DNA of 64,000 nucleotides from NCBI RefSeq assembly GCF_027924965.1, contig NZ_AP027056.1, positions 124,001 through 188,000 of the forward strand, written 5' to 3'. Position numbers and translations under genes: made by a program. The notes below the pieces were generated by a model. It saw only the letters and a program-made list of their open reading frames with translations, was not told the origin of the DNA and searched no databases. The DNA is from Limnohabitans sp. TEGF004 (GTDB lineage Bacteria; Pseudomonadota; Gammaproteobacteria; Burkholderiales; Burkholderiaceae_C). Each line of letters starts with the position of its first letter. Position 1 is the first letter of the stretch. Shown here in pieces: positions 1 to 64,000 of this stretch.

Positions 1-149
1 TGGGCTACCACCACGGCTGCGGCCGCTTGTTGCGCAAGTTCGAAGCGCGCACCAACACGCGTGGCCACGTTTGGTATCGCTGGTTCAACGAGATTCCGGT
101 GGTCTTGCTGACCATTGCCGTGATCTTGGTGGTCGTCAAACCTTTCTAA
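1..149 (+). CDS. hemJ: HemJ-type protoporphyrinogen IX oxidase, C-terminal fragment
   Basis: The window opens inside a gene; the frame starting at base 3 encodes 48 residues and ends with TAA at 147-149. The visible part contains WYRWFNEIPV followed by a hydrophobic helix and ends VVVKPF. This arrangement (R-x-FNEIP, last membrane helix, terminal KPF) is typical of the HemJ/UPF0093 membrane family, which oxidises protoporphyrinogen IX to protoporphyrin IX in haem synthesis in bacteria lacking HemG/HemY; databases often label it CopD-like. Identification rests on the last quarter of the protein only. Confidence 0.72.
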   Translation, partial: GYHHGCGRLLRKFEARTNTRGHVWYRWFNEIPVVLLTIAVILVVVKPF

Positions 150-164
150 AACACGCGCTGGCCC

Positions 165-1262
165 ATGCGTAAAACGTCCGCTTGGCCCCTGTCGCAAATT
201 TGCGTGGCGTTGATCGTCTACGCCAGTCTGTATCCGTTTGACCATTGGCGTGACCAAGGCATTTGGACGTGGTCATTTCTCACCGCACCTTGGCCCAAGT
301 ATTGGTTGGGGTTTGATGTGGTGGCCAACGTCTTGGGTTACGCCCCGCTGGGCTTTTTCTTAACTTTGAGCGCCATGCGCATGGGCTGGCAAACCCGCGA
401 GGTGTTGCTCTCCACGTTGGCGGCTGCGGTGCTGTCGCTCACGATGGAAGGCCTACAAAGCTACTTGCCAGCGCGCGTGCCATCGTTGCCAGATTTTTTG
501 CTCAACACCTTGGGCGCTTTCATGGGTGCGGTGTTGGCCAATTCGCTCGAGCATTTAGGACTGCTGCGCCGCTGGAGCCAGTTTCGCGAACGTTGGTTTG
601 TGCGTGACGCCTACATGGCCTTGGTGTTGATGGCGGTGTGGCCTGCCGCTTTGTTGTTTCCGGTGGCTGTGCCCCTGGGTTTGGGGCAGGTTTGGGAGCG
701 TGTGGAAGATGCGTTGACCAGCGCTTTTGAAGCCACGCCGTTTGAAGATTGGATTCCGCTGCGTGCCTTTGAGCTGGAGCCTTTGCTGCCAGGCGCTGAG
801 CTGTTGTGCGTGATGTTGGGCTTGCTTGTGCCGTGCTTGTTGGGCTTTGGTGTGATTCGCCAAGCGGGGCAGCGCTTGGTGTATGTGTTGGTGGTGTTGG
901 GCATGGCGTTGGGCGTGAGTGCCTTGTCAGCCGCACTCAGCTACGGCCCCGCGCACGCGTGGACTTGGCTGGACTTGCCTGTGGTGCTGGGCTTGGTTTT
1001 TGGTTGTGTGGTGGCTTTGTTGTTCTTGCCGCTGTCGGCCCGCACTGCTTGGGCGTTTTTGTTGCTCGCGGTGTTGGTGCAACAAAGCGTGTTGAACCAG
1101 TCACCCGAGAGTGCGTACTTTGCACAGACCTTGCAAACTTGGGAGCAGGGCCGATTCATTCGCTTTCATGGCCTGGTGCAATGGTTGGGCTGGCTGTGGC
1201 CCTATGCCGTGTTGATGCTGGCGCTGGGGCGTTTGTCACGTGAGCGCAGCACGCAAAACTAA
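165..1262 (+). CDS. VanZ-family multi-pass membrane protein
   Basis: 365 residues, almost entirely hydrophobic helices. Residues ~10-140 have the VanZ-like pattern: a first helix with YPFD, a second with FDVVANVLGYAPLGF, then an acidic MEGLQSYLPARVPSLPDFLLN loop region and another helix. The rest (residues ~145-355) adds several more predicted membrane segments, so the protein is about twice the length of a bare VanZ domain. VanZ domains are linked to teicoplanin resistance and envelope functions, but for this long form the role is unknown. It starts 15 bases after hemJ ends, and the [2Fe-2S] protein follows 9 bases after it. No clear Shine-Dalgarno sequence precedes the ATG. Confidence 0.8.
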   Translation: MRKTSAWPLSQICVALIVYASLYPFDHWRDQGIWTWSFLTAPWPKYWLGFDVVANVLGYAPLGFFLTLSAMRMGWQTREVLLSTLAAAVLSLTMEGLQSYLPARVPSLPDFLLNTLGAFMGAVLANSLEHLGLLRRWSQFRERWFVRDAYMALVLMAVWPAALLFPVAVPLGLGQVWERVEDALTSAFEATPFEDWIPLRAFELEPLLPGAELLCVMLGLLVPCLLGFGVIRQAGQRLVYVLVVLGMALGVSALSAALSYGPAHAWTWLDLPVVLGLVFGCVVALLFLPLSARTAWAFLLLAVLVQQSVLNQSPESAYFAQTLQTWEQGRFIRFHGLVQWLGWLWPYAVLMLALGRLSRERSTQN

Positions 1263-1271
1263 AATCTCTTC

Positions 1272-1607
1272 ATGACTCAAAACTCGTACTACAAACATCA
1301 CATTTTTTTCTGCCTGAATCAGCGCGAGAACGGCCAAGATTGCTGTGCCAACCACGGCGCACAAGAAACGTTTGACCATTGCAAAGCCCAAGTCAAAGCG
1401 GCAGGCCTCGCAGGCGCGGGCGGCGTGCGGGTGAACAAGGCGGGCTGCTTAGACCGCTGCGCAGGCGGCCCCGTGGCGGTGGTGTATCCCGAAGGCGTTT
1501 GGTACACGGTGATGGATAAGAGCGATGTGAACGAGATTGTGGAAAGCCACTTGAAAAACGGCCAAGTGGTTGAGCGCTTGGTGGTACCCGCCCACGTGGG
1601 GCGTTGA
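1272..1607 (+). CDS. Thioredoxin-like [2Fe-2S] ferredoxin-domain protein
   Basis: 111 residues with cysteines at 14, 24/25, 37, 59 and 63. The pattern of an early FFCLNQR, a CC pair and a late C-LDR-C motif matches thioredoxin-fold [2Fe-2S] proteins related to Clostridium pasteurianum ferredoxin and NuoE-like domains. It probably binds one [2Fe-2S] cluster in the cytoplasm; its electron partner cannot be told from sequence. It lies in a tight row between the VanZ-like gene and an alpha/beta hydrolase, 7 bases before the latter's ATG, which suggests co-transcription. Confidence 0.82.
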   Translation: MTQNSYYKHHIFFCLNQRENGQDCCANHGAQETFDHCKAQVKAAGLAGAGGVRVNKAGCLDRCAGGPVAVVYPEGVWYTVMDKSDVNEIVESHLKNGQVVERLVVPAHVGR

Positions 1608-1614
1608 GGCAGTC

Positions 1615-2238
1615 ATGAATTCACAAACCCAAAAAATCACCCTTGAAGGCGAAGCGGGCGTCATTGAAGCTTTGCGTGACGAGCCCGAGGGCGTGTCGCG
1701 TGGTGTGGCCATCGTGGCGCACCCGCACCCTTTGTTTGGCGGCACCATGGACAACAAAGTGGTGCAAACACTGGCGCGTGCCTTTGTGCAATGCGGCTGG
1801 ACGGTGGTACGTTTTAATTTTCGCGGCGTCGGCGCGTCGGCGGGCGAGCACGATACAGGCGCTGGCGAAGCGCGTGACTTTTTGCGCGTGGTTGAACAAG
1901 TAGCGCCCAGTGGTCTGTTGGTGATTGCAGGCTTTTCGTTTGGCTCTTTTGTGGCCAGCCATGCTTTGGCCGAGCTGCACACGCATCGTGCGATTGAGAA
2001 GGTGGTGTTTGTTGGCACGGCAGCACAGCGTTTCACGGTGGCGCCGATTGCGTCTGAGCTGCATGACAAAACGTTGGTCGTGCATGGCGAGCAAGACGAC
2101 ACGGTGTCGCTGGCCTCGGTGATGGACTGGGCGCGCCCACAAAGCCTGCCTGTGACGGTGGTACCAGGTGGCGGCCATTTCTTTCATGGACAATTGCCTC
2201 TTCTCAAGAATTTAGTGGTGCGCCATTTGCAGGGCTAA
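1615..2238 (+). CDS. Alpha/beta hydrolase of the HPHP (CC/Se motif) type
   Basis: 207 residues from ATG 1615; the frame is open upstream but would overlap the previous gene. The protein shows AHPHP at ~35-39 (oxyanion region), the nucleophile elbow GFSFG with Ser108, a late GEQDDTV segment for the acid residue and GGGHFFHG for the histidine. These match small serine hydrolases annotated in proteobacteria as alpha/beta superfamily hydrolases. Substrate unknown. It directly follows the [2Fe-2S] protein gene. Confidence 0.82.
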   Translation: MNSQTQKITLEGEAGVIEALRDEPEGVSRGVAIVAHPHPLFGGTMDNKVVQTLARAFVQCGWTVVRFNFRGVGASAGEHDTGAGEARDFLRVVEQVAPSGLLVIAGFSFGSFVASHALAELHTHRAIEKVVFVGTAAQRFTVAPIASELHDKTLVVHGEQDDTVSLASVMDWARPQSLPVTVVPGGGHFFHGQLPLLKNLVVRHLQG

Positions 2239-2310
2239 GCCTTGTCAGTGTCGACGGGCGTTTCCCTTTGAAGCGCGCCCAATTCTTTGACTTATTTTTT
2301 GAAGACAACC

Positions 2311-3474
2311 ATGACACGACTTCTGAGCACCACTTTCATTGGTTTTTTGATGGGTTTGACTTGCGTCTTTCATGCGCAAGCCCAAGTGCCACAGCCGCCT
2401 GAAATTGCAGCGCGTGCGTATTTGTTGGTGGATTTGACCGCGCAGCAAACCTTGGCGGAGCTGGATGCTGATAAGCCTATTGAGCAAGCGTCGTTGACCA
2501 AGTTGATGACGGCTTACATCGTGTTTGATGCACTCAAGGCTAAAAAAATCAGCTTGCATCAAACCTTTGGCGTGAGTGAGCGCGCTTGGAAAATGCCGGG
2601 TTCTCGCATGTTCATTGACCCTAAGATGAAAGTGCCAGTGGAAGACCTCATCAAAGGCATGATTGTTCAGTCTGGCAACGACGCCACCATGGCGCTGGCC
2701 GAAGGTGTGGGCGGCACGGCAGAGCACTTTGTGCAAATGATGAATGCCCAGGCCAAGGTGCTGGGCATGAAGTCCACGGGTTACAAGAATCCAGAAGGTT
2801 TGACCGAGCCAGGCCATACCACCACGGCGCGCGATCTGAGCATCTTGGCGGGTCGCTTGATGCAAGACTTTCCTGATTACGTGGGCTACTACGCGATCAA
2901 AAAATACCGCTACCCAGGCACGCCTGCAGCCAACGAAAACAACCGCAATTTGCTGCTATTTCGTGACCCCAGCGTGGATGGCCTGAAAACAGGCCACACC
3001 GACGCCGCAGGTTTTTGCTTGATCGCCACTGCCAAGCGTGAGGCGCCGGGTGTGGGCCAGCGCCGATTGCTGTCGATTGTGTTGGGAGCTTCTAGCGAGA
3101 ACGCCCGTGCCACCGAGTCACAAAAGCTGTTGAATTGGGGTTACACCGCGTTTGATGCCATCAAATTGTTTGATGCCAACCAAGCCGTGGTCACGCCCAA
3201 TGTTTGGAAGGGCCGCGGCAGCCAAGTCAAACTGGGCCGCTTCGCCCCTATCGTGGTGGCTGTGCCCGCAGGCGCTGCTGGCCGCATCCAAACCCAAGTG
3301 GCTCGCCCTGAGCCCTTGGTGGCGCCGCTCAACCGCGGTCAAGCAGTGGGGGCCTTGAAGGTCACCTTAGACCAAAAACCATTGGTTGATGTGCCTTTGT
3401 TGGTGCTCGAGACCGTGGAGCAAGCGGGCTTTGTGGGCCGCGCATGGGACACAGTGCGTTTGTGGGTCAAGTAA
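2311..3474 (+). CDS. dacC: D-alanyl-D-alanine carboxypeptidase (PBP5/6 family)
   Basis: 387 residues from ATG 2311 (an upstream in-frame TTG at 2287 is less likely, because the signal peptide MTRLLSTTFIGFLMGL starts at 2311). Signal peptide to ~24, then the class C low-mass penicillin-binding protein motifs: S61-L-T-K64 with the acylated serine, SGN at 121-123 and KTG at 226-228, followed by the C-terminal beta-domain and an amphipathic end (GRAWDTVRLWVK) that would anchor it to the inner membrane. It trims the terminal D-Ala from peptidoglycan pentapeptides in the periplasm. The choice of dacC over dacA is by family habit in beta-proteobacteria. Confidence 0.9.
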   Translation: MTRLLSTTFIGFLMGLTCVFHAQAQVPQPPEIAARAYLLVDLTAQQTLAELDADKPIEQASLTKLMTAYIVFDALKAKKISLHQTFGVSERAWKMPGSRMFIDPKMKVPVEDLIKGMIVQSGNDATMALAEGVGGTAEHFVQMMNAQAKVLGMKSTGYKNPEGLTEPGHTTTARDLSILAGRLMQDFPDYVGYYAIKKYRYPGTPAANENNRNLLLFRDPSVDGLKTGHTDAAGFCLIATAKREAPGVGQRRLLSIVLGASSENARATESQKLLNWGYTAFDAIKLFDANQAVVTPNVWKGRGSQVKLGRFAPIVVAVPAGAAGRIQTQVARPEPLVAPLNRGQAVGALKVTLDQKPLVDVPLLVLETVEQAGFVGRAWDTVRLWVK

Positions 3475-3502
3475 ACGTTATTTGAGGCATTTCGGGCTAG
3501 AT

Positions 3503-3531
3503 TTGCCTCCCTCTCTCGATGCTGATACACT
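3503..3531 (+). promoter_or_regulatory. Sigma70-type promoter for the rpsL (str) operon
   Basis: TTGCCT at 3503-3508, a 17-base spacer and TACACT at 3526-3531 fit the -35/-10 consensus (4/6 and 4/6 matches at ideal spacing). It lies 72 bases upstream of the rpsL ATG and just after the dacC stop. The transcript leader would be about 65 bases. Confidence 0.7.
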
Positions 3532-3603
3532 AGAAGGCTTTTCGGAAATTCCGAAGGGATTCACGTTTTCTTTTTATTTCAACGTTTAGGGACGTTACAA
3601 ACA

Positions 3604-3981
3604 ATGCCAACCATCAATCAATTGGTGCGTCAGGGGCGCGAGGTCGAAACGATCAAGTCCAAAAGCCCTGCGATGCAAAACTCTCCACAACGCCGTGGCG
3701 TGTGCACCCGTGTGTACACCACGACGCCTAAGAAGCCAAACTCTGCGCTGCGTAAAGTTGCCAAAGTTCGCTTGACCAACGGTTTCGAAGTTATTTCGTA
3801 CATCGGTGGTGAAGGCCACAACTTGCAAGAACATAGCGTTGTGCTCGTGCGCGGCGGTCGTGTCAAAGACTTGCCAGGTGTGCGTTACCACATCGTGCGC
3901 GGTTCGCTCGACTTGCAAGGCGTCAAAGACCGTAAGCAATCGCGTTCTAAGTACGGCGCTAAAAAGCCAAAGGCTAAGTAA
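3604..3981 (+). CDS. rpsL: 30S ribosomal protein S12
   Basis: 125 residues, full family length. The decoding-centre loop [13 protein letters not shown] and the second loop [14 protein letters not shown] are intact. Lys43 and Lys88, where streptomycin-resistance substitutions normally occur, are both lysine, so the allele looks streptomycin-sensitive. Asp89, the methylthiolation target, is present. First gene of the str operon, followed after 147 bases by rpsG. Confidence 0.98.
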
Positions 3982-4128
3982 GCACTGATCTTTTGATCAA
4001 ACAGGTGCTGTTTCCCGCGTGGCGCGGTGAATCAGCGTAGTGACCCGCTGTGGGTCGAGTAAGTGAAAACCAAGATGGTTTTTGCGGTGTCTGAAAAGAT
4101 GCCAACTGAAGCAATTAAGAGGTGAAAT
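3982..4128 (+). promoter_or_regulatory. rpsL-rpsG spacer with three short hairpins
   Basis: 147 non-coding bases carry three perfect inverted repeats in series: TGATC-tttt-GATCA (3986-3999), GACCC-gctgt-GGGTC (4042-4056) and AAAACC-aagat-GGTTTT (4066-4082). In Escherichia coli the equivalent S12-S7 spacer is folded and is the binding target for S7 feedback control of translation, so this spacer is a candidate for the same role. None of the hairpins has a terminator-like T run. Confidence 0.5.
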
Positions 4129-4599
4129 ATGCCACGTCGTCGCGAAGTCCCTAAACGTGAAATCTTGCCGGATCCAAAGTACGGCAATGTTGAGCTGTCT
4201 AAATTCATGAACGTGATCATGGAAGGCGGCAAGAAAGCTGTTGCCGAGCGCATCATTTACGGTGCCTTGGAGCAAATCGAACAAAAGTCGGGCAAAGATC
4301 CGCTCGAGTTGTTCAATGTGGCCATCAACAACGTCAAGCCCATGGTGGAAGTTAAATCCCGCCGCGTGGGTGGTGCTAACTACCAAGTGCCCGTTGAAGT
4401 TCGTCCAGTCCGTCGCTTGGCTTTGTCCATGCGTTGGTTGAAAGAGGCCGCTCGCAAGCGCGGTGAAAAATCCATGGCTTTGCGCTTGGCCAACGAGTTG
4501 TTGGAAGCGTCTGAAGGTCGTGGCGGTGCTATGAAAAAGCGTGACGAAGTTCACCGCATGGCCGAAGCCAACAAGGCGTTCAGCCACTTCCGCTTCTAA
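4129..4599 (+). CDS. rpsG: 30S ribosomal protein S7
   Basis: 156 residues beginning [12 protein letters not shown]. It binds the 3' major domain of 16S rRNA and nucleates the head of the small subunit, contacting E-site tRNA. The sequences [20 protein letters not shown] and [10 protein letters not shown] are family signatures. AGAGGTGAAAT precedes the ATG. The gene lies between rpsL and fusA as in the classical str operon and may repress its own operon by binding the upstream spacer. Confidence 0.98.
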
Positions 4600-4614
4600 A
4601 TTCAAAGGTAAAAC

Positions 4615-6717
4615 ATGGCTCGCAATACCCCCATTGAGCGCTATCGCAACATTGGTATTTCAGCGCACATTGACGCTGGTAAAACCACCACGACAGAGCG
4701 TATTCTTTATTACACCGGTGTGAACCACAAGATTGGTGAAGTCCATGATGGCGCCGCCACTATGGACTGGATGGAGCAAGAGCAAGAGCGTGGTATCACG
4801 ATCACTTCTGCTGCCACCACTTGTTTCTGGAAGGGCATGGATGGCTCTTTCCCAGATCACCGCATCAACATCATTGACACCCCTGGTCACGTTGACTTCA
4901 CGATTGAAGTTGAGCGTTCCATGCGCGTGCTCGACGGTGCTTGCATGGTTTACTGCGCGGTGGGTGGCGTTCAGCCCCAATCCGAAACTGTGTGGCGTCA
5001 GGCTAACAAGTACAAAGTGCCACGTTTGGCCTTTGTAAACAAGATGGACCGTACGGGTGCCAACTTCTTCAAGGTCGTGGACCAGATGAAATTGCGCTTG
5101 AAGGCCAATCCTGTGCCAATCGTGATCCCAATCGGCGCTGAAGACAACTTCACCGGCGTGGTTGATCTCCGCAAAATGAAAGCCATCATTTGGGACGAAG
5201 CGTCTCAAGGTATGAAGTTCACTTTTGAAGAGATCCCAGCCAACTTGGTGGAGTTGGCCAAAGAGTGGCGCGAGAAGATGGTGGAAGCTGCTGCTGAAGC
5301 CTCTGAAGAGTTGATGAACAAGTACCTTGAAGAAGGTGACTTGACTGAAGAAGAAATCACACACGGCTTGCGTGTGCGTACCATCAACAGCGAAATTCAA
5401 CCCATGTTGTGCGGTACAGCGTTCAAGAACAAAGGCGTTCAACGCATGTTGGATGCAGTACTTGAATTGATGCCTTCTCCGTTGGACGTGAAAGCCATCA
5501 AGGGTTTTGACGAAGACGAAAAAGAAGTGATCCGTAAAGCGGATGACAACGAGAAGTTCTCCGCCTTGGCATTTAAATTGATGACCGATCCATTTGTGGG
5601 TCAGTTGACATTCGTGCGCGTTTACTCGGGCGTCCTGAAAAAGGGTGACACCGTGTACAACCCCGTGCGCGGCAAGAAAGAACGTATCGGTCGTATCGTG
5701 CAAATGCACGCCAACAACCGTGAAGAAGTTGATGAAATCCGTGCGGGCGACATCGCTGCTTGCGTGGGTTTGAAAGATGTGACCACAGGCGAAACCTTGT
5801 GCGATCCAGCAGCTGTGATCACCTTGGAGCGCATGGTGTTCCCTGACTCCGTGATTCGCCAAGCTGTTGAGCCAAAGACCAAAGCTGACCAAGAAAAAAT
5901 GGGTATGGCTTTGTCACGTTTGGCTGCAGAAGATCCTTCTTTCCGCGTGCAAACCGACGAAGAGTCGGGCCAGACCATCATTGGTGGCCAGGGTGAATTG
6001 CACTTGGAAATTATTGTCGACCGCATGAAGCGTGAATTCGGCGTTGAGGCCAACGTGGGCAAGCCTCAAGTGGCTTACCGCGAAACCATCCGTAAGACTG
6101 TCGAAGAAGCCGAGGGCAAGTTCGTTCGTCAATCCGGTGGTAAGGGTCAATACGGTCACGTGGTGCTCAAGGTTGAGCCTCAAGAAGCTGGCAAAGGCTT
6201 TGAATTCGTTGACGCGATCAAGGGTGGTGTGGTTCCTCGCGAATACATCCCCGCGGTGGAAAAAGGCGTGATCGAAGCTTTGAGCCAAGGTGTGTTGGCT
6301 GGTTACCCAGTTGTTGACGTCAAGGTGACTTTGCACTTCGGTTCGTACCACGATGTGGACTCGAACGAAATGGCTTTCAAGATGGCTGCCATCTTTGGTT
6401 TCAAAGAAGGTTGCCGCAAAGCTCAGCCCGTCATTCTGGAGCCCATGATGGCTGTGGAAGTTGAGACACCTGAAGACTATGCTGGTAGCGTGATGGGCGA
6501 CTTGTCCTCACGTCGCGGCATGGTGCAAGGTATGGACGACATGGTCGGTGGTGGTAAAGCGATTAAAGCTGAAGTGCCGTTGTCTGAGATGTTCGGCTAC
6601 TCAACCACCCTGCGTTCGATGTCACAAGGCCGCGCAACTTACACGATGGAATTCAAGCACTACGCTGAAGCCCCTCGCAACGTTGCTGAAGCCATTGTTG
6701 CTTCACGCGCTAAGTAA
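4615..6717 (+). CDS. fusA: Elongation factor G
   Basis: 700 residues, full length. GTPase motifs: AHIDAGKTT at 18-26 (P loop), [10 protein letters not shown] (switch I), DTPGHVDF (switch II) and NKMDRTGA. Domains II-V follow, including [13 protein letters not shown] at the end. It drives translocation of tRNA and mRNA with GTP hydrolysis and takes part in ribosome recycling with RRF. It starts 15 bases after rpsG with AAAGGTAAA as ribosome site. No sign of the Pseudomonas-type second fusA in this window. Confidence 0.98.
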
Positions 6718-6850
6718 ACAAAACCCATGGGGCTGCGTCAAGCGGCCCCTGTCTGCGACGATGCGCCGCCCTGTCACCCGTGCGGGGCGAATCAGCAGTA
6801 TCGTGCAGACATAAAACCTGTACACGGGCACTGCTCTTTGGAGAAAAGAA
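6718..6850 (+). other. fusA-tuf intergenic spacer
   Basis: 133 bases without a reading frame of interest. It holds an imperfect GC-rich stem (GGGGC at 6731 pairing with GCCCC near 6747) without a T run, and a GGAGAAAAG ribosome site just before tuf. I see no convincing promoter, so tuf is probably read from the str promoter. Confidence 0.4.
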
Positions 6851-8041
<1,191 letters not shown>

Positions 8042-8054
8042 GCTAGGAATTTAA

Positions 8055-8369
8055 ATGTCCGCCAAGCAAAAGATTCGCATCCGCCTGAAGGCGTTTGACT
8101 ACAAATTGATCGACCAGTCTGCTGCTGAGATCGTTGACACTGCCAAGCGTACCGGCGCGATTGTTAAAGGCCCAGTGCCTTTGCCAACACGCATGAAGCG
8201 TTTTGACATCTTGCGTTCACCGCACGTCAACAAGACCAGCCGTGACCAGCTCGAAATCCGTACCCACCAGCGTTTGATGGACATCGTGGACCCAACTGAT
8301 AAAACAGTTGACGCCTTGATGAAACTCGACCTGCCAGCGGGCGTGGACGTCGAAATTAAGTTGCAGTAA
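8055..8369 (+). CDS. rpsJ: 30S ribosomal protein S10
   Basis: 104 residues, matching S10 (usually 102-104). The loop [20 protein letters not shown] is the conserved tip that enters the head of the 30S subunit. S10 (NusE) also joins NusB in antitermination of rRNA transcription. It sits close behind tuf, but 184 bases with a hairpin and a promoter separate it from rplC, so it may belong to the str transcript more than to the following S10 block. Confidence 0.98.
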
Positions 8370-8378
8370 TGTGACTTT

Positions 8379-8401
8379 GGGATGGGTCAAAAGCCCATCC
8401 C
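8379..8401 (+). promoter_or_regulatory. Stable hairpin after rpsJ
   Basis: A perfect 8-bp stem GGGATGGG / CCCATCCC with a 7-base loop lies 10 bases after the rpsJ stop. It has no T tract, so it is unlikely to be a simple intrinsic terminator; it could stabilise the 3' end of the upstream mRNA or weaken read-through. Confidence 0.4.
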
Positions 8402-8422
8402 AGCCCCCGCGCCAACGAGTAG

Positions 8423-8452
8423 TTGCTCTTGGCGCGGTTTTCGCGATATACT
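8423..8452 (+). promoter_or_regulatory. Internal promoter ahead of rplC
   Basis: TTGCTC at 8423-8428, an 18-base spacer and TATACT at 8447-8452. The -10 differs from TATAAT at one position. It would give a leader of about 95 bases before the rplC ATG, long enough for ribosomal-protein feedback control (L4 acts on the S10 leader in E. coli). Confidence 0.55.
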
Positions 8453-8553
8453 CGCGGGCTTCGTGCAATTTGCATGAGGATTTATCAACCGTCTTTCACG
8501 CAAAAACGTAACTGCCAATTGAAGTGGTTGCGGTGAGAGTTTTGGAGAAAACA

Positions 8554-9219
8554 ATGAGTCAAAGCATCCGTTTGGGATTGCTGGGTCGCAAGGTGGGCAT
8601 GATGCGTCTGTTCACTGATGATGGGGATTCGATCCCTGTCACGGTGTTGGATGTGTCCAACAACCGCGTGACCCAAGTGAAAACCCAGGAAAACGACGGC
8701 TATGTGGCCTTGCAGGTCACATTCGGTTCGCGCAAAGCATCGCGCGTGACCAAGCCAATGGCTGGACACCTTGCGAAAGCAGGCGTCGAAGCCGGTGAAA
8801 TCATCAAAGAATTCCACGTGACTGCTGATGTCGCAGCTAAGTACGCCGCTGGCGCTACTGTGCCTGTGACTGATGTGTTTGCAGTGGGCCAAAAGGTGGA
8901 CGTGCAAGGCACAACCATCGGTAAAGGCTTTGCTGGCACCATCAAGCGTCACCACTTCAAGTCACAGCGCGCGTCGCACGGTAACAGCCGTTCGCACAAC
9001 GTGCCTGGCTCTATCGGTATGGCACAAGACCCAGGTCGCGTGTTCCCCGGTAAGCGCATGTCTGGCCATTTGGGCGCTGACATCGTGACAACTCAAAACC
9101 TCGACGTGATTCGCATCGACGAAGCTCGCCAACTGTTGTTGATCCGTGGCGCAGTGCCTGGTTCAGCCGGTGGCTTCGTGACTGTGCATCCCGCCGTCAA
9201 AGCTAAAGGAGCGAACTGA
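8554..9219 (+). CDS. rplC: 50S ribosomal protein L3
   Basis: 221 residues from ATG 8554, preceded by TTTGGAGAAAACA; an upstream in-frame GTG at 8524 would add ten residues with no homology to L3. [14 protein letters not shown] at the start and [13 protein letters not shown] in the middle are L3 signatures; the glutamine methylated by PrmB falls in the [16 protein letters not shown] area. L3 binds 23S rRNA near the peptidyl-transferase centre. Its stop overlaps the start of rplD (TGATG). Confidence 0.97.
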
Positions 9220-9839
9220 TGCAAGTCGAACTCCTGAATGACCAAGGTCAAGCTGCGTCTAAGTACGACGCACCAGAAACCGTGTTCGGTCGTGAATACA
9301 ACGAAGATCTGGTTCACCAGATCGTGGTGGCTTACCAAGCTAACGCGCGTCAAGGCACTCGTGCCCAAAAAGACCGTGAGCAAGTTAAGCACTCGACTAA
9401 GAAGCCGTTCAAGCAAAAAGGCACCGGCCGCGCTCGCGCTGGTATGACGTCTTCGCCTCTGTGGCGTGGCGGCGGTCGCATTTTTCCGAACATGCCTAAC
9501 GAGAACTTCACACAGAAGATCAACAAGAAGATGTACCGCGCTGGTATGGCTTCGATCTTGTCCCAGTTGGCCCGCGAAGGTCGTTTGGCTGTGGTTGAGT
9601 CTTTGAAGGTTGATGCTCCAAAAACCAAATTGTTGGCAGCTAAATTCAAGGCGATGAACCTTGAATCAGTGTTAGTGATCTCTGAGGAAGTTGATGACAA
9701 CTTGTACTTGGCTTCACGCAACTTGCCAAACGTGTTGGTGGTTGAGCCTCGCTACGCAGATCCATTGTCATTGGTGCACTACCGTAAAGTCCTCGTGACC
9801 AAGGGTGCCATGGACCAACTCAAGGAGATGTTCGCATGA
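9219..9839 (+). CDS. rplD: 50S ribosomal protein L4
   Basis: 206 residues. The exit-tunnel loop lies in the middle ([20 protein letters not shown]). In E. coli L4 also represses transcription and translation of the S10 operon; whether this holds here is inference. Its ATG shares a base with the rplC stop and its own stop overlaps the rplW ATG by four bases, which implies translational coupling. Confidence 0.97.
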
Positions 9840-10162
9840 GCCACGGACACAAACAAACCAAATTCGACGAAGGTCGTTTGATGCAATTGTTGGTCTCTCC
9901 CGTCGTGTCCGAAAAGGCCACCATGGTTGCAGAAAAGCATAACGTCGTCACCTTCAAAGTGCTGCAAAACGCTGAAAAGCCTGAGATCAAAGCCGCTGTG
10001 GAATTGATGTTCAAGGTTGAAGTTCAAAGCGTGAACGTGGTTAACACAAAAGGTAAGGCCAAGCGCTTTGGCAAGTCTATGGGTCGTCGCGACAACGTTC
10101 GCAAGGCTTATGTGACTCTGAAGCCAGGTCAAGAACTGAACATCTCTGGGGAGGCCGCTTAA
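9836..10162 (+). CDS. rplW: 50S ribosomal protein L23
   Basis: 108 residues. [19 protein letters not shown] is the L23 signature and the C-terminal half has [16 protein letters not shown]23 sits at the mouth of the exit tunnel and docks trigger factor and SRP. The first ~12 residues ([12 protein letters not shown]) extend slightly beyond the E. coli protein. ATGA overlap with rplD. Confidence 0.97.
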
Positions 10163-10164
10163 TC

Positions 10165-10989
10165 ATGGCAGTCATCAAGATGAAACCAACGTCGCCCGGT
10201 CAACGTGGCGTCGTTAAAGTTACCCGTGATCACCTCCACAAAGGTGAACCTTACGCCCCGTTGCTGGAACCCCAGCACCAAAAATCGGGCCGTAACAACA
10301 ACGGTCACATCACTACCCGTCATAAGGGTGGTGGTCACAAGCATCACTACCGCGTTGTAGATTTCAAGCGTAACAAAGACGCTATCCCAGCGAAAGTGGA
10401 ACGCATTGAATACGATCCAAACCGTACGGCACACATCGCTTTGGTGTGTTACGCAGACGGCGAGCGTCGCTACATCATTGCACCACGTGGCTTGGAAGTT
10501 GGCGCATCGTTGCTCAGCGGTTCGGAAGCCCCGATCCGTGCAGGTAACACCTTGCCAATTCGCAACATTCCAGTGGGTTCAACCATTCACTGTATCGAGT
10601 TGAAGCCAGGTGCTGGTGCACAAATCGCGCGTTCAGCTGGCACATCAGCCACTTTGTTGGCTCGTGAAGGCACTTACGCTCAAGTGCGTATGCGCTCTGG
10701 TGAAGTTCGCAAGATCCATATCGAATGCCGCGCCACCATTGGTGAAGTTGCAAACGAAGAACACAGCCTCCGTCAATTGGGTAAAGCTGGTGTCAAGCGC
10801 TGGATGGGTATTCGCCCAACCGTGCGTGGCGTCGCTATGAACCCAGTGGATCACCCACATGGTGGTGGCGAGGGTCGCACCGGTGAAGGCCGTCATGCAG
10901 TTGACCCATGGGGTAACCTGACAAAAGGCTACCGTACCCGTAACAACAAACGCACACAAGTCATGATTGTGTCGCGTCGTAAAAAGTAA
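10165..10989 (+). CDS. rplB: 50S ribosomal protein L2
   Basis: 274 residues, full length. The C-terminal [15 protein letters not shown] segment contains the conserved histidine near the peptidyl-transferase centre, and TPGQRGVVK-like and [16 protein letters not shown] stretches are typical. L2 is required for subunit joining. Two bases separate it from rplW. Confidence 0.98.
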
Positions 10990-10999
10990 GGGGTAACAA

Positions 11000-11278
11000 A
11001 TGACTCGCTCTCTCAAAAAGGGTCCGTTTGTTGACCATCATTTGGTTGCCAAGGTCGACAAGGCCATCGCAACTAAAGATAAAAAGCCAGTGAAAACTTG
11101 GTCACGTCGTTCCATGATCTTGCCCGATTTCATCGGCTTGACCATCGCTGTGCACAACGGCAAACAACACGTGCCCGTGTACGTCACTGACCAAATGGTG
11201 GGTCACAAGTTGGGCGAATTTGCTCTGACTCGTACCTTCAAAGGTCACCCCGCGGACAAAAAAGTCCAGAAGAAATAA
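11000..11278 (+). CDS. rpsS: 30S ribosomal protein S19
   Basis: 92 residues, normal length. [15 protein letters not shown] and [20 protein letters not shown] are family signatures. S19 pairs with S13 in the head of the 30S subunit. GGGGTAACAA precedes the ATG, and rplV follows after 9 bases. Confidence 0.98.
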
Positions 11279-11287
11279 GGAAAGACC

Positions 11288-11617
11288 ATGGAAACACGTG
11301 CAGTCCTTAGGGGCGTCCGTTTGTCGGTCGACAAAGGCCGTTTGGTCGCGGACATGATCCGCGGCAAAAAAGTTGACCAGGCTCTGAACATCCTGACATT
11401 CACGCAGAAAAAAGCTGCAGGTATCGTCAAGAAAGTTTTGGAATCTGCGATTGCTAACGCTGAACACAACGACGGTGCAGACATCGACGAGTTGAAGGTG
11501 AAAACCATCTACGTTGAAAAAGGCGCCACGCTTAAGCGTTTCACTGCCCGCGCCAAAGGCCGCGGTAACAGTATCAGCAAGCCTACCTGTCACGTTTACG
11601 TGACAGTCGGTAACTGA
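11288..11617 (+). CDS. rplV: 50S ribosomal protein L22
   Basis: 109 residues. The globular part ([19 protein letters not shown]) is followed by the long beta-hairpin [17 protein letters not shown] that reaches into the exit tunnel, where macrolide-resistance changes occur; the hairpin is intact. Preceded by AAGGAAAGACC. Confidence 0.98.
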
Positions 11618-11632
11618 AAGGTATAGGAAGAT

Positions 11633-12517
11633 ATGGGACAAAAAATCCACCCCACAGGCTTTCGCCTTGCAGTGAGCCGCAACTGGGCTAGCCGTTGGTA
11701 CGCAAGCAACAAAGACTTCGCTGGCATGCTGGCTGAAGACATCAAAGTTCGCGAATACCTCAAGGCCAAGCTGAAAAACGCTTCTGTTTCTCGCGTTCTG
11801 ATCGAGCGTCCCGCTAAAAGCGCACGCATCACCATTTTCTCGGCTCGTCCAGGCGTGGTGATCGGCAAAAAAGGCGAAGACATCGAGAACTTGAAGAAAG
11901 AACTCGCAGCTCGTTTGGGCGTGCCAGTCGCAGTCAATATCGAAGAAGTGCGCAAGCCTGAAATCGATGCTCAATTGATCGCTGACAGCATCACTCAACA
12001 GCTCGAAAAACGCATCATGTTCCGTCGCGCTATGAAGCGCGCCATGCAAAACGCCATGCGTCTGGGTGCTCAAGGCATCAAGATCATGTCGGCAGGTCGT
12101 TTGAACGGCATCGAAATCGCACGTACCGAGTGGTACCGTGAAGGTCGCGTGCCACTTCACACTCTGCGTGCAGACATCGATTACGCAACTTCTGAAGCTA
12201 AAACCACTTACGGCATCATCGGTGTCAAAGTGTGGGTTTACAAAGGCGATACCTTGGGTCGTAACGACCTGCCGGCCGCCGTTGAGCCACGCGAAGAAGA
12301 GCGTCGTCCTCGCGGTCCCCGTCGTGATGCTCGCCCTACCGGTGATCGTCCCGCACGCAGCGGCGCTCGTCGCCCTGCAGGTACCAATGCCGCACCAACG
12401 GATGGCAGCGATAAACCCGCTGAAGCCGCTGATGCCCCTACAACTGCCGTCAAGCGCGTCCGCAAGGTTGCCGCGCCCGCATCCACTGGCACGGCTGCGG
12501 ACGGAACAGGAGAATAA
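11633..12517 (+). CDS. rpsC: 30S ribosomal protein S3 with a long C-terminal tail
   Basis: 294 residues, about 60 more than E. coli S3 (233). The KH-2 domain has the GKKG loop ([17 protein letters not shown]) and the C-terminal S3 domain ends near residue 211 ([13 protein letters not shown]). From there to the end is a low-complexity tail rich in Arg, Pro and Ala in its first half and Ala, Thr, Pro and Asp in the second. Such tails vary between related genera and lie on the solvent side of the 30S head at the mRNA entry, so it is probably disordered. Two bases separate it from rplP. Confidence 0.97.
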
Positions 12518-12519
12518 GC

Positions 12520-12936
12520 ATGCTGCAACCAGCACGCCGTAAATACCGCAAAGAGCAAAAAGGCCGCAACACCGGCATCGCAACACGTGGTAACACCGTT
12601 GCATTCGGTGACTTCGGTCTGAAATCCACCGATCGCGGCCGTCTGACGGCCCGCCAGATCGAAGCCGCACGTCGTGCGATTTCCCGTCACGTCAAACGTG
12701 GCGGCCGTATCTGGATTCGTGTGTTCCCTGACAAGCCGATCTCCCAAAAGCCTGCTGAAGTGCGTATGGGTAACGGTAAAGGTAACCCCGAGTACTACGT
12801 GGCAGAGATCCAACCCGGCAAGGTCCTCTACGAAATCGTAGGCGTTCCTGAAGAGTTGGCCCGTGAAGCATTCCGTCTGGCCGCTGCAAAGTTGCCCTTG
12901 CGTACCACTTTTGTGGCTCGCATGATCGGCCAGTAA
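12520..12936 (+). CDS. rplP: 50S ribosomal protein L16
   Basis: 138 residues, starting [19 protein letters not shown]. The arginine hydroxylated by YcfD in E. coli lies in the [15 protein letters not shown] area. L16 helps position tRNA in the A site and is needed for late 50S assembly. The gene follows rpsC by two bases. Confidence 0.98.
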
Positions 12937-12953
12937 TTCAGGAGAAATAAGAA

Positions 12954-13148
12954 ATGAAAGCTGCTGAACTGCGCCAAAAAGACGTTGCCGGCCTCGAAGC
13001 TGAAGTCAAAGAGTTGCAAAAAGCTCACTTTGGCTTGCGCATGCAAAAAGGTACGCAACAACTCAACAACACGTCACAACTGCGTTCTACACGTCGCAGC
13101 ATTGCACGTGCAAAAACCATTCTTGCTGAAAAGCAAGCCGCCAAGTAA
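12954..13148 (+). CDS. rpmC: 50S ribosomal protein L29
   Basis: 64 residues, a two-helix protein near the exit tunnel beside L23. The pattern [20 protein letters not shown] and [15 protein letters not shown] is typical. AGGAGAAATAAGAA precedes the ATG. Confidence 0.97.
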
Positions 13149-13157
13149 GGAGTGAAC

Positions 13158-13427
13158 ATGACGGACGCTAAGAAATCCCTCAAACGCACCTTGATTGGCA
13201 AGGTGGTTAGCGACAAGCGCGCTAAAACAGTGACAGTGCTCGTGGAGCGTCGTGTGAAGCACGCACTCTACGGCAAAATTGTTGCTAAATCGAGCAAGTA
13301 TCACGCGCATGACGAAACAGGTGAATACCACTTGGGCGACATGATCGAGATCACTGAAAGCAAGCCAATTTCGAAAACCAAAAACTGGGTGGCGACCCGT
13401 TTGGTTGAGAAAGCTGCTGCGGTTTAA
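13158..13427 (+). CDS. rpsQ: 30S ribosomal protein S17
   Basis: 89 residues from ATG 13158, five bases after AAGGAG; a GTG six bases upstream would put the start inside that ribosome site. The sequences [20 protein letters not shown] and [16 protein letters not shown] define S17, an early 16S rRNA binder. It is the last gene of this block: a terminator follows, and rplN, the next gene in most bacteria, is about 45 kb away. Confidence 0.97.
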
Positions 13428-13460
13428 ATACCAAAGGGCTTCGGCTCTGCAAGGCTAAAG

Positions 13461-13488
13461 AAAACGACCCACAATGTGGGTCGTTTTT
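13461..13488 (+). terminator. Intrinsic terminator after rpsQ
   Basis: Stem AAAACGACCCA / TGGGTCGTTTT around the loop CAATG, followed by further T residues (TTTGTTTTTG). It closes the S10 operon and also reads as a terminator on the minus strand. Confidence 0.88.
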
Positions 13489-13518
13489 GTTTTTGTACGT
13501 CAATATATTGGAGATACC

Positions 13519-14025
13519 ATGATTAAAGTTGGAGACGACCTGCCACACACCACCCTGATGGAATATTCAGAGGTTGAAGGTGAAGGCTGCAGCATTGGCC
13601 CGAACGCCGTTGATGTGGCTAAGGCTACTGCAGGCAAGACCATTGCATTATTTGCTTTGCCTGGCGCATTTACACCCACTTGCTCTGCTAAGCATGTACC
13701 TGGCTATGTTGAGCACTATGAGCAGTTCAAAGCTGCTGGTGTCGACGAAATTTGGTGTCTCAGTGTGAACGATGCTTTTGTGATGGGCGCTTGGGCGCGT
13801 GACCAACACACCGACGGCAAAGTCCGCATGTTGGGTGACGGCAGCGCCGATTTCGCGCAAGCCACCGGTTTGACACTCGACCTAACGGCGCGAGGTATGG
13901 GCTTACGCAGCAATCGTTATTCCATGCTCGTGAAAGACGGCAAAGTGGTGAGCTTGAACGTTGAAGGCCCAGGTAAATTTGAAGTGAGTGATGCCGCTAC
14001 CTTGTTGGCTCAAGCCAAGGCGTAA
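13519..14025 (+). CDS. Peroxiredoxin (Prx5/AhpE-like, glutaredoxin-dependent type)
   Basis: 168 residues from ATG 13519, preceded by TTGGAGATACC; the longer frame would start inside the terminator. PGAFTPTC with peroxidatic Cys55, then a Cys at 80 in EIWCLSVND, and an Arg-containing LRSNRYSMLVKDGKV stretch are typical of Prx5-family enzymes that reduce H2O2 and organic peroxides with glutathione/glutaredoxin or thioredoxin. It has no fused glutaredoxin domain. It is a single-gene unit between two terminators. Confidence 0.92.
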   Translation: MIKVGDDLPHTTLMEYSEVEGEGCSIGPNAVDVAKATAGKTIALFALPGAFTPTCSAKHVPGYVEHYEQFKAAGVDEIWCLSVNDAFVMGAWARDQHTDGKVRMLGDGSADFAQATGLTLDLTARGMGLRSNRYSMLVKDGKVVSLNVEGPGKFEVSDAATLLAQAKA

Positions 14026-14040
14026 TCGTTTGAGTAATCA

Positions 14041-14069
14041 AAAAGCCGCGCAGCAGCGCGGCTTTTTTG
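14041..14069. terminator. Bidirectional terminator between peroxiredoxin and cytochrome b561 genes
   Basis: AAAAGCCGCGC-agca-GCGCGGCTTTT with A and T tracts on both sides, placed between two convergent genes, so it can serve both. Confidence 0.88.
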
Positions 14070-14085
14070 TGGGCTGCACAATAAA

Positions 14086-14769
14086 TTAACCAAAGCTCAC
14101 CAACCGATAGACCACATACAGGCATCCCACAAAAATGCTGAGAGCAAAAAGGCGCGAGGTCCATGTGTCGCGCGAAGGATGAATTTCAGTCGCTAACACT
14201 TTGTCGCCGGTCAGCATCGGCGTGATCAAGTCTTCCCTTTTGAGTTTTTTGTAAAAAAGCACGGTCCCTACGTGCAAGATCACCAAAAGGATGACGAGAA
14301 CCTTGCCGATATCACTGTGGTATTCGGTCGCAAGAGAGACCCAGTCCGACGACACAACGGCAGCCCATGGCCCTGAGTTAGAAATTTCATCGTCACTCAT
14401 GAAGCCGCTCAGCACTTGGATGAGTAAAGCAACCAGCATGGCTACCACCGACAGCGCGCCAAGTGGGTTGTGACCAGTACTGTGTGGAACTTGTTTTAAG
14501 CGCAAAGCATTCACATAAGCCAAGAGCTTTGGCAAGCTGGGCACAAAATTTAAAAACCTAGACCAATGGCCGCCTACAAACCCCCATACAAAGCGAAATA
14601 AGACCAGCGTCAGCGCGGCATAGCCTAGTTTGAAGTGCAGCTGCATCGCGTCACCGCCTACCTCACCGCTGACCACCAAGCCCAAGACACATACGGCTAA
14701 CAAAATATGAAAAACCCGTGTGGGTAAATCCCAAACGCGAACGCGGTAAAGGGAGGCGGTGTTGGGCAT
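14086..14769 (-). CDS. Cytochrome b561-type membrane protein
   Basis: 227 residues from ATG 14769; the longer frame to 14877 would run into the start of the divergent cytochrome c' gene. VWDLPTRVFHILLAV at the start is the signature of bacterial two-haem cytochrome b/b6 proteins, with His21 as a likely haem ligand, further histidines in LHFKLGYAALTL and LATEYHSDIGKVLVILLVILHVG, and four predicted membrane helices. It probably passes electrons between the quinone pool and a periplasmic c-type cytochrome; its divergent neighbour, a cytochrome c', is the obvious partner. Confidence 0.87.
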   Translation of the reverse strand: MPNTASLYRVRVWDLPTRVFHILLAVCVLGLVVSGEVGGDAMQLHFKLGYAALTLVLFRFVWGFVGGHWSRFLNFVPSLPKLLAYVNALRLKQVPHSTGHNPLGALSVVAMLVALLIQVLSGFMSDDEISNSGPWAAVVSSDWVSLATEYHSDIGKVLVILLVILHVGTVLFYKKLKREDLITPMLTGDKVLATEIHPSRDTWTSRLFALSIFVGCLYVVYRLVSFG

Positions 14770-14864
14770 ACATAGACCAATCGAAGAAGCAAAAGACAAG
14801 CTGGCTGAATGTTCGTAAACTGCAAGCCGCGAAAAGCGTATTCTCAACCTTAAAGGACACTGCC

Positions 14865-15317
14865 ATGAAAAAAACAATTCTGACCTTATTGGCCATCAGC
14901 GCCGCATGCATCAGTTTCTCTGCCGCCGCACAGTTTGCAAAACCAGAAGATGCTGTGAAATACCGAAAGGCCGCACTGACGGTGACAGCCGCCCATTTCA
15001 GTCGCTTGGGTGCCATGGCGCAAGGTAAGGTACCGTTCGACGCAAAATCCGCAGCAGAAAACGCTGAGATCGTTGCCAGCATGTCGAAGTTGCCTTGGGC
15101 TGCTTTCGGTGATGGCACCGACGTGGGTGAAACCAAAGCAAAGCCTGAAATCTGGAAACAAACGGCCAAGTTCAAAGAAGCCGCAGAAAAGTTTCAAGCT
15201 GAATCTACGAAATTAGCCGCCGCTGCTAAAACTGGCAAAGAAGATGCATTTAAAACAGCCTTCTCTGCAACAGCCGGCACATGCAAAGCCTGTCACGATG
15301 ACTTCAGAGCGAAATAA
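14865..15317 (+). CDS. Cytochrome c' (class II c-type cytochrome)
   Basis: 150 residues from ATG 14865 with TTAAAGGACACTGCC upstream. Signal peptide MKKTILTLLAISAACISFSA to ~22, then a four-helix bundle and the haem attachment motif CKACH at 140-144 near the C-terminus, the hallmark of class II cytochromes. Cytochromes c' are periplasmic and bind NO; they may protect against nitrosative stress. It faces the b561 gene across ~95 bases, a pairing common in beta-proteobacteria. Confidence 0.92.
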   Translation: MKKTILTLLAISAACISFSAAAQFAKPEDAVKYRKAALTVTAAHFSRLGAMAQGKVPFDAKSAAENAEIVASMSKLPWAAFGDGTDVGETKAKPEIWKQTAKFKEAAEKFQAESTKLAAAAKTGKEDAFKTAFSATAGTCKACHDDFRAK

Positions 15318-15418
15318 ACCAAGCAATTAATAGTCAGTAGGTCCCAGAGATCTATGCTGATTTGAGCGGGGCTTGGACTAGACGTCATGCCCCGTTTGCT
15401 TGATTGGATAATGCGAGT

Positions 15419-15958
15419 ATGAAACGGTATGTGATGCGTTCAATCATTTGGTTCATTCTGGCGCTGACGCTAGTCGCTTGTTCGCCTGCCTTGAATTGGC
15501 GACAAGTCAGTGTGGACGCATCCGACGTCATGGTGTTGATGCCTTGCAAGCCCGACCAAGCCACGCGAACTGTTGCTCTGCGAGTTGTCAATCACGATGT
15601 AGAAACTAGCTTGTCCTTGTATGGATGTGAAGCAAGCCAAATGCAATTCACCTTTGGGCATATGAACGCGCAGCAAGGTTTGAGTGCAGAAGAGTCCATA
15701 CGAGCCTGGCGTTTGGCGGGCTTGGCAGCAGCCAATGCCAAGCCTGGCGACGCCACATCACAAAACTGGGCGATCAAAGGGGTGAGTGATCATGGATTGT
15801 CTGCACGCACGCACGTTCTGACGGATGCGCACCAAGTGCAGTGGGTTTGGTTTGCCTATGGCAACAAAATTTACCAAGCTGCGGTGTATGGCAAAACCAA
15901 AGACAAAGGTTTGCCAGAGGCTGCAGAAACATATTTTTCAGGAATCAAGTTGCCATGA
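15419..15958 (+). CDS. Conserved lipoprotein of unknown function
   Basis: 179 residues from ATG 15419. N-terminal signal MKRYVMRSIIWFILALTLVA followed by Cys21 (LVAC lipobox), so it is probably lipidated and exported. The rest has no motif I recognise; it has two cysteines (in LMPCKPDQ and SLYGCEAS) that could form a disulfide. The stop overlaps the start of an MFS transporter (ATGA), which implies coupled translation and possibly a joint role in export or uptake. Confidence 0.75.
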   Translation: MKRYVMRSIIWFILALTLVACSPALNWRQVSVDASDVMVLMPCKPDQATRTVALRVVNHDVETSLSLYGCEASQMQFTFGHMNAQQGLSAEESIRAWRLAGLAAANAKPGDATSQNWAIKGVSDHGLSARTHVLTDAHQVQWVWFAYGNKIYQAAVYGKTKDKGLPEAAETYFSGIKLP

Positions 15959-17193
15959 ACCACGATGTGTTGTCGCGCCGAGCGGCGGTGTGGGTGTTTG
16001 TTGCTTTTGCATCGGCCTACTTTCTGTCTGCTTTGCTGCGGGCGATCACGGCGACGCTGTCTCCGACCTTGACCCTCGAGTTTGGTTTGCAAGCGCGTGA
16101 CCTTGGGCTTTTAGCTGGAGGTTATTTTTTTGGTTTCGCACTCACGCAATTGCCGATGGGCCACTGGCTAGATCAACATGGCCCCAAAAAAGTCGTGCTG
16201 AGTTTTTTAGGTGTGGCTGTCTTGGGGTGTTTGGCGTTCTCGTGGGCAACTGACTTTGGCGGGCTATTGTTGGCGCGCGTGCTCATTGGTGTGGGCGTGA
16301 GTGCTTGTTTGATGGCGCCTCTCACGGGTTATCGCCGCTGGTTGGTGATGGAGAAACAGCAGCGGGCTAATTCATGGATGTTGATGACAGGTGCATTCGG
16401 CATGTTGGCGTCTACCTTGCCCGTTCAGTGGTTGCTGCCGGTCATCGGTTGGCGCTGGATGTTTGTTGGACTGGCCTTGTTGATCGTTCTTTCCATGGGG
16501 CTGATGATGTGGCAAGTGCCCAAATGGCGTGTGGCAAAGCAGCCCGATTCACTCCCGACACAAGCTAAACCTGTGGGTATTTTGGCCAGCTACGCGCAAG
16601 TGTGGGCACACCCCTACTTTCGAAGCCTCACACCAATGGGCTTCTTCAACTACGGTGGCTTGATTGCCATGCAAACTCTGTGGGCTGGACCTTGGATGAT
16701 CAAAGTGGCGGGTTATTCGTCGCTTGAGGCGGCGACGGGCTTGTTCTGGATCAACGTGTGTATGTTGGTCACATTTTGGCTCTGGGGTTTGGTCACGCCC
16801 ATGTTGTACGCACGCGGCTTGAATGCCAACAAATTGATGACCTACGGTGTGCCGCTGAATTTTTGCGTGCAGATCTACATCGTGTTGGCAGGTTCGGATG
16901 CTGGGGCCCTGCATTGGGCGCTGTTTTGCATCAGTAGCTCATTCGTGTCGTTGGCACAACCTGCGGTCGGTATGGCGTTCCCTTCCGCGTTGGCGGGGCG
17001 TGCGTTGTCAGCCTACAACTTGGTGCTGTTCTTAGGTGTATTTGTGGTGCAGTGGGGCATGGGGCTGATGATTGACGGTTTCAAGGCCGCTGGCTGGCAA
17101 GAGCTGCAATCGTTTCAGTTGGCCATGGCCGTCTTTTTTGTCTGCTGTCTTGCGTCTTATGGCTATTTTTTAAAACACAAATCTGACAGCTGA
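15955..17193 (+). CDS. MFS transporter
   Basis: 412 residues from ATG 15955, which overlaps the preceding stop. Twelve predicted helices; the loop 2-3 motif PMGHWLDQHGPKKV matches the major facilitator consensus (G-x-x-x-D-x-x-G-x-K/R), and the helix 4-5 region RVLIGVGVSACLMAPLTGYRRW resembles the NarK/oxalate-formate antiporter-like branch. Substrate unknown. The upstream lipoprotein is translationally coupled to it. Confidence 0.88.
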   Translation: MNHDVLSRRAAVWVFVAFASAYFLSALLRAITATLSPTLTLEFGLQARDLGLLAGGYFFGFALTQLPMGHWLDQHGPKKVVLSFLGVAVLGCLAFSWATDFGGLLLARVLIGVGVSACLMAPLTGYRRWLVMEKQQRANSWMLMTGAFGMLASTLPVQWLLPVIGWRWMFVGLALLIVLSMGLMMWQVPKWRVAKQPDSLPTQAKPVGILASYAQVWAHPYFRSLTPMGFFNYGGLIAMQTLWAGPWMIKVAGYSSLEAATGLFWINVCMLVTFWLWGLVTPMLYARGLNANKLMTYGVPLNFCVQIYIVLAGSDAGALHWALFCISSSFVSLAQPAVGMAFPSALAGRALSAYNLVLFLGVFVVQWGMGLMIDGFKAAGWQELQSFQLAMAVFFVCCLASYGYFLKHKSDS

Positions 17194-17221
17194 TAATCTG
17201 CGCAACGCACTTTTCCTTTCT

Positions 17222-17668
17222 ATGAATAACCGCATCCTCATCATTGCCCATGCGCCGCTGGCCAGCGCCTTGCGTGACTGTGCCATGCATGTGTATTCCG
17301 AGTGTTCAGCGGATGTCATCGCTCTCGATGTCTTGCCACATGCGCAACCAGAAGACACCTTGGCTCAGGCCTTAGACGCGGCAGGTTCTGCTTTGGACAG
17401 CGGCTTGTTGGTGTTGACCGATATCTTTGGTGCAACGCCTGCCAATGTGGCGCAAAAGCTAGTGCTGGGCAGCAATGCCAAACTCATTGCGGGTGTGAAT
17501 TTACCCATGCTCTTTAGATCGGTGTGTTATCGCCATGAGTCGCTTGATGCGCTGGTGGCGCGCGCCCTGACAGGCGGCACGCAAGGTGTGATGCAAGTTG
17601 CCATCACCGCTCCTCAAAATCAAAACCGTCGAATCCATGATCAAAACTACAACGACCATCAGCAATAA
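17222..17668 (+). CDS. PTS EIIA component, mannose family
   Basis: 148 residues. MNNRILIIAH places the phosphorylated histidine at position 10, and VLTDIFGATPANVA is the mannose-family EIIA core. No EIIB or EIIC gene lies nearby. In beta-proteobacteria this EIIA-HPr-EI cluster is generally considered regulatory (linked to carbon storage and HPr kinase signalling) rather than a sugar importer. The C-terminal ~15 residues overlap the ptsH reading frame. Confidence 0.9.
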   Translation: MNNRILIIAHAPLASALRDCAMHVYSECSADVIALDVLPHAQPEDTLAQALDAAGSALDSGLLVLTDIFGATPANVAQKLVLGSNAKLIAGVNLPMLFRSVCYRHESLDALVARALTGGTQGVMQVAITAPQNQNRRIHDQNYNDHQQ

Positions 17669-17906
17669 ATTAGGCCTGCACGCACGTGCGTCTGCCAAGC
17701 TCACCAAGCTCGCCGGCAGCTTCCCATGTGAGGTGTGGATCAGCAAAGGCGATCGCCGTGTGAATGCCAAAAGCATCATGGGTGTCATGATGTTGGCGGC
17801 AGGCATTGGCAGCGACGTTGAACTTGAAACCGATGGCACACAAGAGCAAGAAGCCATGGATGGCTTGTTGGCCTTGATTGCCGATAAATTTGGTGAAGGC
17901 GAGTAA
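17637..17906 (+). CDS. ptsH: Phosphocarrier protein HPr
   Basis: 89 residues from ATG 17637. His15 in NKLGLHARAS accepts phosphate from EI, and Ser46 in NAKSIMGVMML is the site used by HPr kinase/phosphatase (HprK), usually encoded elsewhere in beta-proteobacteria. The start lies 32 bases inside the EIIA gene, an overlap that points to coupled translation. EI follows after 6 bases. Confidence 0.96.
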   Translation: MIKTTTTISNKLGLHARASAKLTKLAGSFPCEVWISKGDRRVNAKSIMGVMMLAAGIGSDVELETDGTQEQEAMDGLLALIADKFGEGE

Positions 17907-17912
17907 CGCACG

Positions 17913-19673
17913 ATGACGTTTTCAATCCACGGTCTTGCAGTCGCACGCGGCATTGCCATTGGGCGTGCTGTGTTGGTGGCGTCTAGTCGTGTGGATGTCG
18001 CGCATTACTTCATTGAGCAAGAGCAAGTGAGCTCGGAGCTCCAGCGTTTGACGCAAGCACGCGAGGCGGTGTCTGCCGAGCTGCAAAGCTTGCATGACAA
18101 CCTGCCAAAAGATTCGCCGCCAGAGTTGTCCGCCATCTTGGAAGTGCACTTGATGTTGTTGCAAGACACCATGCTGGCCGATGGTGTGACGGGGTGGATC
18201 AAAGAGCGTTTGTACAACGCCGAGTGGGCGTTGACCTCGCAGCTGGATGTGGTGGCGCGTCAATTTGACGAAATGGATGACGCCTATTTGCGCGAGCGCA
18301 AAGGTGATTTAGAGCAAGTGGTCGAGCGCATGCTGCGCCACATGAAAGGCGTGACACATGTCATGCCGCACCCATCCACCAAACGCAGCAATCAGCCCCG
18401 CCAACAAGACCTGCAACTCGATGATGAGATGGATGTGCCCCTTGTGTTGGTGGCGCACGATTTGTCGCCCGCTGACATGTTGCAGTTCAAGCAGAGCGTG
18501 TTCACGGGCTTTGTCACGGATGTGGGTGGCAAGACATCACACACGGCCATCGTGGCTCGCAGCTTGGATATTCCTGCGGTGGTTGGTGCGCGCACGGCCA
18601 GTCAGTTGGTGCGTCAAGATGACTGGATCATCATCGACGGTGATGCCGGCGTGGTCATCGTCAATCCTTCGCCCATCATCTTGGCCGAGTACGGATTCAA
18701 GCAGCGTCAAGCCGACCTAGAGCGTGAACGTCTTTTGCGTTTGCGTCACACGCCCGCTGTCACACTTGATGGCCAGCGCGTGGACTTGTTGGCCAACATT
18801 GAGATGCCAGAAGATTCGCCCGCCGCATTGGATGTGGGTGCTGTCGGCGTGGGCTTGTTCCGCAGCGAGTTTTTGTTCATGGGTCGCGCAGGTGCGCTGC
18901 CCGATGAAGAAGAGCAATACCAAGCATACAAACGTGCGGTGGATGGCATGAAGGGTTTGCCCGTCACCATTCGCACGGTGGACATTGGCGCGGACAAACC
19001 TTTGGATCGCACCATCAAAGATGAAACGCACCTCAACCCAGCTTTGGGATTGCGTGCGATTCGTTGGAGCTTGGCTGACCCTGCCATGTTCTTGACGCAA
19101 CTGCGTGCCATCTTGCGTGCAGCGGCGCACGGCCAAGTGCACTTACTCATTCCCATGCTGGCGCATGCGCGAGAGATCAAACAAACATTGGCGCTGCTCG
19201 ACAAAGCGCGCAAGCAACTCGACGCACGGGGTGAGGTGTTTGGCCCTGTGAAAGTGGGCGCCATGATTGAAGTGCCTGCGGCGGCGCTGAGCGTGAAGAT
19301 GTTCTTGCGCCATTTCGACTACTTGTCGATTGGCACCAACGACTTGATTCAATACACCTTGGCCATTGATCGCGCAGACGAGTTAGTGGCGCATTTGTAT
19401 GACCCGCTGCATCCTGCCGTGTTGCGCTTGTTGGCCGATACGATTGCCGAAAGCCGTTCACAAGGTAAAGGCGTGAGTGTGTGCGGCGAAATGGCAGGCG
19501 ACCCTGCCATGACACGCCTGCTGTTGGGCTTGGGGTTGCGCAGTTTCTCCATGCACCCGACGCAAATCTTGGCCGTCAAACAAGAAGTGATTCGCGCGGA
19601 TGCCTCACGCTTAGAGGCGTGGGCGCAAGAGGTGTTGGCCAGCGATGAACCGGCCGAGTTGATGGGGCTTTAA
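17913..19673 (+). CDS. ptsI: Phosphoenolpyruvate-protein phosphotransferase (Enzyme I)
   Basis: 586 residues. The N-terminal HPr-binding helical domain is followed by [16 protein letters not shown] with phospho-His210, then the PEP-binding TIM barrel with [28 protein letters not shown] and the catalytic cysteine in [10 protein letters not shown]. It transfers phosphate from PEP to HPr. There is an insertion of ~10-15 residues around 151-167 ([10 protein letters not shown]) compared with E. coli EI. Its TAA overlaps the stop of the convergent lipA. Confidence 0.96.
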
Positions 19674-20668
19674 GCCTTAGCAGCTTCAGAGGCTGCGTGG
19701 GCCTGCTGGTCTGCGTGATAGCTACTACGCACCATCGCGCCGATGGCTGCATGGCTGAAGCCCATCTCGTAAGCCTTCTGCTCAAACATCTTGAACGTGT
19801 CTGGGTGCACATAGCGGCGCACGGGGATGTGGCTGGTGCTGGGCGCTAAGTATTGGCCGATGGTGAGCATGTCGATGTTGTGGTCGCGCATGTCTTGCAT
19901 CACCTGCAAAATCTCTTCGTCTGTTTCGCCCAAGCCAACCATCAAGCCACTCTTGGTGGGCACGTTGGGGAACAAGTCTTTGAATTTTTTGAGCAAGTTC
20001 AAGCTGAAGGCGTAGTCGCTGCCGGGGCGCGCTTCTTTGTAGAGGCGTGGCACGGTTTCCATGTTGTGGTTCATCACGTCTGGCGGTGCGGCTTTGAGGA
20101 TTTCCAAAGCGCGGTCGTCACGGCCACGGAAGTCGGGCACCAAGATTTCAATTTGTGTTTGCGGTGACAGCTCGCGTGTGCGGCGAATGCAGTCCACAAA
20201 GTGTTGGCTGCCGCCGTCGCGCAAGTCATCGCGGTCCACGCTGGTGATGACGACGTATTTCAGTTTGAGGTCGGCGATGGTTTTGGCCAAGTTCTCTGGC
20301 TCGTTCACGTCGAGCGGGTCAGGGCGGCCGTGGCCCACATCGCAGAAGGGGCAGCGACGAGTGCACTTGTCGCCCATGATCATGAACGTTGCTGTGCCTT
20401 TGCCAAAGCATTCGCCGATGTTGGGGCAGCTGGCTTCTTCGCACACGGTCACCAATTTGTTGGCGCGCAGCACGTCTTTGATTTCATAAAAACGTGTGGA
20501 GGGCGAGCCTGCTTTGACGCGAATCCAATCGGGCTTTTTCAGTACTTCGCTTTGTTCCACTTTCACGGGAATACGTGAGAGTTTGGCGGCCGCTTTTTGC
20601 TTGGCTGATGCGTTGTAGTTTTCGACGGTTTGCGCTTCGCGCACGACATTGTTGTCAGGGGTGGACAT
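19670..20668 (-). CDS. lipA: Lipoyl synthase
   Basis: 332 residues from ATG 20668. It inserts two sulfurs into protein-bound octanoyl groups to make lipoate. Auxiliary cluster cysteines C76, C81 and C87 ([12 protein letters not shown]), radical-SAM cysteines C102, C106 and C109 (CTRRCPFC) and the C-terminal RSSYHAD with the cluster-ligating serine are all present. It is the last gene of the minus-strand unit ybeD-lipB-lipA, 31 bases after lipB; its stop overlaps that of ptsI in a TTAA. Confidence 0.97.
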
Positions 20669-20699
20669 AGCAATCAAGCCTGTGTTGGAGGCCCTGGGT

Positions 20700-21377
20700 T
20701 CAGGGCGCTAAATAGGTAACGAGCTTTTGGCTCAAAACATCAGCGACTTCTTGCCAGCTGACCGATACGCCGATTGTAGAAAGGTCGACGGTCTGCAAGC
20801 CTTGATAGCCGCAGGGGTTGATGCGTTGGTAGGGACTTAGATCCATGGCCACATTCAATGCCACGCCGTGGTACGTGCAATGTCGGCTCACCTTGATGCC
20901 CAGTGCTGCAATTTTTCCAAGACCTGCAAAGTCTGGGTCTTTGCTTGCGTCTTTCTGTGTGCGCTGTGCCAACATGGTGTGGCTGTGTGGATCGTCTAAG
21001 CGCACATAAATGCCAGGAGCGCCAGACACGCGGTGGCCCGTCACGCCGAAGTGGGCCAATGTGCGAATGACAGCCTCTTCGATGCGGTACACATATTCTT
21101 TGACGTAGTAGCCCGTGCGCTTGAGGTCAATCAACGGGTAAGCCACCACTTGGCCCGGGCCGTGAAATGTCACTTGACCACCGCGGTTGGTGGGCACCAC
21201 AGGGATGTCGCCCGGTGCGAGCAAATGGTCTTCATGTCCGGCCAGGCCTTGCGTGAACACGGGTGGGTGCTCGCAAACCCACAGTTCGTCGGGTGTCTCG
21301 GGTGTGCGTGCTGCCGTAAAGTCCTGCATCGCCTGATAGGTGGGCAGGTACGGCACCAAGCCGAGTTGTTGGATCAC
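20700..21377 (-). CDS. lipB: Octanoyl-[ACP]-protein N-octanoyltransferase
   Basis: 225 residues. It moves octanoate from acyl carrier protein to the lipoyl domains of dehydrogenases, the step before Lip[13 protein letters not shown] at 65-76, Lys155 in GLGKIAALG and the nucleophile Cys189 in NPCG are present. A loop of about 20 residues (128-150) between SGAPGIYV and GKIAALG is longer than in E. coli. Overlaps ybeD by four bases. Confidence 0.96.
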
Positions 21378-21667
21378 AGCACCACTTTCACCAACGGGTG
21401 AGAGGTGAGGGTGCGGTACAACTCATCGAGTTGCTCACGGCTGGTCGCCGTTACGGTGATGGTGACGCCTAAATAATTACCCCCTTTGCTTTCACGCAAC
21501 TCAACGGTGCTAGCGTCAAACGTGGGGTCAAATTGCTCTGCAATGTAAGTCACAGCATGAACGAAGCCGTCGACTTTGGTGCCCATCACTTTGATGGGAA
21601 ATAGGCTTGGATACTCAATCAGCGAGTCTGTGCGAGGGTTTTCTTGGGGTGTGCTGGGACTTGTCAT
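21374..21667 (-). CDS. ybeD: YbeD-like DUF493 protein
   Basis: 97 residues, an ACT-like small fold. [15 protein letters not shown] and [34 protein letters not shown] match the DUF493/YbeD family, whose gene usually sits next to lipB, as here. Function not established. First gene of the lipoate operon, divergent from atpI across 109 bases. Confidence 0.93.
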
Positions 21668-21700
21668 GAGCGAAATTATCCTCTTCTTGGTGCGATAGGC

Positions 21701-21729
21701 CTGAAAGCGTATGTGTTATCACGTACAAT
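21701..21729 (+). promoter_or_regulatory. Promoter of the ATP synthase operon
   Basis: CTGAAA at 21701-21706, a 17-base spacer and TACAAT at 21724-21729 (4/6 and 5/6 matches to sigma70 consensus), 48 bases before the atpI start. The same 109-base gap must also hold the promoter of the divergent lipoate operon. Confidence 0.6.
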
Positions 21730-21776
21730 TAGTGGTTCTATATGGGCAAGCGGATGTAACCTGGGCGTAAACAAAC

Positions 21777-22253
21777 ATGACCAGAATACAAGCCGAAGAT
21801 CAAGAAAACGTACAAGACACGTTTGAGCCGTTGACAGCTGAACAAGCTGCCGAGTTGCGCAAACAACAGCCCCTTCTGTCGGTATGGCGGGTGGTTGGAG
21901 TCCAGGCTGTGCTGGGGCTTCTGGTGGCGGTGCTTGTATGGTTTGTGTCGGGGCGGATGGCTGCGGTTTATTCGGCGGTTTATGGTGCCTTGGCGGTGAT
22001 TGTCCCCGCGTCGTTATTTGCACGAGGCTTGACCAGTCGGATCGCTTCTGTGAATGTGAGTGCTGCGGTGTTTGGCTTCTTCCTATGGGAGATGGTCAAA
22101 ATAGGCCTGACGGTGGCAATGCTTTTTGCGGCGCCGCGTTTGGTGAATGATTTGAGCTGGCCTGCCATGTTGGCAGGTCTGATCGTGACAATGAAGGTGT
22201 ATTGGGTAGCGCTTGGCTTTCGCAAAGTGTTTTATCCAGTCGATCCAACTTAA
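21777..22253 (+). CDS. atpI: ATP synthase subunit I
   Basis: 158 residues with four predicted membrane helices after a charged, glutamine-rich N-terminus of ~35 residues. Position at the head of the atp operon and the size identify it as the i subunit, which assists assembly of the c-ring and is not part of the mature enzyme. atpB begins 15 bases later. Confidence 0.88.
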
Positions 22254-22267
22254 AGAAGAGCGAACGA

Positions 22268-23125
22268 ATGTCTGTTGAACATGGTCCGACCGCTGGTGAA
22301 TACATCGTTCACCACCTGACGCATCTGCAAAACAAGCCGATGGCTGGTGTCATTGACTTCTCCGTTTACAACATTGACTCAATTTTTTGGTCTGTGTTGT
22401 TGGGTGTGGTTGCTAGCTTCTTCTTGTGGCGTGCCGCCCGTGGTGCTACTGCTCACGCACCTGGCCGCTTTCAGGCGGCTGTTGAAATCTTGGTTGAGAT
22501 GGTGGATAGCCAAGCCAAGGGCATCATCCACAGTGCCGAGAGTCGCAAGTTGGTGGCTCCTTTGGCTTTAACGGTGTTTGTCTGGATCTTCTTGATGAAC
22601 GCCATGGACTTGTTTCCTGTTGATTTGTTCCCCAAGATTTGGGAAATCATCTACGGCGCGAACGGTGGCGATGCGCACCATGCCTACATGCGTGTCGTGC
22701 CTTCGGCTGATTTGTCCACCACTTTAGGCTTGTCGACTTCTGTTTTGTTGGTCTGTGTGTTCTACAACATCAAGATCAAAGGTATCGGCGGCTGGGTGCA
22801 TGAGTTGTTCTGCGCTCCCTTCGGTGCTCATCCTCTTTTGTGGCCCGTCAACTTCATCATGCAAATGATCGAGTTCGCGGCCAAGACCGTGTCGCATGGC
22901 ATGCGACTGTTCGGTAACATGTACGCAGGCGAATTGGTGTTCATGTTGATCGCCTTGATGGGTGGCGCCGCTGCTGCCACATTACCAGGCATCTTGCTGC
23001 CCATCGGTCACATCATTGCTGGTTCAATCTGGGCCATCTTTCACATCATGATCATCACATTGCAAGCCTTCATCTTCATGATGTTGACGCTGGTGTATGT
23101 GGGTCAAGCGCATGATGCCCACTAA
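22268..23125 (+). CDS. atpB: ATP synthase Fo subunit a
   Basis: 285 residues from ATG 22268, preceded by AAAGAAGAGCGAACG; the longer frame overlaps atpI. Five or six membrane helices. The stretch [11 protein letters not shown] carries the essential arginine facing the c-ring, and the last helices ([21 protein letters not shown]) form the proton half-channels. Confidence 0.96.
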
Positions 23126-23153
23126 AGCGCACTCGTTTTCGGTTTTTTCTTAA

Positions 23154-23435
<282 letters not shown>

Positions 23436-23465
23436 TCTAGCAACTACCAAAAGAAAGGTGTTGCC

Positions 23466-23936
23466 GTGAGTATCAACGCAACCCTGTTCGTCCAGATGAT
23501 CGTATTTGCGGTCTTGGTGTGGTTCACGATGAAATTCGTGTGGCCACCCATCGCAATCGCCCTCGACGAACGTTCAGAAAAAATTGCCCATGGTTTGGCT
23601 GCTGCCGAACATGCCAAGATTGAACTGTCCAACGCGCACAAAGAAGTGGAATTGAAGCTGGCTGAAACCCGCAACGAATCTACCGCTTTGTTGGCTGATG
23701 CAGAGCGTCGTGCCCAACACTTGATCGATGAAGCCAAGGCTCACGCCTCGGATGAAGCGAAAAAGATTGTGGCTGCTGCTCACGCTGAAGCAGCGCAAGA
23801 AGTCGTGAAAGCCCGTGAGCACCTGCGCGAGCAAGTGGCTGCATTGGCTGTCAAAGGCGCCGAGCAGATTCTCCGCAAGGAAGTCAATGCCAGCGTTCAC
23901 GCCGACTTGTTGGGTCGTCTAAAGACTGAGCTGTAA
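23466..23936 (+). CDS. atpF: ATP synthase Fo subunit b
   Basis: 156 residues. One N-terminal membrane helix ([19 protein letters not shown]) followed by a long charged alanine-rich coiled coil that forms the peripheral stalk as a dimer. Normal length. Starts GTG-AGT region at 23466 directly after atpE with GAAAGGTGTTGCC upstream. Confidence 0.95.
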
Positions 23937-23945
23937 GAGGACAAC

Positions 23946-24476
23946 ATGGCCGAACTCGCCACCATTGCCCGCCCTTACGCAGAAGCTTTGTTCAAGGCTT
24001 CGGCCGCAGACCTGAGCGGTACCACTGCATGGCTCGATGAGCTTGCAGCGATCGCTGGGAACGCCCAATTGCTGCAATTTGCAGAAGGCCCCAAAGTCAC
24101 TTCAAACCAAGTGTTTGACTTGATCGTTGGTGTTGCCAAATCCAAATTGCCAACTGCTGCGCAAAACTTTTTGCGCGCCGTGATTGACAACGGTCGCTTG
24201 AGCGCATTGCCTGAAGTGGCAACGCAATTCCGTGCCCATGTCAACGCGCAAAGCGGTACGGCAGACGCTGTTGTGTACAGCGCTTTCGACATCGACGCAG
24301 CAGCTTTGGCTGACGTGAAGACTGCTCTCGAAAAGCGTTTTGGCCGCAAACTCAACGTCTCTGTGGCCTTGCAGCCTGAGCTGATTGGCGGTATTCGCGT
24401 GGTGGTGGGCGACGAAGTGTTGGACACTTCTGTCAAAGCCCGTTTAGATCAAATGAAAGTTGCGCTGACGGCTTAA
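23946..24476 (+). CDS. atpH: ATP synthase F1 subunit delta
   Basis: 176 residues. [15 protein letters not shown] at the start and the C-terminal [25 protein letters not shown] are delta (OSCP-like) signatures. It ties the peripheral stalk to the top of F1. Starts nine bases after atpF with GAGGACAAC upstream. Confidence 0.95.
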
Positions 24477-24512
24477 TGCCTGTTAGCCCTAACAAGAAAG
24501 AAGGAAAGAGTC

Positions 24513-26051
24513 ATGCAACTCAATCCAGCAGAAATCTCTGAGCTGATTAAGAGCCGTATCGAAGGTTTGGGCACTGATGCCAACGTTCGTAATCAAGGCA
24601 CCGTTTTGTCGGTGACTGACGGTATCGTTCGCGTGCACGGTCTGTCAGACGCGATGCAAGGCGAAATGTTGGAATTCCCCAACAATACATTCGGTCTGGC
24701 CCTGAACCTCGAGCGCGACTCGGTCGGCGCCGTGATCTTGGGTGAGTACGAGCACATCTCTGAAGGTGACGTTGTCAAATGTACAGGTCGCATTTTGGAA
24801 GTGCCAGTCGGCCCTGAACTCATTGGCCGCGTGGTGAACGCTTTGGGTCAGCCTATCGACGGCAAAGGCCCAATCAACGCCAAGATGACCGACGTGATCG
24901 AAAAGGTTGCACCTGGCGTTATCGCTCGCGAATCTGTGAGCCAACCGATGCAAACCGGTCTCAAGTCTGTTGACTCCATGGTGCCAGTTGGCCGTGGTCA
25001 ACGTGAATTGATCATTGGTGACCGCCAAACTGGTAAGACGGCTGTCGCGATCGACGCCATCATCAACCAAAAGGGTCAAAACATGACCTGCGTTTACGTC
25101 GCGATTGGCCAAAAAGCCTCGTCGATCAAAAACGTGGTTCGCGCTTTGGAGCAAGCTGGCGCGATGGAGTACACCATCGTTGTGGCCGCTTCTGCTTCTG
25201 AATCTGCAGCGATGCAATACGTGTCAGCCTACTCAGGTTGCACGATGGGCGAATACTTCCGCGACCGTGGCGAAGACGCCTTGATCGTGTATGACGATTT
25301 GTCTAAGCAAGCTGTGGCTTACCGTCAAGTGTCTTTGCTGTTGCGTCGCCCACCAGGCCGCGAAGCTTACCCTGGCGACGTGTTCTATCTCCACAGCCGT
25401 TTGCTCGAGCGCGCTGCCCGCGTGAATGCCGACTACGTCGAAGCCTTCACCAAAGGCGCTGTCAAAGGCAAAACTGGTTCATTGACTGCATTGCCAATCA
25501 TTGAAACCCAAGCCGGTGACGTGTCTGCTTTCGTGCCAACCAACGTGATTTCGATCACTGACGGTCAAATCTTCTTGGAAACCTCGTTGTTCAACGCTGG
25601 TATCCGTCCTGCGATTAATGCTGGTATTTCAGTGTCTCGCGTGGGTGGTGCAGCGCAAACGAAATTGATCAAGAACTTGTCCGGTGGTATCCGTACCGAC
25701 TTGGCTCAGTACCGTGAATTGGCAGCGTTTGCCCAGTTCGCTTCTGACCTCGACGAAGCCACACGTAAACAGCTCGACCGCGGTGCTCGCGTGACTGAAT
25801 TGCTCAAGCAAGCTCAGTACAGCCCACAGTCCATCAGCATCATGGGTGCAACCCTGTTTGCTGTGAACAAAGGCTACATGGACGACATCGAAGTCAAGCA
25901 AGTCCTGCACTTTGAATACGAAATGCATGCTTACCTCAAAGACAAGCACGCTAAGTTGTTGGCCAAACTTGAAGCCGACAAAGCCATGGACAAAGAGGCT
26001 GAAGCCGAAATGACCGAAGCTTTGAACGCGTTCAAGAAAACCTTCGCTTAA
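24513..26051 (+). CDS. atpA: ATP synthase F1 subunit alpha
   Basis: 512 residues. Non-catalytic nucleotide-binding subunit with GDRQTGKT at 169-176 and the catalytic arginine finger in [11 protein letters not shown]. Length and sequence are normal. AAAGAAGGAAAGAGTC precedes the ATG. Confidence 0.98.
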
Positions 26052-26077
26052 TTCCTACCTGACACAAGGAGCCTCAA

Positions 26078-26944
26078 ATGGCAGCAGGTAAGGAAATTCG
26101 CGGCAAGATCAAATCGGTGGAAAACACCAAGAAGATCACCAAAGCCATGGAAATGGTCGCCGCGTCTAAGATGCGTAAGGCGCAAGAGCGCATGCGTGCG
26201 GCTCGCCCTTACAGCGAGAAGATTCGTCACGTCGCGGCTAACCTCGGCAAGGCCAACCCTGAGTACGTTCACCCCTTCATGGAAGTGAACCACGCTAAGG
26301 ACGTGGGCTTTATCGTGGTGACCACAGACAAAGGCTTGTGCGGCGGTCTCAACACCAACGTGTTGCGTATGTTGTCGAACAAGCTGAAAGATTTGCAAAC
26401 CGAAGGTCACAAAGCGCAAGCCGTGGCCATCGGTAATAAGGGTCTGGGCTTTTTGGGTCGTTCGGGTGTCAAAGTTGTGTCGCACGCGACGCAGCTGGGT
26501 GACACCCCTCACCTCGACAAACTCATTGGCCCCGTCAAGGTGTTGTTGGATGCGTATGTCAACGGCGAGATCAATTCGGTCCAGCTGTGCTACACACGTT
26601 TCATCAACACCATGAAGCAAGAGTCTGTGGTTGAGCAACTTCTGCCCTTGTCGGCCGAAGTGCTGAAAACGCACGAAGTGCACAGCACTTGGGACTACAT
26701 CTACGAACCTGACGCACAAACCGTCATCGACGAATTGTTGCTACGCTACGTAGAAGCTATGGTGTATCAAGCCGTGGCTGAAAGTATGGCGTCCGAGCAA
26801 TCGGCCCGTATGGTTGCGATGAAGTCTGCGACCGACAACGCTGGGAACGTGATCAACGAACTCAAACTGGTTTACAACAAGACGCGTCAAGCGGCGATTA
26901 CGAAAGAACTTTCGGAAATCGTTGCAGGTGCGGCTGCTGTCTGA
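26078..26944 (+). CDS. atpG: ATP synthase F1 subunit gamma
   Basis: 288 residues. The N-terminal helix ([28 protein letters not shown]) and C-terminal helix ([22 protein letters not shown], quoted in part) form the rotating central shaft. [11 protein letters not shown] marks the Rossmann-like part. ACAAGGAGCCTCAA precedes the ATG. Confidence 0.97.
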
Positions 26945-26950
26945 TTTTAA

Positions 26951-28369
<1,419 letters not shown>

Positions 28370-28377
28370 GAGATCCT

Positions 28378-28794
28378 ATGAGTACCATCCACGTAGATGT
28401 CGTCAGCGCAGAAGAGTTGATCTTCTCCGGCGAAGCCACTTTTGTGGCTTTGCCAGGCGAGGCGGGCGAGCTCGGTATTTATCCGCGCCACACGCCGCTG
28501 ATTTCACGCATCCGTCCCGGTTCGGTGCGCATTCACACAGCTGATGGTGGTGAAGAGTTTGTTTTCGTAGCAGGTGGCATTCTTGAAGTGCAACCTGACT
28601 GCGTCACCGTCATGTCTGACACCGCTGTGCGCGGCAAAGATATGGACGAAGAAAAAGCAAACGCAGCCAAACTCGCAGCTGAAGAAGCCGTTAAGAACGC
28701 AAAATCAGATGTTGATATGGCCCGTGCTCGCTCAGAGCTGACCATCCTGGCTGCTGAATTGTCGGCCTTGCGCCGCTACCGCGCTCACAAGTAA
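28378..28794 (+). CDS. atpC: ATP synthase F1 subunit epsilon
   Basis: 138 residues: an N-terminal beta-sandwich ([32 protein letters not shown]) and a C-terminal helical hairpin that can block rotation in the reverse direction. Last gene of the operon; a terminator follows. Confidence 0.97.
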
Positions 28795-28815
28795 TTGCTG
28801 TGCGCGTCAGCGTCC

Positions 28816-28847
28816 AAAAGCCCCTGCCGCACGGTCGGGGCTTTTTT
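28816..28847 (+). terminator. Intrinsic terminator of the atp operon
   Basis: AAAAGCCCC pairs with GGGGCTTTT around a loop that itself can pair (CCG/CGG), then a T run. It lies 21 bases after the atpC stop. Confidence 0.88.
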
Positions 28848-28881
28848 ATTGCCTGTTCTAAAAACATGGACAATTTGAACC

Positions 28882-29331
28882 ATGCCTAAAGCCAAACTCC
28901 GAGCTGCCACTGTGGGTGGCACAGCAGACGCCATCGAAAACCAGTTTTATGAAGCCTTGCAAACAGGTGACATAGAAAAGCTCATGGGCTGTTGGGCTGA
29001 CGAAGACGACATCGTGTGCGTCCACCCAGGCGGGCCACGCTTGATTGGCAGCGCTAGCATCCGTGCCGCGTTTGAAGCCATGTTTGCCAACGGCACCATT
29101 GCAGCACGACCTGAGCATATTTGCAAAGTTGAGTCGCTCACCAGTGCCATGCACAACGTGATTGAGCGCGTGGCCTTGCTCACCACAGATGGCACACAAG
29201 AGGCCGTTGTGGTCGCGACCAACGTGTATCAGCGAACGGCACAGGGATGGCGCATGGTGGCGCATCACGCCAGCCCAGGCACTGCGCCCACACACGCAGA
29301 AGCACACGAAGCGCCACAGGTCTTACATTGA
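28882..29331 (+). CDS. NTF2-like (SnoaL/DUF4440-type) protein
   Basis: 149 residues. An N-terminal helix IENQFYEALQTGDIEKLMGCWADED followed by VCVHPGGPRLIGSASIRAAF and the final strand GWRMVAHHASPG is the cone-shaped NTF2 fold pattern. Such proteins are often isomerases, small-molecule binders or stress-related proteins; the ligand cannot be inferred. The stop is overlapped by the likely TTG start of the YheT-like hydrolase. Confidence 0.82.
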   Translation: MPKAKLRAATVGGTADAIENQFYEALQTGDIEKLMGCWADEDDIVCVHPGGPRLIGSASIRAAFEAMFANGTIAARPEHICKVESLTSAMHNVIERVALLTTDGTQEAVVVATNVYQRTAQGWRMVAHHASPGTAPTHAEAHEAPQVLH

Positions 29332-30308
29332 TTTGGGATTACCACGCGCCTTGGTGGCTGCCTGGCGGAAACCTACAAACGATTTATTCCGCCAAGTTTG
29401 CGCGTCGTTACACAGGCGCAAAACCGTGCTGGGCGCGTGAACGATGGGACACGCCAGACGGCGACTTTGTTGATGTGGACTGGCGCAGCGATGACGCTGT
29501 GCTGGCAGAACATGCCCCACTGCTGGTGCTTTTTCACGGTCTAGAAGGTTCATCGAGCAGCCACTATGCCCAGGCTTTCGCGCAAGAAGCGCAGGCGCGA
29601 GGATGGCACATGGCCGTTCCGCACTTCAGGGGATGCAGTGGTGAAATCAATTGGACGCCGCGTGCCTACCACTCCGGTGATTTTGAAGAAATAGGCTGGA
29701 TGCTTCAGCGCTTTCACCAACACCACCGAGGTCCGATTTTTGCGGTTGGTATTTCTCTGGGCGGCAATGCGCTCATGCGCTGGGCGGGGGAAATGGGCCA
29801 CACGGCAACGCAGGTTGTGAATGGCATAGCGTCCGTGTGCTCACCCATCGACTTATGTGCAAGCGGTCATGCCATTGACACTGGATTTAACAAAGCTGTT
29901 TATGCGCGCATGTTTCTAGCCACCATGAAGCCGCGTGCCATGCAAAAACTAGAACAATTCCCTGGCCTGTTTGATCCGCAAATGTTAATGGCGGCAAACA
30001 CCCTTTACGCATTTGACGATGTGTTCACGGCGCCGCTGCACGGGTTCAGAGGCACTGATGACTATTGGGACCGAGCCAGTGCCAAACCTGGGCTGACACG
30101 GGTTCGAGTTCCTGCGTTGGTGCTGAATGCTCGCAACGACCCCTTCATTCCAGCCAGTTGCTTGCCCACCCAGGGTCACGTCAGCGATCAAGTCACCCTT
30201 TGGCAGCCAGAGGCTGGGGGGCATGTCGGCTTTGCTTCAGGTAAATTCCCCGGTGATTTGAAAGAAATGCCTTGGGCCGTGACGGAATGGATGACACAGC
30301 ATGGATGA
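29328..30308 (+). CDS. YheT-family alpha/beta hydrolase
   Basis: 326 residues if read from TTG 29328, which overlaps the previous stop (TTGA); upstream in-frame codons lie inside the neighbour and do not resemble the family. The protein begins with the family pattern WLPGGNLQTIY, then LFHGLEGSSSS, the nucleophile elbow GISLGGNAL, NARNDPFIP with the acid and GGHVGF with the histidine. YheT/ABHD1-3-type enzymes are serine hydrolases, probably esterases on lipid-like substrates. The start choice is the least certain part. Confidence 0.87.
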   Translation: MIWDYHAPWWLPGGNLQTIYSAKFARRYTGAKPCWARERWDTPDGDFVDVDWRSDDAVLAEHAPLLVLFHGLEGSSSSHYAQAFAQEAQARGWHMAVPHFRGCSGEINWTPRAYHSGDFEEIGWMLQRFHQHHRGPIFAVGISLGGNALMRWAGEMGHTATQVVNGIASVCSPIDLCASGHAIDTGFNKAVYARMFLATMKPRAMQKLEQFPGLFDPQMLMAANTLYAFDDVFTAPLHGFRGTDDYWDRASAKPGLTRVRVPALVLNARNDPFIPASCLPTQGHVSDQVTLWQPEAGGHVGFASGKFPGDLKEMPWAVTEWMTQHG

Positions 30309-30840
30309 CCTCGTTCAACAAGCCATGGCCAAATGGCCCAATGTTCCAGACTGCTACGGTTGGTTGGGGCTAGATGCACGCGGCGACTGGTACATGCGCG
30401 ATGACCAAACGCAAGCTTTAGGCACCTTTACCCAAAGCAAAGGTTCGCGCCTGCAACATGAAAAGCTCATCGCATTCATTGCCCGAAACTACGCTAGCGA
30501 TAAGCAAGGGCATTGGTATTTTCAAAACGGCCCACAGCGCGTGTATGTAGAACTAGAGGCCACGCCTTGGGTCTGGCGTCTACAGCCAGACGGTACGATT
30601 CATGCGCACACGGGCATGCCTGTGCGGATGCAGCGCTGCATCATGGACGAACATGGACGTGTGTACCTTGACACCGAGCAAGGCTTTGGCTTGCTGCACA
30701 CCCAAGACGTGGTGCAAGCTGCCGACTTAGTCGAGGCTGGCTTATGGGTGCCTCAGGCAGTGCCGGCTCGTGAACTGCCCAAACGCTTTGGCTATGTACG
30801 CAGTCCACAGCAAAGTGCGGTAGCCCAAGTTAAGACGTAA
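30301..30840 (+). CDS. Conserved beta-proteobacterial protein of unknown function (DUF2946/DUF2944-type family, number uncertain)
   Basis: 179 residues, soluble, no signal peptide. MDDLVQQAMAKWPNVPDCYG, GDWYMRD, HWYFQNGPQRVYVELEATP and HTGMPV are strongly conserved in homologues I recall from Burkholderiales, but I cannot name a function and the DUF number is from memory. It overlaps the end of the YheT-like gene by eight bases, so the three genes from 28882 form one translation-coupled unit. Confidence 0.75.
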   Translation: MDDLVQQAMAKWPNVPDCYGWLGLDARGDWYMRDDQTQALGTFTQSKGSRLQHEKLIAFIARNYASDKQGHWYFQNGPQRVYVELEATPWVWRLQPDGTIHAHTGMPVRMQRCIMDEHGRVYLDTEQGFGLLHTQDVVQAADLVEAGLWVPQAVPARELPKRFGYVRSPQQSAVAQVKT

Positions 30841-30869
30841 AAAAACCGGCTTACTTGAGCCGGTTTTTT
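30840..30869. terminator. Bidirectional terminator
   Basis: AAAAAACCGGCT-tacttg-AGCCGGTTTTTT, perfect 12-bp stem with A/T tails, between convergent genes. Confidence 0.88.
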
Positions 30870-30884
30870 ACAAGAAGCGAAAGC

Positions 30885-31391
30885 TTATTTGCCTTCGGGC
30901 TTCTTAGGTTCTGTGAACTTCGCACCAGCTGCATTGGCCATGTAAACCACGCCACGGCCAATTTCGAAATCTTCAAAATCACCGCCGCCTTGAGGGCCCA
31001 TAGCGCCCTTGCCCTTGAGCGCAGAAGTCAACAAGGCGTCATAGCCTTTGCCGATGCGAGCACCCCATGCACCAGCGTCGCCAAACTTAGGTGCACCTGC
31101 TGCGCCCGTAGCGTGGCAAGCCGAGCACTGGGCTTTGAACACGTCCTCACCACTGCGCGCTGCGCGGTTGGCATCTTTGATCTCAACTGCGCCCACTTTT
31201 TGAATACGAGCTGCAACTGCCTCTGGCTCGTTGGAAGAGCCAGCTTGTGGCTTGTTGCCAGAAGTCACATAGGCCACCAAGCCAATGATGATGAACACAG
31301 GCAGCACAAAAGAATACAAGACAGCCAACAAAAGCTGCTTAGGAGTTTTGATAGGACCTGTGTGGTCTTCTTCGTGGTGTTGGTTGCTCAT
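30885..31391 (-). CDS. Membrane-anchored cytochrome c5-family protein
   Basis: 168 residues. Cytoplasmic N-terminus with HHEEDH, one membrane helix (~21-43), then a class I cytochrome c domain: CSACH at 89-93, PKFGDAGAWGARIGKGYDAL, the methionine ligand likely in GKGAMGPQGG and a C-terminal helix VVYMANAAG. This fits cytochrome c5, an inner-membrane-tethered periplasmic electron carrier to oxidases. It is a single-gene unit whose start is divergent from tRNA-Arg. Confidence 0.9.
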   Translation of the reverse strand: MSNQHHEEDHTGPIKTPKQLLLAVLYSFVLPVFIIIGLVAYVTSGNKPQAGSSNEPEAVAARIQKVGAVEIKDANRAARSGEDVFKAQCSACHATGAAGAPKFGDAGAWGARIGKGYDALLTSALKGKGAMGPQGGGDFEDFEIGRGVVYMANAAGAKFTEPKKPEGK

Positions 31392-31467
31392 TTTTAAATC
31401 CTGTAAGAGGGGCTCTAGAATTGACAGAGATTATAGCGGGGCGCCTACAATGCCAAGTCACAAAAGC

Positions 31468-31543
31468 GCGGCTGTAGCTCAGTGGATAGAGTATTGGCCT
31501 CCGAAGCCAAGGGTCGTGGGTTCGATCCCCGCCAGCCGCACCA
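31468..31543 (+). tRNA. tRNA-Arg (anticodon CCG)
   Basis: 76 bases including an encoded CCA end. Acceptor stem GCGGCTG / CAGCCGC, D arm AGCTCAGTGGATAGAG, anticodon stem TTGGC / GCCAA with loop CTCCGAA (anticodon CCG at 31501-31503, reading CGG), T arm GTGGGTTCGATCCCC. It lies between the cytochrome c5 gene and rsmI. I saw no duplicated 3' end nearby that would mark an integrated element. Confidence 0.96.
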
Positions 31544-31547
31544 GCTT

Positions 31548-32465
31548 TTACTCAGACGAAGCCTGTTTCAACGCCAACGCTCGGTCATACAAAGCGTTTT
31601 TGGCTTCACCGCTGATTTCTGCCGCTACTTTCACGGCTGTTTTCAGGGGGAGCTCTTCCATCAAGATTTTCAGAAGCCGGTCGTTGTCCGAGCCCGCTGA
31701 GCGTTCTTGCGCTTGGGCATGCACTACCAAAGCAAATTCGCCACGCGTGCGTTGTGGGTTGCCTTGCAGCCATGCCGCTAAATCTTGTGCTGCCACAGTG
31801 GCAATCTCTTCAAACTGCTTGGTCAGCTCTCGACCCACAGTCACTGGGCGATCGCCCAAAACCGCCAGTGCAGTGGCCAATGCTTCGATGCGATGCGGCG
31901 CTTCTAGCAGCACTTGCGTGCGAGGCTCTTCGGCCAGCACCTCAACGGCATGCCCGCGCTCGGTGGCTTTGGATGGCAAGAAGCCCACAAACACAAAACC
32001 AGACGAGTCATGTGCAGGCGTGCCGCAAGCGCTCAGTAAGGCGGTCACGCTGCTGGCGCCGGGCAATGGCATCACACGCAAGCCCGCACTTTGCACCTGC
32101 CAAGCCAAGCGCGCACCGGGGTCGCTCACAGCTGGGGTGCCCGCATCGCTCACGTAGGCCACGCGCTGCCCAGCCTGCAAACGCCGAATCACTTCTTCAG
32201 CGGCTTCGGCTTCGTTGTGCTGATGTACGGCCAGCCAATGCGAGGACGATTTGTCGATGCCGTAGGCGCGCAGCAAAGTTTGTGAGTGGCGCGTGTCCTC
32301 ACAAGCCAACGTGTCGCAAAGACTCAGCACATGCAACGCACGCAAGCTGATGTCGGCCAAATTACCAATGGGCGTGGCCACCACATACAGCGTGCATGTG
32401 GGGTGGTTTTGGGCGGCTGCGGCAGCGTGTGCGGCCGTCAAGGCGGAATCGAAGTTGACGTTCAT
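31548..32465 (-). CDS. rsmI: 16S rRNA (cytidine(1402)-2'-O)-methyltransferase
   Basis: 305 residues from ATG 32465; the longer frame runs into yraN. LYVVATPIGNLADIS, CEDTRHSQTLL, AYVSDAGTPAVSDPG and PLPGASSVTALLSACG are the tetrapyrrole-methylase fold motifs of RsmI, which methylates C1402 in the decoding centre with SAM. A Met/Ala-rich stretch of ~20 residues precedes the first motif. Its start codon is only 12 bases from the divergent yraN start. Confidence 0.95.
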   Translation of the reverse strand: MNVNFDSALTAAHAAAAAQNHPTCTLYVVATPIGNLADISLRALHVLSLCDTLACEDTRHSQTLLRAYGIDKSSSHWLAVHQHNEAEAAEEVIRRLQAGQRVAYVSDAGTPAVSDPGARLAWQVQSAGLRVMPLPGASSVTALLSACGTPAHDSSGFVFVGFLPSKATERGHAVEVLAEEPRTQVLLEAPHRIEALATALAVLGDRPVTVGRELTKQFEEIATVAAQDLAAWLQGNPQRTRGEFALVVHAQAQERSAGSDNDRLLKILMEELPLKTAVKVAAEISGEAKNALYDRALALKQASSE

Positions 32466-32477
32466 CAAGGAGGTGCT

Positions 32478-34181
<1,704 letters not shown>

Positions 34182-34197
34182 TTGCGCACAGCAAATT

Positions 34198-34224
34198 AAA
34201 AAGCCCCGCATGCGGGGCTTTTTT
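34198..34224. terminator. Bidirectional terminator
   Basis: AAAAAGCCCCGCA followed directly by TGCGGGGCTTTTT, a perfect palindrome with extra T residues, between convergent dolP and the reductase gene. Confidence 0.88.
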
Positions 34225-34238
34225 GTGGGCGCTCGGGT

Positions 34239-35153
34239 TTAGCGCAAACGCTTGATCAAGCTGGATGTGTCCCAACGGTTACCACCCATTTTTTGCACGT
34301 CGCCGTAGAACTGGTCGACCATCTGCGTCACTGGCAACACAGCGCCGTTGCGCTTGGCTTCGTCAAACACCAGCCCCAAATCTTTGCGCATCCAATCCAC
34401 GGCAAAGCCGAAATCAAATTTGTCGGCCACCATGGTCTTGCCACGGTTGTCCAGTTGCCAGCTTTGCGCCGCGCCTTTGCCAATCACGTCGAGCACGAGG
34501 TTCATGTCGAGGCCGGCTTTTTGGCCAAAGGCAATCGCTTCGCTCAAGCCTTGCACTAAACCTGCGATACAGATTTGGTTCACCATCTTGGTCAGTTGGC
34601 CCGCGCCCGGCTCGCCCATCAGGGTGAACGCACGAGAGAAGGCCATGGCCACAGGCTTGACCTTTTCAAACACAGGCGCATCGCCACCACACATGACGGT
34701 CAGCAAACCGTTTTGCGCACCGCCTTGGCCGCCGGACACAGGTGCATCGATGAAGTGAATGCCTAGATTCTTGGCGGCGATGTAAATCTCGCGTGCCACG
34801 TCAGCAGAGGCTGTGGTGTGGTCCACCAATACGGCGCCCGGCTCCATACCCGCCAACATGCCGTCAGCGCCAAACACCACCGAGCGCAAATCGTCGTCAT
34901 TGCCCACGCAGCAAAACACGATGCTGGCGCCTTTGGCGGCTTCGCGTGGGGTCAGTGCGCTCTTAGGTGCTTTGCTGGCTGCAAATTCATTGACCCAAGC
35001 CTCGGCCTTGGCGGGCGAGCGGTTGTACACCGTGACCGCGTGACCTGCTGTGGCCAAGTGGCCAGCCATGGGGTAGCCCATCACACCCATGCCGATGAAG
35101 GCAACGTGAGCAGAGGGGGCGGATTCGTAAGTTTTGGCGTTGATGCTAGACAT
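34239..35153 (-). CDS. NAD(P)-dependent oxidoreductase, 3-hydroxyisobutyrate dehydrogenase family
   Basis: 304 residues. Rossmann loop GMGVMG at 21-26, VDHTTASADVAREI, substrate motif DAPVSGGQGGAQNG and the catalytic lysine in LTKMVNQICIAG define the beta-hydroxyacid dehydrogenase family (MmsB, GarR, GlxR, GhbD). Which short hydroxyacid it oxidises cannot be told. Single gene, with a terminator on its 3' side. Confidence 0.9.
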   Translation of the reverse strand: MSSINAKTYESAPSAHVAFIGMGVMGYPMAGHLATAGHAVTVYNRSPAKAEAWVNEFAASKAPKSALTPREAAKGASIVFCCVGNDDDLRSVVFGADGMLAGMEPGAVLVDHTTASADVAREIYIAAKNLGIHFIDAPVSGGQGGAQNGLLTVMCGGDAPVFEKVKPVAMAFSRAFTLMGEPGAGQLTKMVNQICIAGLVQGLSEAIAFGQKAGLDMNLVLDVIGKGAAQSWQLDNRGKTMVADKFDFGFAVDWMRKDLGLVFDEAKRNGAVLPVTQMVDQFYGDVQKMGGNRWDTSSLIKRLR

Positions 35154-35239
35154 GGTTATTCCAGAAAAGGGTTGAACTGCGCTGAATCATAGGGGCTAGG
35201 CGCGGCTCGGTGTGTCACGCAGGGAACCGCTGGGAGGGC

Positions 35240-36262
35240 CTAAGCAATTCGACCTTGGCGGCGTGCGTCTTGTATGGCTTGCGCCATGGTTTGCATGCCT
35301 TGCGCGGCACCTGTTTGCAACACGCTTTGCATTTGCGCAGTTTTGCCCTCGCGAATGAGATGGCGAATCGCGGGCGTGGCGACCATCGTTTCAAATATCG
35401 CAACGCGGCCATCGCCGCTTGGCGTGGGGCATAGCGTTTGCGACACTACCCCAACCAGGGCATCGCTGAGTTGGGTGCGTACCAATGCTTTCTCGTGGGC
35501 GTCAAACACATCCACCATGCGCTCGACCGTTGCGCAAGCGCTGCGCGTGTGCAGGCTGGCCAACACCAAGTGCCCGGTTTCGGCGGCGGTGAGGGCGAGG
35601 CGAATGGTTTCTAGGTCGCGCAGCTCGCCCACCAAAATTACATCGGGGTCTTCGCGCAAGGCTGCGCGCAATGCGTGCGCAAAGCTTTGGCTGTGTGTGC
35701 CCATTTCGCGCTGGGTAATCAGGCATTGGTCGCTGGTGTGTACAAACTCGATCGGATCTTCTAGTGTCACGATGTGTTGTTGGGTGTGCGTGTTCAGGTG
35801 TTGCACCATGGCCGCCAAGGTGGTGGATTTGCCAGAGCCAGTTGGCCCTGTCACCAGTAGCAAGCCCACGCGTGTGAGTAGCTCAGGAATGGCGGGCGGT
35901 ACGTGCAGCGCAGCAAATGTAGGTGTGCTGCTGGGGATGTGCCGCATCACCGCGCCGCAGCCGTGCTGCTGCATGAAGGCGTTGGCTCGAAAACGTCCCA
36001 GCTCTGGCACGGCAAACGCAAAATCTACCTCATGGCCTTGGTTGAATTGCGCGTGTTGGGCTTCGTCCATCAACGGTGCCAGCATCATGCGCAGCGCATC
36101 GTGGGTTAGCGCATGGGGTGTTGGCGTAGCCGCATCGAGTGTGACCAACACACCGTGCTGACGCACCATCGGAGCACGCCCCGCAGACAAGTGCAAATCA
36201 GAGGCTTGCAGCGCCACCGCTTGGGCGAGGAGTTGGTTCAAAGTCAGAGCTATGTGAGGCAT
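35240..36262 (-). CDS. pilT: Type IV pilus retraction ATPase PilT
   Basis: 340 residues from ATG 36262, with AAGGAGAGCGGC upstream. N-terminal PAS-like half with ASDLHLSAGRAP, Walker A GPTGSGKST at 139-147, the Asp box around LEDPIEFVH, Walker B ILVGELRDLETI with the His box SLHTRSA, and the C-terminal AIRHLIREGK needed for retraction. It powers pilus disassembly and twitching. pilU, often adjacent, is absent; divergent to yggS across ~30 bases, a common arrangement. Confidence 0.93.
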   Translation of the reverse strand: MPHIALTLNQLLAQAVALQASDLHLSAGRAPMVRQHGVLVTLDAATPTPHALTHDALRMMLAPLMDEAQHAQFNQGHEVDFAFAVPELGRFRANAFMQQHGCGAVMRHIPSSTPTFAALHVPPAIPELLTRVGLLLVTGPTGSGKSTTLAAMVQHLNTHTQQHIVTLEDPIEFVHTSDQCLITQREMGTHSQSFAHALRAALREDPDVILVGELRDLETIRLALTAAETGHLVLASLHTRSACATVERMVDVFDAHEKALVRTQLSDALVGVVSQTLCPTPSGDGRVAIFETMVATPAIRHLIREGKTAQMQSVLQTGAAQGMQTMAQAIQDARRQGRIA

Positions 36263-36292
36263 GCCGCTCTCCTTGTTAAAGTTGCACCCAAG

Positions 36293-37006
36293 ATGAATAC
36301 GCCAGACCACGTGCTACACGACAAACTCCAAGCGGTGCAAGCCCGCATTGCAGCGGCCTGTGTCGCGAGCAACCGTCCTGCGAATGCGGTGCAACTATTG
36401 GCAGTTTCCAAAACATTCAGCGCTGACGATGTGCGCCAAGTGGCGGCCTGTGGTCAGCGCGATTTTGGGGAAAACTACATCCAAGAAGGGGTAGACAAAA
36501 TCACCGCTTTGCAAGGTGTCGCACCCCCTTTGGTGTGGCACTGCATTGGCCCCATTCAAAGCAACAAAACCAAACTGGTGGCTGAACACTTTGACTGGGC
36601 GCACACGGTAGACCGCTTCAAAATTGCGCAGCGTTTGAGAGACCAACGCCCCCCACATTTACCTCCGCTCAACGTGTGCCTGCAAGTCAACATCGACGGT
36701 GGCGAAACCAAATCAGGCATCGCCCCCGCCGACGTGCTGGCGCTGGCCGCCGAAGTGGCCAAGCTGCCCCGCTTGGAGTTGCGTGGCCTTATGACCATTC
36801 CAGACCCCGTGGAAGGCTTTGATGCGCAAGTAGCTGTGCACGCCAAAGCACGCGCCTTGTTTGACGAGGTGAAAGCCGCTTTGAACCTGCCCCAGTTCGA
36901 CACCTTGTCGATGGGCATGACGGGCGACCTAGAAGCTGCCGTGCAGGCGGGCAGCACGATGGTGCGGGTGGGGACGGCGATATTTGGTGGGCGAACTTAC
37001 GCTTGA
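36293..37006 (+). CDS. yggS: YggS/PLPBP-type pyridoxal phosphate homeostasis protein
   Basis: 237 residues from ATG 36293. Lys40 in LLAVSKTF binds PLP; GENYIQEGVDK, WHCIGPIQSNKTK and MGMTGDLEAAVQAGSTMVRVGTAIFG (in part) complete the fold-III TIM barrel. It maintains vitamin B6 balance and indirectly amino-acid pools; no enzyme activity is established. The next gene starts 22 bases downstream on the same strand. Confidence 0.95.
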   Translation: MNTPDHVLHDKLQAVQARIAAACVASNRPANAVQLLAVSKTFSADDVRQVAACGQRDFGENYIQEGVDKITALQGVAPPLVWHCIGPIQSNKTKLVAEHFDWAHTVDRFKIAQRLRDQRPPHLPPLNVCLQVNIDGGETKSGIAPADVLALAAEVAKLPRLELRGLMTIPDPVEGFDAQVAVHAKARALFDEVKAALNLPQFDTLSMGMTGDLEAAVQAGSTMVRVGTAIFGGRTYA

Positions 37007-37028
37007 GGCTTCTAAACAAGGAGGGCGC

Positions 37029-37637
37029 ATGACAGTTTCAGAAACATGCCTTAAGGGGGCTTATGTAGCGTTAGAACCCTTGATGCATTCTCATGTCGAT
37101 GCGCTCCAAAGCGCGGTGCGAGATGGTGAGCTTTGGCAACTTTGGTATGCCTCGGTCCCGTCGCCCGATGAAATGGCGAGATACGTTGACACGGCAATTA
37201 AGACCTCGATCAATGGCGACATGCCCTTTGCGGTGCGAAACCTAAAGACTCAGCAGATCGTTGGTACAACGCGTTTTTACAATGTAGAACCAGCGCACAA
37301 GCGTGGACTGATTGGCTACACCTGGTATGCCAAATCCGAGCAAGGCACGGCGATCAACACAGAAGCTAAGTACCTGCTGATGCAATATTGGTTTGAAGTG
37401 CAACAGGCCAATGCGGTGGAGTTTCGCACGCATTTTTTCAACGAAGCCTCACGCCGTGCGATTGAGCGGTTGGGTGCCAAGCAAGACGGCATCTTAAGAA
37501 GCCATCAAATCTTAAAGGACGGTTCAGTTCGCGACACGGTGGTTTATTCCATCATCGCGAATGAATGGCCTGCAGTGAAAAACAACTTGCAGGCCAAGTT
37601 GGCTAAGTTTAGAAGCGCGGCAAATCCGGATGCTTAA
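37029..37637 (+). CDS. GNAT-family N-acetyltransferase (RimJ/RimL-like)
   Basis: 202 residues from ATG 37029 with AAGGAGGGCGC upstream. LKGAYVALEPLMHSHVDAL, PFAVRNLKTQQIVGTTRFY, IGYTWY and NEASRRAIERLGAKQDGI are the segments of RimJ/RimL-like acetyltransferases, the last forming the acetyl-CoA site. Target unknown. Its last 29 bases overlap the 3' end of the convergent glcD. Confidence 0.85.
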   Translation: MTVSETCLKGAYVALEPLMHSHVDALQSAVRDGELWQLWYASVPSPDEMARYVDTAIKTSINGDMPFAVRNLKTQQIVGTTRFYNVEPAHKRGLIGYTWYAKSEQGTAINTEAKYLLMQYWFEVQQANAVEFRTHFFNEASRRAIERLGAKQDGILRSHQILKDGSVRDTVVYSIIANEWPAVKNNLQAKLAKFRSAANPDA

Positions 37638-39111
37638 TCTGCCCCGCACGCACCAACATCTTGCCGTATTCGGCACAGCGGTGCAGAGTAGGGATGACCT
37701 TGCCGGGGTTGAGTAAACCCTTGCTGTCAAAGGCGCGCTTCACGCCAAACATCTGTTCGTTTTCTTCGGCGCTGAACTGCACGCACATGCTGTTCACCTT
37801 CTCGATGCCCACGCCGTGCTCGCCCGTCACCGTGCCGCCCATGGCCACACTGGTTTCCAAAATGTCGGCGCCAAATTGTTCACAACGGTGCATTTGGTCG
37901 GGGTCGTTTGCATCAAACAGAATCAGCGGGTGCAAGTTGCCGTCACCGGCATGGAACACGTTCAAGCAGCGCAGCTGGTATTTCTTTTCCATCTCTTGAA
38001 TGGCTTGCAGGATGTCTGCCAAACGCTTACGCGGGATGGTGCTGTCCATGCACATGTAGTCGGGGCTGATACGACCCGAGGCGGGGAACGCGTTTTTGCG
38101 GCCGCTCCAAAACTTCATGCGTTGCGCTTCGTCACGGCTCACGGTGATGGCGGTTGCGCCACAGCCGCGCAGCACTTCGCTCATGCGGCCAATTTCTTCT
38201 TCCACTTCTTCCGGTGTGCCATCGCTCTCGCACAGCAAAATCGCCGCAGCGCTCAGGTCGTAGTCGGCGTGCACAAAGTCTTCCACGGCGGCGGTCATGG
38301 GGCCGTCCATCATCTCTAAACCTGCGGGGATGATGCCTGCGGCAATCACTGCAGCCACCGCGTCGCCCGCTTTGCGCACATCGTCAAAGCTGGCCATGAT
38401 GCAGCGAGCCAGTTGTGGTTTGGGCACGAGCTTGACGGTCACTTCTGTGGTCACCGCCAACATACCTTCGCTGCCTACCACCACGGGCAACAGGTCGAGG
38501 CCCGGTGTGTCGAGCGCATCGCTGCCAAACTCAATCGGCTCGCCTTCAATGGTGAAGCCCTTCACCTTGAGCACGTTGTGCACGGTGAGTCCGTATTTCA
38601 AACAGTGCACGCCACCCGAGTTCTCGGCCACGTTGCCGCCGATGGTGCAAGCAATTTGGCTCGACGGATCGGGCGCGTAGTACAGACCGTATTGCGACAC
38701 CGCTTCGCTGATGGCGAGGTTGCGCACGCCGCACTGCACGACTGCAGTTCGAGCGATGGGGTCAATGTTGAGAATTTGGTTGAACTTGGCCAGTGACAGC
38801 GTCACACCCATGGTGTGCGGCATCGCGCCGCCCGACAGGCCTGTACCTGCTCCGCGGGCCACAACGGGCACATCCAGTGCGTAACAGGCCTTGAGCACGG
38901 CTTGCACTTGGTCTACTGTCTCGGGCAAGGCCACGCACATGGGGCGGGCGCGGTAAGCAGTGAGGCCGTCGCACTCGTAAGGCACGGTGTCCTCAAGGGT
39001 GTAGAGCAGGGCGTGCTGTGGCAGCACTTGCAGCAGGGCTTGCACGACTTGCGCTTGGCGCTCGGCGCGGGCAAGGGTGTTTTGCTGGTCGGAGGTGAGT
39101 GGTGCGTTCAT
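37609..39111 (-). CDS. glcD: FAD-linked oxidase, GlcD/D-lactate dehydrogenase type
   Basis: 500 residues from ATG 39111 (a GTG nine bases upstream is possible). PCMH-type FAD domain with ARGAGTGLSGGAMPH, IACTIGGNVAENSGG and VVGSEGMLAV; C-terminal catalytic half with FHAGDGNLHPL and VTGEHGVGIEKV. It oxidises a 2-hydroxyacid such as glycolate or D-lactate. GlcE and GlcF, the usual partners, are not adjacent: the neighbours are a regulator and an acetyltransferase. Confidence 0.9.
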   Translation of the reverse strand: MNAPLTSDQQNTLARAERQAQVVQALLQVLPQHALLYTLEDTVPYECDGLTAYRARPMCVALPETVDQVQAVLKACYALDVPVVARGAGTGLSGGAMPHTMGVTLSLAKFNQILNIDPIARTAVVQCGVRNLAISEAVSQYGLYYAPDPSSQIACTIGGNVAENSGGVHCLKYGLTVHNVLKVKGFTIEGEPIEFGSDALDTPGLDLLPVVVGSEGMLAVTTEVTVKLVPKPQLARCIMASFDDVRKAGDAVAAVIAAGIIPAGLEMMDGPMTAAVEDFVHADYDLSAAAILLCESDGTPEEVEEEIGRMSEVLRGCGATAITVSRDEAQRMKFWSGRKNAFPASGRISPDYMCMDSTIPRKRLADILQAIQEMEKKYQLRCLNVFHAGDGNLHPLILFDANDPDQMHRCEQFGADILETSVAMGGTVTGEHGVGIEKVNSMCVQFSAEENEQMFGVKRAFDSKGLLNPGKVIPTLHRCAEYGKMLVRAGQIKHPDLPRF

Positions 39112-39179
39112 GCGCCTCACTTTAAGGCAAAACGCAAGAAAGACGTGTGAAGAAAGTTACACCCGCGCGTGAAGCCAAT

Positions 39180-40058
39180 TTAAGGGACGGCTTTTTTCAG
39201 CCAATCCGCAAAGGCCGCGCACTCCCAGCGGTCCATCGCGCCCGTGCGCCAACACAGGTAATGCCCATGCGGGCTAGGCACTTGGCGCGGGAAGATGCGC
39301 ACCAGCGTGCCGTTTTCAAGCCAAGGCGCGCCCAGTTTCAAGCGAACCAAGCCAACGCCTAGGCCCTGAGCTGCGGCATCGCACATCAGGCCAATGTCGT
39401 TGAAGCTGCTGCCATCAATCGGCTCAGGCCAGTCTTGGTCATGCGCGGCAAACCACGTCCGCCAAGGCTCCAAGGGGCTGCGCAACAAGGTGGCATCGGC
39501 CAAGTCCTCTGCGTTCTCAAACGGGCCGTGTTCGCGGATGTAGGCGGGCGAGGCCAAGGGCGTCACATCGTCTTTCATGATGCACACATGCTCTACGTCT
39601 GCATAACGGCCAGTGCCAAAGCGGATGGTCAGGTCGGCGTCTTCGGCCACCACGTCCAACAGCGGGATGCTCACTTGCAGGGTGATGTCGATCTCGGGGT
39701 AGGCATCGGCAAACTGTCGCAGGCGCGGCATCAGGATGGAGCGGGCAAAGGTGGGCGTCACGGCCAAGCGCAGTTTGCGTTTACCAGGCGTGGCGCTGCC
39801 GTCTTTGCCGGGGAAGCGTTCCAAAATCGCCAAGCCCTCGCGCACATGGGCGAGGTACTCGCTGCCTTCGGTGGTGAGCGAAAAGTCGGCGCGGCCGAAG
39901 AGCTTGACGCCCAGCAACTGCTCAAGCTGCTTCACGCGGTGGCTCACCGCGCTGGGTGTCACGCATTGCTCTTCAGCAGCTTGCGTGACCGAGCGCAACC
40001 GCGCCAACGCCTCAAACGTGAGCAAGCACTGAATGGGCGGGATGCGGCTGGCGCTCAT
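39180..40058 (-). CDS. LysR-family regulator, GcvA-like
   Basis: 292 residues. N-terminal winged helix IQCLLTFEALARLRSVTQAA...TPSAVSHRVKQLE, then a type 2 periplasmic-binding-like effector domain. The wording PPIQCLLTFEALARLRS and the C-terminal half (LASPAYIREHG, GLGVGLVRLKL) place it in the GcvA/AmpR branch. The position between purU and glcD, both on the same strand, may point to one-carbon or glycolate/glycine control, but that is inference. Confidence 0.88.
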   Translation of the reverse strand: MSASRIPPIQCLLTFEALARLRSVTQAAEEQCVTPSAVSHRVKQLEQLLGVKLFGRADFSLTTEGSEYLAHVREGLAILERFPGKDGSATPGKRKLRLAVTPTFARSILMPRLRQFADAYPEIDITLQVSIPLLDVVAEDADLTIRFGTGRYADVEHVCIMKDDVTPLASPAYIREHGPFENAEDLADATLLRSPLEPWRTWFAAHDQDWPEPIDGSSFNDIGLMCDAAAQGLGVGLVRLKLGAPWLENGTLVRIFPRQVPSPHGHYLCWRTGAMDRWECAAFADWLKKAVP

Positions 40059-40073
40059 GAAGCAGCGGGCGCT

Positions 40074-40919
40074 TTATTTGAAGATGACGGTCTTGTGGCC
40101 GTTCAACAGCACGCGGTGTTCGCTGTGCCATTTCACAGCGCGGGCCAACACTTGGCTTTCTGTGTCACGGCCTTGGGCGGTGAAATCTTCCACGGTTTTG
40201 CTGTGGTCCACGCGGGCCACGTCTTGCTCAATGATGGGGCCTTCGTCCAAATCGGCGGTCACGTAGTGGGCGGTAGCGCCAATGAGCTTGACGCCACGGT
40301 CGTGGGCTTGGTAATACGGCTTGGCACCCTTGAAGCTGGGCAAGAAGCTGTGGTGAATGTTGATGGCGCGACCAGACAATTTCTTGCACAAGTCGTCGCT
40401 CAAAATTTGCATGTAGCGGGCCAGCACCACCAGCTCTGCGCCTTCAGCTTCAATCACTTCGTATGCTTTGGCTTCGGCTTGTGCCTTGGTCGCTGCGGTG
40501 ACGGGAATGTGGTGGAACGGCACGTTGTAGCTGGCCGCCAGTTGGTAGAACTCGCGGTGGTTGCTGATGATGGCGCGAATGTCCAAAGGCAGCAGGCCGC
40601 TTTTGACGCGGAACAACAAGTCGTTCAGGCAATGGCCTTCTTTGCTGACCATCAACACCGTGCGCATAGGTTGGGTGGTGTCGTGCAGCGTCCACTTCAT
40701 GCCGAAGGTGTCAGCAAAGGTGGCGAGCTGTGCACGCAAGTCGTCTTGGCCCACGGCATCGCAGGCGAATTGCACGCGCATGAAGAACAAGCCCGTGTCG
40801 GGGTCGTTGTACTGAGCGGCCTCTTCGATGTTGCCTTTGCGCTCCAGCAAAAAGCCAGACACGGCGTGCACGATGCCCTGGCGATCAGGGCAAGACAAAT
40901 TAAGGATGTATGCAGTCAT
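40074..40919 (-). CDS. purU: Formyltetrahydrofolate deformylase
   Basis: 281 residues. ACT domain (1-80: AYILNLSCPDRQGIVHAVSGF) followed by the formyltransferase fold with IRAIISNHREFYQLA, INIHHSFLPSFKGA and IGATAHYVTADLDEGPIIEQ, carrying the catalytic Asn/His/Asp set. It hydrolyses 10-formyl-THF to THF and formate, balancing one-carbon pools. Fifteen bases upstream of the LysR gene on the same strand. Confidence 0.95.
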   Translation of the reverse strand: MTAYILNLSCPDRQGIVHAVSGFLLERKGNIEEAAQYNDPDTGLFFMRVQFACDAVGQDDLRAQLATFADTFGMKWTLHDTTQPMRTVLMVSKEGHCLNDLLFRVKSGLLPLDIRAIISNHREFYQLAASYNVPFHHIPVTAATKAQAEAKAYEVIEAEGAELVVLARYMQILSDDLCKKLSGRAINIHHSFLPSFKGAKPYYQAHDRGVKLIGATAHYVTADLDEGPIIEQDVARVDHSKTVEDFTAQGRDTESQVLARAVKWHSEHRVLLNGHKTVIFK

Positions 40920-40948
40920 GTGCGCAATTGTAGGTAGGACTGGACATG

Positions 40949-40970
40949 AAAAAGGGCGCCGAAGCGCCCT
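40949..40970 (-). terminator. Terminator with UUCG loop after the DUF3567 gene
   Basis: On the minus strand AGGGCGC-TTCG-GCGCCCT followed by TTTT. The UUCG tetraloop makes a very stable hairpin. It lies between the DUF3567 gene and purU, so purU probably has its own promoter. Confidence 0.8.
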
Positions 40971-40991
40971 AGGTGTCGTGCGTGTGCAGGC

Positions 40992-41273
40992 TCAGTGCAC
41001 CACAACTGGGTTTTGGGCCAGCACGGCGTAGCCGGCCAAGGTGTCTTCCACCTCTTCTTGGGTGGGGGCGTTTTCTTGCCACGCACGCAAATGCACCTGA
41101 AATTGCTCGGCCCACGAGCCTTCGAGGTAAATCTCTTTGCCAGAACGTTTGTCCACGATCTCAAAGCCATGACGGGCCAAGGCAGGCACGTCGGGGCGGA
41201 CAGGCACCAACGCGTCGTCTTGCACGTGCAGGTGCATCACGGAATACGTGTCGGAGTTGTAGAGCATGTCCAT
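40992..41273 (-). CDS. DUF3567 family protein
   Basis: 93 residues from ATG 41273. MDMLYNSDTYSVM, HGFEIVDKRSGKEIYLEG and a final AQNPVVVH match a small family restricted to beta-proteobacteria (DUF3567) whose members begin MxMxYNS. Ten residues upstream of this start belong to the same open frame but are not family-like. Function unknown; single-gene unit. Confidence 0.85.
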   Translation of the reverse strand: MDMLYNSDTYSVMHLHVQDDALVPVRPDVPALARHGFEIVDKRSGKEIYLEGSWAEQFQVHLRAWQENAPTQEEVEDTLAGYAVLAQNPVVVH

Positions 41274-41332
41274 GGGAATCTTTCGGCTGAAAACGAATTG
41301 CATCTAAGCATATCGGATTCAAAAGCCCAAAT

Positions 41333-42445
41333 TCAAGGGCTGGGTTTTTCGGCGGTGTTTAAAAGTTGGTCCACAAAGTCGCCGTTGGCGTTGGTGATGC
41401 GCAAACGCACAGGCAAATAGCCCAATGTGGGGGCAAACCAAAGCTCAATGTGCTGGTCAAACTCGCGACGTGGCTTGCGGTTGAGCTTGATGGCGTTGAT
41501 CTCGCCAAAGGGCAATTGCAGCAATTCTTCTTTTTCCACCAAGAAGTGCCAGACCTCCGCCTCGCGCTGCGACACAGTTTGGAACGACAGCATCGTGCCC
41601 AGCGGGAAACGCGTGGCGTCGCCCGCCAATAGGGTGCTGATTTGAATCACCACGCTCAAGCGGTCTTGCGCGCCTTTGAGCAGCGGCGCATCGGGCGAAT
41701 TGGCGCTGAAGCTGATGATGCCTTTGTCGCGCTGAAAGTGCGCAGCCAGTTCGCTGCGACCCTTGTCGCCAAAGCGTGTGGGCATGAGGCCTTCGGGCCC
41801 TAACGTGCCCTTGCTGACTTGGGTGCGCGAGCCAAGCAAAAATGCGCTGACGGTCAAACGCGAATCGTAGTTTTGGCCGTCTTGTTGCCACGCGAGTTCG
41901 GCCGAGGCCCAGTAATTCAAACCTTTGGCTTGGCCTTGCACTTTGTATTTCAGCAGAGCCGATTCGGGGGCTTTGAACGCGGTGGCTTGGGTGAGTCCAT
42001 CGCTGCCGGTGCGGTTGTGAGGCGGCAAGTCAAGGCCAGAGGCCTGAGGAGGCGGCAGGGCGACAGGCGCAGCCAGGTCGACACCGAAATCGTCGAAGTT
42101 CAATGGTTTTGTTTTGGATGTCGATGCGTCGACAGCGCTTGCGTTGGCATTTGTATCCGCAGCATCAGTTGGCTTGGGTTGGGTGCGGGCCGGCTGCACA
42201 GGCTTTGGCACTTGCGGTGCGCGTGGTGCAGCGACCTCGATTTGGCGCGTCACCATGGCTTGGGGATGCAAAGGCTGGCCCGGCTCTGGCGTGAACCACA
42301 TAGGGCCACCTGCCAGCAGCCAGAGGTGCATCAACAACACGCCAGACACCAGCAGCACCGCGTGTTTGCGCTGCAAATGCGGATGGCTAACAGGTGCGTT
42401 GTTGACGTGGGCGGCTACCTGCATGGCGGGCGCGTGTTCTTTCAT
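41333..42445 (-). CDS. DUF3108 domain protein, membrane-anchored
   Basis: 370 residues from ATG 42445. One hydrophobic segment at ~27-50 (KHAVLLVSGVLLMHLWLLAGG) then a proline/alanine-rich linker to ~150, and a C-terminal domain with LLKYKVQGQAKGLNYWASAEL and GYLPVRLRITNANGDF typical of DUF3108, a periplasmic beta-rich domain. TonB-like layout (anchor, Pro-rich stretch, periplasmic domain) but no TonB box-binding end. Start codon 11 bases from the divergent FAH gene. Confidence 0.82.
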   Translation of the reverse strand: MKEHAPAMQVAAHVNNAPVSHPHLQRKHAVLLVSGVLLMHLWLLAGGPMWFTPEPGQPLHPQAMVTRQIEVAAPRAPQVPKPVQPARTQPKPTDAADTNANASAVDASTSKTKPLNFDDFGVDLAAPVALPPPQASGLDLPPHNRTGSDGLTQATAFKAPESALLKYKVQGQAKGLNYWASAELAWQQDGQNYDSRLTVSAFLLGSRTQVSKGTLGPEGLMPTRFGDKGRSELAAHFQRDKGIISFSANSPDAPLLKGAQDRLSVVIQISTLLAGDATRFPLGTMLSFQTVSQREAEVWHFLVEKEELLQLPFGEINAIKLNRKPRREFDQHIELWFAPTLGYLPVRLRITNANGDFVDQLLNTAEKPSP

Positions 42446-42456
42446 AGAATCGTGGC

Positions 42457-43416
42457 ATGAAATTAGCCACATACAAAGACGGTACACGCGATGGACAACT
42501 GGTGGTCGTGTCGCGCGACTTGAGCACCGCGCATTATGCGACGGGCATCGCCACCCGCATGCAGCAAGCGCTGGACGACTGGGGCTTCATCGCCCCCCAA
42601 CTGCAAGACTTGTATGAGACTCTCAACAACGGCAAAGCGCGCCACGCCTTCCCGTTTGACCCTGCACTTTGCATGGCCCCGCTGCCCCGCGCCTACCAGC
42701 GCTTGACGGGCAATGCCTACGCCAATCACGCCGCCTTGTTAGGCGAGGGTGAGGGCGATTTGGTGATGCACCAAGCCGCCAGCGATGCACTGATGGGCGC
42801 AAACGACCATGTGGTGTGTGCCAATGAAAACTTAGGCGTGGATTTTTCTGCTGAAATCGCCGTCATCACAGGTGACGTGCCCGTGGGTGCATCGGCTGAC
42901 GATGCGCTTGAAAGCATCCGCTTGGTTATGCTGTCCAACGCCATCACCCTGCGCAACGTCACACACAACGTGCAAAGCCACCCCGCTGTGTCATTCAGCC
43001 CTGTGGCCGTGACGCTGGATGAGCTGGGCGACGCGTGGGACAACGGCAGCGTGCACCTGACCGTGCAAGTGGCATGGAACGGCCGCAAGGTCGGCATGTG
43101 CGACGCAGGCACCGACATGACGCATCACTTCGGCCAACTCGTGGCCCACGCCAGCAAAACCCGCGCACTGCGCGCAGGCACCGTGGTCAACAGCGGCACA
43201 GTCAGCAATGCGGGCTTTGAGAAAAACGGCAAAACTGAGTGGCCCAAAGGCTATAGCTGCATCGCCGAAAAACGCGCCATGGAAACCGCGCTCGATGGCA
43301 AGGCCACCACCGAGTACATGAAGTTTGCCGACACTGTGCGCATCGATGCGAAAGGCAAAGATGGGCAAAGCGTGTTTGGTGCGATTGAGCAAGAGCTGTC
43401 GCCACTCAGCGCTTAA
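42457..43416 (+). CDS. Fumarylacetoacetate hydrolase (FAH) family protein
   Basis: 319 residues. The FAH fold with metal ligands in NLGVDFSAEIAVITGDVP and a downstream AGTVVNSGTVSNAGF stretch. The N-terminal ~80 residues are the small FAH_N-type domain. In related bacteria these act in aromatic degradation, as acylpyruvases or oxaloacetate decarboxylases; the substrate here is not predictable. Monocistronic with a terminator. Confidence 0.85.
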   Translation: MKLATYKDGTRDGQLVVVSRDLSTAHYATGIATRMQQALDDWGFIAPQLQDLYETLNNGKARHAFPFDPALCMAPLPRAYQRLTGNAYANHAALLGEGEGDLVMHQAASDALMGANDHVVCANENLGVDFSAEIAVITGDVPVGASADDALESIRLVMLSNAITLRNVTHNVQSHPAVSFSPVAVTLDELGDAWDNGSVHLTVQVAWNGRKVGMCDAGTDMTHHFGQLVAHASKTRALRAGTVVNSGTVSNAGFEKNGKTEWPKGYSCIAEKRAMETALDGKATTEYMKFADTVRIDAKGKDGQSVFGAIEQELSPLSA

Positions 43417-43435
43417 AAAAGGTTCAGTGCAAAAG

Positions 43436-43468
43436 AAAAAGCCCGCTTGAGTCCAAGCGGGCTTTTTT
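43436..43468. terminator. Bidirectional terminator
   Basis: AAAAAGCCCGCTT-gagtcc-AAGCGGGCTTTTTT between convergent FAH and the eRF1-like gene. Confidence 0.88.
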
Positions 43469-43494
43469 GTGGGTGGCGCGAACGCCAACCAAGA

Positions 43495-43866
43495 TTACTT
43501 GATCAACGCTGGGTCTGCACCTAAGTTATCAAGCTTCTTGAAGTACTGACGCGCCATGGCCACCACTTGTGCGTCGGTGGGGTGGTCGCTGGCGATGCTG
43601 TCCACCACGTTCACATGGGCGTGGTGTTGTTTGCACCAGTCACGGAATTCGTCGCGTGCCAAGCCTGGGCCGGTCACCAATACCTCGTGCGTGCCTTCAA
43701 GGGCCTTTGCAATGTCGGCATACAAATGCGCAACTTCGTTGGGCTTGCCTTGGTGTTTGTGATGGCTGCGTGATTTGACGCGTTGGCTCTCCACGTGCTC
43801 ACGGTCGAACATCAGCACGTGGGCTTCTTGGTGGTCCATCCAAACAACGGCGTGAAAAGTGGTCAT
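43495..43866 (-). CDS. eRF1/Pelota-like 'translational machinery' family protein
   Basis: 123 residues. FHAVVWMDHQEAHVLMF, a His-rich segment (SRSHHKHQGK), VLVTGPGLARDEFRDW and DHPTDAQVVAMARQYF match a small beta-proteobacterial family related to the central domain of eRF1 and annotated as translational machinery protein; similar proteins occur beside host-attachment or stress genes. No experimental function known to me. Separated by 12 bases from the DksA-like gene upstream, so probably one unit. Confidence 0.78.
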   Translation of the reverse strand: MTTFHAVVWMDHQEAHVLMFDREHVESQRVKSRSHHKHQGKPNEVAHLYADIAKALEGTHEVLVTGPGLARDEFRDWCKQHHAHVNVVDSIASDHPTDAQVVAMARQYFKKLDNLGADPALIK

Positions 43867-43878
43867 GTGTTTTCTTTC

Positions 43879-44244
43879 TTAGTGGTGGTTGTGTTCAGAT
43901 TTTTCTTGGCAGCCAATGCAGAGCGCTGCTTCGGGTGCTGCGTTCAGGCGTGCTTCGGAAATCGTGGCATCGCAATCGACGCAATGGCCATACGTGCCAG
44001 CACTTAAGCGAGCCAAGGCGTCGTCAATCGCAGCCAGCTCGGCGGTTTCGTGTTCGTTGATGGCGAACTCCAAATCGCGTGCGGTGTTGACCTGTGCGTC
44101 TGAGTCTTCGTTGTGCGCGAAGTGCTCGGCCGCCACTTCTGCGCGGCTGGCTTTGCCACCGCGTTGCTGTGCAATTTGTGCAAGCAAGTCGGCGCGTTGG
44201 GTTTCAAGCTTTTGCTTGAAGGCTGTGGCGTGTTGTGCGTCCAT
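43879..44244 (-). CDS. DksA/TraR-family zinc-finger protein
   Basis: 121 residues. N-terminal coiled coil, then a C4 zinc finger with C88, C91, C109 and C112 (YGHCVDCDATI...LCIGC). Size and motif resemble small TraR/DksA-like proteins. The coiled-coil tip (EHFAHNEDSDAQ) lacks the clear DxxDxA of DksA; it might bind the RNA polymerase secondary channel or have a different role. Upstream gene of the two-gene unit with the eRF1-like protein. Confidence 0.88.
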   Translation of the reverse strand: MDAQHATAFKQKLETQRADLLAQIAQQRGGKASRAEVAAEHFAHNEDSDAQVNTARDLEFAINEHETAELAAIDDALARLSAGTYGHCVDCDATISEARLNAAPEAALCIGCQEKSEHNHH

Positions 44245-44381
44245 GGAAGCTCCTCTATTTATGGTTTGATGTTGCGCCCATCATGCGCTTCATTCCTTGA
44301 TGGATGTCAATGAATCCTCGTTTTCACCTAGGCAGGGCAGACGTTGCGAATATGTCCAATGCGTCAGACATAATTTCAAAC

Positions 44382-44738
44382 ATGCAACGCTTGCGTCACG
44401 CCATCCAACTCACCCGCCTTGTGCTGGTGTGGTTTGCGTTGTCTGTTGGCGTGGCCATTGCATCGCCCATCGTCAACCCGCAGGGCATGGACTTGGTCTG
44501 TACCAGCACGGGCAGCATGAAGCTGGTGGTGCAAGGTGACGATGAAGCTGCCGCATCCAGCCACACGCTGGACTGCCCTTTGTGTGCCTCCATCAGCGCA
44601 CCACCTCCTGCGTTGAACACTGCGTTGACCCAACCTTCCCCACTGGCCTATGTCATGCAGCCCATCGCTGCAGCGCACATGGCGGCCCTCGCTGCGCCCC
44701 CGCTGCCTTCGCGTGGGCCGCCTGAACTTTTCCTCTGA
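44382..44738 (+). CDS. DUF2946-type exported protein
   Basis: 118 residues if read from ATG 44382. MQRLRHAIQLTRLVLVWFALSVGVAIASP fits a signal peptide (quoted as positions 1-29, key residues RLRH...ASP). Upstream ATGs at 44304, 44310 and 44352 are in frame, and none has a clear ribosome site. The middle carries HTLDCPLC, a Cys-x-x-Cys metal-type motif. Such proteins accompany copper-handling genes, as here. Confidence 0.72.
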   Translation: MQRLRHAIQLTRLVLVWFALSVGVAIASPIVNPQGMDLVCTSTGSMKLVVQGDDEAAASSHTLDCPLCASISAPPPALNTALTQPSPLAYVMQPIAAAHMAALAAPPLPSRGPPELFL

Positions 44739-44849
44739 GTTTTAAACGGGCGCGCGGCCTTGTGCCGCCGCTTGGTGTGCTGGCTTTGTGCTGCGCGTTC
44801 GCACACAGGTCAGATGCAATTGACGCAAGTTCAAACAGAAGGAAACAAG

Positions 44850-45401
44850 ATGAATCAATTTTTCAAAACACTCGCCCAGTGCATCTGGGCTTGCTTGGCG
44901 GCTACGGCGCTGCAGGCACACGCCCACATCGTCTTGACAGAACCGCAAGCGGTGGCTGGCAGTTATTACAAAGCTACGTTACGTGTGGGGCATGGCTGCA
45001 ACGGTGCGGCAACCCATGGCCTGGTCGTGCAAGTGCCCGCTGGCTTTGAAGGGGCCAAGCCGCAACCCAAAGTAGGCTGGACCATCACCACCCGTAAAGC
45101 CCAACTGAACAAGCCGTACATCAGCCATGGCAAAACCGTGACCGACGATGTGGTGGAGTTGCGCTGGACGGCGACACACAAAGACAATGCCCTGCCCGAT
45201 GACCAGTTTGATGAATTCGCCTTCATGGGACGTTTGCCCAACCAAGCAGGACCTTTATGGGTGAAGGTGTTGCAGGTGTGCGAGAACAGTCAAAATGATT
45301 GGTCAGACATTCCAACCCAAGGCACCTCGACACGCGGCCTCAAATCACCTGCTGCTTTGCTAGACGTGCAAGCTGCACCCAAACACGAACACCACCATTA
45401 A
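44850..45401 (+). CDS. YcnI-like DUF1775 copper-binding protein
   Basis: 183 residues from ATG 44850 with AGAAGGAAACAAG upstream. Signal peptide ends AHA, so cleavage leaves His26 as the new N-terminus (HIVLTEP), the monohistidine brace by which YcnI binds Cu(II). DUF1775 fold follows, with GHGCNGAATHGLVVQVP and FDEFAFMGRLP. It ends in a His-rich tail (KHEHHH). Neighbours DUF2946 and PCu(A)C make a periplasmic copper cassette. Confidence 0.9.
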   Translation: MNQFFKTLAQCIWACLAATALQAHAHIVLTEPQAVAGSYYKATLRVGHGCNGAATHGLVVQVPAGFEGAKPQPKVGWTITTRKAQLNKPYISHGKTVTDDVVELRWTATHKDNALPDDQFDEFAFMGRLPNQAGPLWVKVLQVCENSQNDWSDIPTQGTSTRGLKSPAALLDVQAAPKHEHHH

Positions 45402-45416
45402 TTCAAAGGAGCTTTT

Positions 45417-45911
45417 ATGAAATTTACGAAACACCTCATCGCCGCCGCATTCGCCACTGTGTGCGCGGTCAACGCGTATGCCCAAAACGTGACCATCACC
45501 GACGCATGGGCACGCGCCACCGTGCAAGGCCAAAAGGCCACCGGCGCATTCATGAAAATAACCGCCAAAGACAACGCCAAATTGGTGGGTGTGAGCAGCC
45601 CTGTGGCAGGCGTGGCTGAGATTCACGAAATGAAGATGGACAAAGACGTGATGCGTATGAACGCCTTGCCCAACGGCCTAGACTTGCTCGCTGGCAAAGC
45701 GGTCGAGCTCAAGCCCGGCGGCTACCACGTGATGTTGATGGACTTGAAAGCACCCTTGGCCAAAGACACCACCGTGCCTGTGACGCTGACGTTTCAAGAC
45801 GCCAAAGGCGTGAAGTCCAACGTGGAGCTGAAAGTGCAAGTGGGTATGCAAGCGCCCATGATGCAACATCAAAAACAGATGGAACACAACCACGCTGACC
45901 ACAAGCACTGA
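45417..45911 (+). CDS. PCu(A)C copper chaperone
   Basis: 164 residues, signal peptide to ~22 (AYA). Cu(I) ligands H70, M81, H104 and M106 follow the PCu(A)C pattern, in AEIHEMKMDKDVMRM and LKPGGYHVMLM. The C-terminus adds a Met/His-rich tail (MMQHQKQMEHNHADHKH) that could bind further copper. PCu(A)C delivers Cu(I) to cytochrome c oxidase CuA/CuB sites. Separated from the YcnI-like gene by 15 bases. Confidence 0.93.
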   Translation: MKFTKHLIAAAFATVCAVNAYAQNVTITDAWARATVQGQKATGAFMKITAKDNAKLVGVSSPVAGVAEIHEMKMDKDVMRMNALPNGLDLLAGKAVELKPGGYHVMLMDLKAPLAKDTTVPVTLTFQDAKGVKSNVELKVQVGMQAPMMQHQKQMEHNHADHKH

Positions 45912-45973
45912 GCTGTCAGCCAAGCGTGGGCTGGGTTTTGGTTTAATGCGACCTATACACACAGGAGACAGAC

Positions 45974-46633
45974 ATGACCAACCCAGCCGGTTTTGATTTC
46001 ACCAAGTTCGTTCCGGGCTTTGACTTTTTAAAGAACCTCACGCCCGGAGGCGGTGCATCTGCCACCACCGCTGCGCCTGGCTGGGTGGCTCCAACGCTAG
46101 ACCCTGAAGAGCTTGAGAAGCGCATTCAAGAACTCAAGACGGTTCAATTTTGGTTGGAGCAAAACAGCAAGGCGGTGGGCGCCACCATCCAGGCCCTCGA
46201 AGTGCAGCGCATGACGCTCAACACATTGAAGGGCATGAACATGAGCTTCAACGACTTGGCTGAGTCACTCAAGGTCAAACCGCAAGAAGCCGCAGAGCCT
46301 GCGCAACCCAAATATTCATTCACCCAAGCCGCCCCTGAGCAAGCAGCGTCCGCGCAAGAGGCCCCCAAGGCTGCAGCCAAAGCCAGCAAGTCACGTAGCA
46401 AAAAAGCAGCGGCTGTTGGTGTGGACCCTTCTCATTGGTGGGGTGCTTTGACGGACCAGTTTCAGCACATCGCTACGCATGCCATGAATGACATGGCGCA
46501 TCGTGCACAAGCACACGCCACCACTGGTGCTGCCAAGCCTGCTGCTAAAAAAACGGCCGCCAAAACAGCAGCGCGCAAACCTGCTGCACGCAAAACACCC
46601 GCGCGCAAAACCGCAACCAAATCCAAGCGATGA
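45974..46633 (+). CDS. phaM: PhaM-like polyhydroxyalkanoate granule-associated protein
   Basis: 219 residues. N-terminal FTKFVPGFDFLKNL, a helical middle with WLEQNSKAVGATIQALEVQRM, WWGALTDQF at ~155-163 and a long Ala/Lys/Arg tail (residues ~180-219, repeats of AAKKTAA, ARKPAARKT) that binds DNA in Ralstonia/Cupriavidus PhaM. There it activates PHB synthase PhaC and links granules to the nucleoid. The ATGA overlap with the next gene couples the two. Confidence 0.85.
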   Translation: MTNPAGFDFTKFVPGFDFLKNLTPGGGASATTAAPGWVAPTLDPEELEKRIQELKTVQFWLEQNSKAVGATIQALEVQRMTLNTLKGMNMSFNDLAESLKVKPQEAAEPAQPKYSFTQAAPEQAASAQEAPKAAAKASKSRSKKAAAVGVDPSHWWGALTDQFQHIATHAMNDMAHRAQAHATTGAAKPAAKKTAAKTAARKPAARKTPARKTATKSKR

Positions 46634-47910
46634 AACTCTTTCCCTACGGTCACGCCACCCACCCGCAGTGGGAAATGGCCGCAGGCTTGGTGCTGGCGCA
46701 GTTGCGCGCGCACATGGCCTTGCCCGAGTACGCCAGTGCGCCGCACCTCGGCTTGGTGTACATCACCGACCATTACGCCACGCACGCACAAGACATCTTG
46801 TCGCATTTGAGTGCTGAACTGCCGGAGGTGACCGATTGGGCGGGCACCGTGGGCGTGGGCATTGCCGCCAACAACGTGGAGTACTTTGACGAGCCTGCAC
46901 TCAGTGTGATGTTGTGTGATATTTCGCCTGAGCACTACCGCGTGTTCAGCGGTGTGGCTCCGTTGGCGCAAGCGGGCATGGGCGCCAAACATGGCAGCAG
47001 CTTTGTGCCGCACACGGCCTTGTTGCATGCCGATGCACACACGCCCGATGTGCCCGAGTTGATTGCCGAGCTGGCGCAACGCACGGCCAGCGGCTACGTG
47101 TTTGGTGGCTTGTCGGCCAGCCGAACAGACGTGGTGCAGTTCGCGTTGAACGGTGACGGCAACATGGCAGGCCAAGGCAAAGCCTCAGGGGTGTTTCATG
47201 GTGGCTTGAGCGGTGTGGCGTTTGATGCTGAGGTGGCTATGGTGTCGCGTGTCACGCAAGGCTGTTTGCCTGTGGCTCCAACCCACACCATCACCAGCGC
47301 GGACAACCATGTGGTGCTCACCTTAGACAACGAGCCAGCGCTTCATGTGTTGGAGCGCGATTTGAAAATCAGCTTGACCGACAAACAACCGGCCATTGCC
47401 AAAGTGCGCGCCACGCTGGTGGGCTTGTCGGCTGAACACGATGCCACCATCAAACGCACGGGTGAGTTTGACGATGCGGTGTTGGTTCGTCACATCGTCG
47501 GCATCGACCCAGCACGCGAAGCGGTGGCCGTGGCGCAGCCGGTGGAGGTGGGCATGCGCCTGACGTTTTGCGAACGCAATGCCGCTGCGGCACGCGCAGA
47601 CCTCACGCGCATTTGCGCCGAAATTCGCGAGGCCCTAGAGCCCGAAGAAATGACGGCTGATTTGGCTGGGGCACTCAGTGCCGACACCAACATCAACCCG
47701 CATCCTGTGCGTCGTATGGCTGGCGCGATTTACGTGAGCTGTGCGGGCCGAGGCGGCCCTCACTTTGGCGCCCCCAGTGCAGAGTTGCACATCATCCGTC
47801 GCGCGTTGGGTGATGTGCCGTTGGTGGGTTTCTTTGCCGGTGGCGAAATTGCCCACCAAGAGCTGCATGGTTACACCGGCGTGTTGACGGTGTTCACCTC
47901 CGAGGCTTGA
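46630..47910 (+). CDS. FIST-domain sensory protein
   Basis: 426 residues: FIST_N (~25-240; LGLVYITDHYATHAQDIL, SGYVFGGLSASRTD) and FIST_C (~250-420; CAGRGGPHFG, GFFAGGEIAHQELHGYTGVLTVF). FIST proteins are thought to bind small ligands, perhaps amino acids, and work in signal transduction, often fused to other signalling domains; this one stands alone. Its start overlaps the stop of phaM by four bases. Confidence 0.9.
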   Translation: MKLFPYGHATHPQWEMAAGLVLAQLRAHMALPEYASAPHLGLVYITDHYATHAQDILSHLSAELPEVTDWAGTVGVGIAANNVEYFDEPALSVMLCDISPEHYRVFSGVAPLAQAGMGAKHGSSFVPHTALLHADAHTPDVPELIAELAQRTASGYVFGGLSASRTDVVQFALNGDGNMAGQGKASGVFHGGLSGVAFDAEVAMVSRVTQGCLPVAPTHTITSADNHVVLTLDNEPALHVLERDLKISLTDKQPAIAKVRATLVGLSAEHDATIKRTGEFDDAVLVRHIVGIDPAREAVAVAQPVEVGMRLTFCERNAAAARADLTRICAEIREALEPEEMTADLAGALSADTNINPHPVRRMAGAIYVSCAGRGGPHFGAPSAELHIIRRALGDVPLVGFFAGGEIAHQELHGYTGVLTVFTSEA

Positions 47911-47935
47911 TGGCGCAGCAGCCTCGTGGCGTGGT

Positions 47936-50234
<2,299 letters not shown>

Positions 50235-50267
50235 GTGCTTGAGGGCCGGACGGGCCCGTTCCAAGTA

Positions 50268-50297
50268 AAAACAGCCGTGATTTTCGCACGGCTGTTT
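50268..50297. terminator. Hairpin terminator between queA and the first lipoprotein
   Basis: AAACAGCCGTG-attttcg-CACGGCTGTTT. Short T and A runs on both flanks. Lies downstream of the minus-strand lipoprotein gene (50319-51014), so it most likely serves that gene. Confidence 0.75.
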
Positions 50298-50318
50298 AAG
50301 GTGTCTCGTTAACTAGGT

Positions 50319-51014
50319 TTAGTTCATCACGAGATGGGTGGTTGAACCGTTGGCGTATTGGATATCAATAGAGATGAGTGTGAGACTTCCGTCGGCAGCG
50401 ATTCGATACCTATCTTGTTCGGTAGATGTGAGTACGTTAGAAGCGTTGTATGTTTTTGAAATCAGGTTTGCTATGGCGGTAGTGGCTGTGTCTGCCTCAA
50501 TCACGTAACTGTTTTGCTGAGTCCCTGAAGGTGTTGATTTTGTGCTGTTTGTGTATTTGTTGATAGTGCCTACAACGGCAACATCTCCGACTCGTGCGTT
50601 GTTCGGTAAGGATGGTGGCGATGTCCAAACGCCGTAATCCCCTCCCACGATGGCGAATCCGAGAGGTGCATAGTTTGAGTCGAAATAGCTTGTGGTTGTT
50701 CCAACGTTAGAGGCTGGGGTGCAGTTAGAAACTGTTAGGCTGGCTACAGAGCTTCTGGATAACGCAGCCGATCCTTCAAATACTGTGTTCGTCGTTGCAG
50801 GGCCACTTGTTAACGCAAAAGTTCCCGAGCAAGTTCCGCTAACCGTGAGCGTCGTTGAAAAACCGCTAGCAGTGAGTCTTGCATACCCCGCACGGATGTC
50901 AAAAGTGTTTGTTGATGAAACTGGTCCGCTTGAGCCGCCGCCACCTCCGCCACCTCCACACGCAGAAATCAAAAGAAGCAAGGCCGAAATAAAAAAGAGT
51001 TTCAAGGTTGTCAT
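50319..51014 (-). CDS. Lipoprotein A of a paralogous pair, unknown function
   Basis: 231 residues. Lipobox LISAC with Cys19, then a run of eight glycines as a linker. The rest is a Ser/Thr/Asn-rich beta-type domain with two cysteines, C62 and C98. Segments FDI (38-40), RVGDVAVVG (141-149), SYVIEAD (169-175) and TEQDRY (198-203) recur in the lipoprotein encoded at 51370-52125, so the two share a fold. No known domain recognised. Codon use and A+T content look different from the flanking housekeeping genes. Confidence 0.75.
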   Translation of the reverse strand: MTTLKLFFISALLLLISACGGGGGGGGSSGPVSSTNTFDIRAGYARLTASGFSTTLTVSGTCSGTFALTSGPATTNTVFEGSAALSRSSVASLTVSNCTPASNVGTTTSYFDSNYAPLGFAIVGGDYGVWTSPPSLPNNARVGDVAVVGTINKYTNSTKSTPSGTQQNSYVIEADTATTAIANLISKTYNASNVLTSTEQDRYRIAADGSLTLISIDIQYANGSTTHLVMN

Positions 51015-51064
51015 GGAATGCTTCTTAAATTGGTAAAGACAACCAAGGCTAATAGCGCAGACCC

Positions 51065-51107
51065 CCTAATCCACCTCATATACGAATTAGTGTGTATGTG
51101 AATTAGG
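51065..51107. promoter_or_regulatory. Nested repeats in the lipoprotein A / XRE intergenic region: candidate operator
   Basis: Between the divergent genes lie CATATAC (51077-51083) and GTATGTG (51094-51100), an inverted repeat with one mismatch, two direct copies of GAATTAG (51084 and 51100, 16 bases apart) and an outer CCTAAT/ATTAGG pair (51065-51070, 51102-51107). Such symmetry in front of an XRE gene is what an autoregulated operator would look like. Confidence 0.45.
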
Positions 51108-51118
51108 CATAAATTGGG

Positions 51119-51373
51119 ATGCTCCTCAGTGTGCAGCAACCCCTTTCTCGTTCGTTTGGCCAATGTGTCCGCTTCTTGCGGCAAGCACATGGCATGACGC
51201 AGGTCGAGTTCAGCGAAAAGTGCGGGTTCTACCAGACCTACCTCAGCCGCATTGAGAACGGCCAAGCGAACCCCACGCTCAATGCGATGGAGGTCATCGC
51301 GGTGGGGCTGGGGCTGACGGTGTTTGAGTTGTTTGAGCGCGTGCGGGAGCAGGCGCAGGCTGGTAAGCCTTAG
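51119..51373 (+). CDS. XRE-family helix-turn-helix regulator
   Basis: 84 residues, a single HTH_3 domain (FGQCVRFLRQAHGMTQVEFSEKCG, then QTYLSRIENGQANPTL as recognition helix) with a short C-terminal helix. No ribosome site at normal spacing precedes the ATG; a CATAAA box at 51108-51113 ends only five bases before it, so the mRNA may be leaderless. Encoded between, and opposite to, the two related lipoproteins; its stop overlaps that of the second one by four bases. Confidence 0.88.
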   Translation: MLLSVQQPLSRSFGQCVRFLRQAHGMTQVEFSEKCGFYQTYLSRIENGQANPTLNAMEVIAVGLGLTVFELFERVREQAQAGKP

Positions 51374-52125
51374 TTCAAGCGGCCCTGAACCGTGAAGCCA
51401 TCGGCGTCAAGACGGTCATATTGAATCAGTTGAAGTTGATTGACCCCGTTGCTCAAATTTACCAAGTAACGGAACTGTTCTGTTTTGCCAAGTGGCGCTG
51501 AGGCGTAGCTGGTGGTGGTCGTATCGTAGTGTTTGACTATGAGATTAAAGATGACAGAGTAGGCCGTGTCTTCTTCGATAGCGTAAGACCACACTTGTAT
51601 GCCAACTTTGGCAGAGTTGCTACTTGTGTATTTGTCTACAACCCCAATGACGCCCGTATCCCCCACTTTTGCTGAGGTCGGAAAAGCAGCCACTGCTCGC
51701 CACACATAAACATATAAGTTGTCATAGGCGTAGTAGTTTTTGTATTGGCTGTTGACGACAGCGTAGTAGTAGTAGATGTTGGTGATGTTTGCTGCCGATT
51801 TGTTTTCGTAGGGCGAGTCACAAGGGCTTGCAGCGCCATAAGCAATATTGGTTGACACGACATTTGCCATAACTTGAACGCCTGCGATGTTGGCCGTGCT
51901 GTTGGACAAGATGTATGTGCCTGGACATGGACCGTGGGCTTTGAGTTGCGATGCGTACGGTGCATTGTTGAGGTTCGTCCAGGCATCTTGAATGTCAAAG
52001 CTGCTGGCCGAAATGGCGCGCGCACTGGGGTCTGAGCTGGCCCAGTCGTCGTTGCCAGCACCACCGCCGCACGCTGTGAGCGAGAGCGCCAAGACTAAGA
52101 CACTTGTTAAGACTTCATGTTTCAT
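51370..52125 (-). CDS. Lipoprotein B of a paralogous pair, unknown function
   Basis: 251 residues. Lipobox SLTAC with Cys19, short Gly linker, then a domain that aligns with the neighbour at 50319-51014: FDI at 43-45, cysteines C67 and C102 (spacing 35 against 36), KVGDTGVIG at 153-161, SYAIEED at 180-186 and TEQFRY at 215-220. Residues ~118-141 are very tyrosine-rich (NIYYYYAVVNSQYKNYYAY). Function unknown. An inverted repeat lies just upstream of the start. Confidence 0.75.
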   Translation of the reverse strand: MKHEVLTSVLVLALSLTACGGGAGNDDWASSDPSARAISASSFDIQDAWTNLNNAPYASQLKAHGPCPGTYILSNSTANIAGVQVMANVVSTNIAYGAASPCDSPYENKSAANITNIYYYYAVVNSQYKNYYAYDNLYVYVWRAVAAFPTSAKVGDTGVIGVVDKYTSSNSAKVGIQVWSYAIEEDTAYSVIFNLIVKHYDTTTTSYASAPLGKTEQFRYLVNLSNGVNQLQLIQYDRLDADGFTVQGRLN

Positions 52126-52132
52126 TGTATTT

Positions 52133-52150
52133 TTGTATTCTTAAATACAA
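52133..52150. promoter_or_regulatory. Inverted repeat upstream of lipoprotein B
   Basis: TTGTATT-ctta-AATACAA, perfect 7-bp arms, 8 bases upstream of the lipoprotein B start. It could be an operator or an mRNA hairpin covering the translation start region. I see no strong Shine-Dalgarno site for this gene. Confidence 0.4.
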
Positions 52151-52184
52151 GTTATTGAATCACAATTGTTGCATTGCTGGTTAT

Positions 52185-52203
52185 TTCTAGTTAACTTCTA
52201 GTT
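52185..52203 (+). repeat. Direct repeat upstream of the outer-membrane protein gene
   Basis: TTCTAGTT occurs at 52185-52192 and again at 52196-52203, an 11-base period equal to about one helical turn. This is typical of a regulator bound on one face of the DNA. The repeat lies 49-67 bases before the ATG of the beta-barrel gene. Confidence 0.4.
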
Positions 52204-52251
52204 GGCGATTTGACGAGTTCATCCTCAATCGTGGTGCTGAAAAGGCTGTCT

Positions 52252-53472
52252 ATGCGTGTTCAAAGAATGCAGGTGTTGCTGGTAGGGCTCTGTTTGAGCG
52301 GGCTTGCTTCGGCACAGGTCATGCAAGCTGGTCACGATGAGGCAGTGGATTACCCGCTTGGGCGTTACAACGCTCAGCTGGGCGTGGATGCGTGGCAGTT
52401 TTCAAATGGCCGCCCCGACCCTTTGTTGATGATGTCGACCAACGCGCAATGGCATTACCGACCTGTTTCACCGTGGGGTACTTTTGATGGCCGCTTGATG
52501 GTTTCCCCGAGGGCCACGTTGGCATTTAAGGCGCGCAGCAACCAAGAGATGGGGTCTCATGTCGATGAGCTCAGTGCAGATTGGGCAATTTCCCCGCGTC
52601 TAGGTGTGAAGCTTGGCGTGGTGGACTACAAAACCAGCTGGTGCCGCACATATGACATTGACTCGCCTTGGGTGCGTGAGAACGACCCGTTTTGCACGGT
52701 GGTGGATGTCAGCGGCCCTAGCGGAGGTGCGCCCGGTGCGCAGCTGTATACGAATATGCAAGTAGGTGCTTATCGTTTGCAGGGAATTGCTGGCGTCTAC
52801 AGCCCTTTGTGGTTCGGCTATAACAAGACCGAATTTTCAAACCTCACGTATTCAAACAGTCGCGTCGAGAAGAACAACAAGCAAGGCTTCTCAATCAATG
52901 CCTTAAATTTGGATACCGCGACGGAGTTTCGATTCGGATACTTGGCCACACAGCAAGAGCAGGCAGTCCATGGCGGCTGGAATGCGCCAGACTTTCGGGT
53001 GGACCAGGTGTATGACATCACGTTTGCAGGCGTGAGTTTTTACGCGATGCCCAAGCTCAATGTGCGCATGCAAACACTGCGTCACGCGATGTCCAACAAG
53101 AATGTGGTGGAGCCCGGTTCTAGCTATCCGCACACCGTCCGGGGCAACGTGCTGTTACGGCGCTCGTATGTGATGGAGTTCAATTACCAACAGGATGCGC
53201 AGAACGTGTTTGCATTTGCTGCCTCCAAGTTTTTGATGCACAACGCTTTGACTAGAACCAACTATCCCTATTCAGGCTACACGGTGTATCCAGATTTTTC
53301 AGATTACACACAGCGAAGTTTTTCTGTGGCGTGGCGACATGATTGGCCCGAAGGCTTATTCACCGCAGTTCAGCTCACGCGCAGCAGTTTGGTCGACACG
53401 AGCTCTTATTACGGGTATGACAAAGCGATGCATGCCAACGGCTTAGGTATGCGCCTCGGCTACCAGTTTTAA
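52252..53472 (+). CDS. Outer-membrane beta-barrel (porin-like) protein
   Basis: 406 residues from ATG 52252 (AAAGGCTGTCT upstream; the longer frame starts with TTG and breaks the signal peptide). Signal peptide ends ASA near residue 21. The mature protein is rich in alternating aromatic and polar residues and ends in GMRLGYQF, the terminal phenylalanine recognised by BAM. Two cysteines (SWCRTYD and DPFC) may form a loop disulfide. Length fits a 16-18 stranded barrel; substrate unknown. Divergent from lipoprotein B. Confidence 0.75.
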   Translation: MRVQRMQVLLVGLCLSGLASAQVMQAGHDEAVDYPLGRYNAQLGVDAWQFSNGRPDPLLMMSTNAQWHYRPVSPWGTFDGRLMVSPRATLAFKARSNQEMGSHVDELSADWAISPRLGVKLGVVDYKTSWCRTYDIDSPWVRENDPFCTVVDVSGPSGGAPGAQLYTNMQVGAYRLQGIAGVYSPLWFGYNKTEFSNLTYSNSRVEKNNKQGFSINALNLDTATEFRFGYLATQQEQAVHGGWNAPDFRVDQVYDITFAGVSFYAMPKLNVRMQTLRHAMSNKNVVEPGSSYPHTVRGNVLLRRSYVMEFNYQQDAQNVFAFAASKFLMHNALTRTNYPYSGYTVYPDFSDYTQRSFSVAWRHDWPEGLFTAVQLTRSSLVDTSSYYGYDKAMHANGLGMRLGYQF

Positions 53473-53498
53473 AAACCGCTTGGCGGCGGGCACAATCA

Positions 53499-55634
53499 AT
53501 GCCCATGCCGCCCGCAGAAAAAGCCTCGACCAAACCCCTCTCCGCACCGCAAAAAGCGCTGCGCAAGCTCGGGCTGGACCGCGACATTGATTTGGCCCTG
53601 CACCTGCCGCTGCGCTACGAAGACGAAACGCGCATCGTGCGTCTGGCTGACACGCGCGAGGGTGACATGGCGCAAATCGAAGCTACGGTGGTGTCGTGTG
53701 ACATCGCCTACAAACCGCGCCGCCAATTGCTTGTGGTGGTGGACGATGGCTCAGACACTTGCACGCTGCGCTTCTTCAGCTTCTACCCTTCACAACAAAA
53801 GGCGTTGGCCGTGGGTAATCGCTTGCGTTTGCGCGGCGAGGTGAAGGGTGGCTTTATGGGGCGCACGATGATGCACCCCGGCTTCAGTATGGCGGGTGGC
53901 GAGCTGCCCAATGCGCTGACGCCCGTGTACCCCACGTCGGCAGGTTTGCCGCAGGTGTATTTGCGTAAGGCAGTACACAGCGGGCTGGTGCATGCGGCGC
54001 GACACGGTGCGTTTGTCGAGACGATTCCGCCCGAGCACATGCCGCGCTCGGCCATGAGTGCTGGCGCGAAGGCGTGGAGCCTTGAGCAGGCCTTGCACTT
54101 TTTGCACCACCCCACGCCCGATGTGTCGCTGGCGCAGCTGGAAGACCGCACACACCCTGCGTGGCAGCGGCTGAAAGCCGAAGAGTTGTTGGCGCAGCAG
54201 CTGTCGCAACTGCAGTCCAAACGTGCGCGTGACGAACTGCATGCGCCGGCCTTAGTGCTGAAAAAAGGCGGTTTGCACGAGCAGTTGTTGGGTGTGTTGC
54301 CATTTGGTTTGACCGGCGCGCAACGCCGCGTGGGTGAAGAAATTGCGCAAGACTTGATGCGCCAAGTGCCCATGCACCGTTTGCTGCAAGGCGATGTGGG
54401 TTCGGGCAAAACTGTGGTGGCGGCATTGGCTGCAGCGGTGGCGATGGATGGCGGTTGGCAATGTGCGCTGATGGCTCCAACTGAAATTTTGGCCGAGCAA
54501 CACTTTCGCAAACTGATTGGTTGGCTAGAGCCTTTGCTCACGCCGTTGGGCAAGCGCGTAGCATGGCTCACGGGGAGCCAAAAGAAGAAAGAACGCACCG
54601 AAATGTTGGGGCTCATCGCCAGTGGCGAAGCTGCTTTGGTGGTGGGCACGCATGCGGTGATTCAAGAGCAGGTCGTCTTTAAAAACTTGGCACTGGCCAT
54701 CATCGACGAACAACACCGCTTTGGTGTGGCACAGCGCTTGGCGCTGCGCGAGAAGATGCTCACACACGACGGCATGCCACAGCAAGAGCCGCACATGCTG
54801 ATGATGAGTGCCACGCCCATTCCGCGCACCTTGGCGATGAGCTATTACGCCGACCTCGATGTGTCGACGTTAGACGAATTGCCACCAGGCCGCACGCCGG
54901 TGGTGACCAAGCTGGTATCAGAGTCACGACGTGATGAGTTGATTGAACGCATTCGCCACCAGCTCGATGAAGGCCGTCAGGTGTATTGGGTGTGCCCGTT
55001 GATTGAAGAAAGCGAAGCGCTCGATTTGACCAATGCCACCGAAACGCATGCCTTGTTGATGGATGCGCTCAACTACCCTGGCACAAAGCCGGTGTTGGTG
55101 GGGCTGCTGCATTCGCGCATGCCACCTGCTGACAAAAAGGCGGTGATGGCGCAGTTTGAAAGTGGCGCCATGGGCGTGCTGGTCAGCACCACCGTGATTG
55201 AAGTGGGCGTGGATGTGCCCAATGCCTCGCTGATGGTGATTGAGCACGCCGAGCGTTTTGGCCTCAGTCAGTTGCACCAGTTGCGTGGGCGTGTAGGGCG
55301 CGGCGCGGCTGCTTCTGCCTGCGTGCTGATGTATGCCACGGGCGAGAGTGGGCGCGTGAGCGAGACGGCGCGCGAGCGGCTGCGTGCAATGGTGGAAACC
55401 TCGGATGGGTTTGAAATTGCACGACGCGATTTAGAAATTCGTGGCCCCGGCGAGTTCTTGGGCGCACGCCAATCGGGTGCCGCATTGCTGCGTTTTGCAG
55501 ACTTGGCAGAAGACGGTGAGCTGTTGCAATGGGCCAGAGAGTTGGCCCCGCTGATGCTGGACATGTACTCCGAGTTGGCCGAGCGACACGTGAGCCGCTG
55601 GTTGGGTGGAAAATCGGATTTCTTGAAGGCTTAA
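53499..55634 (+). CDS. recG: ATP-dependent DNA helicase RecG
   Basis: 711 residues (ATG 53499, or 53505). N-terminal wedge/OB domain (~55-130), Walker A GDVGSGKT at 298-305, DEQHRFG at ~403, then motifs ATPIPRTLAMSYYAD, VLVSTTVIEVGVDVPNA and QLHQLRGRVGRG with the TRG-type C-terminus. It regresses stalled replication forks and branch-migrates Holliday junctions. Followed by oxyR after 14 bases, an association also known in other proteobacteria. Confidence 0.97.
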   Translation: MPMPPAEKASTKPLSAPQKALRKLGLDRDIDLALHLPLRYEDETRIVRLADTREGDMAQIEATVVSCDIAYKPRRQLLVVVDDGSDTCTLRFFSFYPSQQKALAVGNRLRLRGEVKGGFMGRTMMHPGFSMAGGELPNALTPVYPTSAGLPQVYLRKAVHSGLVHAARHGAFVETIPPEHMPRSAMSAGAKAWSLEQALHFLHHPTPDVSLAQLEDRTHPAWQRLKAEELLAQQLSQLQSKRARDELHAPALVLKKGGLHEQLLGVLPFGLTGAQRRVGEEIAQDLMRQVPMHRLLQGDVGSGKTVVAALAAAVAMDGGWQCALMAPTEILAEQHFRKLIGWLEPLLTPLGKRVAWLTGSQKKKERTEMLGLIASGEAALVVGTHAVIQEQVVFKNLALAIIDEQHRFGVAQRLALREKMLTHDGMPQQEPHMLMMSATPIPRTLAMSYYADLDVSTLDELPPGRTPVVTKLVSESRRDELIERIRHQLDEGRQVYWVCPLIEESEALDLTNATETHALLMDALNYPGTKPVLVGLLHSRMPPADKKAVMAQFESGAMGVLVSTTVIEVGVDVPNASLMVIEHAERFGLSQLHQLRGRVGRGAAASACVLMYATGESGRVSETARERLRAMVETSDGFEIARRDLEIRGPGEFLGARQSGAALLRFADLAEDGELLQWARELAPLMLDMYSELAERHVSRWLGGKSDFLKA

Positions 55635-55648
55635 CTTTAGAAACGCAC

Positions 55649-56614
55649 ATGACCCTGACCGAACTCAAATACATCGTGGCCGTTGCCCGCGAAAAGCACT
55701 TTGGTCGAGCAGCCGAGGCCTGCTTTGTGTCGCAACCCACGCTGTCGGTGGCCATCAAAAAACTCGAAGAAGAGTTGGATGTGAAGCTGTTTGAACGCAG
55801 CGCCAACGAAGTGACCGTCACGCCCTTGGGCGAAGAAATCATCCGCCAAGCGCAAAGTGTGTTGGAGCAGGCCGCCAACATCAAAGAAATTGCCAAGCGC
55901 GGCAAAGACCCATTGGCCGGCCCGTTGAAGCTGGGTGTGATTTACACGATTGGTCCGTACTTGCTGCCAAGCTTGGTGCGACAAGCCATTTCTAAAACAC
56001 CGCAAATGCCGCTGATGCTGCAAGAAAATTTCACTGTCAAGTTGATGGAGATGTTGCGAACAGGCGAGATTGATTGCGCCATCTTGGCAGAGCCGTTCCC
56101 AGACACGGGCTTGGCTACCGCGCCCTTGTACGACGAGCCCTTCATGGCCGCCGTTCCCAGCAATCATCCGCTGGCGACCTTGAAGCATGTCAGTGCGGAT
56201 GAGTTGAAGAACGAAACCATGTTGCTGTTGGGCAATGGTCATTGCTTTCGCGACCATGTGCTGGAGGTGTGCCCAGAATTTGCGCGTTTCTCTAGCAATG
56301 CTGAGGGTATTCAAAAGAGTTTCGAAGGCTCGTCGTTGGAGACCATCAAGCACATGGTGGCCGCTGGTATGGGTGTGACACTGGTGCCGCGTTTGAGCGT
56401 GCCGAAAGAGGCACTGAACACACAAGCCAAGCGTAAAAAAAGCGAAGAGACGTATGTGCGCTACTTGCCCATTACCGACGATAAGGGGGGCAAGCCGCCC
56501 ACGCGCCGTGTGGTGTTGGCGTGGCGTCGCAGCTTCACGCGTTACGAGGCGATTGCCGCTTTGCGCAATGCCATCTATGCCTGCGAACTGCCAGGCGTGA
56601 ACCGCTTGTCGTAA
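55649..56614 (+). CDS. oxyR: Hydrogen-peroxide-sensing regulator OxyR
   Basis: 321 residues from ATG 55649. LysR-type winged helix ([20 protein letters not shown]), then the redox pair Cys199 and Cys208 ([14 protein letters not shown]), at exactly the E. coli positions. Oxidation to a disulfide switches the tetramer to activate catalase and peroxidase genes. Lies in the row recG-oxyR-ubiA; the recG transcript may supply it. Confidence 0.94.
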
Positions 56615-56625
56615 TAGGTGTGTGC

Positions 56626-57528
56626 ATGCGTGAACGCCTGAGCCTCTATTTAGATTTGATTCGTTGGAACCGCCCAGCGGGCTGGTTACTGCTGCTGTGG
56701 CCTTCTCTCTCTGCCTTGTGGGTGGCGGCCGATGGCTGGCCCGGTTGGCATTTGGTGGCGGTGTTTGTGTTGGGCACGATCCTGATGCGTAGTGCGGGCT
56801 GCTGCATCAACGATGTGGCCGACCGTGATTTTGACCGTCACGTCAAACGCACGGCAGAGCGGCCCGTCACGCGAGGGGCAGTGTCTGTGCGCGAGGCCTT
56901 GCTAGTGGGCGCTGTGCTGGCGCTTGCTGCTTTTGGTTTTGTACTCACTACCAACCCTACCACCATCGCGTGGTCGTTTGCAGGCTTGGCTGTGACCTTG
57001 ATTTACCCCTACGCCAAACGCTATGTGTCGATGCCGCAAGCGGTGTTGGGCGTGGCGTTTAGCTTTGGCATTCCTTTGGCGTTTGTAGCGGTTGGCAGTG
57101 CCGACTTGGCGTGGCAAGACATCAACCTGCAAACCTTGAGCGACGCTGTACCCATGCAGGCTTGGGGTTTGATGTTGTTCAATTTGTTTTGGGTGTTGGC
57201 CTACGACACTGAGTACGCCATGGTGGATCGTGACGACGACATTCGCATTGGTATGAAGACCTCGGCCATCACTTTGGGTCGTCACGACATATCGGCCATC
57301 ATGGCGTTTTATGCGGTCTATCTGTGCGGCTGGTATGGCTTGCTTGAGTCAGAGAAGTTAGGCAGCGCTTGGACGTTTGCTTTGATCTTGGCGAGCCTGC
57401 AAGCGCTGTGGCACTTTTTGCTGATCTTGGATCGTTCACGAGATGGTTGCTTTAGAGCGTTTCGGTTGAACCACTGGTTGGGTGCAACCGTATTTGCTGG
57501 TGTGGCTTTGGGTTATGCCATGCGTTGA
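56626..57528 (+). CDS. ubiA: 4-hydroxybenzoate octaprenyltransferase
   Basis: 300 residues from ATG 56626, twelve bases after oxyR. Prenyltransferase motifs NDVADRDFD at 62-70 and [12 protein letters not shown] at 194-205 bind the Mg2+-diphosphate of the polyprenyl donor; eight or nine membrane helices. It prenylates 4-hydroxybenzoate in ubiquinone synthesis. [14 protein letters not shown] at the start is a family mark. Confidence 0.96.
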
Positions 57529-57548
57529 ATCGCTGAGACTTAAATATG

Positions 57549-57586
57549 AAAAAAGCGCTTGTGGCAGATGCCTCAAGCGCTTTTTG
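57549..57586. terminator. Bidirectional terminator
   Basis: AAAAAGCGCTTG / CAAGCGCTTTTT with an inner GGCA-ga-TGCC stem, between convergent ubiA and the lysine-rich gene. Confidence 0.85.
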
Positions 57587-57609
57587 TTTGCAAGTATTAA
57601 GCGGTTGGC

Positions 57610-57840
57610 TTAGTGAGCTTTTGCCTTTTTAGACTTCTTCTTTTTCAATTTCTTTTTCTTGGCCTTTTTGGCTTTTTTGTCCGCTTTAGCAGGAGCTGCT
57701 GGTGCGGCATTGGTGTTGCTAGGCGCAGCTTGGTCGGGTTGAGCGACAGGTGCCGTAGGCATGGCGGGCGCTTGTGCTTCAGATGCCAATGGCATACCTA
57801 AAGCGGCAACGGATAAAAGAGAAAGAAGGAGTTTGTTCAT
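57610..57840 (-). CDS. Small exported lysine-rich protein
   Basis: 76 residues. A signal peptide (MNKLLLSLLSVAALGMPLAS, cleavage near EAQA 21-24), then a Pro/Ala/Gln stretch (25-51), and a tail from residue 52 with 16 lysines in 25 positions. Its A/K/P make-up resembles exported histone-like or nucleic-acid- or LPS-binding peptides, but I do not recognise a family. Possibly a short outer-surface or periplasmic polycation. A terminator follows it on the 3' side. Confidence 0.68.
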   Translation of the reverse strand: MNKLLLSLLSVAALGMPLASEAQAPAMPTAPVAQPDQAAPSNTNAAPAAPAKADKKAKKAKKKKLKKKKSKKAKAH

Positions 57841-57892
57841 GGAGACAGAGGATTAAAAAACAATGGCGCATTGTCTCATTACTTGTAGGGAT

Positions 57893-58723
57893 TTAAGCCC
57901 CAAACTCGTCGCCGAGCTCGTGGGCGCGTAGTTCTGCGACTTTGAGCGCCGCTTGAAATAGATCGCTCACATGGGCGTTTTGCATGGAGGTGAGCGCTGC
58001 GTAAGTTGTGCCGCCCTTGGATGTGACGCGCTCGCGCAGCACAGAAGGGGGTTCGCTGGCGGTTTTCGCCAGTTGTGATGCGCCCTCAAAGGTACCGATG
58101 GCCAGCTGTGTCGCTTGTTCAGCGGTTAGGCCCATCTTCACGCCGGCTTCCACCATGGCTTCGATGAAGAAGAACACATAAGCAGGGCCAGAACCCGAGA
58201 TGGCGGTGACCGCATCCAGCAAGGGCTCGTCCTTGACCCACAGCAGAGCGCCGGTGGTTGCAATGACTTGTTCGATCCATGCTTTGTCTGTGTCTGTTAC
58301 GGCGGCGCGAGCAAAAAGACCCGTCTGACCGAGGCCAACCAAAGCGGGCGTGTTGGGCATGGCGCGCACCACGCGTTCAGTACCTAGCCAATTGGCTATG
58401 CTGTCGCTGCGAATGCCAGCAGCCACACTCAGGTGCAGCGAGTGGGCGCAGAAATCGCGTGTTTGTTGAGCAGCTTCTTTGAAGGTTTGTGGTTTTACAG
58501 CCCAAATCACCAAGCCTGCTTCGGCTAATGTGGCATCGGCTGCGGCTAAAACGCGCACGCCAAATTGGGCCAGCAGGCGCTGGCGCGCTTCTTCAAAAGG
58601 CTCGACAACCAAGATGTGATTGGCGGGCGTGCCTTGCTTGATGAGGCCACCAATGATGGCGCTGGCCATGTTGCCGCCGCCAATGAATGCAAGGGTTTGA
58701 GAGGTGGTAGAAGGTGTAGACAT
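57893..58723 (-). CDS. proC: Pyrroline-5-carboxylate reductase
   Basis: 276 residues from ATG 58723 (a TTG 18 bases upstream is in frame). Rossmann loop GGGNMA at 15-20, WAVKPQ and the C-terminal AISGSGPAYVFFFIEA and TSKGGTTYAAL define ProC, which makes proline with NAD(P)H. Its promoter region is shared with the divergent rplN promoter. In many relatives proC is beside yggS; here it is not. Confidence 0.95.
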   Translation of the reverse strand: MSTPSTTSQTLAFIGGGNMASAIIGGLIKQGTPANHILVVEPFEEARQRLLAQFGVRVLAAADATLAEAGLVIWAVKPQTFKEAAQQTRDFCAHSLHLSVAAGIRSDSIANWLGTERVVRAMPNTPALVGLGQTGLFARAAVTDTDKAWIEQVIATTGALLWVKDEPLLDAVTAISGSGPAYVFFFIEAMVEAGVKMGLTAEQATQLAIGTFEGASQLAKTASEPPSVLRERVTSKGGTTYAALTSMQNAHVSDLFQAALKVAELRAHELGDEFGA

Positions 58724-58765
58724 AGAAGAATTGTCGGGCAAACTAAAAAGAATCGTGAAAAAAGT

Positions 58766-58795
58766 TTGACGCGGGCCAAAAAGTTATGGCATAAT
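58766..58795 (+). promoter_or_regulatory. Promoter of the spc operon
   Basis: TTGACG at 58766-58771, an 18-base spacer and CATAAT at 58790-58795, each five of six to consensus. It lies 148 bases ahead of the rplN ATG and shows that the operon has its own start, apart from the S10 block. Confidence 0.78.
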
Positions 58796-58942
58796 TTGCG
58801 GCTCCGCTAAAAAAAGCGGGGTTTATCTGCCCCAAGTTGAAGCGTTGCGAGTGGTTCGCGATGTGGATGACGGGCCCAAGACTGATCGGTCCGGTGCATA
58901 ACGTAAGTTGTGTGAAGACTGATGCAAGTTGGGAATATTGAA
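58796..58942 (+). promoter_or_regulatory. Untranslated leader of the spc operon
   Basis: About 140 bases between promoter and rplN. Near the 5' end there is CCGCT-aaaaaa-AGCGG (58804-58819), a small hairpin without a T run long enough for termination. The remaining leader is unusually long for a ribosomal-protein operon and might bear protein-mediated control (S8 in E. coli binds further downstream). Confidence 0.4.
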
Positions 58943-59311
58943 ATGATCCAAACTGAAACACGGTTAGATGTCGCTGACAACACCGGTGCGAAGTCCGTTT
59001 TGTGCATTAAAGTGCTCGGCGGTTCTAAGCGTCGCTATGCAAGCGTGGGCGACATCATCAAGGTGAGCATTAAAGAAGCCGCTCCGCGTGGCCGCGTCAA
59101 AAAAGGCGAGGTGTATAGCGCTGTTGTGGTCCGTACTGCCAAAGGCATCCGCCGTGGCGACGGTTCGCTCGTCAAATTCGATGGCAACGCAGCTGTGTTG
59201 CTCAATGCAAAGTTGGAGCCTATCGGCACCCGTATCTTCGGCCCAGTGACGCGCGAGTTGCGCACTGAGAAGTTCATGAAGATCGTGTCATTGGCTCCTG
59301 AAGTTCTGTAA
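58943..59311 (+). CDS. rplN: 50S ribosomal protein L14
   Basis: 122 residues from ATG 58943; an ATG at 58922 would add seven unlikely residues. [28 protein letters not shown] and [23 protein letters not shown] (in part) are L14 signatures. L14 lies at the subunit interface and is the anchor of RsfS. First gene of the spc operon. Confidence 0.97.
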
Positions 59312-59321
59312 GGACTAAACA

Positions 59322-59642
59322 ATGAACAAGATTCGCAAAGGCGACCAAGTCATCGTCCTTACTGGACGCGACAAAGGTAAACGTGGCGTTGTGTCGCTGC
59401 GTAAAGATGACAGCCACTTGGTGGTCGACGGCATTAACTTGGTGAAAAAACACACCAAGCCAAACCCAATGGCTGGCACGCAAGGTGGCATCGTTGATAA
59501 AACAATGCCCATCCATCAGTCCAACGTAGCTATCTTCAATGCTGCTACAGGTAAGGCTGATCGTGTTGGCATCAAAGTCCTGGCAGACGGCAGCAAAGTG
59601 CGTGTCTTCAAGTCCAGCGGCGAAGAAATCAAGGCGGCATAA
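59322..59642 (+). CDS. rplX: 50S ribosomal protein L24
   Basis: 106 residues. KOW motif [20 protein letters not shown] near the start; L24 starts 50S assembly and lines the exit-tunnel rim. Ten bases after rplN. Confidence 0.97.
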
Positions 59643-59644
59643 AT

Positions 59645-60199
59645 ATGGCACGACTCCAACAACACTACCGTGAAAAAGTGGCTGCTGAGCTGACTGAAAA
59701 GTTTGGTTACAAGTCGCCCATGCAAGTTCCACGTTTGACCAAAATCACGTTGAACATGGGTGTGAGCGAAGCTGTGGCTGATAAGAAAGTCATGGACAAC
59801 GCAGTCAGCGACTTGACCAAAATTGCAGGCCAAAAGCCTGTGGTGACCAAGGCTAAAAAGGCGATTGCGGGTTTCAAAATCCGTGAAGGCCAGCCTATCG
59901 GTTGCATGGTGACTTTGCGCGGCGTTCAGATGTATGAATTCCTGGATCGTTTCGTGACCGTGGCTTTGCCTCGCGTTCGTGACTTCCGTGGTATCTCTGT
60001 TCGCGCTTTCGATGGCCGTGGTAACTACAACATTGGCGTTAAAGAGCAAATCATTTTCCCTGAGATCGAATACGACAAAGTTGACGCTTTGCGCGGTTTG
60101 AACATCAGCATCACCACGACGGCTAAGACTGACGAAGAGTGCAAGGCGCTTCTCGCTGGTTTCCGTTTCCCATTCAAGACAGAGGTGGCACGTGGCTAA
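59645..60199 (+). CDS. rplE: 50S ribosomal protein L5
   Basis: 184 residues (E. coli 179). [15 protein letters not shown] and [22 protein letters not shown] (in part) are family marks. L5 carries 5S rRNA into the 50S subunit with L18 and contacts P-site tRNA. Its end overlaps the GTG start of rpsN by eight bases. Confidence 0.97.
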
Positions 60200-60497
60200 A
60201 CAAGCATTGATCGAGCGCGAGCTCAAGCGTGACCGTTTGGTTGCAAAGTATGCTGCTAAGCACGCAGAGTTGAAGGCTATCGCCAACGACTTCAAGCGTA
60301 GCGATGAAGAGCGCGCAATGGCCCGTTTGGGTCTGCAAAAGCTGCCACGCAACGCGAACCCAACACGTCAACGTAACCGTTGCGCAATCACCGGTCGTCC
60401 ACGTGGCACGTTCCGCCAATTCGGCCTTGGCCGCGCCAAGATCCGTGAATTAGCCTTCCAAGGCAACATTCCCGGCATCACCAAAGCCAGCTGGTAA
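60192..60497 (+). CDS. rpsN: 30S ribosomal protein S14 (zinc-free form)
   Basis: 101 residues from GTG 60192, overlapping rplE. It is the long form lacking the two Cys-x-x-Cys pairs; only one cysteine is present ([12 protein letters not shown]). S14 lies in the 30S head near the A site. Confidence 0.96.
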
Positions 60498-60514
60498 TAG
60501 GCAGGAGATTCAAT

Positions 60515-60910
60515 ATGAGCATGAGTGATCCAATCGCCGACTTGCTGACTCGCATCCGCAACGCGCAAATGGTGGCTAAACCCACCGTGATGGTGCCTTC
60601 TTCTAAAGTGAAGATCGCCATTGCGCAAGTGCTGAAAGACGAAGGCTACATCGACGGTTTTCAAATTAAAAAAGACGCTGGTAAGACTGAGCTTGAGATC
60701 ACTCTCAAGTACTACGCAGGTCGTCCAGTGATCGAACGCATTGAGCGCGTGAGCCGTCCCGGCCTGCGCGTTTACAAAGGCTGCGGCGCTATCCCCCAAG
60801 TCATGAATGGCATGGGTGTGGCAATTGTCACAACACCTCAAGGTGTGATGACTGACCGCAAAGCACGCGCTACCGGTGTCGGTGGCGAAGTGTTGTGCTA
60901 CGTCGCTTAA
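60515..60910 (+). CDS. rpsH: 30S ribosomal protein S8
   Basis: 131 residues. [18 protein letters not shown] and [11 protein letters not shown] at the end. It binds helix 21 of 16S rRNA and in E. coli represses the spc operon. AGGAGATTCAAT precedes the ATG; a second in-frame ATG is at 60521. Confidence 0.97.
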
Positions 60911-60934
60911 CCGCAGCCTAAAGGAAAGACTGAA

Positions 60935-61468
60935 ATGTCCCGAGTAGGAAAAATGCCTGTGACCGTCCCCCAAGGTGTGGATGTGTCTATTAACAATACC
61001 CAAATCAGTGTGAAGGGCGCAGGCGGTACGCTGTCGATCGCTGCTAATGCATTGGTGAAGGTTGTCAACGAAGCTGGCCAAGTGACATTCGCGCCTGCTG
61101 ATGATTCTCGTGAAGCGAACGCCATGAGCGGTACTTTGCGTCAATTGGTCAACAACATGGTGACTGGTGTGACCAAAGGCTTCGAGAAAAAGCTGACTTT
61201 GGTAGGTGTGGGTTACAAAGCTGCTGCGCAAGGTTCTAAATTGAACTTGGCAGTGGGCTACTCTCACCCAGTCAATATCGATATGCCTGAAGGTATCAAG
61301 GTTGAGACGCCAGCCCCAACTGAAATCCTGATCAAAGGTGCTGACCGTCAACGCGTCGGTCAAGTGGCTGCTGAGATTCGTGCTGTTCGTCCCCCTGAGC
61401 CTTACAAAGGCAAGGGCATCCGTTATTCGGATGAGAAGATCACGATCAAAGAGACCAAGAAGAAATAA
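60935..61468 (+). CDS. rplF: 50S ribosomal protein L6
   Basis: 177 residues in two similar beta-alpha domains; [17 protein letters not shown] and the end [18 protein letters not shown] are typical. It binds the sarcin-ricin region of 23S rRNA. AAAGGAAAGACTGAA precedes the ATG. Confidence 0.97.
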
Positions 61469-61479
61469 GGAGCTGCAAA

Positions 61480-61845
61480 ATGTTGACCAAAAAAGAGCAG
61501 CGACTCCGCCGGGCACGTCAAACACGTATTCGCATCGCCAACCAAGGCGTTGCACGTTTGATGGTGAACCGCACCAACTTGCACATCTATGCGACAGTTG
61601 TTTCCGCTTGCGGCACGAAAGTCGTGGCGACAGCATCCTCAGCAGAAGCCGATGTGCGCAAGCAACTGGGCGCAACAGGCAAAGGCGGCAACGTCAATGC
61701 AGCGCAAGTGATTGGCAAGCTGATCGCTGAAAAAGCGAAAAAAGCTGGCGTCGAAAAAGTGGCGTTTGACCGTTCAGGTTTTGCTTACCACGGTCGCGTC
61801 AAGGCTTTGGCCGACGCAGCCCGCGAAGCTGGCTTGCAGTTCTAA
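61480..61845 (+). CDS. rplR: 50S ribosomal protein L18
   Basis: 121 residues. N-terminal Arg-rich tail ([18 protein letters not shown]) and [22 protein letters not shown]18 brings 5S rRNA to the large subunit with L5. Eleven bases after rplF. Confidence 0.97.
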
Positions 61846-61863
61846 TCGGATTGGAAATTACAC

Positions 61864-62382
61864 ATGGCTAAATTTCAAGCTAAAGCGCAGGGTGACGGTC
61901 CAGAAGACGGACTCCGCGAAAAAATGATCGCGGTCAACCGCGTCACCAAAGTGGTTAAGGGCGGCCGTATTCTCGGTTTCGCAGCTTTGACTGTGGTTGG
62001 TGACGGCGATGGCCGCGTGGGCATGGGCAAAGGTAAATCGAAAGAAGTGCCAGCTGCTGTCCAAAAAGCGATGGAAGAAGCCCGTCGCAACATGACCAAA
62101 GTCACTTTGAAAAACGGCACGATTCACCACAAGGTGCACGGTCGTCACGGTGCTGCAAACGTCATGATGATCCCCGCACCTAAGGGTACCGGCATCATCG
62201 CAGGCGGTCCAATGCGCGCTGTGTTCGAAGTGATGGGTATTACTGACATCGTGGCAAAAAGCCACGGTACATCAAACCCATACAACATGGTTCGTGCAAC
62301 CTTGGATGCTTTGAACAATTCCACGACGCCTTCAGAAGTGGCGGCTAAGCGTGGCAAAAACATCGAAGAAATCTTCGCTTAA
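61864..62382 (+). CDS. rpsE: 30S ribosomal protein S5
   Basis: 172 residues. Double-stranded RNA-binding-like domain ([21 protein letters not shown]) with the KVVKGGR loop where spectinomycin-resistance changes occur; the loop is intact. S5 supports decoding accuracy and the mRNA helicase function with S3 and S4. Confidence 0.97.
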
Positions 62383-62396
62383 TCTCGGAGCATTCA

Positions 62397-62579
62397 ATGA
62401 CTACCCCTCAAACTGTGAAGATCCAATTGGTGCGTAGCCCAATTGGCACCAAAGAATCGCACCGCGCCACCGTTCGTGGCTTGGGCTTGCGCAAACTGAA
62501 TTCTGTGAGCGAGTTGCAAGACACGCCAGCAGTGCGCGGCATGATTAACAAGATCAGCTATCTGGTCAAAGTGCTGTAA
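62397..62579 (+). CDS. rpmD: 50S ribosomal protein L30
   Basis: 60 residues. [26 protein letters not shown] is the L30 pattern (residues 7-32). Small peripheral protein, 14 bases after rpsE. Confidence 0.96.
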
Positions 62580-62589
62580 AAGGTTGAAG

Positions 62590-63021
62590 ATGGAACTCAA
62601 TAACATCACCCACGCACCTGGCGCAAAACACGCCAAGCGTCGCGTTGGTCGCGGTATCGGCTCTGGCCTCGGCAAGACTGCTGGTCGTGGTCACAAAGGT
62701 CAAAAGTCTCGTTCAGGCGGCTACCACAAGGTTGGTTTCGAAGGCGGTCAAATGCCTTTGCAGCGTCGTTTGCCTAAGCGCGGCTTCAAGTCCACCACTT
62801 TGAAGTACAACGACGAAGTGACATTGGCTGACTTGCAACAACTCGGCGCTGCTGAAGTTGATATGTTGACATTGAAGGCCGCTGGCCTCGTGGCATCTAT
62901 CGCTCGTGTCGTCAAGGTTGTGAAGACTGGCGAATTGACGACTGCTGTCAAGCTCAATGGTATCGGTGCTACTGCTGGTGCCAAAGCTGCGATCGAAGCC
63001 GCTGGCGGCTCCGTCGCTTAA
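62590..63021 (+). CDS. rplO: 50S ribosomal protein L15
   Basis: 143 residues from ATG 62590; a TTG six bases earlier is in frame. Basic Gly-rich N-terminus ([19 protein letters not shown]) and [17 protein letters not shown] identify L15, a late assembly protein of the 50S subunit. Followed by secY after 26 bases. Confidence 0.96.
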
Positions 63022-63047
63022 TCGTTAGAAAACAGGAACAGCGCTCC

Positions 63048-64000
63048 GTGGCTACTACCTCTCCATCGATCGGTAACAACGACAAGTTCGGCGACCTCCG
63101 TCGCCGACTGGTCTTCTTGCTGCTCGCCTTGGTGGTTTACCGCGTGGGCGCCCATATTCCTGTGCCCGGCATCAACCCTGACCAATTGCAACAATTGTTC
63201 AAGGGTCAGCAGGGCGGCATTTTGAGCCTGTTCAACATGTTCTCGGGTGGCGCTTTGTCGCGCTTTACCGTGTTCGCGTTGGGCATCATGCCTTACATCT
63301 CTGCATCGATCATCATGCAGTTGCTGACTTATGTGTTGCCCTCTTTGGAGCAGCTTAAAAAAGAAGGCGAAGCAGGTCGTCGCAAGATCACTCAGTACAC
63401 ACGTTTTGGTACTTTGGGCTTGGCTTTGTTCCAGTCCATGGGTATTGCCATGGCGTTGGAAGCATCAGCCGGTTTGGTCAACGTGCCAGGCTTTGGTTTC
63501 CGCATGACAGCCATGGTCAGCTTGACCGCAGGCACCATGTTCTTGATGTGGTTGGGTGAACAAATCACTGAGCGTGGTTTGGGTAACGGTATCTCTATCT
63601 TGATTTTTGCTGGTATCGCAGCAGGCCTGCCCGGTTCAATCGGTGGCTTACTCGAGCTGGTGCGCACAGGTGCTATGAGCATCTTGGCTGCCATCATCAT
63701 TGTTGTTGTTGTGGCTCTGGTCACTTACTTCGTGGTGTTTGTTGAGCGCGGTCAGCGCAAAATCTTGGTGAACTATGCACGTCGCCAAGTGGGTAACAAA
63801 GTGTATGGCGGTCAATCGTCTCACTTGCCCCTCAAGTTGAACATGGCGGGTGTGATTCCTCCTATCTTCGCTTCGTCCATCATTCTGTTGCCTGCAACTA
63901 TCGTGAGCTGGTTCAGCTCAGGCGATAGCATGCTTTGGCTAAAAGATATTTCTGCAGCACTTGCACCTGGACAGCCTGTCTACGTGATGTTGTATGCAGC
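63048..64000 (+). CDS. secY: Protein translocase subunit SecY (cut by the window end)
   Basis: GTG start at 63048 with AACAGGAACAGCGC upstream; 317 codons are visible. Translation gives the SecY pattern: [21 protein letters not shown] for helix 1, the [28 protein letters not shown] plug and helix 2 region (quoted key residues [16 protein letters not shown]), [17 protein letters not shown]-like [12 protein letters not shown], and [13 protein letters not shown]. SecY is the central channel for protein export with SecE, SecG and SecA. The C-terminal third lies outside the window. Confidence 0.95.

Follow-up and report, generated by a model that had tools for sequence, protein, structure and literature searches.

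An XRE regulator, two homologous lipoproteins and a porin-like gene in the variable queA-recG gap of Limnohabitans sp. TEGF004

Introduction

Horizontal transfer in chromosomes is concentrated in hotspots flanked by core genes (Oliveira et al. 2017, PMC5635113). The locus described here, the gap between queA and recG in the dominant freshwater genus Limnohabitans (PMC10019246), is similar in that the same two core genes flank varied accessory genes that turn over rapidly. It differs in that one small XRE regulator recurs, in that the genes divergent from this regulator all encode envelope proteins (6/6), and in that no mobility gene was seen in the gap of the window, by which we mean the whole 64,000-nucleotide stretch analyzed, from Limnohabitans sp. 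TEGF004 (labeled G000 in our comparisons). The accessible parts of the literature on Limnohabitans genomes and lipoproteins and on genomic islands and hotspots hold no description of this locus.

The regulator itself invites comparison with the C proteins of restriction-modification systems. Like these, it has a single helix-turn-helix domain of about 80 amino acids and a repeated element immediately in front of the gene itself, and its PADLOC matches are HTH_VI (E=1.8e-14) and Control_protein (E=4.3e-12). Unlike the setting of a C protein, queA, lipoproteins A and B, the barrel, recG and tgt match no restriction-modification Pfam family except the general ResIII helicase model (recG). A Pfam scan of these six genes gave no adjacent restriction or methyltransferase gene, so a C-protein identity for XRE is not supported.

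Variable surface lipoproteins with Gly-rich tethers are known from Neisseria. Lipoproteins A and B are likened to these by description and not by sequence, in that a lipobox is followed by a poly-Gly/Ser tether and a variable mature domain.

Results

The features of the locus are listed in Table 1. As an earlier note on this DNA had described, the XRE gene is located between A and B on the opposite strand, and a porin-like gene diverges from B. A and XRE are divergent, while XRE and B are convergent with overlapping stops. An alternative XRE start, GTG at 51131, yields a protein of 80 aa and aligns with the start of relatives. The hairpin between A and queA folds at -16.4 kcal/mol (z=-4.46 vs 200 shuffles) and is visible by eye in several genomes that lack A; a consensus scan for terminators and promoters did not list it. 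No consensus promoter was found in 50200-53520. By eye, a TTCACA-16-TATAAA arrangement is seen in relatives, which we do not claim as a promoter.

Table 1. Features of the queA-recG gap and its flanks in TEGF004, in window positions.
Feature	Positions	Strand	Remarks
queA (Queuosine_synth), left core flank	49137..50264	-	PF02547, E=3.9e-128
Terminator-like hairpin, 11-pair stem, between A 3' end and queA	50269..50297	-	Fold
Lipoprotein A, 231 aa	50319..51014	-	Signal peptide, lipobox Cys19, poly-Gly/Ser linker, predicted beta-rich domain, Cys62/Cys98
Operator-like direct repeat ATACGAATTAG-n5-ATGTGAATTAG, 16-base period	51080..51106		A/XRE divergent gap; putative operator
One-domain XRE/Cro-CI regulator, 84 aa	51119..51373	+	PF01381, E=7.7e-12
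Lipoprotein B, 251 aa, family of A	51370..52125	-	Conserved leader (~codons 1-46), hypervariable mature domain
Block of ~98% identity with G123 (B leader, intergenic gap, barrel)	51987..53512		Less similar stretches on both sides
Porin-like outer-membrane barrel gene, 420 aa, C-terminal Phe	52210..53472	+	Start codon uncertain; barrel nature predicted from sequence
recG (DNA helicase), right core flank	53499..55634	+	PF17191, PF19833, helicase domains

A and B are homologous lipoproteins. Both carry the lipobox Cys19 and two further cysteines (62/98 in A, 67/102 in B), and they share the blocks VGD-x3-(I/V)G (VGDVAVVG / VGDTGVIG), SY(V/A)IE-x-D and TEQ-x-RY, just as the earlier note had read them. 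BLASTP aligned the two proteins at 32% over 249 columns (E=3e-25), and mature A against mature B gave a Smith-Waterman score of 199, compared with 38.7 +/- 6.7 and a maximum of 81 in 2000 shuffles. The alignment is thus beyond chance, and significant similarity across the mature domain places both in one family. Neither protein matched Pfam or NCBIfam above the curated cut-offs; the family appears to be new and unnamed.

Family members are patchy, being found in 22 of 399 sampled genomes. In 7 genomes of the genus the family domain forms the C-terminal part of ORFs of 460-725 aa, and the N-terminal region of the long ORFs in G019 and G012 is similar to the other lipoprotein of the left slot described below. 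The cysteines behave as a pair: both are present in 18/27 members, A and B included, neither in 9/27, and a single one never. A has 48.7% GC, just under the 1st percentile (0.489) of the window's 700-base stretches, and a GC3 of 0.45; values are 50.1% and 0.58 for B and 53.1% and 0.63 for the barrel gene. The A+T-rich feel and odd codon use suspected earlier for A and B are borne out by these figures. Fast divergence, also proposed in that note, is likewise supported.

In a family tree of 27 rows, A is placed on the side occupied by lipoproteins from other genera, opposite to B, a weak split (62/83) from a bootstrap that had not settled. The tree thus gives no support to a recent local, tandem duplication; the earlier note had read A and B as duplicated. 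The tree left out G097, G385, G417, the G025 fragment, and five of 20 fetched family loci that were missed in ORF calling (L076, L087, L088, L090 and L092). It retained L015 (titled uncultured Pedosphaera), as did alignments A1-A3. GC in L015 steps from ~0.67 to ~0.52 shortly ahead of the lipoprotein gene, as either a chimeric contig or a transfer would produce, and we do not take L015 as evidence of transfer across phyla. Set against the LolA/LprG-like superfamily (helix plus beta meander), a structure model of A built from three sequences (A, B and L015) had a mean pLDDT of 62 (poor) and no clear structural relative.

We found queA in 65/84 genomes of the genus (E<=1e-50), examined the queA side in 64 (63 fetched plus the window) and reached recG in 59. 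Between alignment ends the gap is shorter than 160 bases in 15 genomes, 180-370 in 17 and longer in 27, and it is near-empty or holds XRE alone, ParDE, envelope genes or many other genes. With the same core genes flanking differing accessory genes in related genomes, the queA-recG gap belongs to a known kind of locus, the hotspot. ParDE adjoins XRE without envelope cargo in G047 and occurs without XRE in four genomes, which shows that the gap is not reserved for envelope genes. The slot to the left of XRE, where filled, holds A in TEGF004 and G011, a lipoprotein of a second family in G058 and G060, and a small barrel in G041 (OMP_b-brl by Pfam) and G120 (62% identical to G041). All of these envelope genes come from a set of just six closely related genomes. 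The order A-XRE-B-barrel is kept in G011, and G058 has the other lipoprotein in A's place.

XRE is a member of the XRE/Cro-CI family (HTH_3 domain, 45.5 bits against a cut-off of 23). Its relatives occur in the gap in 10/64 genomes examined (window counted) and outside it in G111, G029 and G018, with a weakly similar gene in G009. XRE has native composition (59.2% GC, GC3 0.765; cf. 0.739 for queA and 0.771 for tgt) and is the sole recognized gene between queA and recG in G052, G023 and G040. Standing alone in these three genomes and having native codon use, unlike A and B, it looks like the older resident of the gap.

A conserved element with the core AATTAGTG lies upstream of XRE at 12/13 XRE loci (it is absent in G047), and a second copy with <=1 mismatch is found at 7/13. 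The element adjoins A and not B, and no such element was seen in the sequence of the B/barrel gap. Doubling was observed in 6/6 genomes whose left slot carries an envelope gene compared with 1/7 other XRE loci, a post hoc comparison in which the six genomes are close kin. This pattern argues that XRE may act on A or its stand-in. In the TEGF004 genome a scan allowing <=1 mismatch gave 3 sites compared with 4 in the reversed control. An exact 12-base scan of 84 genomes gave 15 sites compared with 6; of the 15, 6 are at XRE loci and the other 9 occur at similar rates in XRE-bearing (2/14) and XRE-free (7/70) genomes. A wider XRE regulon was rejected because sites beyond XRE loci resemble chance in both scans, which also miss the locus of TEGF004 itself (its first copy reads ATACGAATTAG), so that variant sites would escape. 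Regarding the XRE control proposed in the earlier note, the doubled element beside A speaks for it, while XRE without lipoproteins and B plus barrel without an intact XRE speak against it. The XRE neighborhood expected of family members proved rare elsewhere, at 1/28 other loci, or 2/28 if the weak helix-turn-helix gene of G384 is counted.

B and the barrel co-occur at queA-recG in 5/5 genomes, in two of which (G113, G123) an intact XRE is missing. In G123 the final A codons are fused to the final XRE codons, which indicates a deletion that removed A along with most of XRE but left B and the barrel in place. Nucleotide identity between TEGF004 and G123 is 98% for the barrel, 97% for the B leader, 66% for the rest of B, 87% for recG and 88% for queA. 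In all 10 (non-independent) pairs of the five genomes the rest-of-B protein is less alike than the B leader and the barrel. All five B and all five barrel ORFs are open; with the kept barrel, B leader and Cys pair this points to constraint and not decay. This mosaic is consistent with exchange, or with very rapid change, of what we predict to be the exposed part of B, and like the family itself it appears to be new. The barrel matched nothing in Pfam, NCBIfam or PHROG, and no PDB sequence reached an E below 0.5. The linkage to a barrel gene suggested earlier stands for B at queA-recG, and for B only. Barrel relatives occur in 13/84 genomes of the genus; at the barrel-relative locus of G033 another Gly-rich lipoprotein adjoins.

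Searches for relatives of A in plasmids or phages, for relatives of B in plasmids, and for close relatives of either in viral contigs found none, and inspection of the ORFs in the TEGF004 gap turned up no recombinase gene. In G184 and G295, of one other genus, the family gene is near integrase genes. A Slam (PF04575) search gave no match in TEGF004, nor in 14 control genomes. It is the Gly-rich tether and the variability that suggest A and B may be exposed at the surface.

Discussion

We lean, with modest confidence, toward reading the gap as a turnover spot in the chromosome of Limnohabitans, in which an old, probably self-regulating XRE and its conserved element would be resident and accessory genes would be inserted on both sides. 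The cargo in TEGF004 would consist of two pieces, a swappable A divergent from XRE by the element, and B plus barrel moving together as one module. Both lipoproteins probably belong to the outer membrane, each with a predicted beta-rich, disulfide-stapled domain held by a flexible Gly/Ser tether. Recombination or very rapid change would renew the mature domain of B while its leader and its partner, the barrel, persist. As to function, the most likely use would be a variable surface layer that alters recognition by phages or grazers, and such predators may drive the selection. A bolder version, in which XRE and the doubled element are a constant socket for various envelope genes, and B plus barrel a travelling surface module whose exposed lipoprotein domain is exchanged among Limnohabitans species with leader and barrel kept, would amount to interspecies surface variation in free-living freshwater bacteria; it is on the doubtful side. 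If true, the turnover-spot reading would provide a small, concrete and testable surface-variation locus in Limnohabitans, with a new family of lipoprotein domains and a defined partner and flanks. Isolates with filled (TEGF004, INBF002) and empty (MORI2) sites exist, which would allow a direct comparison of phage and grazer effects.

The gap could instead tolerate any insertion, with A, B and the barrel as transient cargo and relaxed selection behind the variability of B. The many unrelated genes that occupy the gap, the low GC3 of A and B, the patchy family and the loss of A in G123 would all be expected of neutral cargo. We nonetheless judge it unlikely, as the B and barrel ORFs are open throughout, the barrel and B leader are kept between TEGF004 and G123 as B varies, and the cysteines are retained as a pair.

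Tying the genes together more closely, A and B could be a duplicated pair switched jointly by XRE in an envelope locus. Here the homology of A and B, the position of XRE between them, the doubled element in the A/XRE gap and the gene order of G011 and G058 are joined by two further arrangements: in G384, of another genus, the queA-recG gap holds a family lipoprotein that diverges from a different helix-turn-helix gene, and in G461 one is divergent from an HTH_3 gene. Joint switching appears quite improbable given that G113 and G123 have B and barrel without an intact XRE, that G047, G052, G023 and G040 have XRE without lipoproteins, that no element was seen in the B/barrel gap, that off-locus sites are similarly frequent with and without XRE, and that A and B are not sisters in the tree (weak support). 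Least probable to us, and very much so, is that B serves the barrel as a lipoprotein partner (plug, assembly or transport) whose variability tracks the barrel ligand. Their joint occurrence in all five genomes would suit such a partnership. At 12 other barrel loci of the genus (14/15 further relatives), however, no family lipoprotein is among the called ORFs, and the barrel is near-unchanged between TEGF004 and G123 while B differs.

Features of the queA-recG gap and of two family loci elsewhere
Feature	Position	Strand	Description
queA	49137-50264	-	left flank
A	50319-51014	-	lipoprotein, lipobox Cys19
Upstream element	51080-51106		operator-like direct repeat
XRE	51119-51373	+	one-domain regulator
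B	51370-52125	-	lipoprotein, lipobox Cys19
High-identity block	about 51987-53512		98% identity, G000 (window genome) vs G123 (60-base profile)
Barrel	52210-53472	+	porin-like
recG	53499-55634	+	right flank
G384 queA-recG gap	L075:3771-6275		family lipoprotein and helix-turn-helix gene, another genus
Pedosphaera-titled contig	L015:5700-9106		A-type lipoprotein and CsgG-family gene

A turnover gap between queA and recG

In Limnohabitans sp. TEGF004 (chromosome of 2,624,462 bases and plasmid of 148,919 bases; Table 1, PMC10019246) Pfam identifies the flanking genes of the locus as queA, tgt and recG. Every detail that we checked of the earlier description, which placed two lipoproteins around an XRE regulator next to an outer-membrane barrel, was correct, and the relatedness proposed for A and B is homology well beyond chance. 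Neither lipoprotein has a family in Pfam or NCBIfam, both of which were searched, and XRE is a plain HTH_3 protein. The suspected A+T richness is found in A and B and weakly in the barrel gene, not in XRE. The accompanying interpretation, a duplicated and fast-diverging lipoprotein family under local XRE control, is partly supported, and the observation itself stands. We conclude that queA-recG is a turnover gap in which an old regulator of local scope sits among envelope genes that can be exchanged, and that it contains a new lipoprotein family, one member of which is mosaic, changes fast and is tied to the barrel. The function of the locus we infer.

queA was detected in 65 of 84 genus genomes and its side was examined in 64 (the window and 63 fetched stretches), G122, with queA at the end of a contig, being excluded. 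In 59 of these the gap could be followed through to recG; tblastn within the available stretch did not find it in G060, G109, G044, G118 or G103. Measured between alignment ends, window included, the gap is shorter than 160 bases in 15 genomes, 180-370 bases in 17 and longer in 27; that of G050 is 91 bases. ORFs were listed for 19 intervals, 8 loci and 16 further stretches, the others being covered by tblastn queries only. Cargo of the longer gaps includes ornithine-cyclodeaminase-like and YggT genes as well as envelope genes, with a CHAT protein in the gap of G003 and a MazF/PemK-like protein in that of G108. ParDE-like pairs were found by tblastn in 6 of the 64 gaps (G042, G112, G041, G047, G101 and G117; loci L018, L021, L027, L028, L031 and L152), and the G041 ParE was confirmed by Pfam. 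In G041 and G047 the stop of the ParE-like gene overlaps that of XRE, as does the B stop in the window.

XRE and its upstream element

XRE is a resident of this gap. Its relatives (E up to 1e-12) occur in 14 of 84 genus genomes, 10 of them at queA-recG, and in G052, G023 and G040 it is the sole recognised gene there. All six filled left slots hold envelope genes. The G060 contig stops just past XRE, by eye at the start of recG.

Genes on either side of XRE in the queA-recG gap
Slot	Content	Genomes
Left (A's side)	A	G000, G011
Left	other Gly-tethered lipoprotein family	G058, G060
Left	small barrel	G041, G120
Left	empty	G047, G052, G023, G040
Right (B's side)	B + barrel	G000, G011, G058
Right	ParDE	G041, G047
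Right	nothing recognised	G120, G052, G023, G040

Of 13 XRE loci, 12 keep the core AATTAGTG upstream of the gene, three of them lying elsewhere in the genome; only G047 lacks it. The first copy is an exact match to the 11-base form ATRTGAATTAG in 9 of the 13, and a second copy, 16 bases further, is present with at most one mismatch in 7. Carriers of the doubled element are all six loci with a filled left slot plus G023, a distribution that fits a role at the gene divergent from XRE, but the six are close kin and the comparison was post hoc. Scanned away from XRE loci, in its own genome and across the 84, the core showed no excess. The best reading is that XRE acts in local autoregulation through putative binding, and possibly on whichever gene diverges from it. 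The relatives in G111, G029 and G018 (L045-L047) occupy a second site, between an FAA_hydrolase-family gene (by Pfam for L047) and what is presumably a transporter-like gene, and retain the same core.

B and the barrel as a mosaic pair

B and the barrel gene form a divergent pair in all five B-bearing genomes (G000, G011, G058, G113 and G123), two of which have no intact XRE. In G123 the last codons of A abut those of XRE; judging from this junction, part of an originally fuller locus has been deleted. Another fifteen relatives of the barrel (32-39% identity) lie elsewhere in the genus. Fourteen were fetched, in 12 loci, none with a family lipoprotein among its called ORFs; the same FMN-dependent dehydrogenase adjoins the relative in 7 of the 12 (by eye; one copy by Pfam).

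G000 and G123 share 98% nucleotide identity over the barrel and 97% over codons 1-48 of B, but 66% over the remainder of B, 88% over queA and 87% over recG. This mosaic may be an assembly artefact, since G123 is a draft that is 80% complete. Between G011 and G113 protein identity is 78% in the barrel, 73% in the B leader and 33% in the rest of B, and each of the 10 pairs, which share genomes and are non-independent, shows lower protein similarity in the rest of B than in queA, in recG, in the barrel or in the B leader. The mosaic fits transfer of the module together with a putatively exposed domain of B that is either replaced or changing very fast.

The lipoprotein family

With an alignment of 14 hand-chosen members as query, the family was found in 22 of the 399 GTDB-family genomes sampled, spread over 16 of 141 genera. 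Its two cysteines occur together in 18 of 27 rows and are both absent in 9, and this paired presence argues for a predicted disulfide. The model of A, built from three sequences, has a mean pLDDT of 62, with most residues from 131 on at 71-88 (ten-residue means; last two blocks 76 and 59), and consists of a single helix plus a meander of about ten strands. Foldseek gave no match at E<0.001; weaker matches include LolA-superfamily chains and fatty-acid-binding-type barrels, a possible likeness that we treat as a lead only.

Seven genus genomes carry ORFs of 460-725 aa whose C-terminal portion is the family domain, and in G019 and G012 the N-terminal portion is similar to the alternative lipoprotein of the left slot (profile E=1.2e-12 and 5.1e-10; six-sequence test). 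Most of these long proteins (L094-L100), which end in the A/B domain, start as Gly-tethered lipoproteins. In G384, from another genus, a family lipoprotein lies at the same queA-recG gap and diverges from a helix-turn-helix gene other than XRE, which matches weakly (HTH_3 E=0.009). A profile of XRE relatives run over 28 other family loci (2237 ORFs) matched clearly only in G461, where the family gene has HTH_3 and HsdM-like genes as neighbours.

On the contig titled Pedosphaera, an A-type lipoprotein stands directly upstream of a CsgG-family gene (PF03783), followed by lipoprotein-like ORFs that we take to resemble DUF4810/DUF799; this contig may be a chimera because of a GC step at about 5.7 kb. 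In G184 and G295 (L079 and L082) family lipoprotein genes lie close to Phage_integrase genes.
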